64,000 bases of DNA from Panorpa germanica (lineage: Eukaryota > Arthropoda > Insecta > Mecoptera > Panorpidae). The stretch covers positions 62,001 to 126,000 of the forward strand of contig CAVMBN010000205.1 of the NCBI GenBank assembly GCA_963678705.1. The letters are read 5' to 3'. A program made the position numbers and the translations under genes. Positions 1-64,000 of this stretch are shown in pieces. Positions within the stretch are counted from its first letter, which is position 1; every line of letters starts with the position of its first letter. Below the pieces are notes generated by a model that saw nothing but the letters and a program-made list of their open reading frames with translations, ran no database searches and was not told the DNA's origin.

Positions 1-346
1 AATGTTTTGTAGCTGTCGGTAGTCGAATAATCAAGTCAAATCAAAGAATAATAAGTTTTTATTTTATTTAACCCTGCTAAGGCAGACATAATATTGAAAT
101 TTGATTATTCCTTGAAATAGCTGTAAGTAATATTTGATATTTTGATATATAAATACATATAGCAGAGATTTATGACCTGTACACAAGGATTGTAATGTCA
201 CATGCACTTGGAATGTGTACAACGTTAAATCCCTTTAATAATTAGAGACAATATGACTTTTTTAATTGTTAATATCTCTTAACATATAAGGAGTTATTAA
301 AAAATAAATGAACATTTGAGGTTCTAGTAACGCTTTATCAATATAT
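1..346 (+). repeat. TIR repeat family 'AATGGGC', left part of a copy split by the gypsy element
   Basis: This stretch matches the internal and right part of the 623-bp repeat at 22170-22792. Its last bases continue on the far side of the gypsy element at 7275. The copy's own left end lies outside the window. Confidence 0.85.
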
Positions 347-995
347 TGTTACAATTTTCACGGTGGCGACTACGGGGTTCTTTTTAGTTGATTGCCGAGC
401 GGAAGCAATTGTTTACACTATTTAGTCGCGTTGTAACTTAAATTTAGAAATAGCCACAATTCAAATTAAAAGATGGATTGACACTTTTATAAACTTTATT
501 TATTAACACAAAAACAATTACAACTACTTTACAATTATTACGGTTTATTATTTCACTTATTAGTTTTACTGGCTGATGTTTTCTTGCGGTCTGACTGCTG
601 TTGTAAAAAACTGACTCGCGACGCGATGCTCGCTCCTTTTATATCCGAGGTCTACGCAGCAGACTACCTCTGGTCACGACACCTCTGACTTTCCCGAATA
701 TTCCTATAATTATCCAGATACGCTGTTTGACCTTCCGTCTAGTTCTATGACGTTCCACTCCATACGCGTAGTATTTGGTTCTAGAAAGTTCACTAGTAAA
801 CAATAACACAAGTGCAGTTGTTTACGCTCATTTCCAGGAACACACACGCGTATAAGTTATGCGCTAACTAGTAAACAGCCTCGTTATCGAAACGTCTAGA
901 TATTTCTGCAGGGATGCGCAACCTTTTCTGCTAATTCCAGCTATTAGTTTATAACTATAATTTTTGTATCCTCAGACGCCCGCAAATTCGTAACA
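347..995 (-). repeat. 3' LTR of the gypsy element
   Basis: This is the 649-bp direct-repeat partner of 6626-7274. On the minus strand an AATAAA polyadenylation signal lies at 495-500. A three-unit heat-shock-element pattern lies at 779-791. Confidence 0.95.
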
Positions 996-1009
996 CTTTC
1001 CCCCTCTTA
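996..1009 (-). other. polypurine tract of the gypsy element
   Basis: On the minus strand the bases just before the 3' LTR read AAGAGGGGGAAAG, a typical plus-strand primer tract. Confidence 0.85.
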
Positions 1010-1038
1010 AAAGCGCTCGTCCCGAGGGCTTATAATTT

Positions 1039-4000
1039 TCATCGGGCGGCTGATTCCGTTAACTCCCAGTCCGGAGCATTTTCACCCTCGTACTTTGCGA
1101 GTCGGTCTCGGTGAACAATCATGCATTTTCCTCGGGCTGATCTCTGCACTTTGTAGATCACGTCCGAAATGACAGCCGATATTAAATACGGTCCTTCCCA
1201 TTTGGCTTGTAGTTTAGGGCTTCGTCCTATCTTCTTCTTAGGATAGTAGAGCCATACCGCATCACCTCTGGAAAAGCGCTGACTTTGTTTTCCACAATCA
1301 TAACGCGTTTTCGAGCGATCCGTCGCTAACTGAAGGCGTTCTCTCGCAAGTTTGTGGATTTTTTCTAATTCTTGCGCTAGGGTTTCGCAGTATTCTTCGT
1401 TGCCACTAAACTTTCTTTCGGGAGGAGGTCCGTACATCAGGTCACAGGGTAACCTGAGTTCACGTCCCATTAGCATAGCGGCTGGAGTCTGCCGTGTTGC
1501 TTCGTGCACCGCTGACCGATATGCCAGTAGAAACAGAGGTATCAACTCGTCCCAATTGTCTTGGTTAGTATGGACAAATTTCGTCAGGTATTTCTCTATC
1601 GTCCGATTTAGTCTTTCAACCATGCCGTTCGACTGCGGATGTAATGGTGTAGTTCGGGTTTTATGCATGCCTAGAAGTTTCGAAATCTGTTGGAATACGG
1701 CGGCTTCAAAATTTCTTCCTTGATTCGAATGTAGCTCTTGGGGAACTCCATAACGCGATACTACTTCTTGCACAAAGACTTTTGCAACTGTAATCGCTTC
1801 TTGATTCGGAATAGGAAGTATTTCAGGCCATTTGGTAAAGTAATCCACCACGATCAACACATATTTATTGCCGGTTCGGCTCCGTGGCAGTGGTCCTAAA
1901 ATGTCCATTCCAACTCTTTCGAACGGTGCTCCCACCGTGTAGGTATGCATAGGTCCTCGATTTCTCTGTCGGGGTCCTTTACTGGCCGTACAAGTGTCAC
2001 AATTTCGACACCAACGATTTACTGAGGCTCCGCAACGGGGCCAGTACCACCTTTGCCGTATCTTCTCTAGTGTTTTATGCACCCCGAAATGTCCACCTGA
2101 GAAACTATCGTGTACTTGTTTCAATATATCCGGGACTAGTTTATTAGGTACTATCAGTTGTCGAATGGGTGGCCTGTCGTCTACAAAATGCCACAACCGA
2201 TATAGCCTTCCATCGTGAAGTTCTAAACAGTTCCACATAGACCAATATTCTTTTACACGAGGACTATAGGCAGATACCTCTGGCCATTGAGGTCTAATTC
2301 CTGTCTTTTTCCATGCCGCAATGAGTGCCAGATCTTCATCTTCTTTCTGTGCTTCACCTACGATGTCACACAGTTTATCTTCTGCTTGATCAGTCGTTTG
2401 AATCGAGCTATCTGCAGGTGGAGGCGAATAATTGTTCTCCGTTACTTGAGTTTCTTCGGTTTTAGCCTTCGCCCGCGTCAAGTATCTTATGGGAACGGTT
2501 GCTACTGGTTCTGGTATATAAACCTGAATGTTGAGCTCCAAATCGTAGAACACGTATTTCAGCAGACGTTCTACATGTGCCCACGTCAAATGATCGTGTC
2601 CGCAACCTATTCGCGGAATGGCTAACTTCTTTACTTGTTGCTGCAGGATGTGTTCTCGTAGTGATACCAATGATTTCCATAAATCATGATACGTTGGTTT
2701 TCCGGAACTCCTCCGTTTTGTAATCAGGTAATAAATAAATCTTCCATCCTTTTCTAGAACTGCAACTTCTCCTACCTTTCTCTGTTGTTCTTGAAGCTTT
2801 CTCAGATCTCCGAATTTCTCCTTGAATGTTACTGCAATACCTTTACTCATGTGCAGGTCTTCGGCGACACAATGGGCTAACGAGTATTCGGAGGGTGCTG
2901 AGAATAGGTCATCCCTGATGTATTCCATGTTCATTTTGATTTCTGCTTTTACTAGTGTGTCGGGATCCCATTTTTCGGCATCATCATAGCTAAGAGGTAA
3001 TCGACCGTTTTGCAAATAGATTTGAGTATGTCGTATAAGTATGGCCTCATCGGGTACGCTTTCGGGCTCCTGTTTAGCCTCCTTACGTTCACAGTGGTCA
3101 CATCCATTGGTTGCACACGGTCTTCTAGACAATGCATCTGCATTCGCGTGTTGACGTCCTGGCCGATACTCGATTTTATACTGGTATTCGCTTATCTGTT
3201 GTAGCCAACGTGCTAGTTGTCCCTCAGGCTCCTTAAAATTTGTTAACCAGGTTAACGAAGCGTGGTCGGTACGAATTCGAAATGGCTGGCCCCACAAATA
3301 GTGTCTAAACTGTTTTAGAGCTTTAACGACTGCCAGAAGTTCTTTTCGCGTAACACAGTAATTCTGTTCGGTCTTCGAGAATACCCTACTGAAGTATTCT
3401 ATTACGCATTCTTCGCCTTGTTGTACTTGTGAAAGTACTGCTCCCATTCCCGTATGCGATGCGTCCGTATCCAATATAAATTCGCCTACACGTTGGGGAA
3501 AAGCAAGGATCGGTGCATTTGTAAGCTTTCCCTTTAATTGGTTGAACGAGTCTTCACATAATGGTGTCCACACAATGGGTCGCCTCTTCGTAGTTGGTTT
3601 CTCCGTAAGTTCATACAGCGGTTTTGCAATCTTCGCAAAGTTTGAAACAAATTTTCTGTAATAAGCACATAACCCAAAGAAACTCCGCACTTCCGACAGG
3701 TTGGTGGGTGTCGGCCAGGTCTGAATAGCTTTCAATTTTTCCGGGTCCGTAGATACTCCATTTCTAGTGACGACATGTCCCAGATATCTTATTTGCTCGG
3801 CACAAAGGTTGCATTTCTTTGGGTTTAATTTAAGGTTTGCTGTTCGTAATCGTTGAAATACAATTTTCAAATTATCTATTTGGCTTCTAGCATCTTTGCC
3901 AAGCACCACTATGTCGTCCAGATACACGAGGCATGTTCCCGGAGGTAAGTCTTTTAAGACGCTATCCATTAATCGTTCAAATGTTGCGGGGGCATTACAT

Positions 4001-5184
4001 AGACCAAAAGGCATTACTCGAAACTGCCATAAACCTTTCCCGGTCGTGAACGCTGTTTTCTCCCTATCTTCTTGTTTTACTTCCACTTGCCAATATCCGC
4101 TCCGGAGATCAAGCGTGGAGAAGTATTTAGACCCGTTTAATACGCTAAAAAGGCTATCGATACGAGGCAACGGGTATGCATCCTTTAGCGTGACATCGTT
4201 CAGTCTCCTGTAGTCCACGCAGAATCGCTTCGTTCCGTCTTTTTTCTTTACTAGTACTATCGGCGATGCCCACGGACTTGTTAAGGGTTCTATTATTCCA
4301 TCTCGCAGCATTTGATCCACCATGGCGTCAACTTCCTCTTCTTGTCCCCATGGCAGTCTTCGTGCAGGTTGTTTAATTGGTCTAGCGTCTCCTACCTTTA
4401 TTGGGTGTTGCACTAAGGTCGTGTGTCCCACGTCTTCTATTCCCGATGAAAAAATGTCCTGGTTGTCTTGTAATACCATCTTCAGGTCATGAGATTCTTC
4501 AAGAGTTAAGTTTTTATTTGACTTCTCATAGACGTCCTGCAGGTGGTCCGGAAGGGTCACTTCTTTATCATCTGAGGGCTGTATGTATTTTGTAATACTC
4601 GTTCTGATATTTAGAGTTTCTTCAGTGTCATCTTTCCACAACTTGAGCCGGTCTCTTCCTATTTGTATAATGTTAGCTCTTGGAAAAATTGTACAGTTTA
4701 TTGAGGACATCCAATCGTAGCCTAGAACACATTCTTCCTCTATTGGTGTTACGAGGAATATAAAGTCTCGGATCATGTGGCCTAACCTGATCTTTAATTT
4801 AATTTTTCCGGAAACGGGTGCCGTATCTCCAGTAATTGCTCGCAATACAATGGGAGCTGCTGGTGCAATGATCTGCTTCGTAAATTCTTGTCGTCTAATG
4901 AATTCCAATCCGACTAGTGATTGCGTAGCACCAGTATCAATCAAAAATTTACATGGCCGGTCTTCCATATATCCCATCACAATTGGTCCCCTATTTACTC
5001 CTCCTATTGTTCCGACTGCTGTAATGTGGGGACTCTTGATCGGAACAGCAGGCAGAGTTGTCCCCGTTAGACTGCCTGCGACTCGTTTCCCGACTGCCGA
5101 TCCGCATTGGCAGGCGATGTCGAGGGTCTTCTTTCCGAGCTTGTACCATTCACAGGTGGGTTTCTTCCCCTGTTGTAAGTCCAT
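1039..5184 (-). CDS. gypsy pol polyprotein with embedded macro domain
   Basis: Numbering is from the ATG at 5184. The order is aspartic protease (DTGA, 83-86), reverse transcriptase (about 270-490, YLDD at 421-424), RNase H (about 565-690, Asp572, Asp574, Glu615, Asp640), a macro domain (about 753-890), then integrase with an HHCC zinc module (His1032, His1036, Cys1062, Cys1065), a catalytic core and a GPY/F module near 1323-1334. The integrase triad should be D-D-E but reads Asp1094, Asn1154, Glu1190 with the usual 35-residue spacing between the last two; codon 1723-1725 gives Asn where the family has Asp. The frame is open back to about 5211 but is probably entered by -1 frameshifting at 5085-5091 rather than at the ATG. 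No other stop or frameshift is visible. Confidence 0.95.
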   Translation of the reverse strand: MDLQQGKKPTCEWYKLGKKTLDIACQCGSAVGKRVAGSLTGTTLPAVPIKSPHITAVGTIGGVNRGPIVMGYMEDRPCKFLIDTGATQSLVGLEFIRRQEFTKQIIAPAAPIVLRAITGDTAPVSGKIKLKIRLGHMIRDFIFLVTPIEEECVLGYDWMSSINCTIFPRANIIQIGRDRLKLWKDDTEETLNIRTSITKYIQPSDDKEVTLPDHLQDVYEKSNKNLTLEESHDLKMVLQDNQDIFSSGIEDVGHTTLVQHPIKVGDARPIKQPARRLPWGQEEEVDAMVDQMLRDGIIEPLTSPWASPIVLVKKKDGTKRFCVDYRRLNDVTLKDAYPLPRIDSLFSVLNGSKYFSTLDLRSGYWQVEVKQEDREKTAFTTGKGLWQFRVMPFGLCNAPATFERLMDSVLKDLPPGTCLVYLDDIVVLGKDARSQIDNLKIVFQRLRTANLKLNPKKCNLCAEQIRYLGHVVTRNGVSTDPEKLKAIQTWPTPTNLSEVRSFFGLCAYYRKFVSNFAKIAKPLYELTEKPTTKRRPIVWTPLCEDSFNQLKGKLTNAPILAFPQRVGEFILDTDASHTGMGAVLSQVQQGEECVIEYFSRVFSKTEQNYCVTRKELLAVVKALKQFRHYLWGQPFRIRTDHASLTWLTNFKEPEGQLARWLQQISEYQYKIEYRPGRQHANADALSRRPCATNGCDHCERKEAKQEPESVPDEAILIRHTQIYLQNGRLPLSYDDAEKWDPDTLVKAEIKMNMEYIRDDLFSAPSEYSLAHCVAEDLHMSKGIAVTFKEKFGDLRKLQEQQRKVGEVAVLEKDGRFIYYLITKRRSSGKPTYHDLWKSLVSLREHILQQQVKKLAIPRIGCGHDHLTWAHVERLLKYVFYDLELNIQVYIPEPVATVPIRYLTRAKAKTEETQVTENNYSPPPADSSIQTTDQAEDKLCDIVGEAQKEDEDLALIAAWKKTGIRPQWPEVSAYSPRVKEYWSMWNCLELHDGRLYRLWHFVDDRPPIRQLIVPNKLVPDILKQVHDSFSGGHFGVHKTLEKIRQRWYWPRCGASVNRWCRNCDTCTASKGPRQRNRGPMHTYTVGAPFERVGMDILGPLPRSRTGNKYVLIVVDYFTKWPEILPIPNQEAITVAKVFVQEVVSRYGVPQELHSNQGRNFEAAVFQQISKLLGMHKTRTTPLHPQSNGMVERLNRTIEKYLTKFVHTNQDNWDELIPLFLLAYRSAVHEATRQTPAAMLMGRELRLPCDLMYGPPPERKFSGNEEYCETLAQELEKIHKLARERLQLATDRSKTRYDCGKQSQRFSRGDAVWLYYPKKKIGRSPKLQAKWEGPYLISAVISDVIYKVQRSARGKCMIVHRDRLAKYEGENAPDWELTESAAR
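2515..2928 (-). other. TARG1/OARD1-type macro domain inside gypsy pol
   Basis: Pol residues about 753-890 match the macro-domain family that removes ADP-ribose from acidic residues (human TARG1/OARD1). Recognisable blocks are SLAHCVAEDLHMSKGIAV, YYLITKRRSSGKPTY and PRIGCGHDHLTW. The catalytic pair of human TARG1 is Lys84 and Asp125, 41 residues apart. Here Lys823 and Asp864 occupy the same motifs, also 41 apart. The domain is in frame, ends in a short linker and lies just after RNase H, upstream of integrase. Activity is inferred from the motifs only. Confidence 0.9.
5048..5091 (-). promoter_or_regulatory. -1 ribosomal frameshift signal joining gag to pol
   Basis: On the minus strand the heptamer GGGAAAC (5085-5091) is in phase with gag as G GGA AAC, the classic X XXY YYZ slippery form. 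After a 5-nt spacer, GCAGGCAG (5072-5079) can pair with CTGCCTGC (5048-5055) in an 8-bp stem with a 16-nt loop. The gag stop codon (5067-5069) lies in that loop. Slippage by one base leads directly into the pol frame. Confidence 0.9.
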
Positions 5185-6341
5185 CGCCGAACTCTTGAAA
5201 TTCCTGGATTATAACGGCTCCTATTTCGATCCTCGAGATCCGCCAATCGCCGAAACACCTCGTCCATAGCAGGGGTGGTATAAGAGGGAGATGTAGTGAC
5301 GGCGCTCCTTATACGGCTCACATCGGGAATATGGCTGACAGTTTCCATTTGAAGCGCAGCTGCCAGGGCCTCGTTTATGTTCTTCGGTTTAGCCAATAAT
5401 ATGGCCTCTTTTATCCTGCGCTCTCGCACAGCGTTAGCAAAATATTGTACCTCCCAATTTCCTAGCGTTTCCCTGGGGGCTTTGCCTGCAGCACGGTTCA
5501 CTAATCGTTCGATATCTGTCGCTAGGTCTGCTAGCCTTTCTCCCGGAGCTTGTCTCCTGTTCACCAGCTGCGCCCAGTACAGAGGTGCGAGACTTTCTTC
5601 CCCATACCGCTGGCTTAGCATCGCTTTAAGAGCCGTATAGCTTCGCCGCTCGTCCGGGTTCATATTTTGGAAAGCGATTAGAGCCGAACCCCGTAGCATG
5701 GCCGCTAACTGGCCTGCACAATCCCTGTCACTCCAGCCATTGAACTCCGCTATGGCTGTGAATTGCACCTCATATTCCTGCCAAGAGATTGTTCCATCGT
5801 AGGGGGCTGGCTTGATAGTGCTGGTTTTCGCAATCGTAGAGTTGACGCAACCTTGAGAGTTTTCTAAAACTTGCACTCTATCGGCAAGTTGTGTTAACTG
5901 CGCTCCTGCTAGTTGCTTCCCATTTTTCTGGACGAGTTCTACGCGTTCTTCTATCTCCTGAATTTTCGTCTCCGTTAGCTCCTGTCGTATTGTAACCGAT
6001 TGGAGACATTGTGTCACACTATCTTCTATTTCATTTATCCGCGTTTCTAATTCCTTTCTGGATCCTTTGCAAGCTTCTTCTACAGCTTGCAACTGCATTT
6101 GGAACGCATTAAACTTCTCGGAGATTTGTTCTTTGGACCTTTCCGTCTGTTCTTGAATTATTTTACTTTTTTCTGCCTGTTCTTGAAATTTCTCGAACAT
6201 CTCTTCTTTAGACTTTTCGGCCTGTTCTTGTAATTTCTCGAACATCTCTTCTTTGGACTTTTCAGTCTGTTCTTGTAATTTTTCAAACTTAGTATTCTGT
6301 TCTTCTCTCATTTCCCTACGTTCTTTTAAAAACTCTTCCAT
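5067..6341 (-). CDS. gypsy gag protein
   Basis: This 424-residue structural protein precedes pol and overlaps it in another frame. Residues about 8-80 hold charged repeats built on EKSKEEMFEKLQEQ, strongly predicted to form a coiled coil; a second coiled segment runs to about 165. Residues about 175-330 resemble the Ty3/gypsy gag core, with a PYDG...W.EY..QF start and an RYG...L...L region. The C-terminal tail is basic and Ser/Arg-rich, with no CCHC zinc knuckle in this frame. The start is the first ATG after the leader, 284 nt from the 5' LTR. The frame is intact. Confidence 0.92.
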   Translation of the reverse strand: MEEFLKERREMREEQNTKFEKLQEQTEKSKEEMFEKLQEQAEKSKEEMFEKFQEQAEKSKIIQEQTERSKEQISEKFNAFQMQLQAVEEACKGSRKELETRINEIEDSVTQCLQSVTIRQELTETKIQEIEERVELVQKNGKQLAGAQLTQLADRVQVLENSQGCVNSTIAKTSTIKPAPYDGTISWQEYEVQFTAIAEFNGWSDRDCAGQLAAMLRGSALIAFQNMNPDERRSYTALKAMLSQRYGEESLAPLYWAQLVNRRQAPGERLADLATDIERLVNRAAGKAPRETLGNWEVQYFANAVRERRIKEAILLAKPKNINEALAAALQMETVSHIPDVSRIRSAVTTSPSYTTPAMDEVFRRLADLEDRNRSRYNPGISRVRRWTYNRGRNPPVNGTSSERRPSTSPANADRQSGNESQAV

Positions 6342-6381
6342 TTTTGTTGCGTATTGTGTTGTAAATTGTTATAAAATTATT

Positions 6382-6528
6382 TTCTAGAATTTTCTGGGTG
6401 TCTCTAGAACTTTCTGGAAGGTTCTGGAATTCTCTAGAGTTTCTTTGAAATTATTATTATTGTTTTTCTCGAACCTTCCTCTTCTGAAAATCCTTCTTTC
6501 GGCAAATCCCGACTAGAAGTTTCTGGAA
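6382..6528 (-). promoter_or_regulatory. clustered heat-shock-element patterns in the gypsy leader
   Basis: Alternating GAA and TTC units at exact 2-nt spacing, the heat shock factor binding pattern, occur three times: 6382-6394 (three units), 6407-6429 (five perfect units) and 6516-6528 (three units). All lie between the primer-binding site and gag. HSF binding is inferred from the pattern alone. Confidence 0.6.
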
Positions 6529-6605
6529 GTCTTTTTGGAAACGTAGTTTCAGACTCTCCTGTTTTTCTTCCTGGAATTCTCTCTGCAGCGGTCGTAACTG
6601 TGGCT

Positions 6606-6623
6606 ACCCCACACCTGACACCA
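6606..6623 (-). other. gypsy primer-binding site, probably tRNA-Leu
   Basis: Two bases inside the 5' LTR the minus strand reads TGGTGTCAGGTGTGGG. TGGTGTCAG complements the acceptor end of insect tRNA-Leu, and the rest differs by about two bases from the tRNA-Leu type used by some gypsy elements. The tRNA assignment is from memory. Confidence 0.65.
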
Positions 6624-6625
6624 AA

Positions 6626-7274
6626 TGTTACAATTTTCACGGTGGCGACTACGGGGTTCTTTTTAGTTGATTGCCGAGCGGAAGCAATTGTTTACACTAT
6701 TTAGTCGCGTTGTAACTTAAATTTAGAAATAGCCACAATTCAAATTAAAAGAAGGATTGACACTTTTATAAACTTTATTTATTAACACAAAAACAATTAC
6801 AACTACTTTACAATTATTACGGTTTATTATTTCACTTATTAGTTTTACTGGCTGATGTTTTCTTGCGGTCTGACTGCTGTTGTAAAAAACTGACTCGCGA
6901 CGCGATGCTCGCTCCTTTTATATCCGAGGTCTACGCAGCAGACTACCTCTGGTCACGACACCTCTGACTTTCCCGAATATTCCTATAATTATCCAGATAC
7001 GCTGTTTGACCTTCCGTCTAGTTCTATGACGTTCCACTCCATACGCGTAGTATTTGGTTCTAGAAAGTTCACTAGTAAACAATAACACAAGTGCAGTTGT
7101 TTACGCTCATTTCCAGGAACACACACGCGTATAAGTTATGCGCTAACTAGTAAACAGCCTCGTTATCGAAACGTCTAGATATTTCTGCAGGGATGCGCAA
7201 CCTTTTCTGCTAATTCCAGCTATTAGTTTATAACTATAATTTTTGTATCCTCAGACGCCCGCAAATTCGTAACA
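6626..7274 (-). repeat. 5' LTR of the gypsy element, with promoter
   Basis: This 649-bp LTR drives minus-strand transcription. A TATA-like box (ATATAAAAGG) lies at 6914-6923. A perfect three-unit heat-shock-element pattern (TTC-GAA-TTC) lies about 140 bp upstream of it at 7058-7070. Confidence 0.93.
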
Positions 7275-7316
7275 ATATAGTACACTTTTATAGAATTTAA
7301 GACATAGGACACAAGC
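7275..7316 (+). repeat. right end of the TIR repeat split by gypsy
   Basis: The repeat resumes after the second ATAT copy and runs through its conserved terminal block (ACTTTTATAGAATTTAAGAC and GGACACAAGC). The last terminal bases are altered. Confidence 0.8.
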
Positions 7317-7374
7317 AATGGCTATTTAATTTTATTAAATATCCAAAAATTGACGGATATATATCTCAATAACC

Positions 7375-7550
7375 AGAGATGTGCGTTTTTCGAATACATA
7401 TACTCAAAATACAAATACAAAAAAGTAAATACCTATTTTCTATTTTGTATTTAAATACCTTTTTAGAATATAGAATTTTATATGAAAACTTTTAATATAC
7501 AAAATACTTTTTTCATTTTTAATAAACCCTTAAAACACCACCCACCACCA
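7375..7550. repeat. AAATAC-rich interspersed repeat, possibly hAT-derived
   Basis: It begins CAGAGATGTGC and consists of TATTTAAATAC-like words. Related stretches lie at 23040-23170 and 44640-44770. Its start resembles some hAT ends, but no partner end or target duplication was found. Confidence 0.35.
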
Positions 7551-7554
7551 GTTT

Positions 7555-8153
7555 CCTAGAAACCCGTAATTTTGGAAAAACTGACAAAAAAAGTGGGCCC
7601 TTTTTTGCTGTATAACTTTGTATTCGTGAAAGATATAAAGGTAAAATTTTGCATGTGTATTATGCTATTGAATGTGAACATATTTCAAAACTCTGAATCT
7701 CGGGGCGCCGAGAAAATTGGGGGGCACGGTATGAAACTTTGGAGAAAGCTCAAATTTTGGATTGTGTAATAATTGAATATCAAATTTAAAAAAAATTCAA
7801 AATTTCTAAATTTTAGTTGGTGGCGCGGGGGCAGTATTTGCCGAAGGTAAAAATTATGCTAGAAAGTTGAAATTTTGTGAATAGAGCAAGTTTGGTACCT
7901 AATTTACAAATAGAAAAAAAATTAACAAGTTTTGAAAAAAAGTTGGTTATATAACGAATAAATTGAAAATATTTTTGATTTTGTTAAAAAAAAATATATT
8001 TTTTTAGTTAATTTGTATAAAATATTATTTGTTATTTTATGTAAAATTAATATAGAACGAGAAACATTTTAATTTAAAAATGGAACGAAAATTTGAAATG
8101 AAATTCAATTCACACAAAAGACAGTCGTCGCTTGCGAGGGGGGTAAAAACTAG
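7555..8153 (+). mobile_element. non-autonomous Helitron-like element
   Basis: The body shares long blocks with 18101-18633 and 37891-38360, and its end matches the reversed copy at 49935-50115. It ends with a short hairpin (TCGTCGCTTGCGA) followed by a G-rich run and CTAG, with T next: the 3' signature of Helitrons. The 5' end is not certain and no protein is encoded. Confidence 0.55.
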
Positions 8154-8217
8154 TAAGAATATAAGATCATAAATATACACCTGTGACAATGTAATAATAA
8201 TTATCGAGCATATAATA

Positions 8218-9493
8218 CATGGGCTGAAAAGTCCCGGGCGTAACAAAGAAAACACAGTTTTTTTGGTTCAAAATTAGCTTTATTCATCAACGTAATCTCC
8301 ATCAAGAGCAACGCAATCATTCCAGCGCCGCTCTAACATTTAAATACCACTTTTGCAGAACGATTTATCTTTTGCCTCAAAATAGGCTTCAGTTTCAGCG
8401 ATAACCTCTTCATTCGTGCGAAATTTTTTTACCGGCGAGCATTTTTTTCAGGTCTGCGAACAGGCAGTAGTCGCTGGGAGTTAAATCTGGCGAATACGGT
8501 GGATGTGGGAGCAATTCGAAGTTCAATTCATGTAGTTTTGCCATTGTTTTGATTGACTTGTGACACGGTGCGTTCTCTTGATTTTTTCTTTACCATATGC
8601 GGTCGTTTCTTTGCAATTTCGGCCTTCAAACGCTCCAATAACGCTATATAATATTCACTGCTAATGGTATTTTCTTTCTCAAGATAGTCGATGAATATTA
8701 CACCACGCACATCCCAAAATACCGAGGCCATAACCTTTCCACCCGATTGTTGTGCTTTCGGGCGCTTTGGACGAGGTTCACCAGTTGCTGTCCACTCAGA
8801 TGACGATCGTTTTGATTCCGGAGTGAAGTGATGGATCCATGTTTCATCCATTGTCACATATCGACGCAAAAATTCCGGTTTGTTACGTTTAAACATGGCC
8901 AAACACTGCTCAGAATCATCAACACGTTGTCGTTTTTGGTGAACAGTAAGCAAACGCGGCACCCACTTTGAACAGAGCTTTCTCATAGTCAAATGCTCAT
9001 GCAATATAAAGCCAACACGTTCTTTTGATATCTTTACGATGTCAGCTAACTCACGCAACTTCACTTTTCGATCATTCCAAACGATTTTGTGGATTTTTTT
9101 TATGTTTTCTGGTGTTACCGCCTCATTTGGACGTCCACTGCGTTCTGCATCATCGGTGTCTCTACGACCACGTTTGAAGTCAACAAACCAACGTTTTATT
9201 GTTGTTTCTGATGAAGCAGAGTCCCCATAACACTTTCCAAGCCATTGCTTCGCTTGAACGGTATTTTTTCCCATCAAGAAGCAGTGTAAAATTAAAACAC
9301 GAAATTGTTTTTGATCCATTGTTTTGAAAAAAAAAGTAGCGTCACTCTTAGCACAATAACTCACAAACTAATGAATAGAATATTATGAAATTTTAACAGT
9401 TGTCTTTTGAAGGTTAGTATTAACTGAATACTAACTAGACTGCAATAAAACTAGCGCCATCTATGTGTTATGCCCGGGACTTTTCAGCCCATG
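8218..9493 (-). mobile_element. mariner element (irritans-type), inactive
   Basis: Perfect terminal inverted repeats beginning CATGGGCTGAAAAGTCCCGG lie at both ends. The left flank is TA; the right flank is TG, so the target duplication is slightly eroded. The 1276-bp length is typical of the family. Confidence 0.95.
8280..9319 (-). pseudogene. mariner transposase, frameshifted
   Basis: The transposase cut-and-paste enzyme reads from MDQKQFR (ATG at 9319) through the helix-turn-helix region, WVPRLLT and the first catalytic motif TMDETWIHHF; the second Asp lies in VFWDVRG. The frame breaks near 8585, where several residues before the third catalytic motif are missing. In the shifted frame that motif reads QENAPCHKS, with Glu in place of the third Asp (codon 8575-8577). 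A second frameshift lies in an A-run near 8430 and a stop near 8340. The end GDYVDE is still recognisable. The broken frame and changed catalytic residue indicate a dead copy. Motif wording fits the irritans subfamily (D,D34D). Confidence 0.93.
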
Positions 9494-9580
9494 TGCTATG
9501 TATATACAGGGAATATCTCATGTTCCTTTCCTATTGCTTCATACAATAAATTTGTAATATTATTTTCTTTTTCTTTTTAG

Positions 9581-9764
9581 GTATTTCGACATGCAAAATG
9601 GATTTCGAACGAACCCCCGAATAATGTTGTATGATATTCCGACACTGCAGATTTGGGGGTCGGACTACCAATTAATTGGAAGTGATTGTTTTAAATTGGA
9701 AAACATAGAAAATTTCTTCCGTAACTTAAATAAAGAAAAAAATGATTTATTTTATGTTGAATAA
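9581..9764 (+). CDS. terminal coding exon of an unidentified gene
   Basis: A strong acceptor (pyrimidine run then TTTTTAG at 9574-9580) is followed by one base completing a split codon and 60 open codons, YFDMQNGF...NDLFYVE, to a stop at 9762-9764, which overlaps an AATAAA signal. The residue mix is that of a real globular protein (PRIMLYDIPTLQIWGSDYQL). No in-frame stop interrupts it. I do not recognise the family. Upstream exons would lie to the left, beyond or among the gypsy and mariner insertions; none was identified. It could be an isolated exon carried by a transposon. Confidence 0.6.
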
Positions 9765-9798
9765 ACAGCTTTTAATCTTGTTAATCCAGCAGTTTACT

Positions 9799-10118
9799 TT
9801 AATGGGCTTCTGTCCTCATTTTTTAGTGGTCGATTTTTCAATTGTTGATTGAAGTTGATGTTAATAAATGTGTATTGGTGTGTCTATTTTATATCTAAAT
9901 ATTGACGGAGATATAACAATAAAAAATTTAAATTGTAGTTTTAGCGCTAGAAATGGTCGGCTATATTTGTATTACGTGAAATGCATTTTAACGTCAGTCA
10001 TTTGTTGATGAGGTCAGTGCTGTGGGAGTGATTTGTAGCTGTTGGTAGTCGAAATAATCAAGTCAAATCAAAGAATAATAAGTTTCTATTTTATTTAACC
10101 TTGCTAAGTCAGACATAG
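9799..10118 (+). repeat. TIR repeat 'AATGGGC', left half only
   Basis: It begins AATGGGCTTCTGTCCTCATT and matches the first half of the 623-bp copies, then breaks off. It is an inverted partner of the 3' part of 12635-13257. Confidence 0.85.
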
Positions 10119-10318
10119 TGCCTTGTTTTGCAACTCTGACTACGACGTCGTGTACCAGTCCGATACACGACGCTGAATTTTGAAAACGGCATTTTGAACG
10201 ACATTTCATGACAGGAGTGTGTCTAGGAAACGCCGTGAATACGACGCTATTTACCAGGCACCTATTAAGCTGCCTGGTAACACTGATCCGACGCCGGACT
10301 TGGTAGAAATCTACACTA

Positions 10319-11299
10319 TTCTATATTGACAACTGACCACTAGGCGGGGCTTAAAAAACATGGCTACTGCCGGTGTGCAACCAAAGAATTAACCATAAGT
10401 TTACATTGAATTAGTGTCATGAATTTTAATTATTTATGTTTTCTTTAAACCAACTTTTTCACTGGGTTGGATCAAATCCAGCTCAGAAAAATGTTAGAAA
10501 TGCAGAAAAAATTCTGCAAGCTAGACATTTGATAAAATGTGGTAAAAATAATGATAATCCAAACAGTGACGTTGTGATACACAAGTATATGGTTTAGTAT
10601 AAATTTTTTAACCGTACGGAAAAAATGCAAGTTAGATAAATTGTAGAGAATTTAAATGCGCATCTAGCCGTACTATTTTAAAAATTTAAAAAAAATATTT
10701 TACCATAGTTTTTGTGTTTTTCTGTTTTTGACCTCACGTTTTTTGACCATAACTAGGCGACAAAATCAAAAAGTCCACGTTGTTTGTTCTACAAGTTGTA
10801 AAACTTATTGTTTTAAACATATTTATACATTAGAAAAAAAAACACTTTTCATATAATTTTATGAAAAAACGTGAAAAAACGTGGACCAACAAAAATTAAT
10901 TTTCAACATTTACGAAACGTTTTTTCACGTTTTTTTCATAAAATTATATGAAAAGTGTTTTTTTTTCTAATGTATAAATATGTTTAAAACAATAAGTTTT
11001 ACAACTTGTAGAACAAACAACGTGGACTTTTTGATTTTGTCGCCTAGTGATGGTCAAAAAACGTGAGGTCAAAAACAGAAAAACACAAAAACTATGGTGA
11101 AATATTTTTTTTAAATTTTTAAAATAGTACGGCTAGATGCGCATTTAAATTCTCTACAATTTATCTAACTTGCATTTTTTCCGTACGGTTAAAAAATTTA
11201 TACTAAACCAATCAAAATTGTGTATCAAGTGCACACCAGAACTAGTACTTCTTTTGACCACCAGGCGTCGTGGCCAAAGTGGTCAGTTGTCAATAGAAA
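10319..11299. repeat. large foldback palindrome (inverted-repeat element)
   Basis: The core arms, 10591 to about 10881 and about 10917 to 11209, are near-perfect inverted repeats of roughly 290 bp around a 35-nt loop. Outer arms continue imperfectly: TTGACAACTGACCAC at 10326 pairs with GTGGTCAGTTGTCAA near 11279. The left arm holds an extra segment (about 10384-10570) absent from the right; it includes a 53-codon frame starting MFSLNQLFHWVGSNPAQK (10437-10598) that may be a captured exon. A transcript would fold into a very long hairpin. Confidence 0.9.
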
Positions 11300-11547
11300 T
11301 ATAATCTTTTTTCAAATATTGAATGATATTGAACATAAAACATATTAAAATACAGTAATTTTTGTACAAGTTAAAAAAAAGTGGTCTAGCTAATTAAATA
11401 ATTGCCTATAATTTTTTTTAATATAAGGTAAGTAGATTTGCAAATACGAATTATGTTTTAATATTTTTTATTTAGCATATTTAATACTTTGACTTTAAAA
11501 AATTATAGGTTAGGACTATTTGACAGGAGCAACAAACGATTATAATA

Positions 11548-12180
11548 ATGTCGTTATTTAACAGTTTCGATGATGTGCTTCTTTAGGTAATTGCTGCTTA
11601 CTATCAAGAACACCTAAGATGAATAACATTGAAATCTTGTATTGATCCATTTTAAATAGCTTTAGATTTTCGAAGAAAATAGTTAAGATGATAATCGCAA
11701 CACTGAAGCCGCACGCGCCAAAACAAATTAGAAGATCTGCTGTATCTTTTGATAGCAAGGTTAGAAGTTATATTGATAGAAGATATGTTTTTATATTAGA
11801 ATTACACGATTGTATTAGGTTTCTGTGTTTCTAATTGTTATTCTAATGTTTTAGATCTTTGCCGCTCTGCAGTTCTTTGCATGAGGGTTATCAACGAGTT
11901 GTAGGAGGAAAATACAATGTATCACTTTCACAGATGATCGTTAATAAAAGTATACATCCGGTCTGTGATTTGATAATGAAATACTTGATGCCTAAATACA
12001 TCCGATTCCCCCAAACTATAAATGAAAAGAATAATATCAAAGCTGTGTAGTATTCTATGAAAACACCGATATCTATATCTTATATATTTTTATGTACAAA
12101 CCTGTCATTGCGGATTTTACAATAAATACAACATGCCGGGAGTAATAGGTGCTAGAGATTGTACACGTATACATGAATAG
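11548..12180 (+). pseudogene. decayed PIF/Harbinger (HARBI1-like) transposase
   Basis: Plus-strand pieces in several frames follow the order of HARBI1-type transposases: MSLFNSFDDVLL (11548), FSKKIVKMIIATLKPHAPKQ and RRSAVSFDSK, then a probable intron (about 11760-11854, GT...TTTTAG), IFAALQFFA, a one-base shift, GYQRVVGGKYNVSLSQ, KYLMPKYIRFPQT and, after a break, MPGVIGARDCTRIHE, the block around the first catalytic Asp. At least four stops or frameshifts are present and the C-terminal catalytic half is missing. Flanking copies of the AATGGGC repeat may be its non-autonomous relatives, which is untested. Confidence 0.7.
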
Positions 12181-12634
12181 TGCACCAAAAATCTATGATC
12201 CTGTATACTCTCCACCCTACCCATATTCGTATATATGAATAGATGCAGTTATTATAGTATAAAGGTTGATGTGTTAAATGAAACAAAATGTACTTGCATC
12301 ACTCTGATGAGTGTTGCTGAATTATGTTATATTGCTAGTATTATTAGTTTGTATCATATATTTCCAATTTTATTATGAATTTTACGTACACAATTATTAT
12401 AGCATAAGAAATAAGTTGCAATACATTATGCAATATTTGTATTACTGTAACTAGGTGTCTAATTGTTATTAACGCATTTTATCATTAAATCAATTTAATA
12501 CAAACGTTTGTACTGTTTAATACAGGAATATGTTTATTTACTAATTATAAAAATTTTAATTTAAAAAGAACTTTTTTTGGTAAATATTTTAAATTCTTGT
12601 TGGTAACTGTAGTATCTAAGTTTACAACCAATCC

Positions 12635-13257
12635 AATGGGTTTGTGTCCTATGTCTTAATTTCTATAAAAGTGTACTATATATTGATAAAGTGGATTACT
12701 AGAACCTCAAATGTTCAATTATTTTTTAATAACTCCTTATATGTTAAGAGATATTAACAATTAAAAAAGTCATTTTGTCTCTTTAATTATTAAAGGGATT
12801 CAACGTTGTACAAACTCCAAATGCATATGACATCAGAATCCTTGTGTAAAGTTACCAACCTTACAGATCATAAATCTCTGCTATATGTATTTATATGTCA
12901 AAATATCAAATATTATTTACAGTTATTTCAAGGAACAATACAATTTCAATATTATGTCTGCCTTTACAGGGTTAAATAAAGTAAAAACTTATTATTCTTT
13001 GACTTGACTTGATTATTTCACTACCAACAGCTACAAAACATTACCACAGCACTGACCTACTCAACAAATAACTGACGTTAAAATGCATTTCATGTCATAC
13101 AAATAACTACTAAACTACAATTCAAATTTTTAATTGCTATAGCTCCGTCAATATTTAGATATTTAATAAAATAGACACGCCAATACACATTTATTAACAT
13201 CAATTTCAATCAACAATTGAAAAATCGACTACTAAAAAATGAGGACACAAGCCCATT
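12635..13257 (-). repeat. full-length 623-bp TIR repeat 'AATGGGC'
   Basis: This copy is reversed relative to 22170-22792 and has the same length. Its termini are inverted repeats of about 16 bp (AATGGGCTTGTGTCCT with one mismatch at the left end). It has no coding capacity. No clear target duplication is visible. Confidence 0.9.
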
Positions 13258-14227
13258 TAACGTCTGGTAGTTACCAAACACTTCCGACGGGGCTTTCACA
13301 ATAACTAAATCGATGGCACGACACCACACCGTCGTGAAACAGGCCCGTCGGATACAAATACGAACACGACGCCTGGTCTCTACACGATGTTATGGTACCT
13401 ACATATTAGAAATAGTTTTAAGTGCATATATGTATATGCAGATTACGTATTATCTCAGCTGCATTCCGTGCTTATATATTATTAACTGCTTTGTTAACAT
13501 AAGGTGCAACTCGGAAGAAGATTTATAGAATGGCATGATTATAAATATATATCAAAATAAATCACAATTAAATACAAAAACTGTACACACATGCCTATAT
13601 CAAATCTTGTAAAATAGTAATATTTAGGTTTTAATACATGGTCAAGGTGGTTTGTGTTGAAAGAGATGAAAGTATATCTTTTTCGTGTTCCCCTCTCTCT
13701 GCCGTAAAACTATAAAATATATTAGAATGATTTGTTCACAGTTCACAGTCTGTTTTGTGCTCCAAGTTGACAGCACCTTAAATACTTTAATTTACCAATT
13801 TTTGAAGAGATAGCACAAAATTACAACAAATTGTATATAAGTCCTATTTAGTTAATTTTGTACGATAAGAAACTCCATCGGGTAACTGAGTACAGTGTGT
13901 TATTTGGTACGTAATGACATTTTAAGTTTTTATTATTTCATAAATTTTTTGTTGTACTTCATTTTTTACATCTTATTTTTATTATAATGAAGCAAAACTG
14001 TTATATATAAATCAGCAAATTAGTAAAAACTCACTTATTAATTTTTCCTTATCTTTTACAAACCATTAATTTATTACAGTAAAGTTTTTCTATTACTTTG
14101 ACTTAACCTCACTTATTTTCATTTTGTTTTACTTTATACATCCCTAAGGTTTATTATCGTAGCTCATATTCTCCTAGAGATAAAATTTATTTTTATTTTT
14201 AGATAACGTTGAAATTGTTGCAATAAA
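13258..14227 (+). promoter_or_regulatory. 5' region of zinc-finger gene A, with a likely 5' UTR exon and intron
   Basis: A non-coding exon is inferred upstream of 13911, because the block TACGATAAGAAACTCCATCG...ACAGTGTG...TATT is conserved, reversed, upstream of gene B (about 20035-20080). The shared donor is GTAATGAC at 13911. The intron runs 13911-14202 and ends TTTTTAG. Upstream, 13258-13640 holds no recognisable gene. Confidence 0.5.
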
Positions 14228-15466
14228 ATGGATGAATATAAACCACAGACTATAAAACTAGAAAATGACTTAGAGTTGAATATACCCATAGAAACAAGAA
14301 GTATAAACGAAGATATGAAAATAGAAATAAAAGAAGGAATTCTTGTAAAAGAATCAGCGCAAAGTGATGAAATAAAAACAGAAATTAAAGAAGTACCCGT
14401 CGATAGATCAGAGGAAGCGGCGGGTTTATCACAGCTGACAGACTACTTTATTAAATTGGAATCCGATGTTGATTCATCCCCTTTGCTCGTTGATAATTGC
14501 AATGATGTGCCCCTAGACTCAACTGAGATTCAGCAACAGTTAGGTGCGGATTCTGCAACTGAAAAACTCATTGACCCGTTGACTACTGAACAACAACAAA
14601 GTGAAAAATTTAAGACTACGGTGAAGCCTTATATCTGTGATGTATGTAACAAACCGTTTGAGAATAAGGTAGAAATTATCAAACATTTGTTGATGCATTC
14701 AATAAATAAAACACATTCTTGTAATGAGTTTAACAAAACGTTTAAATATCCATCAGAATTAAAACAACATAAAAACACACATGTAGCTATAAAACCATTT
14801 TCTTGCGACGTCTGTAATAAAACATTTACTTCTTCATCTAATTTAAAAGTACATAAAAACACACATTTAGGTTTGAAACCATATTCTTGCGATGTCTGTC
14901 ATAAAACGTTTCGTGAATCATCTAATTTAAGAAAACATAAAAACACATATTTAGCTATAATACCATTTTCTTGCGATGAATGTAATAAAACGTTTAGTCA
15001 TTCGTATAGTTTAAAACAACATAAAAACAGACATTTAGGTTTATTTTGTTGCATAGAATGTAATAAGACGTTTAATATGTTATCACATTTAAAAGAGCAT
15101 AAGAACACACATTTAGCTATAAAACCATTTTCTTGTAACGAATGTAATAAAACGTTTAGTCATTCGTATAGTTTAAAACTACATAAAAACACACATTTAG
15201 GTTTGAGAAAATTTCCTTGTGATGAATGTAGTAAAACGTTTAGTTCATCATCAGATTTAAAACGACATAAGGACTCACATTTAGGTTTAAAACCATTTTC
15301 TTGTGATAAATGTAATAAAACGTTTGGTCGATTATCGACTTTAAAGCGACATAAAGATGCGCATTCTGGATTAAAGCCATTCTGTTGCACTGTATGTAAT
15401 AAATGTTTCATACAATCTAGTAATTTAAAGCAACATCAAAAAACTCATTTAGTTTCAAGTATCTAG
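14228..15466 (+). CDS. C2H2 zinc-finger protein A
   Basis: This 412-residue protein probably binds DNA in the nucleus. Residues 1-125 are acidic and rich in SUMO-type psi-K-x-E sites (IKLE, MKIE, IKTE, and IKLE near 75). About ten fingers follow from residue 133, in 28-residue steps joined by the linker H-L-G-L-K-P-F in place of the usual TGEKP. Finger 2 has lost its second Cys (CNEF) and finger 4 its last His (HKNTY); the other eight look complete. The start ATG lies 25 nt after a splice acceptor (14201-14202). The N-terminus is clearly related to gene B. No KRAB, ZAD or BTB domain is seen. Target genes are unknown. Confidence 0.9.
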   Translation: MDEYKPQTIKLENDLELNIPIETRSINEDMKIEIKEGILVKESAQSDEIKTEIKEVPVDRSEEAAGLSQLTDYFIKLESDVDSSPLLVDNCNDVPLDSTEIQQQLGADSATEKLIDPLTTEQQQSEKFKTTVKPYICDVCNKPFENKVEIIKHLLMHSINKTHSCNEFNKTFKYPSELKQHKNTHVAIKPFSCDVCNKTFTSSSNLKVHKNTHLGLKPYSCDVCHKTFRESSNLRKHKNTYLAIIPFSCDECNKTFSHSYSLKQHKNRHLGLFCCIECNKTFNMLSHLKEHKNTHLAIKPFSCNECNKTFSHSYSLKLHKNTHLGLRKFPCDECSKTFSSSSDLKRHKDSHLGLKPFSCDKCNKTFGRLSTLKRHKDAHSGLKPFCCTVCNKCFIQSSNLKQHQKTHLVSSI

Positions 15467-16944
15467 TTGTGTTCTGACGGTTGAGAAATTTAGGATTACA
15501 TTTCCTAAACTAACTTTCATTTATATTTTCAGGATTTTTATAATGTAACAGTTCTTTAATAGATAATAAGATTAATATGACGAAAGCAATTTGTTTTACT
15601 CTTGTTATATTTCATATTAAAATATGTTCAATTTTAATTTTTTGGTAGTGCTAATTTAAAGATACCTCCGTCAATAGACAAAGAATTATTTAAGTTACTT
15701 GTCAATACGCATTTGCATCACATTTTCATGCATTATTACAAAGATATGCCACAATATTTAGTATATATATATTTTCCATTTTATAAACAATTTTCAGATT
15801 AAAGTTAAAAGGTACAAAAATAAGTATATAAATTTTTACGTTAATAAGTTAAAACATCTTTTCAAGACAATTTATTCGGCATCCTGACTACACATAACCA
15901 TTTAACCCAAAACAGCAAGAATTTATTAATATAGATTTGGGTTTAAAGGTAAATACAATTTGACGTTTACTATTGATTTTGTGCAATTAACAATTTAAGC
16001 TCTTACGAATGTTTGCATTAGAGTCTTCGCACATCTATGTCTTCTCAAAATCTATGTGTTTTTATGAACAGAATTAAAAATTTACTTAAACCGACAAAAA
16101 CAACCACAGGACAAAAAAACAGCGCAGAACATATTCTCTGCCTGACGAAGCAAACACAACAATAAATCGTTAGTTTCGCATGTGTGATTTTCTAGCGTAA
16201 AAAACTGTGTACAAAAAGTATAAGAATGAACTATTTGTCATGTAAATTATGTAGCAACTCGTTTTTGAAATAGTAAAATTATGTTTAGAAACAGTGAAAA
16301 AGTAAAACTTGAAATGAAAATATTGTTAATGTCATTGTAAATTTCCTTAAATTAAAGAAATAATTCATATATTATATAAATAGTTTTATTTATATTTAAA
16401 TGTCACTTTTATAATTTTAACAGGAAACTTATTAGTAACATTACTGACCCAAGTAAGGGTTGTTCTTTAAACACAAGTTACTTAGTGTGTCTATCTGCGA
16501 ACCTCGGGATTGCAGCCTCTCAAGGTTTATGCAATTGTTGGCCAAATGGTTACAGGGGGTAGGGGACAAAATTGACCGTTGCTTCATGTTGATAACGGTG
16601 TCCATCTCATTAAAAGTAAAATTGTCACAAAATAAATTTAAAGTTCATACAATGTGTAAGTTGATAAAAATTATTTTACTGATTTATTAAATACCGCCCT
16701 ATAAATTAATTAATTAGATATCATTAACCCTCCGTGTCAATACTATATTTTTCGAGTCATGGTGTCTTTGAGGGAATAGGTAAGTTTTCTAAGCTTTCAA
16801 AAATTCTGGATTACTTCTTGAAGTGTCTACTATATGTTCCAGAAGTTGCCAAAGTATAAAGTTATTATTAAAAATTCACAAATAGTGAAAAACGCGGAAA
16901 AAACGAAATATTGTTAAAAAATTCATAACTTTATAACAAACAAA
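15467..16944. other. gene-free A/T-rich stretch after gene A
   Basis: It holds the 3' flank of gene A and, near 16600-16900, low-complexity sequence leading into the repeat below. Short open frames (such as 16460-16690) show no family resemblance. Confidence 0.6.
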
Positions 16945-17142
16945 TATTAAGGAAAACGGTTGTAGGCTTTTGTATCTTAGATTAAAAGCTTTCGAAGGAA
17001 TGTAGTGTCTTTGGTAAAAGTTGAATTATTTGTGCACCTGAAAGTGGTGAATATGTTACGGATTCAGGCGTGTCATAATAAACGGAACGGTGATTATTCG
17101 GCACAAAATAAGTTTTTATTGATGAAAATACAATAGTTATGA
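16945..17142 (-). repeat. direct repeat copy 1 (about 200 bp)
   Basis: It matches 17271-17474 with about a dozen differences. The minus strand of both copies keeps a similar translation (KTYFVPNNHRSVYYD and KMYFVPNNHRSVYYD), so it may be an old coding or UTR fragment duplicated in place. Confidence 0.75.
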
Positions 17143-17270
17143 AATAATAATTAATATTAGTCAAAAACAGAATTTTCGGTGTACAACCGCTGAATTGTCA
17201 TCCATCTTCAAAAACTTATTGTAGTAAACATTAAAACATGTAAACATGTAACTAGGTAGTAACATTAAAT

Positions 17271-17474
17271 ATTAAGGAAAACGGTTGTAGGCTTTTGTAT
17301 CTTAGATTATAAGCTTTGGAAGGAATGTAGTGTCTTTGGTGTAAAGAAGTTGAATTTTTTGTGCACCTGAAAGTGGATAATATTTTACGGATTCAGGCAT
17401 GTCATAATAAACGGAACGGTGATTATTCGGCACAAAATACATTTTTATTGATGAAAATACAAAATTTATGAAAT
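17271..17474 (-). repeat. direct repeat copy 2 (about 200 bp)
   Basis: Second copy of the unit above, 326 bp downstream and in the same orientation. Confidence 0.75.
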
Positions 17475-18100
17475 TGCATGAAACATTTATTTTAACCATT
17501 AAAAAACTGTAAAACAACGAGAAAAGCAAAAAAAAAAATGAATTTACTAACATTGGAAAATACTAACGTCGTTTGTTCGTCGTAGAACAAGTTTCAATAA
17601 TTCGCCCTTGCAATTAAACTGCCACTACCAACATTTTTTAGGGGGCATACATTTTTAAGTTATTAAATCCTAGTTTATCAACTTAAGCATGGAGAATAAT
17701 CTGTTCTGGTTTAAAATAACAATTTATCAAAAAGACATTATTGAAATTGTTTTTGAGCAATTATGAAAATTAAATAAGAAAAACGCAACCCTAGTTGCGA
17801 TTGTAGCAAGATGGAAATATAAAAACAAACTCTTACAAAATTAATTTTCAACTTTTATTAAATAAATTCCTCATAAAATAATGATTTTCTTTTAACATTG
17901 TCAAATTTCAATTCATCATCATTGGCCAGGTAATACTATTTACTAAAGCTGAACAAGAAAATAAAAAAATCAACTTATAAATATTAAATTAATATTATTT
18001 TATATTTAGTTGTAGGTTTACATAATAATTTTTATAGGTTTTAAACGAAATATTTAATAAAATTTAAAAAATTAATTTCCAATATTATAATGTTCTGAAT
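17475..18100. other. gene-free A/T-rich stretch
   Basis: Nothing recognisable was seen here. Confidence 0.5.
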
Positions 18101-18633
18101 TTTGTATGGCAGCTCCAAAACGGATCCGCGCATTTTCTTGAAAAATTTCTCGAAATCCATAAATTTGGAAAAGAAGCTACTTTTTTATAGAAAGTTATAA
18201 CTTTGCATGTTAACATATTTCAAAAGTCAAAAATTTATAAAGGGGGCGTCCAGAATACTGGGGACCCGTTTGAAAACTTTGGATAAATCTCAAATTTTCC
18301 AATCAAAATATTGAATTTTTATTTGGGTGCACGGGGGTAGTTTTCTCTGAGAGTAAAAATTATGTTAGAAAGCTGAAATTTTATATATAGCCAGGCTAAC
18401 TTTGGTACCCAACTTACAAACCGATATAAAAAAATTCCAAATGTAAAAAAAAAGTTTGTCAAATACCTAATAAATTTTTGAATAAAAAAAATATATTTCT
18501 TTAGTTAGTTCATATGAAAAATTACTTTAGTATTGAACGAGTTAATTGTTTTAATTTGAAAATGAAATTACGAATTATTTTATTTAATACAAATAATACA
18601 CACTAAGAATACGTCGCTTTTCGAAGGGACAAA
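18101..18633 (+). mobile_element. non-autonomous Helitron-like element, degenerate
   Basis: It shares ATTTTGTATGGCAGCTC and following blocks with 37891-38360, and its second half with 7555-8153. The 3' hairpin region (CGTCGCTTTTCGAAGGGAC) has decayed and the CTRR end now reads ATAG. Confidence 0.5.
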
Positions 18634-18802
18634 CGATAGTTCTAATATTATTATTATTATTTTATTATTAATTGTGTGTCTTTCGGCTTTACAATCTAGC
18701 GTATTCTATTTCTTAATACATTTCTCTCAAACGTGTTTCAATATTCATTCCGCACACTTTACACATTCTTTCCTCGCTACTTGCCCAGTATCTGTTTCCT
18801 TT

Positions 18803-19729
18803 CTAAACTAAATGCGTCTTTTGATGTTGTTTTAAAATGCTATTCTTCGTAAAACGTTTATCACATTTATCACAAGCATATGGCTTTATAGGTAAATGTG
18901 TGGTTTTATGTTCTTTTAAATTAGATAAATACTTAAATGTTTTATTACAGGCATCGCAAGAAAATGGTTTATTAGCTAAATGTGTGTTTTTATGTAGTTT
19001 TAACTTAGATAATTTACTAATTGTTTTATTACATTTATCGCAAGAAAATGGTTTTGTAGGTAAATGTGAGTATTTATGCAGGTTTAATGCAGATGAAGAA
19101 CTAAATGTTTTATTGCAGACATCGCAAGAAAATGGTTTATTAACCAAATGTGTGTTTTTATGTTTTTTTAAAGCATATAATCGTTTAAACGTTTTATTAC
19201 ACTCGTTACAAGAATGTATTTTCTTTTTCGAATGCTTCAACAAATGTTTAACGATTTCTATCTTATTCTCAAACGATTTGTTACATACCTCACAGATACA
19301 AGACTCCACCGCCATATTAAATGTTTCACTATGAGGTTGTTGATCACTTGTTAAATGTTCAACGAGTTTTTCAACTGTAGAATCCGCATGACTTCTGAAA
19401 ATAGGTGGTGCACCTAAGTGTTCTTGAACTCCAGATGAGTCTAGGGGCACATGATTGCAATTACCACTCAGCAAATGTGATGAATTAACATCAGATTCCA
19501 ATTTAATATAGTAGTCAGTCAGCTGTGATAAACCCGCAGCTTCCTCCGATCTGTCGACGGGTTCTTCTTTAATTTCTGTGTTTATTTTATCACATGACGC
19601 TGATTGTTCGACGACTCTGTGTTCATTTATTTCTATTTTTACATCTTCGTTCATTTTTTCTGTTTCTATTGGCTCATTTAACTCAACGTCATTTTCCAGT
19701 TTTATGTTTTGTGATTTATAATCCTCCAT
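18803..19729 (-). CDS. C2H2 zinc-finger protein B
   Basis: This 308-residue paralogue of gene A lies on the opposite strand. Its N-terminal acidic region (MEDYKSQNIKLEND, then VKIE, IKEEP and YIKLE) is alignable with A along its length, including the shared block RSEEAAGLSQLTDY. Six fingers follow from about residue 144, all with Cys-Cys-His-His pairs, spaced by HL-x-x-KPFSC linkers. It has four fingers fewer than A. The A acceptor TTTTTAG aligns with TTTTTAA upstream of the B start (about 19758), so B must use another acceptor, have retained the intron, or be losing expression. Confidence 0.88.
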   Translation of the reverse strand: MEDYKSQNIKLENDVELNEPIETEKMNEDVKIEINEHRVVEQSASCDKINTEIKEEPVDRSEEAAGLSQLTDYYIKLESDVNSSHLLSGNCNHVPLDSSGVQEHLGAPPIFRSHADSTVEKLVEHLTSDQQPHSETFNMAVESCICEVCNKSFENKIEIVKHLLKHSKKKIHSCNECNKTFKRLYALKKHKNTHLVNKPFSCDVCNKTFSSSSALNLHKYSHLPTKPFSCDKCNKTISKLSKLKLHKNTHLANKPFSCDACNKTFKYLSNLKEHKTTHLPIKPYACDKCDKRFTKNSILKQHQKTHLV

Positions 19730-22169
19730 TTTATTGTAAGCAATTTTAAAATTTTTTAAAAATAAACAAATATATATCTAAGATGCTGAGTAACCTGTAA
19801 AAACATTAGTAATGAATAAAGTGAAACAAAATGAAAATAAGTGAGGTTAAGTCGAAGTAATAGAAAAACTTTACTGTAATAAATTAATAATTTGTAAAAC
19901 ATATGAAAAATAAATAAATGAGTTCTTACTAATTCTTTGATTTATATTTACCAGGTTTAGTTCATTATAGTAAAAATAGGAAATAAGAAAAAATTAGAAC
20001 AAAGAATAAAAACTTAAAATGTCATTACCTATTAAATAATACACTGTACTTAGCAATTCGATGCAGTTTGTTATCGTGCAATATTAACAAAATAATACTT
20101 ATATGCAATGTGTTGCAGGTCTGTTCTGTCTCTTCAAGAACTGTGAAATGAAAATATTTGATATGCTGTCAACTGGAATGCATGTTGTACTCATTTACAG
20201 GTGCAGTTTTTCTTACCTGAACACAACGTAGTTTGCAAACTGTATAAATGAAAGATGCTACCAAATTGCCATGTAGTTTAGACATGCACTTTAGTGCGAG
20301 TTTGAAGTATGTATTATTAACTATGGTGTAAAACATGTTTTTAAGCAGAAAATATAGCCACAATGATCAAAAGATAATTGGGTTGGGAACCACAACTGAA
20401 TTCATATAAAACTGCACTGTATATTAATAAAGCTGTCTGTCATAACCTCAATTATCCAATTATTTTTATTCAATTCTCAATATTATAGAAGATATCAACG
20501 ATTGAAGTAGTATTTCTTTTCTTTTCAATAATTAAACGGGTCATAATTTACAAAAATGACTCCAGTTGACGTTATTCCTTACTCACCTTCTTTCTCACTT
20601 ACATTTACAACACATTACAATCACTATTAAACAAAAGAAGTGCAAAAGAGATACAGAATTAAATGTCAAAGCTACAGCAGCTGTTACGTTGACCCATAAT
20701 GTTTTAATATTATATAAATTATATTGCTTATGATATTTTTTAAAATATGTGACGTCATTATCTACTAGGATAACAACCGAAATCATACGCAGTAAAACAA
20801 AACTCAAACTTTAAACAGATACATGGTGTCCAAAAACTACAAGTCTCACTGACACCGAAGATAGACCTGTCTAAGGCCGTCCGCACACAGGCGAACTGAT
20901 TGCAAAGCCATGTCAAGCAGTGTTTCGTGACTCTATAGAATTGTTAAGAATGGCATAATAGGGGATTTTATTGTGTCGTATTGTTAAGTCGCACTAGCAG
21001 TGTGTTAAAAATAAACAGAAGTACACTCATGTGTAAATAACGTCAAGTATTAATGAAAATATTTAAATAATGGATGTCGAATGTTTAAAGAGGTACAGGA
21101 CGTACCGTCAATGCAAAAAGTTTATCTCTCGGTAATACGAAATGCAAAATATAAAGTACATGAGGGACGAGCAAATATTGGGACTGTACCTTTGAAAATG
21201 AATTATTCAATTCCCTATTAAACTGCTTTTTGCTTGTTAAAATGATTTTTTATGCATATAATAGTTGAATAAATTAAAAATTACCTATAATTAATATCAA
21301 ATTTATATTAATTCAATTTAAATACAAATTAAATATTTTGAAAAATTAATAAAAAAATTTGCAACGCTGCAAATTTACGTGTGTTGACGCATGCGTGATT
21401 TGGTTCTTTGACCAATAAATTGTTATATTTTATGTAACATTTATTCCGATTTTGAATTTCCCGCTCAAACTGGCATTTGCAACGTTGCCGGCTTATAACC
21501 TACATTTACTGTTTCTTACTGGTTTTATTTAAATATTTTTGTAAATAGGTATCCTTTTGATATTTTCTTTTTGCAATAGTTACAGAAAGAAGAAAGTTAT
21601 ATTATATGGTGAAATTGAGCTAAAAATTATGATTTGTATGGAAAATGACTATTTTTAATCATGTATAAAAACAAAACTATGAACCCTAAGTCTCTAAATT
21701 TTAAGACAGCATGTATTTTAACTATTTGTATCGCCCCTCCAAATTTCAAAACGTTTTCATCATTCACGTTAACGTCCTGTACCTCCTTAATAACCAAAAA
21801 GTATAAAGTATTGACTGACTATGAATTTTTTTTTTCCACAAAATATACTTTATTTTTTTTTTTTTAATTCAAAATTTTTGCGCTTATGAAAAAAAGGTTT
21901 GTCAAATAATATTACTAAGGGTGTAAATGTTGGTGTGATTTTAATTTTATATTCATAAAGTAATTTTTACGGATTAAAGCTATTTTGCATTTTCAAAAAT
22001 AGGTTTGTAGTAGTTTTTAAGATCCGAGAAGAGGTCCAAAAAGTATAAAATTTGTGTGACTTTATTTATGAATGCTCCCTTATATTTTAAGAGCCAAGGC
22101 CAGGCAGACCTGCATCATTTTATAAAGGCTGAAATTTTTTAGCGCAAGAACACTGCAGCCGGTAAGAAC
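19730..22169. other. 5' flank of gene B and gene-free A/T-rich DNA
   Basis: 19730-20090 contains the reversed 5' exon and intron region homologous to gene A. About 20440-20545 is a diverged fragment of the AATGGGC repeat (AATAATTAAACGGGTC). The rest shows poly-T tracts and short frames without resemblance to known proteins. Confidence 0.5.
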
Positions 22170-22792
22170 AATGGGCTTGTGTCCTCATTTTTTAGTGGTC
22201 GATTTTTCAATTGTTGATTAAAATTGATGTTAATGAATGTGTATTGGCGTGTCTATTTTATTAAATATCTAAATGTTGACAGAGATATAGCAATTAAAAG
22301 TTTGAAAAGTTTTGTCGGCCATATTTGTATGACGTGAAATGCATTTTAACGTCATTTATTCGTTGAGTAGGTCAGTGCTGTGGTAATGTTTTGTAGTTGT
22401 TTGTAGTCAAATCATCAAGTCAAATCAAAGAATAATAAGTTTTTATTTTATTTAACCCTGTTAGGGCAGACATAATAATGATATTTGATTGTTCCTTGAA
22501 ATAACTGTAAATAATATTTGATATTTTGATATATAAATACATATAGCAGAGATTTATGATCTGTAAGGTTGGTAACCTTACACAAGAATTGTGATGTCAC
22601 ATGCACTTGGAATGTGTATAAAGTTGAATCCCTTTAATAATTAAAGAGACAAAATGACTTTTTTAATTGTTAATATCTCTTTAAATATAAGGAGTTAATA
22701 AAAAATAATTGAACATTTGAGGTTCTAGTAACCCACTTTATCAATATGTAGTACAGTTTTATAGAAATTAAGACATAGGACACACGCCCATT
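22170..22792 (+). repeat. full-length 623-bp TIR repeat 'AATGGGC'
   Basis: It begins AATGGGCTTGTGTCCTCATT and ends with the inverted terminal block ACACGCCCATT. It is the same length as 12635-13257 and is the reference copy for the fragments listed elsewhere. Confidence 0.9.
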
Positions 22793-23421
22793 GCACTGGC
22801 TTTGCCAGCTAACAGGTGGCATAAATTGGTGAAAAATTACGTCATAATATAATGGCTAATTGTTTGTGTGTTTATACTATGTTTGTTAAACTTTCCAGTA
22901 TTTAAAAGATAATGATACTAACATCCATACATAAATTGTTTAAACAAATTGTGGCATTAACATAACAAATAACATTTATATTTTATGTAAATTCTCATAA
23001 TTAATAATAAATAACACTTATATTAGTAACATAAAGAGTATTCTATTTTCTCAAAAGTATTTTTAAAATACGTATTTTGTATTTATATAATAACATGAAA
23101 TTTATTTTGTATTTGATATACGTGTATGTATTTAAATACTTTTGAAATGTATTTGTGCACATTTTTGCTCATGATGTTCACCATCAAAAGCATGCAACGT
23201 AATTGCGCTGAGACCTAGAAACACAGTCGCTCAAAACCAATTTCAAATCTGTTTAGTTTCATTTGAGCCGTGTCAACACCACCTAGATATAAAGCCTTAC
23301 TGCGTTTTGTCAAAAATGCTGTGACGTCACAAACAACTTAATTTTAAACAAAAACAAGTGATGTGCTTTGTTAATTTGTAAACGCGACAATTTAATTATG
23401 ATTTTAGTAAGTTAGTGAATT

Positions 23422-23945
23422 GTGAATTTAATGAAATACAGTGTGATTAAAACTAATAAACAAAATGCCAACAGTTACAGAAGTTGCAGAAACCCAAACT
23501 TAAATGCAGCTATAATTCGAAGTATTCAGAGTGCTAATACTTATACCAGTGCAAGAGAAATAAAGAATTTGGAAGATATTTTAAAATGTATAAAGCATCA
23601 TGGTCTTCCTGGTTATTGGCAGGATTACCAAAATACATCTATACTCTATGTATAGTATAACAGCAGATTCTGCACCGATGTCAATGAGTTAAAATTTAAA
23701 TATATCTTGCAAGGAAAGTTTCAAACTGATGACAGCCCTTGAATACAGGTTTGGAAAATACAGACAGTTTGCTGGAGTTAAGTATAATATTTCAATGCGA
23801 CAATTACCTGAATGTGAAAAAAAATTACGTCTGCAAACAACTTTATAACTAGAACGAAAATTCTATTCCATCATGCTTGCTTTGCAAAAATTAGAATGTT
23901 CAGACAATTTAGAAACTACAGGTATACAAGACTAATCGGGAAGAC
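23422..23945 (+). pseudogene. unidentified decayed gene, copy 1
   Basis: A 77-codon frame (start 23422) is followed by a coding-like stretch, MTALEYRFGKYRQFAGVKYN and LERKFYSIMLALQKLECSDN, broken by stops. The same reading exists in copy 2 at 45065-45680. I do not recognise the family. The region just upstream contains a GTAAGTTAG donor-like site. Confidence 0.35.
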
Positions 23946-24561
23946 AAATTAGATTGCTGCCATAGTTATTATAATATTTGTACCATTAAAGGATAGTGGA
24001 AATATCAACCAATATAATGTAAAATAATTTATGTTAATGAAAAACCATCAAGAAAAACAAAATTAATTACTTTAATAAAATAAATATATTTCAATCCATT
24101 TTCTTTTCTTAATTATGATTTCTGTATTAATTTTTATATGTCATTAGGTTTATAGCTTGTAAATTCTCGTAGCTAATATTTAAATACATATATTATATAC
24201 TTATAGAATACACAAGGAATATCATATATCTTAACTTTAATATTATTAATTTTTTATTATACTTTGTAAATAAATATTTATATGCATAACGATTAGACTG
24301 TTTAAATTAAAATTAATTTTTTTTTATATGGATAATAATACATACAATACGTTTTGGTTGTATATCGGACTACAATGCGTGGTCATAAATTCGTTGTTAG
24401 GCCTTGTATCTAGGTGGTGTTGATTTATTTCAAACTTAGAACTTAATGCCGTAAAGTTTTTTAAACCACGCCTATAGATTTCTAATTGTACCCAATTGTA
24501 AACTAAAACTCCTGCAAATATAAATCACTTAAGTTAGACAATGTAACAAGAATTACTCTAC

Positions 24562-25605
24562 CTATACTCTTTCATCAAAATGAGATTTTTGATGAACCTT
24601 TAAACTACTAGCGTTGGAGAAAAATTTATTACATACTGTGCAAGGAAACGGTTTCAAACCTAAATGTGTATTTTTATGTCGTTTTAAATTAGATGCATTA
24701 CCAAAGGTTTTATTACACTCGTCACAAGAAAATGGTTTTACGCCCAAATGAATGTTCTTATGTTGTTTTAAATTTGATGAATGACTAAACGTTTTATTAC
24801 ATTCATTGCAAGAAAATGGCTTCAGGCCTAAATGAATGTTCTTATGTTGTTTTAAATGTCGTGACTGAGTGAACGTTTTATTGCATTCATCGCAAGAAAA
24901 TGGCTTCAGGCCTAAATGAATGTTTTTATGTTGTTTTAAATTTGATGACTGACTAAACGTTTTATTGCATTCATTGCAAGAAAATGGTTTAACTCGTAAA
25001 TGAATGTTTTTATGTTGTTTTAAATTTGATGACACAGTAAATGTTTTATCACAGACATCGCAAGAAAATGGCTTCAGGCCTAAATGAATGTTTTTATGTC
25101 GATTTAAATTAGATGAATCATTAAACGTTCTATTACATACGTCACAAGAAAATGATTTAAACGTAAATTATTGTCTTTTTCATGTTGTTTTAATTTATAT
25201 GATCCACTAAAGACTTTATTACATTCATGACTAGAATTTGTTGAATGTCCCAGTAAATGTCTTACGATTTTCGCCTTCTTGTTAAACGATTTGTTACATA
25301 CATCACAGACATAAGGCTTCGACTTAGTAATTAGGTCTTTATCTTTTTCCTGTTCACATACGGATGAACCTACATCTGGTTCCAACTTTATGAAATATTC
25401 TTTGTTCCGTGACAAATACTTCAGATTCCTCTGAAGTGCCATCTGGTTTATCTTTAATTTCTGTTTTTATTTCGTCAGATGACGTAACTTCTCTTAAAAT
25501 ACATTCTTCTTTTATTTCCATTTTCAGGTCCACGTTTACATTCTGTGGTTTATTTAGCTCCTCATCAATTTCCAGTTTTATTTGCTGGGACTTGTACTCC
25601 TCCAT
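24562..25605 (-). pseudogene. C2H2 zinc-finger copy C, two compensating frameshifts
   Basis: The true start is the ATG at 25605 (MEEYKSQQIKLE), just after a conserved intron acceptor. Compared with D, an extra base near 25412 shifts the frame and a lost T near 25158 restores it, so about 85 residues covering the end of the acidic region and the first finger are out of frame. The last six fingers, from about 25070 to 24575, remain in the original frame. Finger order differs from D and E. The two indels make this a probable pseudogene, though assembly error cannot be excluded. Confidence 0.8.
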
Positions 25606-26255
25606 TCTAATAAACAAAATTAGTATTTAGTAAAAAGATAATAATATTAAGGACAAAAAGTTATGACGATAAAATTAAACTAAATAAGTGAGGTTAAGTT
25701 GAATCATTGTCAACACATTTTGTATTTTAAAAACTCTTAAAATAAATAGAGTTAAAGTTAACAGAATCATTTAAACCACTTACATGACTTTCTAAATAGT
25801 TTTCCTAATATTCATTAAATTTAAAATTATAGGATATATAAAGAAACAAATTAAACACAACGAAAAACTTACAAATGAAAGTAAAATGTTAAATACCTTT
25901 GTATATTAATTTTCACTATTTTCAGATGATGCTGCAGTTTCTTGTCTTAAAATATTACCTGAATAAGATGCACGGATAATAATTTGCATGTGATTCTGCT
26001 CTCAACAAGTGCTAAAATGAATTTATTTTAATTATGATATCTCGTTAGAACCTTTGATAATGGAGGGAACATGTTTAATGTACCGGACGGATATTGCTTT
26101 GTAGATTTACAAATATATTTCGCGGGTTTTATGAAAATAAATATTTAATGTAGACAATGAGATATTCAATGTCTTCTTATCTAATTCTTTAACTGTTAGT
26201 TGCCATTTATTTTAGAATAACAAAAAGTTGACGGAGATGTTGCTCATTAAAATTC

Positions 26256-26551
26256 AATGGGCTTATGTCCTATGTTTTAATTTCTATAAAAATGTAAAAT
26301 ACATGTAGCAGAGATTTATGAGCTGTAAGGTTGGTAAGTTACACAAGGATTGTGACGTCACATGCACTTGAAATGTGTACAACGTTGAATCCCTTTAATA
26401 ATTAAAGAGACAAAATAACTTTTTTAATTGTTAATATCTCTTAAAATATATGAAGCTATTAAAAAATAATTGAACATTTGAGGTCCAAGTAACCCACTTT
26501 ATCAATATATAGTACACTTTTATAGAAATTAAGACATAGGACACAAGCCCA
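26256..26551 (+). repeat. short 296-bp derivative of the AATGGGC repeat
   Basis: Both ends carry about 40 bp of the same terminal block in opposite orientation (AATGGGCTTATGTCCTATG and CATAGGACACAAGCCCATT), so it is an internally rearranged copy. An extra terminal fragment follows it at 26552-26574. Confidence 0.85.
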
Positions 26552-26640
26552 TTAAGACATAAGGCTCAAGCCCATTTTGTAAAGGTTTAAATATATGATG
26601 AAATAAATTTATAAAAGGCTTATATATTATATATTTATAT

Positions 26641-26868
26641 ATGATGAAGGGGATAAAAGAGAAGGAGAAAGTAAACGAAATAGAACTAAATAAACTAAAA
26701 ACACAAATTCGAAAACTCAAGGAAAAGAAAGCACCAGGTAGAGATGGACTAAAGACCGAGGCGTGGAAAACTGAGCAAGAAAGGATAGAGAAAGGATTAC
26801 TGACAGCGATGAATGAGATATGGAAAGGAGGAGACCTGCCAGACAGTTGGAGAGAAGGGGTAATAAAC
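26641..26868 (+). pseudogene. LINE reverse transcriptase fragment
   Basis: Seventy-six codons match the start of the LINE RT at 48441 (KEKKAPGRDGLKTEAWK), then the match stops at GAAGGGGTAATAA and Helitron-like sequence begins. Confidence 0.85.
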
Positions 26869-29462
26869 TATGCATGTGCATATTTGCGAAAATAAATTTA
26901 ACCTTAGTAGCGGCGTGAAATTTTAGAAGTGGGGGGTGGGAAAACGCTTTGCCAAAGAACTCAATTTTGAAATTTCGATCATTTATAAAAGTAGAGGTAG
27001 ATAAAGGTAGAGAGAGTTGTTACGAGCAAAATAGATTGCTATGCCTAAAATTTGACATTTTTATTTCAGGAGCGGGGATTAATGGGGAGACTAATATTAT
27101 AACGTAAATATAAATACGAAATATAGAGTGTAAGATTACAGTACAGTTTTAATCATGTAAATGAATTGCTGTAATATCGAATTGGTAGTGTCTGATTGAG
27201 AAGAGTGTATCGCTGGGGTTCTGTTCTAAGTAACGGTGGTGTTAGAAGTAGTGCCGATAGATTATAATGGCTCTGGGAGGTAACCGTGTTGCAGAATATG
27301 TGCTTTGGTGCGAAAAGTGAGGGTGGCGGGGTATGGGGATTGAATCGAAAGTGCAGTAACAAGCAGGAAAAGGCCTAGAGATGAGATTATTAGGAGCGAA
27401 CTGCTAGGCTTTCTTAAAAACATAAATGAATTGATGTAATTAGTAGGTTTACATTGAAATTAGTGAAAATTTTATCAAAGATTTATCTTATCAAATAATT
27501 ATTAAAAAATAATGTACTTCTAATGATGAAATTTAGTATGCAGGTTGCCAGTAAAGTATTAATTTGGAAAACTAATTGTTAAGAGATTAGTACGCAGGGG
27601 GTGGAAGCGCAGGATTATTTAATGATTGCGCTAAACGGGGGGTATAGCAAAGTGCCCTGATAAGCGATGATGTTCAGTTAAGCTGTAGTGTTGCAAGTGG
27701 GCGCATTATGGCAAAGGTGCAGATGATTACATTTAAAAGTGCGAGAACGATACAGAGCATGGAGCCAAGATGTGATTGATGTTTAGGGGCGGGGCAGTGG
27801 ACATTGTTCAATACTGTGCTTCATTATGGTAAATGATAATTTTACGCAGCGGGGGCGCTGTGAAAGTACTCTAAGGACCGAAGATGCTCAGGGAAGAAGC
27901 GATGCAGAGTGCTAAAAGTAGGAGCTCATGGCAGAAGTTTAGAGGAATCAAATTAAAAGTTCGGAAACGTAAGAGAGCATGGAGCCAAGAGGTGACGATT
28001 GGGGCTTATGGGCGGGGGCACTGGATACTGGTCAATACAGTGCTTTATTACTGTAAATAAAGGAATTATAACAAAATAATATTTTGCATTTTATTTGCGA
28101 TATATACAGCAGACTTGGAGGGGGTAATGGAAAGAGTCAAGATGGGGGGGGGGTGCTAATAGGAAGACACTACAAGATATGGACTTTAGCATACGCTGAC
28201 GATATAGTCCTGTTGGCAAAAAGGGAAGGAGAGCTGCAGGAGATGGCTCACCGGCTAGGGAGATATATAGACAGGAAAGGACTTGAGTTAAATGTGGAAA
28301 AGACAAAAATTATGTTATTTAAAAATGGTGGTGGAAAAAGAAGACATAAAAGGTGGAAATACAAGACAGAGGACATTGAGGAAGTAGAAGAATTTAAATA
28401 TCTGGGCTACACTTTTAAAAAGAACAATGGAGAAGAAGCTCAGATAAGGGAGGTAGCAAAGAAGGCGGAGCTAGCAATGCGACGGGTATGGGACTAGGGG
28501 AAAAGGTATTTGGGGGGGACATACAAAAGAGAATATGGATGTTTGATAGACTGATAGCCAGTATGATGTTGTATGGAGCAAGAAAAGTTGGAAAGAATAC
28601 AGGTGAGATATATTAAATGGTTACTAGAGCTGGACAGGTGCACGCCAGGATACATGGCTATGGAAGAGCTAAAATGGGATAAGATACGAATTAAAACAGG
28701 GGAAAGAGCAGTAAAATACGAAGAGAAATCAAACAGTGCGGAAAGCAAAATTTTAAAGAAAATAAGAGAGGATAGCATAAAGAATGGGGGGGGGGAGGAG
28801 GTACAAAAAAGACAAAATAGTACTTTGAAAGGAATGGAATGGCGATCGACGAGGCAGAGAGGAGAAGAGAAGGAGGCGCAAGTGTGAAAGAGGAGCTAAG
28901 GAGAAGGGATAAGAAGATACAACAGCAGGAGAGAATGGGAAAAATAGAAAAAATTAACTACAATAAAAGATATAAAAGGTTATAAGAAAATACTGTGCCT
29001 CAGTACCTTATAGAAAAAGACATAAAACACATAAGAAGAACAGCAACGTTTAGATTGGGAAATGAGGAAAAAGGAAACAGATACTAGGAAAAGAGTGAGG
29101 AAAGAAAGCCTAGAGTGTGCGGAGCGGAGGACGAAACACTGGAGCACATTAAGTTTGAGTGTAAGGAAAAAGTAGCTAGCGAAACGAATATTGGCCAGCT
29201 ATTAAAGGGAGGCAGTGAAGGAAAGAGGTGGATGGCGGAAATAGTAAGAAGGAAAGGAAAAACAGAAGAATAAATAAGTTAGTGGAGAATAATGTAAATT
29301 TAATTGTAAGTTGAAGTATATGAAATGTATTAAAAATGTAGATTGTAAAGCCGAAAGGCGAACAATAAACAATATTTCTGGATTATTTTCTATTTATCAA
29401 ATAACTTTTATTTATTCACAAATATTAAATACACGTCGCTTTGCGACGGGGCGAAGCGCTAG
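26869..29462 (+). mobile_element. Helitron-like unit U1 carrying LINE fragments
   Basis: The first kilobase matches 33185-33449 plus 36605-37341, the same sequence as unit U3 without its Bel/Pao insert. LINE debris follows, then the 3' end CGTCGCTTTGCGACG hairpin, GGGCGAAGCG and CTAG at 29459-29462 with T next, as in Helitrons. The 5' end was not found; the left edge is a junction with LINE sequence. Confidence 0.6.
28084..29377 (+). pseudogene. LINE reverse transcriptase and C-terminal fragments
   Basis: Pieces match the LINE at 48441: a 137-codon part with LAYADDIVLLAK (28084-28497), a part with ERIQVRYIKWLLELDR (28573-28887) and a C-terminal part with a Cys-His knuckle (VCGAEDETLEHIKFEC, about 29116-29163), ending with the LINE 3' tail near 29377. 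Frameshifts and G-runs (28145-28154, 28788-28796) separate them. The RT middle, including the first catalytic Asp, is missing. Confidence 0.85.
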
Positions 29463-29547
29463 TCTACTTATTATAATGTTCGTAATGTTCCTATTTAACA
29501 TGGAAAACCCATAAGAACTCATAGATATTTATATAGACCGTTATATA

Positions 29548-31972
29548 TCCGGTAACATAATCGTATATGGTATCTTCTAAACGGCGCCTACAAAGTTTTT
29601 TAAATTTTGATATTATGTAAAGGACTAATTTCTAAGACTTTCTACGTCCCTGAATTTTTCCCTGAATTTCCTGGAAACTCGTAATTTTGGAAAAACTGGA
29701 AAATTTGAAAAAATACTTTTGCAAATATCTGACGAACTAGAAAAGATAGAAAACTAAAATTTGGTATGTGTATTGAGATCATAATTGAGCACATTTTCCA
29801 ATAGTTGGAAATTTGATATTTGAGTTCAGTAACGGCGCGAATTTCTGGGGGCAATGTCAGAATAGAGTTAGTATGTTCAAATTTAATATGTAGGCTCGCT
29901 GTAGAAAGTAATTATTGGAAAAAAATTAACAGCCCCAAATTTCCAGTGGCGGCGGGAGATTAAACAGTTAAAGCTGGAAATATTGAAAAAGTAGTATTTA
30001 AACTTAGGGTATGTATTAAAACACTAATTGCGCATGTTTGCCAATAATTGGATTACCAAAATTTTAATTTAGTAGCGGCGTGATTTTTAGGGGGCAATGT
30101 CGCAACAGAGCTAGAACGTTGAAATTTGGAACATGGGCCCTATATAGATAGTAATTAAAGGAAAGTTAAACAAAATTGCAAATTTCCAGTGGCGGCGGGC
30201 GCTAGGGGCCAAAAACCAGAAATATGAAATATATAGAGATGAAAGGCTATAGTTTAGAATATATGTTCTTAGATACAAACAAAATAGATCCCCGTGCTAA
30301 AATTTGACAAACTCGTTCAGTAGCTGAGGTATGTGGGGGGTACTAATGCCAAAATATAAATACAAAGCTGAAATTTAGTATGCAGATATAGATTGACATA
30401 TTAATAACGAAAATATGAAGAAACTACATTTTCTTATGTGTAGTATTGGAGTAGGGGGTGATAAACAGAGTATAGTAACCATGTAGAAGTACAAAAATGA
30501 TATTTTGCATGTAGAATACTAAATAGAAGAAAATAGTTGTCCATATGTTAGATATTCAAATTTCATTCAGTAGCAGATTTGGATTGATATTTGGTGACTT
30601 TGTAGGCAAAGTGCTATGAAGTCGGACAGGAGGAAGAGAGAAATTAATATGGTTTACAGTGAAATGAGTGAAAATAAATTTTAACATGCATTTATCTTAT
30701 CGAGCCATTATTTAAAAATGAAATTTTGTATAAAGGTTAACAATAAAAGATAAATTTGGAAAATTAATTGTATAGAGATTGGTTCTCAGGGTGCTGGAAG
30801 CGCAGTAATCCTAATTAAGAGGAAAAAATTGAAAACCCCAAATTTCCAGTGGCGGGAGTTGAAACACTAAAATCTAAAAATATTGAATAAAGAAAATGTT
30901 TTCTTGCGACACTAATTGTGCATCATCGCCAATAATTAGACACCAAATTTGGAATTCAGTAGCGGCGCGAATTTCTGGGGGTAATAGAGTTAGAATATTT
31001 AAATTTGGTATGTAAGCTCCCTTTTGACAGTAACTAATAAAAATAAAATAGGAAACCCTAATTTTCTCGTGGCGCGGGAACTGTAAAATCTAGAAATTTT
31101 GAATAAAGACAATGTTAACTTGGGATATATATAGGTACACTAATTGTGAATATTTGCCAATAATTGGAACACCACATATTTTATTCAGTAGCGGCGCGAT
31201 TATTTGGGGGTAATGTTAAAATAGAGATTCAACGTTGAAATTTAGTATGAAGGCTAGCAGTAAAGTATTAATTTTGAAAATAAATTTCTGAAGAGATTGG
31301 TACGTAGCGAGGCGGAAGCAATGATGATACAAAGATAAATTTTAAAAAGCATATTGTTTAGCTAAAAGTGCTCTATATGTTAGTTATTCAAATTACATCC
31401 CGTAGTAGAATTGGATTTTTATTTGGTGCGTTTGTAGTGCTACTAAATCTGGCGGGGGAAGGAGGAGATAGTCAATAGGCCCAAATATCAAATTGAAAAA
31501 GTGAAAACTATGTATGTGCATATTTGCGAAAAAAAAAATTACCACCAGTAGCGGCGCGAATTCGGGGAAATGGGAGCAGTTAATTAGAAGCGCTAAAGCG
31601 GGGCGCTGGGAAAGTGCTCAAAGGAGTAATGATGCTAAGGGAAGGAGCGAAAGCTGCTCAGCATGTGTCGTGGTGCTCTGTGGCAGACGTGCAGAGGAAT
31701 AAATTCCAAAGTGCTGGAACGATACAGAACATGAAGCCAAGAGGTGTTGATAGGTGTTTAGGGGCGGGGAACTTGACATTGTTCAATACAATGCTTAATT
31801 ACGGCAAATTATAATTTTAGAACAAAATAAAGGAACACAAATTTTAAAAAAGATATATGTTAGTGAAAATTACTCAAAAATAATATTTTGCATTAAGGTA
31901 AATATAGTAAATCACTTTTATTTAATCACAAATATTATACACACGTCGCTTTGCGACGGGTCGAAGCGCTAG
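29548..31972 (+). mobile_element. Helitron-like unit U2
   Basis: It starts TCCGGTAACATAATCG after an A and ends with the CGTCGCTTTGCGACG hairpin, GGTCGAAGCG and CTAG before T. Inside, blocks such as AGTAGCGGCG and AATTTCCAGTGGCGGCGGG recur about every 230-250 bp, so the body is built of degenerate tandem repeats. It encodes no protein. The 85 bp before it also recur before U3. Confidence 0.6.
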
Positions 31973-33449
31973 TCTACTTATTATAATGTTCGTAATGTTC
32001 CAATTTAACATGGAAAACCCATAAGAACTCATAGATATATATATAGAGCGTTAGAGCGTTATATAAATCTCCGGTAACAAAATCGTATATGGTATCTTCT
32101 AAACGGCGCCTACAAAGTTTTTTAAATTTTGATATTATGTAAAGGACGAATTTCTAAGACTTTCTACGTCCCTGAATTTTTCCCTGAATTTCCGTGGAAA
32201 AACTTATACTGGAAAAACTGAAAAATTCGAAAAAATACTTTTGCTAATATCTGACGAACTAGAAAAGATAGAAAACTGAAATTTGGTGTGTGTATTGAGA
32301 TCATAATTGTGCACATTTTCCGATAGTTGGAAATTTCTGGGGGCAATGTTAGAATAGAGTTAGAACGTTCAAATTTAATATGTAAGCTCGCTGTAGACAG
32401 TAGTTAATGAAAAATAATAAACAGCCCCAAATTTCCAGTGGCGGCGGGAGTTGAGACAGTAAAAGCCAGAAATATTGAAAAAGTAGTATTAAAACTTAGG
32501 GTGTGTATTGAGACACTAATTGCGCATGTTTGCCAATAATTGGATTACCAAAATTTTAATTCAGTAGCGGCGTGATTTTTTGGGGGCAATGTCGCAACAG
32601 AGCTAGAACGTTGATATTTGAAATATGGGCCCTATATAGAGTGTCATTAAAGAAAAACTATAAAAAACTGCAACTTTCCAGAGGCGGCGGGCGCTGGGGG
32701 CCAAAAACAAGAAATATGAATTATATAGAGATGCAGGGCTATAGTTTCAAAAATATGTTCTTAGATACAAATAAAATAGATCCCCGTGCTAAACTTTAAC
32801 AAACTTGTTCAGTAGCGGAGGTTTGTGGGGGGTTCTAATGCTAAAATATCAATACAAAGCTGAAATTTATTATGCAGATATAGATTGACATATTTATTAC
32901 GAAAATATAAAAAAAAATACATTTTCTTTAATTCATCATTAGAGTGGGGGGTGATAAACTGAGTATAAGAACAATATAGAGGTACAACGATAATATTTTG
33001 CATGTAGAATAATAAATAGAAGCACAATAGTTCTCTATAAGTTAGATAGTCAAATTACATTCAATAGTAGAGTTGAATTGATTTTTGGTGCGTTTGTTGT
33101 GCTGTAAAATCAAACAGGAGTGAGAGGTATAGGGGGAAATAGTTAAAAGCCCCAAATATAAAAAAATAGAAAAAGTGAAAAAATAGAAACTATGCATGTG
33201 CATATTTGCGAAAATAAATTTAACCTTAGTAGCGGCGTGACATTGGGGAAGTGGGGGCGGGAAAACGCTTTGCCAAAGAACTCAATTTTGAAATTTCGAT
33301 CATTTATAAAAGTAGGGGTAGATAAAGGTAGAGAGAGTTGTTACGAGCAAAATAGATTGCTATGCCTAAAATTTGACAATTTTATTTCAGGAGCGGGGAT
33401 TAATGGGGTGACTAATATTATAACGTAAATATAAATACGAAATATAGAG

Positions 33450-33758
33450 TGTACGAAATAAAACCATGCGAGTATTTGTAGATTGAATAATTATTCAATT
33501 GTTTAATGATAAAATAATTTTACACTTTTTAATAACTTTGAACCAACATTCTTATAATAACAAGATGGTTGGGAATTATGATCTTGACAGTGTAGAAGCC
33601 CAAAACACAACTGACACGAATGCCATATCGCTGTAGCGTACAGCAGTCGTCGTATTGTAGTCATGCGCATTACTTCTATTAGAGACAACAATACATTATA
33701 ATGTTGGAATGCCAACAGAGACATCTTCTTATGTTCTGTACTAATTTTGTACTGAACA
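33450..33758 (-). repeat. 3' LTR of the Bel/Pao element
   Basis: It is the identical partner of 36296-36604. The minus-strand sequence before it (GGCTGGCAATTTA) resembles Bel/Pao junctions. Confidence 0.93.
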
Positions 33759-33913
33759 TAAATTGCCAGCCAGCAGAAGTAGATAAGCTCACAACCAATA
33801 TCAAATTATACAATGTTACATAAAATTATTATAAACCAATTTACAAAAAATAATGTGAACTTCTTAAAACTATTATAAACAAAATTACACAAAATAACAT
33901 AAACTTCTTAACT

Positions 33914-35626
33914 CTATGGTAGTCTACATAATTTTGTGAAAATAATATAAAACAAATTAATTACTATCCTAAATATAACAGAAACCATAATTATCAATGT
34001 AGCATACATTATCAATTGCATAATGTACACAACAATCATCAACTCAATAGTTACAATGTTATTGAAACAATTATCTTTTAACAATTCCAACAGTACAGAT
34101 GTTTGTTTTACATCAATGTTGTAATCATTGCAATTAATATCTGATGGAAGTATTGTATTTGAATCAAAAATTTTATTTGTTGCTTGTTTGATTCGCACCA
34201 GCAACACTGCGCTAATAATCTCAAGCTGGGGTATTGTAAGTACCTTACTTGATGGAGCTACACTGGACTTGTAGCAAATTAAATTTGTTTTTATTTTAAT
34301 ATTTATAAAAATAATATTGTGTTTTAAACCTAATGTCATAATACTGGTTGATCTGTTTAATAATGTTTTATAAACCTCCAATAATGAAGGATTGTGTCTA
34401 AATCTTTTTTCCAACACATTAAATCTTTGCGGGGCAACTGAGAAAGAATCCTCCAATTCTATTTTATTTACTAGGCTGAGTAATGGCAAATCAACAGTTA
34501 AATTATTTTTAAGTGCTACTGAATTTTGAAATTTATGTTCAGCCTTTAAGTAATCCTCAGAAAACTTATCTGATTCCTCTGGGACTTTCTCAGTTGTCCA
34601 AGATTGTTTCATAACATTCTCAAGGTTAGTATATTCACAAATAGCAAGATTACATACAATATTATTATGTGAATACTTATTTTGATTATACAATTTTCTT
34701 GGAACCACATTTCCAAATGTGTTTTGTGGATCAATAAATTTTTCTTTATTATTATTGTCATGTGACATATTTTTATAATCTAAACTATACTCAAGTGCAA
34801 TTGCACGTCTTTCTAAAAATGAAATAAATTCTGCCATAGTAGGCAGTTCTTCTAAATTTCTTTCCATGTGGAAAGTGCGGTTAGTAACGATATCTAATTT
34901 TCTACTTAAGGCCGAGATTAAAATCATATCCCACTTGTCTACAGGCTCATCAAGATTTTTTAACGCTTGTAATTGCTGTTTTACTTGACATAAAAAAGCC
35001 CTTATATCGACTGCAGTACCTTTCTGCATGTTGGGAATATCAAGTATTATATTAATGTGATAAAAGATTAATCTCGCCTTATTTTCATACCGCGCTAACA
35101 ATAAATCAATAGCCTCTTTGTATGAACTGTTCACAAGCGGCAGATTTATAATTATTGAGAGAGCCTCATCAACGAGATACTTTCTCAAATAAAAAAGTCT
35201 TTGTACATCGGACAATGATGCATTATTGTGAACCACTGCTTGGAAGAGCTCATAAAAGGGCTTAAACCTGGTTATATCCTTGCCATCGAAGGTTGGAATT
35301 TCCACCGCTGGGAGCTTCAATGGAACTAATTCAGGCCTATTAACTTCTTTTAACTTATTGATGCTAGCATTTAATTTTGCAATAATGTTAAAATACTTCT
35401 CTTCAACTTCTTCAATGTCTTCCTCATCTTGATCATCAATTTCTAAAATGCTGTACTGCGTGAGCTCGTACGATTGGAATGTAGTCATCATCTTTTCTTT
35501 TTTCACCTGCAGCACCTCCACTGTAGCGGAGTCGAGAGCCCTTGGGTCGCTGACGTAATTGTCCATCCGTGATATTGCACTTTTTGCAGCCGTCCGCGCC
35601 GTTCTGAGCCTTTTCAATCCCTCCAT
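33914..35626 (-). CDS. Bel/Pao gag fused to pol remnants, one 570-codon frame
   Basis: Residues about 95-290 are the Bel/Pao gag core (DUF1759-like: LPAVEIPTFDGKDITRFKPF and SYKEAIDLLLARYENKARLI). Near 340 the frame jumps into the start of the RT region (SWTTEKVPEE...LTVDLPLL). Near 428 it jumps again to a block normally near RNase H (KSSVAPSSKVLTIPQLEI). Catalytic RT, protease and integrase are absent. The last 45 residues are very hydrophobic (about 526-565) and could span a membrane. No stop interrupts the frame despite these deletions. It cannot supply its own replication enzymes; a helper element would be needed. The start is the first ATG, after a 670-nt leader. Confidence 0.88.
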   Translation of the reverse strand: MEGLKRLRTARTAAKSAISRMDNYVSDPRALDSATVEVLQVKKEKMMTTFQSYELTQYSILEIDDQDEEDIEEVEEKYFNIIAKLNASINKLKEVNRPELVPLKLPAVEIPTFDGKDITRFKPFYELFQAVVHNNASLSDVQRLFYLRKYLVDEALSIIINLPLVNSSYKEAIDLLLARYENKARLIFYHINIILDIPNMQKGTAVDIRAFLCQVKQQLQALKNLDEPVDKWDMILISALSRKLDIVTNRTFHMERNLEELPTMAEFISFLERRAIALEYSLDYKNMSHDNNNKEKFIDPQNTFGNVVPRKLYNQNKYSHNNIVCNLAICEYTNLENVMKQSWTTEKVPEESDKFSEDYLKAEHKFQNSVALKNNLTVDLPLLSLVNKIELEDSFSVAPQRFNVLEKRFRHNPSLLEVYKTLLNRSTSIMTLGLKHNIIFINIKIKTNLICYKSSVAPSSKVLTIPQLEIISAVLLVRIKQATNKIFDSNTILPSDINCNDYNIDVKQTSVLLELLKDNCFNNIVTIELMIVVYIMQLIMYATLIIMVSVIFRIVINLFYIIFTKLCRLP

Positions 35627-35639
35627 CTTGCTTAGGTGA

Positions 35640-36295
35640 TAATCTCGTACTTATATGATAGATGAAACGTGGATGACAAAACTAATCCAGGTTAATCCAG
35701 CAACATGAGAAGTTTTTAATAGATTGGTACTTGCAGATAGTAATAATAACTTTGTACCTTCATGAGTAAAGAAGTATTTTACTCTCCTCCAGCATCCATG
35801 TATCCTCTTCCGTAATGAATAATTTTTCTTAAAATATAAACGTGTAGTAATCCAAATTATATGCGAATCCGCTTAAATCAAACGTTGCATTACCCAATCA
35901 ATGGCAATTGATGACTTGCCAGGCCGCCATAGGGTAAATGTAACAAAATAGCTTGCACTTGTGCTGGTTACTATACAGATGTAACCTCAAAACACCACGA
36001 AATCACACGCGGGTACCAATGGCTTGTAAGGCCAGTTTTTTTTTTTTGTAGGATTTAAAACCTTCTTGAAATGTAATTGTAAAATATCCAGCTTCGCTTG
36101 TAAGGCTTCTGGAAATGTAATTGTAAAATATCCAAATCCTCCGTGAATCCGCCAAAATAGAGCGTCCCATTTACCCAATCAATGGCAATCGCCAAGGGGC
36201 AAATGTAATAAAACGCCAAAAATATAATGAAAAACACACGCGGTTAATAAACTCGAAGGATCGGCTTTGTAAGGCATCGAAGGACCAGCTTCGCA
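35640..36295 (-). other. Bel/Pao 5' leader with internal repeats
   Basis: The words CCAATCAATGGCAA and GGAAATGTAATTGTAAAATATCCA occur twice each, which suggests small tandem duplications between the 5' LTR and gag. No gene is seen. Confidence 0.6.
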
Positions 36296-36604
36296 TGTAC
36301 GAAATAAAACCATGCGAGTATTTGTAGATTGAATAATTATTCAATTGTTTAATGATAAAATAATTTTACACTTTTTAATAACTTTGAACCAACATTCTTA
36401 TAATAACAAGATGGTTGGGAATTATGATCTTGACAGTGTAGAAGCCCAAAACACAACTGACACGAATGCCATATCGCTGTAGCGTACAGCAGTCGTCGTA
36501 TTGTAGTCATGCGCATTACTTCTATTAGAGACAACAATACATTATAATGTTGGAATGCCAACAGAGACATCTTCTTATGTTCTGTACTAATTTTGTACTG
36601 AACA
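36296..36604 (-). repeat. 5' LTR of the Bel/Pao element
   Basis: The 309-bp LTR is followed by the second TAGAG copy at 36605-36609. Confidence 0.93.
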
Positions 36605-37343
36605 TAGAGTGTAAGATTACAGTACAGTTTTAATCATGTAAATGAATTGCTGTAATATCGAATTGGTAGTGTCTGATTGGAGAAGAGTGTGGCGCTGGGG
36701 TTCAGTACTCAGTAACGGTGGTGTTAGAAGTAGTGGCGATAGATTATAATGGCTTTGGGAGGTAACCGTGTAGCGGAATATGTGCTTTGGTGCTGAAAGT
36801 TAGGGTGGCGGGGTATGGGGATTAAATCGAAAGTGCAATAACGGAAAGGAAAAGGCCTAGAGATAAGATTATTAGGAGCGAACTGCTAGGCTTTCTTAAA
36901 AACATAAATGAATTGATGTAATTAGTAGGTTTACATTGAAATTAGTGAAAATTTTATCAAAGATTTATCTTATCGAATAATTATTAAAAAATAATGTACT
37001 TCTAAGGATGAAATTTAGTATGCAGGTTGCCAGTAAAGTATTAATTTGGAAAACTAATTGTTAAGAGATTAGTACGCAGGGGGTGGAAGCGCAGGATTAT
37101 TTAATGATTGCGCTAAACGGGGGTATAGGAAAGTGCTTTAATAAGCGATGATGTTCAGTTCAGCTGTAGTGTTGCAAGTGGGCGCATTATGGCAAAGGTG
37201 CAGATGATTACAATTAAAAGTGCGAGAACGATACAGAGCATGGAGCCAAGAGGTGATTAATGTTTAGGGGCGGGGCAGTGGGCATTGTTCAATACTGTGC
37301 TTCATTATGGTAAATGATAATTTTACGCAGCGGGGGCGCTGTG

Positions 37344-37760
37344 ATTAACTACAATAAAAGATGTAAAAGGTTATAAGAAAATACTGTGCCTCAGTTCCTT
37401 ATAGAAAAAGACATAAAACACATAAGAAGAACAGCAAGGTTTAGATGGGACAATGAGGAAAAAGGAAACAGATACTGGGAAAAGAGTGAGGAAAGAAAGT
37501 GTAGAGTGTGCGGAGCGGAGGACAAAACACTGGAGCACATTAAGTTTGAGTGTAAGGAAAATGTAACTAGCGAAAGGAATATTGGCCGGAAGAAAGGTGG
37601 ATGGCGGAAATAGTAAGAAGGAAAGGAAAAACAGAAGAATAAATAAGTTGGTGGAGAATAATGTAAATTTAATTGTAAGTTGAAGTATATGAAATGTATT
37701 AAGAATGTAGATTGTAAAGCCGAAAGGCGAACAATAAACAATATTTTACGATTATTTTCT
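37344..37760 (+). pseudogene. LINE C-terminal fragment
   Basis: It matches 28970-29377: KDIKHIRRTARFRWDNEEKG and a Cys-His knuckle (CRVCGAEDKTLEHIKFEC), then the same 3' tail. Relative to the first copy it has a short deletion after NIGR. Confidence 0.85.
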
Positions 37761-37890
37761 ATTTATCAAATAACTTTTATTTATTCACAAATATTAAATA
37801 CACGTCGCTTTGCGACTGGGCGAAGCGCTGGTCGTATATTATAATGTTCTAAGTGTATATTCATATTCTTATTTGTTTATGTGTTTGGTA

Positions 37891-38360
37891 CGAATTTTGT
37901 ATGGCAGCTCGAAAACGGCTCAGCGCATTTTCTTGAAAATTACCTATTTCGTAGATAAAATATTTCTAAGACTTTTGACGTCTTCGGATTTTTCCCTGAA
38001 AACCCGTAATTTTGAAAAAACTGGAAAAAAGAATGGGCACTTTTTGCTGTATAACTGGTAATGCGTAAAAAAAAGAAAGTTGAAATTTTGCATGTGTATT
38101 ACGGTGTTGAATGCGAACATTTTTCAAAAAATAGAAATTTAAACATTAAAGCGTTGAGAAAATGACAGGCCCGGTAGGAAACTTTAGGGAAAGCTCAAAA
38201 TTTGAATTGTGTAATATTTTGTTAAAAAAAATATATTATTTTACTCAGTTTATATGAAAAATTATTTATTAATATATGTTAAATTAATATAGAAAGAGTT
38301 TAATATTTCCATTAAAATTCTCATACAAAAGTCGTCGCTTGCGTCGGGGGTAAACTCTTG
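37891..38360 (+). mobile_element. non-autonomous Helitron-like element
   Basis: It shares ATTTTGTATGGCAGCTCGAAA with 18106 and long later blocks with 7560-8150. The 3' end reads GTCGTCGCTTGCGTCGGGGG and CTTG before T, a decayed hairpin and end. Confidence 0.5.
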
Positions 38361-39225
38361 TATGGATATAAAGTGAATAAACATTTCAAAATGTAAGTAA
38401 TTGTATGGATCCGCATTAATTTGAATTATTTAATTACTTATATTTAAAAAACCATGCAATTTGTTATGTTGTACATTTATTGATTCTAGGAAGAAGAAGA
38501 CGCTGAAAATTTGGTGAAACACAAGTTAACAGGATGTCTTATTAAAATATAAAAGGGTTTAGTTCCCTTAATTTTTTACTGCTAAACTAATTAATAACAT
38601 GTTAAGGATTCACCTATCCCTTTCGAGGCGGAATTAAAAGCTAGACCACCTAGTGCCAAAGCTAATGAAAAAAATGAGCAAGGAAGACGTTTTAACAACA
38701 ATGCTGCGTTTTAAATTGCTGCTTTGCGAGTGCATATAGAAAGAAATATAAGACAATTTTAAAACCCCATTAGACGATACATCACAATTTGCTTTCCTCT
38801 GTTGACTGATGTGCAACACCCCTTAATAAAGTCTGTTACGTGCTCTATAAATAAATAGTTTGTACGTGTTATTTTAATTACTTTTATTCTTTGTACAAAA
38901 TAAATAATAATAAATTACCTGAAATTTAAATGTGTCATTACTATTAATTGAATTAATATTGCTAGTAAGTTTTTTCTTATATTGGTTACTTATTAATTCT
39001 AATTCATTGGGATATGTGATTAAAACTTTGAGTAAAAAATTAAAATTTATTTAATTGTTTTTTTTTAAGAATAATTTAATAAATTTGCAGTACCCTCCAG
39101 TTCAGTTCAATAAATTATGTAGACATTATTGTTTATATTTATATAAATTATGTTCAGTTACATTTTTCGTACAAAAAGACAATATTATTGAATTATTTAA
39201 ATTCAGTATTTAATATAATAATAAC
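38361..39225 (+). pseudogene. possible DDE transposase remnant in otherwise gene-free DNA
   Basis: At about 38602-38830 the plus strand reads KDSPIPFEAELKARPPSAKA, a stop, then IAALRVHIERNIRQF. The IA-LRVHIER-I pattern is typical near the end of DDE_Tnp_4-type transposases. It is short and broken. The rest of the stretch shows nothing. Confidence 0.35.
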
Positions 39226-40190
39226 TTTATTAAGAATCTATTAAGTCTTGTATATATTTCTCCTCCCCTTTGTCAATAACAAATGCAGTTACTTTTTCTA
39301 TCTTCTCAAAGTCTGTAGAAAAATCGGAAGTGGAATACAAATAGTGGAAGGAAGGATCTTAATTTCTATTTTAAATATTTTGGAAACAACTTAGGTTATG
39401 GAAACCTGTTTCTCCCAATTACGGCCACTCTTCATTGCTTCCGTGTCTTTAATTTTTGTACAACCTATCAGTTGATTTACTAATTGATTTATGATTTATC
39501 AGTTGATTAACTAATGCTCCACCAGGTGTTTTGCACCGAGCTGCCTCACATATATTTTTGATTCAACCAACAATGGGCTATTACTTTGGTCACGGCAAGG
39601 CTGCCTGTGAAAATTATCCACATTCAGATTATTATTTTTTCTAAATTCAATTATTAATTGATGTAGTGACAATTTAAATGTGTCACTAGATCAATTCTAT
39701 GTTAAAATAGAGGGTGTTATAACCACCCTCATCTTCAATACGTCCCAATAAATCCTCTACATAGCCAGATACGTCGCATGTCTTCCTATGTCTACTACAT
39801 GGGATTCTCTACTAACTATATCTTTCACAAGACTAAAATTTTGTGAACCAACAGAAGCTAATCGTGGTTTAACCCAGTAACACTTAATTTCTTAAGGGAA
39901 GATTGCTTCCTTTTGCGATGGATCCAAAACAGAAAAGCCAATGTATGTTTTCACCCTCCTTAAATAACAATAAATAAAAATTAGAAATATGTATAAAAAC
40001 AATGTTTGTATTTATTATTTGTAATTGAATATGCTCACCTAAAGCTGCAGTACAACATTAGTTAGTTCCACCCCATAATTTTTATTGTTTATACGATGTT
40101 CTGGACATATTTCAGCCTGAAATACATTTATTACCTTCTCGCTGGAGTTTTACACATACAATGGCAGAATCTCCATAACTGTCACGTGAA
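39226..40190 (-). pseudogene. unidentified decayed multi-exon gene
   Basis: Coding-like segments on the minus strand are AEICPEHRINNKNYGVEL (near 40110) between acceptor- and donor-like sites, VKTYIGFSVLDPSQKEAIFP (near 39950), CSRHRKTCDVSGYVEDLLGR (near 39770) and a last piece ending TAFVIDKGEEKYIQDLIDS with a stop near 39228. Frame breaks lie between them. The family is not recognised. The protein-like composition is the only evidence. Confidence 0.3.
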
Positions 40191-41403
40191 AAACTGTAAA
40201 GAAATAGATGTTTCGTATTTTAGAATAGAGTTTATGATTTAATATTTTAAGTATAGTATAACATTCCATGAGACATTCATATTTTGAGGTTAAGTTGTTC
40301 CAAACCACAAAGGACGAAGAACAATTTATTTTAAAAAAACAACTAAAACTTATGTAATTACCTTTGCTCCTTAGCACCACTTGTTTCGGAGGAACTAAAT
40401 CTAGAATCTTTTTGTTAAAAAGGCTGTTAACAAGTTTGTGTCAACTTTAGGAAGAGATCCTGAATTAGTCTTTTTAAAGTTGTTTAAATTCATTATTATT
40501 ACAAATAAATAAAATCAGTAGTCAAATTCTAGATTGTAGCACATGCAGTACTTACATTTGTGAAAAAACAATGTTTACTAACTCAAAGTCACTGTTATGA
40601 CTTTTACATTTTATTTTGTTTATTTCAGTAACGTGACATTTCTGTTTCAGCCATTTTAACTATATAACACCCCGTCCGGCATAAAAGTCGGTAAGATGAC
40701 ATAATGTTGTCTAAAGCATGTTGACTTTTAGAGCTCAGCAAAATGTTATCTTTCTGATAACTTTTTGTCGATGTCATTTCGAGTTCCAGGTATACGTCGG
40801 AAATACGTAGTCTCAACCGACGTTTTTTAGTGCTGAAGAAATAAAAATGAAAGCAGTTTGCATCCCCTATAAAAAGATCTTTTGTTTTCTACCCTTAATC
40901 CATTCAGATATCGAATCATAGTGCGATATAAATTTTTCATCTAATTTTATGACATTAAAATTGATAGATATCTTATAATTTCTTTATTTTATAATTTTAC
41001 TTGCATTACTTTTTTTTGTTAATTTAATAAAACTTTTAAAAATGATCAGATTTCTGCTATTTTTCGATTTATTGAATTTCCATTAATCATTGTTTAAAAA
41101 CAATTTTAATTAGTTATTTTTTTTTAAATAAATTTGGTGTTCTATTCGAAAATAATTTGATACTGAAACATGTGAAAAATTTAATTGTTAGTGCTTTTCG
41201 CGCCAACAACGGCCATTTTTGTTTCTACCATATTCTCACATCTTCCATAAAAAAACTGGTTGTTGACAAGCATGAATTGCGTTATAATTTGTTCGGCATT
41301 GCATAGTGTTTTTAATAAATTATTACAATATAAACGTATTTTTTTTGACTTAGTATACTTGCTTAAAATATAATTAATAGTCTTTGTGATTCTGATTATT
41401 TGT

Positions 41404-41441
41404 TCAGTTGTCAAGAATTTAACTGGCTAACAAATAAACTT
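41404..41441 (+). promoter_or_regulatory. probable initiator and 5' UTR exon of the DUF4806-type gene
   Basis: An arthropod initiator-like TTCAGTTG at 41403-41410 precedes a short stretch ending in a strong donor, CTT|GTAAGTAT, at 41442. The next acceptor is TTTTTTTAG at 41741. Confidence 0.4.
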
Positions 41442-41754
41442 GTAAGTATAAATATAGGTTATAAACACATTTTTTCATATTTTATATCTAATTTAATTAT
41501 TTTAAATTGTAACACAATGCCCGTCGCTCTTTTAATTAATTGCAGTAAAAATATTTAACTTTTTAAATTATTATTAGTTTTAAATGTTTTTATACAATTT
41601 TGTTAATTAAATTATTACATAGATGATTTGATTAAATTAAAAAAATTTTGCGACATCATCTTTGTAAAAGTGTCTGATATAATTTAGAATGTGCTAAAAT
41701 TTAATGAATATTTACAATTTCTGATTGGATATTTTTTTTAGGATTCAGCACAAG

Positions 41755-43943
41755 ATGTATTTCGTGGTGTTTTGGGTTAAAATATCTGGAATCGTACCTG
41801 CATCGTGGGTAGATTCAGAATCTCGAACTTTTAAGTGGCCGAAAACAAAAAATCCTACCTTACAAATTATTCGAGCTGAGAACGCTAAAGATAATTGGAT
41901 CACTTATAATTATATTCGACTCAGTGGTCCATTTGTTAAAATTATTTACACTATACAGTAAAATATGTAGTCGTTGATCAGGAATAATTTGTTATAATCT
42001 CTTCATGTATTTCTGTACTTTAATTTTCAAATATGGATATGCAAATGTTTGCAGTAACTCGCTATTGGCTCTTAATTATCTAATTAACTATATTATATCT
42101 TACCTTATATAAATAGCGAGATAATAATGTATTTAATTATCATTATTTTTTTATAACAGAGACATATGACGAAGCGCGCGATTTTGAATTAGATGCCCTA
42201 AATCTGTCTACAAATGATGATGAAGGTTTTGCTGCTATTAAAACAAAACAAAAATTAGAAATAGTAGAAAAAGGAAAAAGAATCGGCAATAAACCTTTAC
42301 GCTATTGTGATACAGAAGATGAATCTACGCCTGTACACAAAAGTAAGGATCATAGAGTTTATTTTAAATTGTGAAATTTAATATTGCATGAAAATTGAAA
42401 AGAAAAATAAATAGTATTTATTTTACCTTTACCTAAAATCTTTTTTATAATAATTCTAATATTAATTTTATTTATTTATTATATAGAAACTAAAAGTAAA
42501 AAGAAATTAATATCATCATCAAGTTCTTCAGAAAGTGAGGATATGAAACAAATAAAGTTGTTTAATTATAAATAATTATTTCGTTCCATATTAATAAAAC
42601 ACTTTATTTTCAGAAAGCGAAATCAATAATATACCAATGCCACCTACTACTTACGTGAGTCAAAAGGATCAGGAATCACCAACAACATTTACAAGTCCTA
42701 CACTACTTCATCATAGTAGAATTAAAAATCAAGTCAAGAGTTCACATTCAACTTATAAATCTATAACCTCTTTTAATAATATCGATGAAAATAATACTGA
42801 TAATGATTCAGTTGAGATTTCGCCTGCAAGTTCATTATTCAGTATTCCTATTAGTATCAGTATTCCTATTAGAATCCAAATGGATCACTCTCGTCAATCA
42901 AACATTGAAGAACCGCCTCCTACCTCTATTCGACCTCTTACAAAACTTCAAGATGATAACCACATGTCTTTGCCTGGTTCAGATACTCAGGGTCATGGCT
43001 GTTGTCGTAAGTATTAATCCAGTAATAAAACGTTCAGATTTATATTTGTATTGTCACTATCATAAATTTTTCAATGACTTTCAATATTTATGTATGGACA
43101 GGAAAAGTTTTGAGTGAACTAAAAAGCTTAAAAACTTTGGTTTCGTCAATTTTTCTGACACTATCTGATAAAAATGATATTGCCAGTAATAATACTGTCA
43201 ATGAAACAGTAGATTTTGGATTGCCGATCCAAACTCGAAGTCAGTTAGCAGTATTTGAGAGCAAAATTCAAAATGTGATCGCAGCTACTCAATATGTAAG
43301 TCCTTTTTTTGAAAATTTAACTTGGAATCTATAAACCTAATTACATGAACAAATTACTATTCATTTCATTACTTAAGAAATGCATTTATTTAACTTTACG
43401 ATAATCAATTTATCGCTGCTTATTATTTATTTATGTCCTACATTTATTTTTCTTAAATGCTATATTTTCATTCTTTTACTTTTCTGTTATTATTTTGAAG
43501 CGAGAAAATATTAAACAGCTTGGTGATGCAAGTTTTGAAAAGCATGTAAGGAAGACATTAGTGTTTACTGTTTCTGATACGATGGCATATAAAATGAGTT
43601 GGACAGGTGCCAAAAATACGATTAAGATCGACGGATTAGCATTTATAAAATTGATTACAGGTAAAGCTTGCCTATCCTACAAATAACGCAACTATTGAAA
43701 CTCCTAAACTTTTGTTATTTTCTGACTCAATTTGTATTATTATATTGAATAGAATACGAATTAGTTTAATCATAATTGTAATATTATATACATTCAAAAA
43801 TATGTAAAAATTATAATAATAACTTTATACATAATTCTATTTTTTCAGATACAATTTTACAAAAATGGAGCGCCTCTGATAAGGAAAAAATTGAAAAAGT
43901 TATTAAATCATGGTTTCAGCACGCTGGCGATCGCCTTAAATAA
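41755..43943 (+). CDS. DUF4806-type protein, intact seven-coding-exon gene
   Basis: Coding exons are 41755-41934, 42162-42342, 42487-42534, 42614-43006, 43102-43295, 43501-43660 and 43849-43943. All introns have GT-AG ends and phases match throughout, giving about 416 residues. The second acceptor is one of two overlapping AGs (42159 or 42161); only the latter keeps the frame. The N-terminus (MYFVVFW, then VPASWV and KWP) and the C-terminal region (FGLPIQTRSQLAVFESKI, then YKMSWTGAKNTIKIDGLAFI) fit proteins annotated with DUF4806 in insects. The middle is Ser/Thr/Pro-rich and probably disordered. Function is unknown; nuclear or transposon-linked roles are guesses. AATAAA lies at 44042-44047. 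The gene lies wholly inside the TIR-like element above. Confidence 0.8.
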
Positions 43944-44333
43944 CATAAATAATTATAATAATTATTCGAGCCGTAAAAGTATTTATAATTTTAATAATAA
44001 GATATTGAGATGTAATATTGTTATTATTCATTGTGTTATCAAATAAATAATATTTAAACAGTATTTTCCTTGTCAATTTTAATTTTACAATAGCCTCTTA
44101 ATTTTAACATAAAAATGTTAACTTTATGATCTCTGGAAAATGTTATCTTTTTGATATGACTTTATGATCTCTAAAAGATGACACTAAATGGCTCGTAAGA
44201 GAGCTTTATGTTAACTTTATGTTAACTTTTCTGATATCATTTCTGATATCAGATCTTGAATAATGTTAACATTAAGAGAACTTTATGCTATCTTCTTGCC
44301 AGACGGGACTACACTATATAAATATGTCATTTC

Positions 44334-44480
44334 TTTTCCACCCTGTTGTAAGAGAGGAAAGGCAACCTGACGTCTAAAATGAAGTAACCCCTTTTAATAA
44401 TTAAAGAGACAAAAATGACTTTTTCAATTTATAATAACATTTTTAATATTGCGACTTAATTAAAAATAATTAAATACTTG
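44334..44480 (+). repeat. diverged fragment of the AATGGGC repeat
   Basis: It contains the blocks CCTTTTAATAATTAAAGAGA and AAATGACTTTTTCAATT in the same order as the full copies, with many differences. Confidence 0.5.
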
Positions 44481-45064
44481 ACCTTTTAGTTGAGCAACAT
44501 TCATACATAAATTGTTTGAACAAATTGTGGCATTAACATAACAAATAACATTTATATTTTATGTAAATTCTCATAATTAATAATAATAATAATAATTATT
44601 AATAATAAATAACATTTATATTAGTAACATAAAGAGTATTCTATTTTCTCAAAAGTATTTTTTAAATACGTATTTTGTATTTATATAATAACATGAAATT
44701 TATTTTGTATTTGATATACGTGTATGTATTTAAATACTTTTGAAAAGTATTTGTGCACATTTTTGCTCATGATGTTCACCATCAAAAGCATGCAACGTAA
44801 TTGCCCTGAGACCTAGAAACACAGTCGCTCAAACCAATTTCAATTCTGTTTAGTTTCATTTGAGCCGTGCCAACACCACCTAGATATAAAGCCTTACAGC
44901 GTTTTGTCAAAAATGCTGTGACGTCACGCATTGTAGTCTAGTATTTGACAAACTAGCCCACCCTGTAGTCAGTTGTAGTCTTAATTTTAAACAAAAACAA
45001 GTGATGTGCTTTGTTAATTTGTAAACGCGACAATTTAATTATGATTTTAGTAAGTTAGTGAATT

Positions 45065-45680
45065 GTGAATTTAATGAAATATAGTGTGATTAAAACTAAT
45101 AAACAAAATGCCAACAGTTACAGAAGTTGCAGAAACCCAAACCTAAAGTGCAAGAGAAATAAAGAATTTGGAAGATATGTTAAAATGTATAAAGCATCAT
45201 GGTCTTCCTGGTTATTGGCAGGATTACCAAAATACATCTATACTCTATGTATAGTATAACAGCAGATTCTGCACCGATGTCAATGAGTTAAAATTTAAAT
45301 ATATCTTGCAAGGAAAGTTTCCAACTGATGACAGCCCTTGAAGACAGGTTTGGAAAATGCAGACAGTTTGCTGGAGTTAAGTATAATATTTCAATGCGAC
45401 AATTACTTGAATGTGAAAAAAAATTACGTCTGCAAACAACTTTATAACTAGAACGAAAATTCTATTCCATCATGCTTGCTTTGCAAAAATTAGAATGTTC
45501 AGACAATTTAGAAACTACAGGTGTACAAGACTAGTCGCTGATTCACCAATTAAACATCAAATAATTAATGTTACTGAAGCAGAAATACCCAAGTTATTGT
45601 TATTGTTATGGAAAAGTTATTACCTGTCATGCTGTGTTAAAAAAAACTTAAATGTGGTCAGTGTAAACAAAAAATACCAA
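45065..45680 (+). pseudogene. unidentified decayed gene, copy 2
   Basis: It matches 23422-23945 but has lost about 45 nt near 45146 and keeps about 200 bp absent from copy 1, with coding-like pieces such as ADSPIKHQIINVTEAEIPKL and, further on, VNQSIKVLKITELLWEDKLD. The function is unknown. Confidence 0.35.
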
Positions 45681-46353
45681 TAGACTAGTAAATCAATCAA
45701 TAAAAGTATTAAAAATAACAGAATTGCTCTGGGAAGACAAATTAGATTGCTGCCATAGTTATTATAATATTTGTATTATAAAAGGATAGTGGGAATATCA
45801 ACCAATATAATGTAAAATAATTTATGTTAATGAAAAACCATCAAGAAAAACAAAATTAATTACTTTAATAAAATAAATATATTTCAATCCATTTTTTTTT
45901 TCTTAATTATGATTTCTATATTAATTTTTATATGTCATTAGGTTGATAGCTTGTAAATTCTCGTAGCTAATATTTAATTACATATATTATATACTTATAG
46001 AATACACAAGGATTATCATATATCTTAACTTTAATATTATTTTTTATTATACTTTGTAAATAAATATTTATATGCATAACGATTAGATTGTTTAAATTAA
46101 AATTAATTTTTTTTATGTGAATATTAATACATACAATACGTTTTGGTTGTATATCCGGACTACAATGCGTGACGTCATAAATTCGTTGTTAGGTTTTGTA
46201 TCTAGGTGGTGTTGATTTAATTCAAACTTAGAACTTAATGACGCAATGTTTTTTAAACCACGCCTATAGATTCCTAACTGTACCCAATTGTAAACTTAAA
46301 CTCCTGCAAATATAAATCACTTAAGTTAGACAATGTAACAAGAATTACTCTAC

Positions 46354-47397
46354 CTATACTCTTTCATCAACATGAGATTTTTGATGAACCTTTAAACTAC
46401 TAGCGTTGGAGAAAAATTTATTACATACTGTGCAAGGAAACGGTTTTAAACCTAAATGTGTGTTTTCATGTTTTTTTAAATTAGATGCATTACCAAAGGT
46501 TTTATTACATATCTCGCAAGAAAATGGTTTTACCCCTAAATGAATGTTCTTATGTTGTTTTAAATTTGATGACACAGTAAATGTTTTATCACATTCATCG
46601 CAAGAAAATGTCTTTAGGCCTAAATGAATATTTATATGTTGTTTTAAATGCGACGATTGACTAAACCTTTTATTACACTCTTTGCAAGAAAATGGTTTTA
46701 AACCTAAATGTGTGTTTTTATGTTGTTTTAAATTAGATGAAACACAAAACGTTTTATTACATATCTCGCAAGAAAATGGTTTTACCCCCAAATGTATGTT
46801 TATATGTTGTTTTAAATTTGATGACACATTAAACGTTTTATCACAGACATCGCAAGAAAATGGCTTCAGGCCTAAATGAATGTTTTTATGTCGATTTAAA
46901 TTAGATGAATCATTAAACGTTTTATTACATACGTCACAAGAAAATGATTTTAAACGTAAATGATTGTCTTTTTTATGTTGTTTTAATTTATATGATCCAC
47001 TAAAGACTTTATTACATTCATGACTAGAATTTGTTGAATGTCCCCGTAAATGTCTTACGATTTTCGCCTTCTTGTTAAACGATTTGTTACATACATCACA
47101 GACGTAAGGCTTCGACTTAGTAATTAGGTCTTTATTTTTTTCTTGTTCATATATGGATGAACCTACATCTGCTTCCAACTTTATGAAATATTCTTTGTTC
47201 CGTGAAAATACTTCAGATTCCTTTGAAGTGACATCTGGTTCATCTTTAATTTCTGTTTTTATTTCGTCAGATGACGTAACTTCTCTTAAAACACATTCTT
47301 CTTTTATTTCCATTTTCAGGTCCACGTTTACATTCTGTGGTTCATTTAACTCCTCATCAATTTCAAGTTTTATTTGCTGGGACTTGTACTCCTCCAT
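46354..47397 (-). CDS. C2H2 zinc-finger protein D
   Basis: This intact paralogue of C and E has about 347 residues from the ATG at 47397 (MEEYKSQQIKLE). The acidic N-terminus holds six psi-K-x-E sites (IKLE, LKME, IKEE, IKTE, IKDE, IKLE). The first finger starts YVCDVCNKSF; a second is degenerate (HECNKVF, lacking a Cys pair); seven complete fingers follow, ending FPCTVCNKFF...HQKSH. Linkers are HLG(L/V)KPFSC. A non-coding first exon is conserved upstream: donor GTATTTAAC starting at 47698, acceptor at 47399-47400, an intron of 300 nt. The N-terminus is nearly identical to E, but the finger array differs. Probable nuclear DNA-binding protein with unknown targets. Confidence 0.9.
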   Translation of the reverse strand: MEEYKSQQIKLEIDEELNEPQNVNVDLKMEIKEECVLREVTSSDEIKTEIKDEPDVTSKESEVFSRNKEYFIKLEADVGSSIYEQEKNKDLITKSKPYVCDVCNKSFNKKAKIVRHLRGHSTNSSHECNKVFSGSYKLKQHKKDNHLRLKSFSCDVCNKTFNDSSNLNRHKNIHLGLKPFSCDVCDKTFNVSSNLKQHINIHLGVKPFSCEICNKTFCVSSNLKQHKNTHLGLKPFSCKECNKRFSQSSHLKQHINIHLGLKTFSCDECDKTFTVSSNLKQHKNIHLGVKPFSCEICNKTFGNASNLKKHENTHLGLKPFPCTVCNKFFSNASSLKVHQKSHVDERV

Positions 47398-48054
47398 TCT
47401 AATAAACAAAATTAGTATTTAGTGAAAAGAAAATAATATTAAGGACAAAAAGTTATGACGATAAAATTAAACTAAATAAGTGAGGTTAAGTTGAATCATC
47501 GTCAACACATTTTGTATTTTAATAACTCCTAAAATAAATAGAGTTAAAGTAAACAGAATCATTTAAACCACTTACATGACTTTCTAAATAATTTTCCTAA
47601 TATTCATTAAATTTAAAATTATAGGATATATAAAAAAACAAATTAAACACAACGAAAAACTTACAAATGAAAGTAAAATGTTAAATACCTTTGTATATTA
47701 ATTTCCACTATTCTCAGATGATGCTGCAGTTTCTTTTCTTAAAATATTAACTGAATAAGATGCACGGATAATAATTTGCATGTGATTCTGCTCTCAACAA
47801 GTGCTAAAATGAATTTATTTTAATGAATTTATGACGTCTCGTTAGAACCTTTGATAATGGAGGGAACATGTTTAATGTACCGGACGCATATTGCTTTGTG
47901 GATTTACAAATATATTTCGCGGGTTTTATAAAAATAAATATTTAATGTAGACAATGAGATAATCAATGTCTTCTTATCTAATTCTTTAACTGTTAGTTAT
48001 TGCCATTCATTTTAGAATAACAAAAAGTTGACGGAGATGTTGCTCATTAAAATT

Positions 48055-48350
48055 AAATGGGCTTCTGTCCTATGTTTTAATTTCTATAAAAGTGTAAAAT
48101 ACATGTAGCAGAGATTTATGAGCTGTAAGGTTGGTAAGTTACACAAGGATTGTGACGTCACATGCACTTAAAATGTGTACAACGTTGAATCCCTTTAATA
48201 ATTAAAGAGACAAAATGACTTTTTTAATTGTTAATATCTCTTAAAATATAGGGAGTTTTAAAAAAATAATTGAACATTTGAGGTTCTAGTAACCCACTTT
48301 ATCAATATATAGTACACTTTTATAGAAATTAAAACATAGGACACAAGCCC
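48055..48350 (+). repeat. short 296-bp derivative of the AATGGGC repeat, copy 2
   Basis: It is the duplicate of 26256-26551, with the same arrangement of inverted ends. Confidence 0.85.
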
Positions 48351-48440
48351 ATTAAGACATAAGGCTCAAGCCCATTTTGGAAAGGTATAAATATATGATA
48401 AAATAAATTTATAAAAGGCTTATATATTATATATTTATAT

Positions 48441-49691
48441 ATGATGAAGGGGATAAAAGAGAAGGAGAAAGTAAACGAAATAGAACTAAATGAACTAAAA
48501 ACACAAATTCAAAAACTCAAGGAAAAGAAAGCACCAGGTAGAGATGGACTAAAGAACGAGGCGTGGAAAACTGGGCAAGAAAGGATAGAGAAAGGATTAC
48601 TGACTGCGACGAATAAGATATGGAAAGGAGGAGACCTGCCAGACAGCTGGAGTGAAGGGGTAATAACTCCGATATATAAAAAGGGAAATAGGCATAAAGC
48701 CAAGAATTATAGGGGATTCACCCTATTGAATACAGGGTACAGGATATATGCAGGGATAGTGAGAGAAAGACTGGAAGAAGAGGTAAAAGTAAAAGAAATA
48801 ATTCCCGAGACACAAGCAGGCTTTAGAAAGGGGCGAGGTACATTAGACAATATATACGCATTGAACCATGTAGTTGAAAAAGAGCTAAAGGAAAAAGGAG
48901 GACAGATATATGCAATGTTCATCGACCTTAAAGCGGCTTTTGATATGGTCAACAGGGAGAAATTGTGGGAGTACATGAGAAAGAAAAAAATAGATGAGGA
49001 TATAATGGAATATATTGAAGAAATTTACAAAGAAACAAGAATGAGAATAAGAGTTGGGGGTGAAGAATCAGAAGAATTCTGGACAGACAAGTGGTTGAGG
49101 CAATGTTGTCCTCTGAGTCCCATTTTATTTGCGATATATACAGCAGATTTGGAGGGGGTAATGGAAAGAGGACAAGATGGGGGGGTGCTAATTGTAAGAC
49201 ACTACAAGATATGGACTTTAGCATACGCTGACGATATAGTCCTGTTGGCAAAAAGGGACGGAGAGCTGCAGGAGATGGCACATCGGCTAGGGAGGTATAT
49301 AGACAGGAAAGGACTAGAGTTAAATGTGGAAAAGACAAAAATTATAGTATTTACAAAAGGGCGAGGAAAAAGAAGACTTAAAAAGTGGAAATACAAGACA
49401 GAGGTCATTGAGGAAGTAGAAGAATTTAAATATCTGGGCTACACTTTTAAAAAGAACAATGGAGAAGAGGCTCAGATAAGGGAGGTAGCAAAGAAGGCGG
49501 AGCTAGCAATGCGACGGGTGTGGGGATTAGGAGAAAAGGTATGTGGGCGGGACATACAAAAGAGAATATGGATGTTTGACAGATTTATAACCAGTATGAT
49601 GTTGTATGGAGCAGAGGTTTGGGGGTGGAAGGAGCAAGATAACTTGGAAAGAATACAGGAGAGATATATTTGTTTTATTTTAAAGCTTTAG
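48441..49691 (+). CDS. LINE reverse transcriptase domain, truncated at both ends
   Basis: The 416-codon frame covers a non-LTR reverse transcriptase: APGRDGLKNE (31-40), GFTLLN (92-97), motif A FIDLKAAFD with Asp162, QCCPLSPILF (221-230, where QG is more usual) and YADD (262-265). The thumb region follows to about 410, ending ERIQERYI. The endonuclease and start of the element are missing, and the match to other copies stops near 49669, so it is a dead fragment with an unusually clean frame. The C-terminal knuckle seen at 29116 and 37500 is absent here. Confidence 0.9.
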   Translation: MMKGIKEKEKVNEIELNELKTQIQKLKEKKAPGRDGLKNEAWKTGQERIEKGLLTATNKIWKGGDLPDSWSEGVITPIYKKGNRHKAKNYRGFTLLNTGYRIYAGIVRERLEEEVKVKEIIPETQAGFRKGRGTLDNIYALNHVVEKELKEKGGQIYAMFIDLKAAFDMVNREKLWEYMRKKKIDEDIMEYIEEIYKETRMRIRVGGEESEEFWTDKWLRQCCPLSPILFAIYTADLEGVMERGQDGGVLIVRHYKIWTLAYADDIVLLAKRDGELQEMAHRLGRYIDRKGLELNVEKTKIIVFTKGRGKRRLKKWKYKTEVIEEVEEFKYLGYTFKKNNGEEAQIREVAKKAELAMRRVWGLGEKVCGRDIQKRIWMFDRFITSMMLYGAEVWGWKEQDNLERIQERYICFILKL

Positions 49692-49934
49692 TAAAAACTA
49701 ATTCTTGAGTAATGACAAAATTATGTTAATTCATGAAGAATTTATTTTGTTGGAGTTTACTTAATTCATTTCCAGTTAAATAACATGTTGGGCAACTTTC
49801 ACCATTAGGGTTGTTTGTTGGAAAATTGTTATTTTGAACCAGAACACATTGTTCTCCATGCTTATGATGATAAACTTGGGCTCAGTAAGGAAGGTGAACG
49901 GTAATGGGGTTGGATATTACAATAACATAATCAA

Positions 49935-50115
49935 CTAGAGTTTACCCCCGTCGCTAGCGACATCTCTTTTGTATGTGAATTGAGTTTCATTTCAAATTTT
50001 TGTTCCGTTTTTAAATTGAAATATTTAACTCGTTCTATATTAATTTAACATATAAAAACAAATAATTTTTTATATAAGAGGACTGAAAAAATATAATTTT
50101 TTCAACAAAATATAA
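49935..50115 (-). mobile_element. Helitron-like 3' end, reversed
   Basis: Read on the minus strand it matches the last part of 7555-8153 and ends with the perfect hairpin GTCGCTAGCGAC, a G-run and CTAG at 49938-49935. Confidence 0.6.
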
Positions 50116-50126
50116 AATATTTTTAA

Positions 50127-50347
50127 ATTACCAACAGCTACAAAACATTACCACAGCGCTGACCTACTCAACAAATAACTGACGTTAAAATGCATTTCAC
50201 GTCATAAAAATATGGCCGACCATTTCTAGCGCTGAAACAATTCATTTAGATATTTAATAAAATTGACACGCCAATAGACATTTATTAACATCAATTTCAA
50301 TCAACAATTAAAAAATCGACCAATAAAGAATGAGGACACAAGCCCAT
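50127..50347 (-). repeat. AATGGGC repeat fragment
   Basis: It matches the terminal third of 12635-13257, ending GAGGACACAAGCCCATT. Confidence 0.8.
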
Positions 50348-50968
50348 TGTCCACTGTTGCAAAATATTTTGTATAGTCACGGTCTTGAGATTGTATAACA
50401 TGTAACGCGGGAAGTTTAAAATTGAAACTTTTGAGGTTTCATCCATCATATTATATAATGTTCCAACTTAGACCAGTTTACATGTTTATATAAAAATTAG
50501 CAGCAGTATTTATTTTGTAATTTATTTACTGAGTGAGACACAAATAGAATAATTTGTATTATGATTCTGTCTTGACGTTTTTATTGTCAAAATATAGTGC
50601 TGCCAGATGATTAAAAATGTTGAGATTAAGGCGGGAATTTGAATCTATAACTTTGAATAAACACAACAAGTTGAACTATACAGCTGAAATAATCGAAGTT
50701 AAATATTATATATTACTTTCTTTTGAAGTAATACAAAATTTGGTTGTGGACTCATTGTAGTAATTATTTGATATAGGTACACCTTTTGTTTTTTGTAAAA
50801 AGCGGGCTTTTTTATATCAAAATCAACTTTTATCTTTCTCTCTTTGAATCAACGGTCTCAAAGAAATTGGGATTTAACTAGTTTGTAAAAAGTAATGCAT
50901 TGATCTGGCGACACAGTGAGCGAGAGCATTGTAATAATACTAAATAAGTACTGTAATTTATTACAGTG
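50348..50968. other. gene-free A/T-rich stretch
   Basis: Nothing recognisable was seen here. Confidence 0.5.
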
Positions 50969-51232
50969 TCAATATATTCTTCGCTGACATTTAGATTGTC
51001 GGTAAAAGTAGAAACAGATAGCTAACGTGGAATGGAAACTGTATTGTCAAATTTCCTCAAAGCTCCTCTATTTTCTTTTTACTATTTATTTTACATTTGT
51101 ATGCCTCTTTTATATGCTCCACCGTCTTTATTTCTTTCTTGCACATTCTGTATAATCCATTTCCTATTCTGTATATTTGAAATCATATATTTAAACCTTT
51201 TGTAAATTTATTTTATCATATATTTAAAGTGA
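50969..51232 (-). repeat. LINE C-terminal fragment, direct-repeat copy left of gene E
   Basis: It matches 53949-54187. The minus strand reads YRIGNGLYRMCKKEIKTVEH, the knuckle region of a LINE related to but distinct from the one at 48441. Confidence 0.7.
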
Positions 51233-51429
51233 TGTCATATGCACTTGTAATATGTACAACGTTGAATCCCTTTAATAATTAAAGAGACAAAATGAGTTTT
51301 TTAATTGTTAATATCTCTTAACATATAAGGAGTTATTAAAAAATAATTGAACATTTGAGGTTCTAGTAACCCACTTTATCAATATATAGTACACTTTTAT
51401 AGAAATTAAGACATAGGACACAAGCCCAT
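51233..51429 (+). repeat. AATGGGC repeat fragment upstream of gene E
   Basis: It contains the right third of the repeat, from the GATGTCATATGCACTTG block to the terminal ACACAAGCCCATT. Confidence 0.8.
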
Positions 51430-51432
51430 TTA

Positions 51433-52103
51433 ATTTTAAGGAGCTACATCTCCGTCAACTTTTTGTTATTAGAAAAATAGATCGCCTTTTTCTAAAATGA
51501 TTGGCAATAACTAACAGTTAAAGAATTAGATAAGAAGGCATCGATTATCTCATTGTCTACATTAAATATTTATTTTCATAAAACCCGCGAAAAATATTTG
51601 TAAATCCACAAAGCAATATCCGTCCGGTACATTAAACATGTTCCCTCCATTATCAAAGGTTCTAACGAGATATCATAATTAAAATAAATTCATTTTAGCA
51701 CTTCCTGAGAGCAGAATCACATGCAAATTATTATCCGTGCATCTTATTCAGTTAATATTTTAAGAAAAGAAACTGCAGCATCATCTGAGAATAGTGGAAA
51801 TTAATATACAAAGGTATTTAACATTTTACTTTCATTTGTAAGTTTTTCGTTGTGTTTAATTTGTTTTTTTATATATCCTATAATTTTAAATTTAATGAAT
51901 ATTAGGAAAATTATTTAGAAAGTCATGTAAGTGGTTTAAATGATTCTGTTTACTTTAACTCTATTTATTTTAGGAGTTATTAAAATACAAAATGTGTTGA
52001 CGATGATTCAACTTAACCTCACTTATTTAGTTTAATTTTATCGTCATAACTTTTTGTCCTTAATATTATTTTCTTTTCACTAAATACTAATTTTGTTTAT
52101 TAG
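51433..52103 (+). promoter_or_regulatory. promoter, 5' UTR exon and intron of zinc-finger gene E
   Basis: It is an inverted copy of the region upstream of gene D (47399-48050). The conserved exon ends TTAATATACAAAG at 51813, donor GTATTTAAC at 51814, acceptor TTTATTAG at 52103. Confidence 0.65.
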
Positions 52104-52104
52104 A

Positions 52105-53049
52105 ATGGAGGAGTACAAGTCCCAGCAAATAAAACTTGAAATTGATGAGGAGTTAAATGAACCACAGAATGTAAACGTGGACCTGAAAATGGAAATAAAA
52201 GAAGAATGTGTTTTAAGAGAAGTTACGTCATCTGACGAAATAAAAACAGAAATTAAAGATGAACCAGATGTCACTTCAAAGGAATCTGAAGTATTTTCAC
52301 GGAACAAAGAATATTTCATAAAGTTGGAACCAGATGTAGGTTCATCCATATGTGAACAAGAAAAAGATAAAGACCTAATTACTAAGTCGAAGCCTTATGT
52401 CTGTGATGTATGTAACAAATCGTTTAACAAGAAGGCGAAAATCGTAAGACATTTACGGGGACATTCAACAAATTCTAGTCATGAATGTAATAAAGTCTTT
52501 AGTGGATCACATAAATTAAAACAACATAAAAAAGACAATCATTTACGTTTAAAATCATTTTCTTGTGACGTATGTAATAAAACGTTTAATGATTCATCAA
52601 ATTTAAATCGACATAAAAACATTCATTTAGGCCTAAAGTTATTTTCTTGCGATGAATGCAATAAAACGTTTAGTCAGTCACATCATTTAAAAGAACATAA
52701 GAACATTCATTTAGGCCTGAAGCCATTTTCTTGCGATGAATGCAATAAAACGTTCACTCAGTCAGAACATTTAAAACAACATAGGAACATTCATTTAGGC
52801 CTGAAGCCATTTTCTTGCGATGAATGCAATAAAACGTTTAGTCAGTCACATCATTTAAAAGAACATAAGTACATTCATTTAGGCCTGAAGCCATTTTCTT
52901 GCGATGAATGCAATAAAACGTTCACTCAGTCAGAACATTTAAAACAACATAGGAACATTCATTTAGGCCTGAAGCCATTTTCTTGCGATGAATGCAATAA
53001 AACGTTTAGTCAGTCACAACATTTAAAACAACATAAGAACACACATTAA
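52105..53049 (+). CDS. C2H2 zinc-finger protein E, cut short by a TIR element
   Basis: From the ATG at 52105 the first 150 or so residues are nearly identical to D, including the six psi-K-x-E sites and the degenerate second finger. The following fingers differ: after NDSSNLNRHKNIH come SQSHHLKEH and TQSEHLKQH fingers in alternation. Units 52643-52810 and 52811-52978 are two-finger blocks of 168 bp that differ visibly by one base (an Asn codon to Tyr). The frame ends at a stop created by the insertion at 53049, after the last complete finger. The usual last finger (HQKSH type) is lost. A shortened protein of about 314 residues could still be made. Confidence 0.85.
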   Translation: MEEYKSQQIKLEIDEELNEPQNVNVDLKMEIKEECVLREVTSSDEIKTEIKDEPDVTSKESEVFSRNKEYFIKLEPDVGSSICEQEKDKDLITKSKPYVCDVCNKSFNKKAKIVRHLRGHSTNSSHECNKVFSGSHKLKQHKKDNHLRLKSFSCDVCNKTFNDSSNLNRHKNIHLGLKLFSCDECNKTFSQSHHLKEHKNIHLGLKPFSCDECNKTFTQSEHLKQHRNIHLGLKPFSCDECNKTFSQSHHLKEHKYIHLGLKPFSCDECNKTFTQSEHLKQHRNIHLGLKPFSCDECNKTFSQSQHLKQHKNTH

Positions 53050-53291
53050 GGTGACTATTTTATAACTGCTTACCTGACGTCTATTAGCTTCCGAACGATT
53101 TTACAAAGGCTTATATTTTCTAAAACAAGTTATGTAAGTTTACACAAAACTCTCAGAAGACCTAAAATAAAGAGTAAAATGGATTCCATACCTTGAAACT
53201 GGCATAAGTACCCTATTTTGTAAATTATAGGGCTTTGATAAATCGTTAGAAGTTAATAGACGTCTGGTAAGCAGTTGCAAAATATTCCCCT
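53049..53291 (+). mobile_element. small TIR element (243 bp) inside zinc-finger gene E
   Basis: The ends are inverted repeats of about 60 bp with some mismatches: AGGTGACTATTTTATAACTG on the left, AGGGGAATATTTTGCAACTG read from the right, continuing into CTTACC-GACGTCTATTA. The flanking TA (or TTA) is duplicated. It encodes nothing. Confidence 0.85.
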
Positions 53292-53800
<509 letters not shown>

Positions 53801-53948
53801 TAAGACGTACACGTAGTTAAGCTTGTTTTATCACTGTTCGCTTAAACGCACGAATGTAATATAACAAATTAAATAATAATTTTTAATAATTAGTTGGATT
53901 CGTTCGGACGGTTTACATTAAAATGCTTTATTTTATCAATGATTTGTA

Positions 53949-54187
53949 TCAATATATTCTTCGCTGACATTTAGATTGTCGGTAGAACACATGGATGACG
54001 TGGAATGGAAACTCTATTCTCAAAACTCCTCTATTTTCTTTTCACTATTTATTTTACATTTGTAAGCCTCTATTATATTTGTATGCCCTATTTCTTTCTT
54101 GCACATTCTGTTTAAACCATTTCCATTCTGAATAACTGAAATCATATATTTAAACCTTATGTAAATTTATTTTGTCATATATTCAAA
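53949..54187 (-). repeat. LINE C-terminal fragment, direct-repeat copy right of gene E
   Basis: It matches 50969-51232 in the same orientation, so gene E sits between two copies. Confidence 0.7.
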
Positions 54188-56204
54188 CCCATCACATCTA
54201 TTTATAATTGGTTTGATTCTTGGAAAGTATTACACATCCATTAACATTATATTTTTGGTGTATCTTCTATTTTTTAATAAAAACTGGTAAAATGAATATT
54301 TTGTAGTAATTTGTACATGTTTTGAGGATACAATAGGAGTAGGGTAGGAGAGCTGGTTCTGGCTTAAATTTGAAATTGAGTTGGAAATTATTGGTGGTGG
54401 GGATGCATTTAGGTCACGATATGCAGAGGGGGCGTGGCTAGACTTGGAAGAATGTAAAAGGGGGGTAAGGGTGGGAGGAATATAGGTCATATGATCTAAT
54501 GCCATGTATAAGCTGTGTTGTGATTGGTTTAGAAGATGATGACATCATTACAGACTTTATCTCTAGGTACAGTCTCTTTAATATCCGATATGAGTGAGAA
54601 AGCAATAGTGGTAAAGAGTGAGATACCGATATTAATTCTTATGTTTGATTTGTTATTGGTTATAAGATTATGACGTTGTAGTAGTTATATGTTATAATGA
54701 CGTTATATTACACATGGTGGGGTATAATATGAAAGGTTATAGTATAATTTGTGATATATATTCTTAAGGATTGTTAAACATAGATTATAACAATAACTAT
54801 TACAATAACAGTGTTAAATTATTTATAACAGTGTATTTGTAGTGCATTCCTTCGAATTCACCAGAAATTTGCAAACAGCACACGTGTTAAAACTGTGTGA
54901 GAAACTTTGGACACAAGCGAATAAGTTACGTTGAATTTGACATACAAACTGCCACTATTGCGAATGTAAATGTAACTTGAATGTAATGGGAACGTAACTT
55001 GAAGCACATGTGTTAAAACTGTGTGAGAACGTGTTGAATACAAGCGACGAATTCACCAGAAAAAAAAAAACAATATTTTCCAAACGTAGACAAATTTTTT
55101 TTGTTATACATTTCATGTTTTAGTTAAATGTAGGGCCGGATTGGGTATTGTTGTATTAGATTATTTATTTAAGTATACTAAAAGTTATAATATACGTACA
55201 TTATATCATTGATGATTCTCAAAGCATACAGTTATTTTTTTATGTGTTGTAATAATCATAAAGTCTTATAAGTCAGACAATGGTGTTGTTTTACATATAT
55301 GAGGTTATAACACCACAGTAACTGTTAAAATAGTAGGAGGATATTTTATTATACAAATTTATTAGGTAGCGGTTTGATCCATATGTATGAGGCTATATAG
55401 GTTGTGGATAATAGTAGAATCACAATTAACTAAACCAAAAGCTCTAACTTAAGTTGAAACAAACTTTTAAAAATAAAACTGCTCGAAGGGTCGGGGGCTC
55501 CGAGAATTTTATTTATTTTGAATGCGCGGGGATGATAGAATTAGGAATTGATAGTCTGATGGTAAATATATTATAGTATTAAATAAGTAAAGTGCTACCC
55601 TGTTAAATTTTTATATTATAATTTATATATAAGTCTAAGAATATGCTTGTGTTACATTAAGTATTATGCAGTTTGTGTATTAAAGTGTCTTTCAAAGTCT
55701 TGTTCTGAGTTAGTTCTTTTTAAATAACTTGTGTTTTTAAATAATTTAGTGGCTATTTAGTGCTATTTAAAAAAAAAAAAAAAAAAAAAATTTTATCAAT
55801 AATTTCAGTTTGGAAGTGGATAATTATGTGGTAAGTAAATTTTGTATAAGATTTTGTATGTTTACAATAAATTTAATAGTAGTTTTCAAATATTTACAGG
55901 TGTCTATAGCAGTTTCAACCTAATCTTGAGTTTTTACCGTTTGAACTCTTTTAGACTTTCATACTTATGAGCAAACAGTTAGGTAAGTTAATTTTTAATA
56001 CTTTTTAGATAATTTTAATTTAGTTATAATAATAATAACAGTTTTAAATGTCAACAGAATATTGCTGTTTTGTCCCATCTCCCATTGCCAATAATTACTA
56101 CCCTATAGATTGATATAACTTTGTAAGTTAATTTTTTATTGAATGTATTAAAACAACTTAATTTAGTAGTAACTGTTTATATTAATAATAATATAAGTTT
56201 TAAA
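54188..56204. other. intergenic A/T-rich stretch with small repeats
   Basis: A 44-bp direct repeat (CACGTGTTAAAACTGTGTGA at 54879, with a near copy at 55007) lies beside GAATTCACCAGAAA at 54855 and 55050. A poly-A run lies at 55768-55791. About 55980-56200 contains two similar blocks (GTAAGTTAATTTTTxA, then AATAATAATA), perhaps a duplicated 5' region of the next gene. No other gene was recognised. Confidence 0.5.
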
Positions 56205-56789
56205 ATGTCTTTAGATAACAACAACTTTTTGTGTTGTGTATACCTGTATTCAGATGACACTTATAAGTACACCTGTCCGAAAATAGCAGAATCTGGATTA
56301 CAGGTTAGTTTTTTTATTATATGTTTACCAATTAAAAAATTTAGTTATTTATATAATTTTATTTATAGTTATGCCTTTATCATAGAAAGCAGCGGGCAAT
56401 TGAATGTAGTGAATATCATCTTGTTAATAATTTTTATAGATTTAAAATATTAGGTGTATCAATCAGTAAAGTAGCAAAATTAGAGTTAAATTTAAGAAAA
56501 AAATATGAGCTAAAATATAATATAATATCAGACGCACAACATGAGCATTTAAAAATATATTAAGAGCATTAGTAACAGGATATTTTGATGATACATATAG
56601 TGCAAATACATTACATAAATTACGCTATTTGCAATACCATTTTATTAATAAAGTTATAGATTTGAATTTGGTTAAAAACGTATGTTGGCTTGATAAGTTT
56701 AACCATACTTTTTATTCAAAATTAGAAAAATTAAGAACAATTGAAAAGTATGACTTAGAAGTAAAAGTCAAACTTAATAAATTTGATTA
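56205..56789 (+). pseudogene. two-exon gene of unknown function, copy 1 (part before the Helitron)
   Basis: Exon 1 is 56205-56303 (33 codons, MSLDNNNFLCC...), followed by an intron with GT-AG ends and exon 2 from 56369 (LCLYHRKQRAIECSEYHL). One base is missing in an A-run near 56560; otherwise the frame is open to the Helitron at 56790 and continues on its far side to a stop at 60528-60530 after a run of Glu codons. The whole would encode about 200 residues. The same exon structure and similar residues occur in copy 2 at 60885, so this is a real gene family. The function is not recognised. Confidence 0.6.
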
Positions 56790-59700
56790 TCTTAATATAT
56801 AAAAGAAAGACGGGTTTGTTGCAACACTTATAACTCGAGATCTGCTGAACCAATATTCATGGTTATTGATTCGTTGGATTTGTCTTCGCCCCGAATAGCA
56901 TAATACATCTTAAAAACAATGAAAATATATAAAACAAAGACGGGTTTGTTACAACACTTACAATAGCATAATTCATCTTAAAAACAATGAAAATTCGAAA
57001 TTTAAAAAACTCGACAATGAAAACTCGATACTTAATCATTTCAATAAATGCTGATTTGTTTATTTCATGTCAAACATTTGTTGTCATGACAACATGTTGT
57101 AACAACTATTCATGTGTGCGTTCAGAAATTTATTTTTTGTAAAATGTGTCGAACGTTCAGGTACTGTTATATTTGTTTGTTTTAGACATTAATTTGTGTA
57201 AATTATTTATTAACTATTTAATTTTTAATTTCAGAAAATAATACCTAAGATTTGTTGTACAGGTTAACAAAAGTGTAAATGTCTTTTTATAGGTTATCTA
57301 TAACTATAATTTTTCTTGATAAGCTATTCATATGTAGTGCTTATATACTCTTTGAGCTATTGTCTATGTCTCGAAAGTGGTTTTTTGTGGTTTTATGCGA
57401 GTGCACATTCAGTATTAATGTTAATAACTATGCCGCGTCCTAGAAGATCTAATCTTTCCCAGCGGAGCCGTAATGCAATTAGGCAACGGAATATCGCGAG
57501 TCAATTATCTGATGAAGACCGAGAAATTGCACGAGAAGAGCACCGCGTTAGTATGGAGAAAAGAAGGGCCTTAATTCGTGCTTCTCAAACACAAGAGCAA
57601 AGAGAGGTAGCCCGTGAAACGGCTAGGTTAGAAACGAGAAATCGTCGAGCTTATCGTACAGATGAACAGAGGAATAATCTTCGAAGTGCAAGAAGAAATG
57701 GTTCAAGTATTGATTTGAATCGAGCAGCGTTTCTATATGATTGCACCATCGACTACAGCTTGCATCGTTTAGTTTGCATTGGTCCAATGGACGTTGTTTG
57801 CCAGCATTGTGGAGCATTGAGGTTTGCTGGTAAAACGCCTGGTTTGTGCTGCCTTAGTGGTAAAGTGAAATTGCCATTATTGGTCCCGCCACCAGAGCCT
57901 TTGTGCTCCCTGCTTTATGGCGAAACACTAGAATCACGACATTTTCTAGCGAACACTCAATAATACAATGTCTGTTTCCAAATGACTTCATTTGGGGCGG
58001 AAATTATCGAAGAACACGGATATAATCCGACATTTAAGGTAATTTACGTTAAAAACTATATTTTCTATGATTGTAAAAAAAATCTGGAATGTAGTTTGTT
58101 AGATTTCTGTATTTGTCTCTGAAATAAAAATGGCATGTTATTATTTGAAAAAAAAAAGTGTTTGTAAAAAAAGTGTTTGTCAATCTAACTATAACTATGG
58201 CTTTGACTTTACAGATTCAAGGCCAGATTTGCCATCGCATTGGATCATTGCAGCCTATAGAAGATGCACAGCATAAATTCTTGCAAATATACTTCATGGG
58301 CAATATGGAAGAACAACTTGACCAGCGTCAAGGGACCAACACAGCTACGAAAAGAGCAATTCTCCAAGATCTGCAGCAAATGCTTCATGAACATCATGCA
58401 TTGGTCAGGCTGTTCAAGACTGCTTTAGAGCGCATGCCAAGTGATGACTATAAAGTTGTGATCAGAGCAGATAAAAGACCAGCTGGAACACATGAACGCA
58501 CATTTAATGCTCCAACAATCGATGAAGTGGCAATCCTGATTGTTGGTGAAAACTTGGAAACACGTGATATTGTACTTACATGACGCAATACTGGGCAACT
58601 ACAAAGAATATATGAAACACACCGTTCATATGACGCGTTACAATACCCACTGATGTTTTGGCAAGGAGACGATGGATATCACTTTCAAATCAAAATGATT
58701 AATCCATTGAATGGTAAGATCAATATTGTTGTTTTCATTTAAACTTGATATACATTTTATTCTGTTTGCTTTTAGTACCCAAAAAAAGTTGTAATTTCTA
58801 ATTTAGTAGAGAGTAGCTGTAAGAGTCGTTAACCTATTAGGGGTTCTAAAATACAATTTTTACTGCATTTGTTCCAGGTGAGGAAACTACCAAGAAGGTT
58901 AGTTCAATGAATTATTACGCATATCGTTTGATGATTCGTGAAAATTCTGACAATTATTTGTTGCGATTTCGTCGACTGCTTCAACAATATTGCGTTGACA
59001 TGTACGTTAAAATCGAAACGGAGCGCCTGACTTTCATTCGGTTGAATCAAGTTAAATTGCGTTCAGAAGAGTATATTCATTTACGCGATGCAACTAGCAC
59101 AGAAGGAGATTCAGAAAATGTTGGTCGATTGACTATTTTACAGGCGACATACACAGGTAGCCCGCGTCAGTTGCATGAATATGCGCAAGATGCAATGACA
59201 TATGTTCGTCATTATGGTCGGCCAGATCTATTCATTACATTTACATGTAATCCGAAATGGATAGAAATTATTCAATTGCTGCTTCCCGGACAAACATCAA
59301 GTGATCGACACGACATCACCGCACGTGTTTTTAGGCAAAAAATTCGGTCACTAATGAATTACATTGTTAAGCAACACGTCTTTGGGAATACTCGATGCTG
59401 GATGTATTCAATCGATTGGCAAAAACGAGGCCTACCGCATGCTCACATTCTAATTTGGTTAGTCGAAAGAATTCGGCCAGATCAAATAGATAACATTATA
59501 TGTGCGGAGATTCCTGCTCCTGAAACCGATCCAGACCTACATGATGTTGTAATCACGAATATGATTCATGGACCGTGTGGCACTATCAACCGCCAATCAC
59601 CGTGCATGGTCGACGGCAAGTGTTCCAAACGGTATCCACGAAAATTGACGGCAGAGACCATTACAGGCAACGATGGTTATCCATTGTATCGGCGTCGATC

Positions 59701-60445
59701 GCCCGATGATAATGGTAGAACTATCACAACTAAAGTGAAAGGAAACGATTTCGTAGTTGACAACAGTTGGATTGTTCCATATTCGCCACTTCTTTCCAAA
59801 ACATTCAAGGCACATTGTAATGATGAGTATTGCAATTCGGTCAAGTCAATTAAATACATTTGAAAGGGAGCGACATGGCGGTTTCTGGTATCCAAACATC
59901 CAATATCAACGATGAAATCACGCGCTATCAAGTCGGTAGATATGTGAACTGCAATGAAGCAATTTGGCGTATATTTTCATTCCCTATTCACGAACGTCAT
60001 CCCACTGTTGTACATTTGGGGGTGCATCTAGAGAACGGTCAGAGAGTATATTTCACAGCGTCGAATGCTGCTCAACGTGCCGAAACACCTCCAGCGACAA
60101 CACTGACCAGTTTCTTTGCGATTTGTCAAAGCGATCTGTTCGCACGAACTTTGCTTTACTCAGAAATGCCACGTTATTACACTTGGAACGCTACATCGAA
60201 GAAATTTCAACGTCGGAAGCAAGGCGATGCAGTTCCTGGTTATAGAGATATGCGTTCTACTATTCTCATTCTGTATGTTTTTATCATCATTCATCATAAT
60301 AAAATACTTTTATGTTTCTATCTATATTAATAAATATTATTTTGTATTATTGTATTACGTTCATCAAAGCCTAAATTAGTTCAGCTAAAAGGTAACACGA
60401 CATTCATTGACTGTTAGGCGGTACGAAGTTCGCCGGGTCAGCTAG
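56790..60445 (+). mobile_element. Helitron, both ends intact, helicase part deleted
   Basis: It begins TCTTAATATATAAAAGAAAG after an A and ends with a hairpin (GGCG-TACGAAGTT-CGCC), GGGTCAG and CTAG before T, exactly the Helitron layout between A and T. It is 3.66 kb; an autonomous copy needs a helicase domain that is absent here. It interrupts exon 2 of the two-exon gene without adding or removing bases. Confidence 0.93.
57430..60260 (+). pseudogene. Helitron Rep (HUH) protein, broken and lacking helicase
   Basis: Pieces in order are a basic N-terminus (MPRPRRSNLSQRSRN, ATG at 57430) with a zinc motif (CQHCGALRF and LCCLSGKVKLP), a stop at 57961, a probable intron (58039-58213), IQGQICHRIGSLQP to a stop at 58580, a second intron (about 58713-58876), then the Rep core with FITFTCNPKW and the HUH motif GLPHAHIL. 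The third motif should carry two tyrosines (KYxxKY); here KYI is followed at once by a stop, and a short deletion has removed the second Tyr. The frame continues as KGSDMAV...VPGYRDMRST and then ends near 60260, before any helicase. It is inactive. Confidence 0.93.
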
Positions 60446-60530
60446 TTTTAAAAATAAAAATGAAATAAGTTTTTCTGTTTCATTGAATTCATTAAAGGAA
60501 GAAGAAGAAGAAGAAGAAAATTGGGATTGA
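60446..60530 (+). pseudogene. two-exon gene copy 1, part after the Helitron
   Basis: The codon split by the insertion is completed by the first T here and the frame runs 28 codons to TGA, ending in a Glu tract encoded by GAA/GAAG repeats. This supports a precise A|T insertion. Confidence 0.65.
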
Positions 60531-60884
60531 TTTTTAAATTAGCGTTATATTTTATGTGCATCTGATATTACATATAATTTTTAGCTATCAGTTGTTTTAG
60601 AATCAATATTTCGTTTTAGTTTTAATAAATATATTATAATGTATATGAAATTTATATCAACCAAAATATAAAATATTACAACAAATTATGAAGAATATTA
60701 ATGGTATGGGATACTATACATACACTAACAATGAAGATGCTAGCAATTTTTATTTTTTTTTGCAAAAAATTTTTTTTAAGCTATATTTATAGTGGGGACT
60801 ATTATATATATATATATATATATAAATTACGTTTAAAAAATACTTATTTTATACAGTAATTGTACGTGTAAACATTGTAAAACA

Positions 60885-61402
60885 ATGAGTGACTTTGAGA
60901 ACTATTGTGTTGCAGTAGTTAATTTTGATCAAAATATTTTATATACATGTGTAAACATTGTAACAGTTTCGGGAAAATCGGTGAGTTTTTCTTCTGTGTA
61001 TGTGATATCCGCATTAATGTATATAACTATTGCAAATTTTCTTTTTCTTTTTTTATAGTTTTGCCATAAACATTGGATTCAATACTTAAGGGAAAGCGAG
61101 GAATATCACTTAATAGATAATTATAAAGATTTTTTAAGTATAGGATATACAATTAGCCAATTGGCTTCAACTGAATTAATCCTTAGAGAAAATTTTGAAT
61201 TTAAGTATCAGTTTTATATAAAGAGTGATGTAGGTCATACATGTTGGAAAAATATTTTAAAAGTTTTAAGTACTGGTAAATATAATAGTTCTTATGATCA
61301 TTGTACCACTCAAAAATTAAAAAAATTACCTTTCAATGAAATTATTGATTTTAATATAAATTCTATTTTATATTTGGAAATTTTACAAAATTTAAAATTA
61401 CA
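60885..61402 (+). pseudogene. two-exon gene of unknown function, copy 2 (3' end replaced)
   Basis: Exon 1 is 60885-60980 (32 codons, MSDFENYCVAVVNFDQ), followed by an intron ending TTTATAG and exon 2 from 61059 (FCHKHWIQYLRESEEYHL). Conserved positions with copy 1 include EYHL, the I-S spaced before ELxLR, and KNIL..L.TG. Near 61400 the similarity ends and polymerase sequence begins in another frame. A (TA)n tract lies at 60803-60824, upstream of the start. The function is not recognised. Confidence 0.6.
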
Positions 61403-62404
61403 TTCACCGGTCAATCAGGATTATATTTTAGTACTTGTTATCCTGAAACTAATACATCATTTTCAAATAATATTCAAATTCATGAACCATATTCTTTTGC
61501 TTATTATATTAAATGTTCCTTTAATGATTCCTTAAGTAAGTTTGTTACGTACAGAGGTATTAATTGCGTTAAAGTATTTATTGAAACAATAACTGAAGAC
61601 GCTAAACAAATTTATAAAGTCTTAAATAAAGTGAAGCCTTTTAATAAATTATCTGACTGGCAAAAACAGGAATATGATGAAGCTTCTATTTGCCATATTT
61701 GTGAAGGTATCCTCAATGGTGATAAAGTGTTAGATCATTGTCATTTAACTGGTAATTACCGAGGAGCTGCTCATAATCATTGCAATTTAAAATTTACAAT
61801 TCCAAAGTTTATACCTGTCATATTCCATAACTTAAGTAATTACGATAGCCATATAATTGTAAAAGAATTAGGTAATGATAGTGAAAAAATTGAAGTTATT
61901 CCAGAAAATAAGGAAAAGTATATATCTTTTACGAAACATATTTTGGTGGAATCAAAAGTCGATAAAAATGATAAAGTTCATAACTGCTATATTAAACTTA
62001 GATTTATTGATTCTTTACGATTTATGCATTCTAGTTTAGAAACACTTGCAAAAAATTTATTATCAGAACAATTTTTCGAATTAAAAAAATTCTATCCGAA
62101 TGAAAATCATTTCAATTTATTAAAACGTAAAGGTGTATTTCCTTATGAATATGTAAATAGTAGGGATATGCTTAATGAATCTGACTTTCCATCTCAAAAT
62201 AATTTTTATAGCTCACCTAATGGCTGTAATATATCTGACGATGATTACAATCATGTCAAAATGGTTTGGTATGCATTTGAAATGAAAACATTGGGGGAAT
62301 ATTCAGACTTATATTTAAAGATCGATGTTCTGTTGTTAACAGATATTTTTGAAAATTTTCGAGATGTGTGCTATAAACATATAATATACATCATTTTCAA
62401 ATAA
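61403..62404 (+). pseudogene. Polinton-like protein-primed DNA polymerase B fragment
   Basis: Reading begins TGQSGLYFSTCYPETN and continues without stop through an endonuclease-VII-like zinc module (CHICEGIL, then VLDHCHLTGNYRGAAHNHCN) into the exonuclease part of a type-B polymerase (IPVIFHNLSNYDSHII, and YLKIDVLLLTDIF, matching Exo II and Exo III). The palm with the polymerase motifs is absent. This combination is seen in Polinton/Maverick and related virus-like elements of arthropods. The right edge is a duplication junction at about 62386. It is a fragment and cannot act as a polymerase. Confidence 0.8.
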
Positions 62405-63142
62405 TATTCAAATTCATGAACCATATTCTTTTGCTTATTATATTAAATGTTCCTTTAATGATTCCTTAAGTAAGTTTGTTACGTACAGAGGTATTAATTG
62501 CGTTAAAGTATTTATTGAAACAATAACTGAAGACGCTAAACAAATTTATAAAGTCTTAAATAAAGTGAAGCCTTTAAATAAATTATCTGATTGGCAAAAA
62601 CAGGAATATGATGAAGCTTCTATTTGCCATATTTGTGAAGGTATCCTCAATGGTGATAAAGTGTTAGATCATTGTCATTTAACTGGTAATTACCGAGGAG
62701 CTGCTCATAATCATTGCAATTTAAAATTTACAATTCCAAAGTTTATACCTGTCATATTCCATAACTTAAGTAATTACGATAACCATATAATTGTAAAAGA
62801 ATTAGGTAATGATAGTGAAAAAATTGAAGTTATTCCAGAAAATAAGGAAAAGTATATATCTTTTACGAAACATATTTTGGTGGAATCAAAAGTCGATAAA
62901 AATGATAAAGTTCATAACTGCTATATTAAACTTAGATTTATTGATTCTTTACGATTTATGCATTCTAGTTTAGAAACACTTGCAAAAAATTTATTATCAG
63001 AACAATTTTTCGAATTAAAAAAATTCTATCCGAATGAAAATCATTTCAATTTATTAAAACGTAAAGGTGTATTTCCTTATGAATATGTAAATAGTAGGGA
63101 TATGCTTAATGAATCTGACTTGCCATCTCAAAATAATTTTTA
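62386..63142 (+). repeat. tandem duplicate of part of the polymerase fragment
   Basis: These 757 bp repeat 61452-62208 with very few differences (for example a Ser codon changed to Asn after SNYD). It stops abruptly in an (AAT)n tract at 63142-63160. Confidence 0.9.
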
Positions 63143-63160
63143 ATAATAATAATAATAAAC

Positions 63161-63473
63161 GTTTAGTTCTTCATCATATTTAAAAGTTCATAAAAACACA
63201 CATTTAGCTTTAAACCCATTTTCTTGCGATAAATGTAATAAAACGTTTAGTCAGTTATCAAATTTAAAAGTACATAAAAACACACATTTACCTTTTAAAC
63301 CATTCTCTTGCAAGGAATGTAATAAAACGTTTAGTCATTTATCACATTTAAAACGACATAAAAGCACACATTTAGCTTTAAAATAATATTCTTGTAATTT
63401 ATGTCATAAATCTTACGCACAAGTTGGTTTCATAAAGCGAAATCAAAAAACTCATTTAAATAAAACTGTCTAG
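63161..63473 (+). pseudogene. zinc-finger fragment F
   Basis: It holds the end of one finger and two complete C2H2 fingers of the same family (CDKCNKTFSQLSNLKVH and [17 protein letters not shown]), a TAA stop near 63384, then a degenerate last finger (CNLCHKSYAQ...NQKTH) and a stop at 63471. The 5' part of the gene has been replaced by the polymerase fragment. Confidence 0.85.
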
Positions 63474-64000
63474 GTGTGTTCTGTATGTGATCTAAACTGT
63501 TTGTATTTGCTGGAATTTTACTTTATGGCTTGTGTTTAATAAATATGACGAACTCATGAATTTGTAAGCAACTTTTTCTACCACATTCCATGATTTATGT
63601 TAAAATATGTAGATGCCTCTTACGTTCCTAGGTTCAATTCTCGCTAAGAAGAAATTAATAAATTTTTAAGCGCATCCAATTTGTTTAAAAAATTGTTACA
63701 TTAATTGGACCTATTGTATTAAGAACCTTAGAATAAGCATTTCGTTTTAGTATTAAGACCATAGTATAAGGCCCTATTGTATTTAAGTAATAAAACTAAA
63801 GTAATTAAGAATATCGGTTGTTTAGATTTAAAACGAACCTACTAGAAACTAACAGAGTAAGCGAGATACAAATTCAATGTGATCGACCACCCTAATAATG
63901 CTGATTCCACATTGTTTTGAACAAAGAATGCGGATGATGTAATTTTAAAAGGGGTGGGGCCCTATCAGCTAAACTCTTCTGGTGTATTCAAATTAAAATC
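63474..64000. other. 3' flank of fragment F, no gene seen
   Basis: A/T-rich sequence with several AATAAA words and no recognisable gene. Confidence 0.5.

What the first reader, a model, noticed from the sequence alone, without database searches (positions are those of the whole stretch)
2515..2928. A complete TARG1-type macro domain inside a gypsy polyprotein
Seen: pol residues about 753-890 carry the sequence blocks of TARG1/OARD1, with Lys823 and Asp864 at the same 41-residue spacing as human Lys84 and Asp125. Known: TARG1 removes ADP-ribose from acidic residues; several RNA viruses use macro domains against host ADP-ribosylation. Inferred: the element captured a host OARD1 gene and may use it to counter PARP-based defence or to process ADP-ribosylated Gag, integrase or chromatin. 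I do not know of a described gypsy lineage defined by this domain. Placement between RNase H and integrase is unusual.
Basis: partly seen in the sequence, partly recalled or inferred. Interest (0 to 1): 0.9.

Follow-up and report, generated by a model that had tools for sequence, protein, structure and literature searches.

The report
Gypsy retroelements carrying a TARG1 enzyme
A recently inserted insect retrotransposon carries, in the middle of its polymerase protein, a well-kept copy of the animal enzyme TARG1 that strips ADP-ribose from proteins and DNA, and other retrotransposon families carry it too, at different places, which hints that such elements may have to deal with ADP-ribosylation by the host.

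Summary
Pol residues 753-890 (window 2928-2515, minus strand) match human TARG1/OARD1 over 136 residues (phmmer 1.9e-44), with Lys84 and Asp125 equivalents at pol K823 and D864. The carrier is a Ty3/gypsy element whose 649-bp LTRs differ at one base. Of 150 scored matches in its genome, 60 are near full-length copies of this family's domain at 82-100% identity. Five other gypsy-type families there carry the domain, before RT (B) or between RNase H and integrase (C1, C2, C3, D). A clade from public assemblies has it after integrase. RT trees reject one clade for all carriers, so several gains, moves, swaps or losses are needed. In copies picked without stops, K84 and D125 are kept in 28 of 28 (A) and 22 of 22 (B), with domain dN/dS 0.28 and 0.26. 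Against this, family D lost D125 in 12 of 12 copies yet its domain is constrained (0.18). Best reading: a selected ADP-ribosylhydrolase carried in the particle beside RT and integrase; substrate unproven, no assay, no structure model. Eight library searches found no description.

The parts
347..7274 (-). whole Ty3/gypsy element, 5' to 3' on the minus strand
   Evidence: LTR pair, TG...CA ends and 4-bp flanking repeat
6626..7274 (-). 5' LTR, 649 bp
   Evidence: 648 of 649 identical to 347-995
347..995 (-). 3' LTR, 649 bp
343..346 (.). ATAT, candidate target-site repeat (partner 7275-7278)
   Evidence: only 4 AT bases, so weak alone
996..1008 (-). candidate polypurine tract next to 3' LTR
   Evidence: sequence read
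5067..6341 (-). gag-position ORF, 424 aa
   Evidence: no Pfam family reached its cutoff
5085..5091 (-). candidate -1 slip site GGGAAAC in the gag/pol overlap (another heptamer at 5157-5163)
   Evidence: frames differ by -1; inference
1039..5184 (-). pol ORF, 1381 aa, uninterrupted
4711..4977 (-). aspartic protease, pol about 70-158
   Evidence: PF13650 E 1.4e-6
3772..4251 (-). reverse transcriptase, pol about 312-471
   Evidence: PF00078 E 1.2e-36
3184..3570 (-). RNase H, pol about 539-667
   Evidence: PF17917 and PF17919
2515..2928 (-). TARG1/OARD1-type macro domain, pol 753-890
2716..2718 (-). codon of pol K823 = TARG1 Lys84
2593..2595 (-). codon of pol D864 = TARG1 Asp125
1978..2151 (-). 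integrase H2C2 zinc-binding domain
   Evidence: PF17921 E 1.3e-21
1636..1926 (-). integrase core
   Evidence: PF00665 E 1.4e-9
1093..1194 (-). integrase C-terminal domain
   Evidence: PF22938 E 3.2e-9

Best explanation
The window holds a recently inserted, complete-looking Ty3/gypsy element whose pol has taken up a TARG1/OARD1-type macro domain in the linker between RNase H and integrase. Shown: the domain, its catalytic residues, its purifying selection, its spread in an amplified family, and its presence in several other gypsy lineages at three places in pol. Inferred: it is made as part of Gag-Pol (pol lies -1 to the gag-position ORF), so it enters the particle in equal number with RT and integrase. 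There it works as a mono-ADP-ribosylhydrolase through the lysine that corresponds to TARG1 Lys84. The substrate I think most likely is ADP-ribose that host transferases put on the element's own replication intermediates: nascent single-stranded cDNA, DNA ends, or integrase and other particle proteins. Removal would keep reverse transcription and integration going. Rough confidence: TARG1-type domain under selection 0.97; catalytically active in family A 0.85; acts in cis on DNA or proteins of the particle 0.45; DNA rather than protein 0.3.
For: Match to TARG1. K84 and D125 in 28 of 28 family A and 22 of 22 family B copies, all picked from rows without stops; domain dN/dS 0.28 (CI 0.19-0.42) and 0.26 (0.14-0.51), against 0.34 and 0.46 in the two A linkers and 0.68 in the linker after the B domain. 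K84 and D125 in 12 of 12 rows of the first set, one of which (P0013) is of uncertain nature. In the carriers whose order was mapped the domain lies with RT and/or integrase. RT trees reject one clade for all carriers (AU p 0.0007 and 0.0002). [quoted passage not shown] it removes PARP1-made ADP-ribose from telomere DNA (PMC11102865, abstract). Phages carry TARG1-like genes (13 of 50,697 records).
Against: No assay; no predicted structure (tool busy at each try). Family D, whose domain fills all 150 scored rows at 90-100% identity, has T or S for D125 and VDF or LDF for AHC in 12 of 12 copies looked at, K84 being kept; its ligand loops are changed too, yet dN/dS is 0.18 (CI 0.10-0.31). C3 has EFD in place of GCG, and P0163 of the after-integrase clade has altered loops. 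So activity is not needed in every lineage. In family A the domain is less constrained than RNase H (0.28 against 0.10, intervals apart), and its interval overlaps those of RT, integrase and both linkers; in B it overlaps the linker's (0.42-1.17).
Confidence: 0.6

Rival explanations
1. Structural or reader module: the macro fold serves as a linker or binding tether (for example to chromatin with PARylated proteins, to aid integration), and hydrolysis is incidental.
For: Family D keeps a recognisable TARG1-like sequence (E 2.5e-14 against 4j5r) without D125 and AHC (12 of 12 copies) and is still constrained (dN/dS 0.18); C3 lost the GCG loop.
Against: If only a linker were needed, ligand and catalytic residues would not be kept as they are: 35 of 36 host-invariant columns in the window, K84 and D125 in the A and B copies checked. 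The changed loops of D also argue against pure ADP-ribose reading there.
Confidence: 0.22
2. Counter-silencing in trans: the hydrolase removes host ADP-ribose marks on chromatin or silencing factors so that the element is transcribed.
For: In Drosophila without PARP-1 most misregulated mobile elements go up, many of the gypsy superfamily, part of them without significance, and the authors say the effect may be indirect (PMC7712786, passages); SIRT6 mono-ADP-ribosylates KAP1 to silence L1 in mammals (PMC4695847, passages).
Against: In the mapped carriers the domain sits in pol, as a rule the lower-yield product (recalled), which suits action in the particle better than action on chromatin before expression; no direct evidence either way.
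Confidence: 0.15
3. Passenger: a captured host sequence without use to the element.
For: Between RNase H and integrase the frame must stay open anyway; copies used for dN/dS were picked without stops.
Against: dN/dS intervals of the domain lie below 1 in A, B and D; recurrence in separate RT lineages and at three places.
Confidence: 0.03

Closest known systems
Human TARG1/OARD1/C6orf130 and animal orthologues
   Same: Sequence family, K84, D125, 35 of 36 invariant columns
   Different: Cellular protein; here a domain inside pol, with the glycine before the DLF motif changed and MSKGIA in place of MG.GIA (0 of 120 OARD1-like proteins have MS[KRQ]GI)
DarG antitoxin macro domain and TARG1-like proteins of phages
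   Same: Macro domain of the same subgroup linked to mobile elements; phage LP65 42% and phage G 37% identity; PADLOC DarG profile E 1.8e-18
   Different: DarG NCBIfam score 55 against a cutoff of 250; the phage matches are not annotated as part of a pol gene; here inside pol
Macro-domain ORFs of fish epsilon-like endogenous retroviruses (Basta et al. 2009, seen only as cited in PMC4977317, one passage)
   Same: A retroelement carrying a macro domain
   Different: Described there as additional ORFs in vertebrate ERVs, macro subtype not stated in the passage; here fused into pol of gypsy-type elements
LTR elements with accessory domains (chromodomain, DnaQ-like exonuclease; PMC6338049 and PMC5408684, passages)
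   Same: Accessory domain gained by LTR retroelements, in PMC5408684 one kind at least twice
   Different: The term searches in these two texts found no macro domain or ADP-ribose

Membership tests
TARG1/OARD1 subfamily of macro domains | Full-length sequence match better than to other macro subfamilies | tested here: met
   OARD1 E 1.9e-44; next solved macro chain (5m31) 1.5e-5
TARG1/OARD1 subfamily of macro domains | Catalytic Lys84 and Asp125 | tested here: met
   window and 28 of 28 A copies; not met in family D for Asp125
TARG1/OARD1 subfamily of macro domains | Conserved ligand loops | tested here: met
   35 of 36 host-invariant columns in the window; changed in family D, C3 and P0163
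TARG1/OARD1 subfamily of macro domains | Hydrolysis of mono-ADP-ribose from acidic residues or DNA | not testable with these tools
   no assay
TARG1/OARD1 subfamily of macro domains | Macro fold in three dimensions | not tested
   structure prediction busy at 14 tries (first, last)
Ty3/gypsy (Metaviridae) | LTRs, gag-position ORF, PR-RT-RH-IN order | tested here: met
   the gag-position ORF itself had no Pfam match above cutoff
Errantivirus (env-bearing gypsy) | env gene after pol | tested here: not met
   only 43 bases lie between pol and the 3' LTR; family C2 of the same genome does have a Baculo_F ORF
DarG antitoxin | NCBIfam curated cutoff | tested here: not met
   55.2 against 250 bits

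The most novel reading that the evidence does not exclude
A TARG1-type ADP-ribosylhydrolase is a recurrent accessory enzyme of gypsy-type elements of insects, including an envelope-bearing errantivirus-like family. It has been gained or swapped several times, sits at three places in pol, was once turned into a conserved pseudoenzyme in the RNase H-integrase linker, and shows that reverse-transcribing elements of insects face a host ADP-ribosylation barrier on their DNA or particle proteins, as phages face DarT.
Probability: 0.45. Interest if true: 0.93.

Novelty: new variant of a known kind. Interest (0 to 1): 0.86.

Why it matters
RNA viruses use macro domains against ADP-ribosylation (recalled), and phages carry TARG1-like genes, but I found no work on ADP-ribose reversal by LTR retroelements themselves (searches named in Tried and rejected). 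A natural set of related families with kept, altered and lost catalytic sites at three positions makes it testable whether reversal of ADP-ribose, on DNA or protein, helps reverse transcription or integration. None of the ten pol carriers outside this genome had PF01661 in its precomputed Pfam list, so the domain is probably overlooked in other genomes.

Tried and rejected
Chance or artefact: rejected by E-values, by copies on many contigs and by relatives in other assemblies. Single origin of all retro macro domains: neither shown nor excluded by the domain trees (AU p 0.20, 0.28, 0.34; one search left out P0013, P0014 and P0163 as long or degenerate rows), while one RT clade of carriers is rejected (one search left out P0014 as a long branch). 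The window and P0225 are sisters in RT trees, but their domains are only 47% identical and do not pair with support. IMG/VR: 140 relatives, 80 kept; none of the 80 loci has RT or integrase like this element; they look like phage contigs, which I did not check one by one. A scan with the window's domain alone confirmed none. Literature: eight searches on this question and two on mechanism gave no paper on a macro domain in gypsy pol; at most 20 papers were listed per search and the library lacks most subscription papers.

Selection of copies: for dN/dS I fetched 28 of the 60 near full-length family A rows, 22 of about 48 rows at 44-48% identity (taken as family B) and 12 of 150 family D rows; all were rows listed without stops in the domain, so 'stop-free' counts are no result and dN/dS may be somewhat low.

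Full report
Observation. Pol is an uninterrupted 1381-aa ORF on the minus strand (1039-5184), overlapping a 424-aa ORF in the gag position (5067-6341) in the -1 frame. Pol residues 753-890 match human TARG1/OARD1 at E 1.9e-44. Pfam Macro scores 22.8 bits against a cutoff of 22, and 21.2 when a longer piece is given. Against 120 OARD1-like proteins the window keeps 35 of 36 columns that are at least 97% conserved.

The element. LTRs of 649 bp lie at 347-995 and 6626-7274, identical at 648 of 649 bases, with a candidate ATAT target repeat and polypurine tract. Protease, RT, RNase H, macro, integrase zinc-binding, core and C-terminal domains follow in this order. Only 43 bases separate pol from the 3' LTR, so there is no env. 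The insertion is young and the copy looks complete; activity was not tested.

Copies in the genome. The window is G000:C220:62001-126000 of an unnamed 464-Mb genome. Of 150 scored matches to the domain, a lower bound, 60 are copies of this family at 82-100% identity over 134 or more of 138 residues; by my count of the table 51 of the 60 have no stop inside, and 29 lie in open frames of 1296-1389 aa.

Other families of the same genome. Family B (open frames up to 1638 aa) has the domain between protease and RT. C1, C2, C3 and D have it between RNase H and integrase (in the C1 copy seen, integrase lies in a separate frame). Their RT pieces are 45-48% identical to the window's. In C2 a 626-aa ORF behind pol matches Baculo_F, the family of errantivirus envelopes (E 6.8e-61). 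Family D fills all 150 scored rows at 90-100% identity.

Elements elsewhere. Of the 120 listed nearest pols by RT-RNase H (120 of 7994 hits), 8 carry the domain: seven after integrase and one (P0225) between RNase H and integrase. Of these 120, 96 show both RNase H and integrase pieces and 74 its C-terminal piece, so 8 is a lower bound. P0008 (after integrase) and P0014 (RNase H-integrase) were found through the domain itself. Six of the eight after-integrase carriers have a CCCH-type finger behind the domain.

How often gained. In the RT tree of 58 rows (P0014 left out) the after-integrase carriers fall in one clade of 10 rows (support 98/98), in which two rows lack the domain (P0194 ends before the integrase core, P0196 ends after integrase; tails), and the window pairs with P0225 (96/85); one clade for all ten carriers is rejected, AU p 0.0007. 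With the genome's families, C1, C2, C3, D and P0014 form one clade (100/99) joined to B (99/98); one clade for all 17 carrier rows is rejected, p 0.0002. The domain trees resolve little: the after-integrase domains group (96/97), C1-C3 group (100/99), and a single origin of all retro domains is not rejected (p 0.20, 0.28, 0.34). The window's domain is more alike to OARD1-like proteins (57-59%) than to that of its RT sister P0225 (47%), which fits a separate or later uptake but does not prove it. Several captures, or one capture followed by transfers between elements, both remain open; one capture with strict vertical descent would need many losses.

Selection. NG86 with codon bootstrap: family A domain 0.28 (0.19-0.42), RT 0.15, RNase H 0.10, integrase 0.18, linkers 0.34 and 0.46; family B domain 0.26 (0.14-0.51), RT 0.12, linker after the domain 0.68 (0.42-1.17); family D domain 0.18 (0.10-0.31). 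K84 and D125 are kept in 28 of 28 A and 22 of 22 B copies. Intervals of domain and linkers overlap, so 'more constrained than the linkers' is a trend, while 'below 1' holds in A, B and D. All copies were taken from rows without stops in the domain, which may lower these values.

Against a simple enzyme story. In 12 of 12 family D copies D125 is T or S and AHC is VDF or LDF, K84 being kept, and the glycine loops are changed; still the sequence matches TARG1 (E 2.5e-14) and is constrained. C3 has EFDLD for GCGxD. P0163 of the after-integrase clade has SGGPD. So a TARG1-derived domain can stay useful in pol without a normal active site, which favours a second, structural or binding role at least there.

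Mechanism. The place in pol means that the domain is made with RT and integrase (inference). TARG1 reverses thymidine-linked ADP-ribosylation of single-stranded DNA, needs K84 for it, and acts on end-linked ADP-ribose in vitro (PMC8501950, passages); it removes PARP1-made ADP-ribose from telomere DNA (PMC11102865, abstract). Reverse transcription makes single-stranded DNA and free ends, and integration needs intact ends (recalled). Action on cDNA or particle proteins is thus my first choice; removal of repressive ADP-ribose on chromatin is a rival, with indirect support from PARP-1 loss in Drosophila (PMC7712786, passages) and SIRT6-KAP1 in mammals (PMC4695847, passages). None of this was tested on the element.

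Novelty. Macro-domain ORFs are mentioned for fish endogenous retroviruses (PMC4977317, one passage), so a retroelement with a macro domain is not wholly new. TARG1 fused inside pol of gypsy-type elements, in several lineages and places, was not apparent in the titles and abstracts listed by the eight searches named in Tried and rejected, nor in the passages of the papers opened.

Noticed in passing
L147-L148, L153-L162 (own genome, family D): Highly amplified gypsy-type family (150 of 150 scored rows at 90-100% identity) whose TARG1-like domain lost D125 and AHC but is under purifying selection.
   Followed up: partly
L092:546-2423 and 3498-3860: Gypsy-type family with a Baculo_F envelope ORF behind a pol that carries the TARG1-type domain.
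   Followed up: partly
L089:3498-3908, L090:3494-3904: Family B has the domain between protease and RT, a third position in pol.
   Followed up: yes
P0008, P0157, P0163, P0176, P0237, P0247: CCCH-type finger behind the macro domain at the C-terminus of pol, in 6 of 8 after-integrase carriers; may bind RNA (inference).
   Followed up: no
P0013 (703 aa, unnamed contig): Protein ending in a TARG1-like domain; the part before it has a C-x-C-x7-H-x4-C motif that I recall from LINE ORF2 tails, so a non-LTR element may carry the domain too; not tested.
   Followed up: no
P0001, P0004, P0005: Long OARD1-like proteins (cricket, unnamed, firefly) with a second, weakly similar macro-like stretch behind the first.
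   Followed up: no
phage records H1-H12; L001-L080: TARG1-like genes in phages such as LP65, LpeD, G and Fnu1, some annotated only as hypothetical or gp number, and 140 IMG/VR stretches.
   Followed up: partly
window 61631-62404 and 62565-63143: Two nearly identical ORF pieces in tandem; not identified.
   Followed up: no
window 8528-9364; zinc-finger ORFs between 14228 and 53049: Mariner-like transposase ORF and several C2H2 zinc-finger ORFs, some sharing their N-terminus; named from reading the translations.
   Followed up: no
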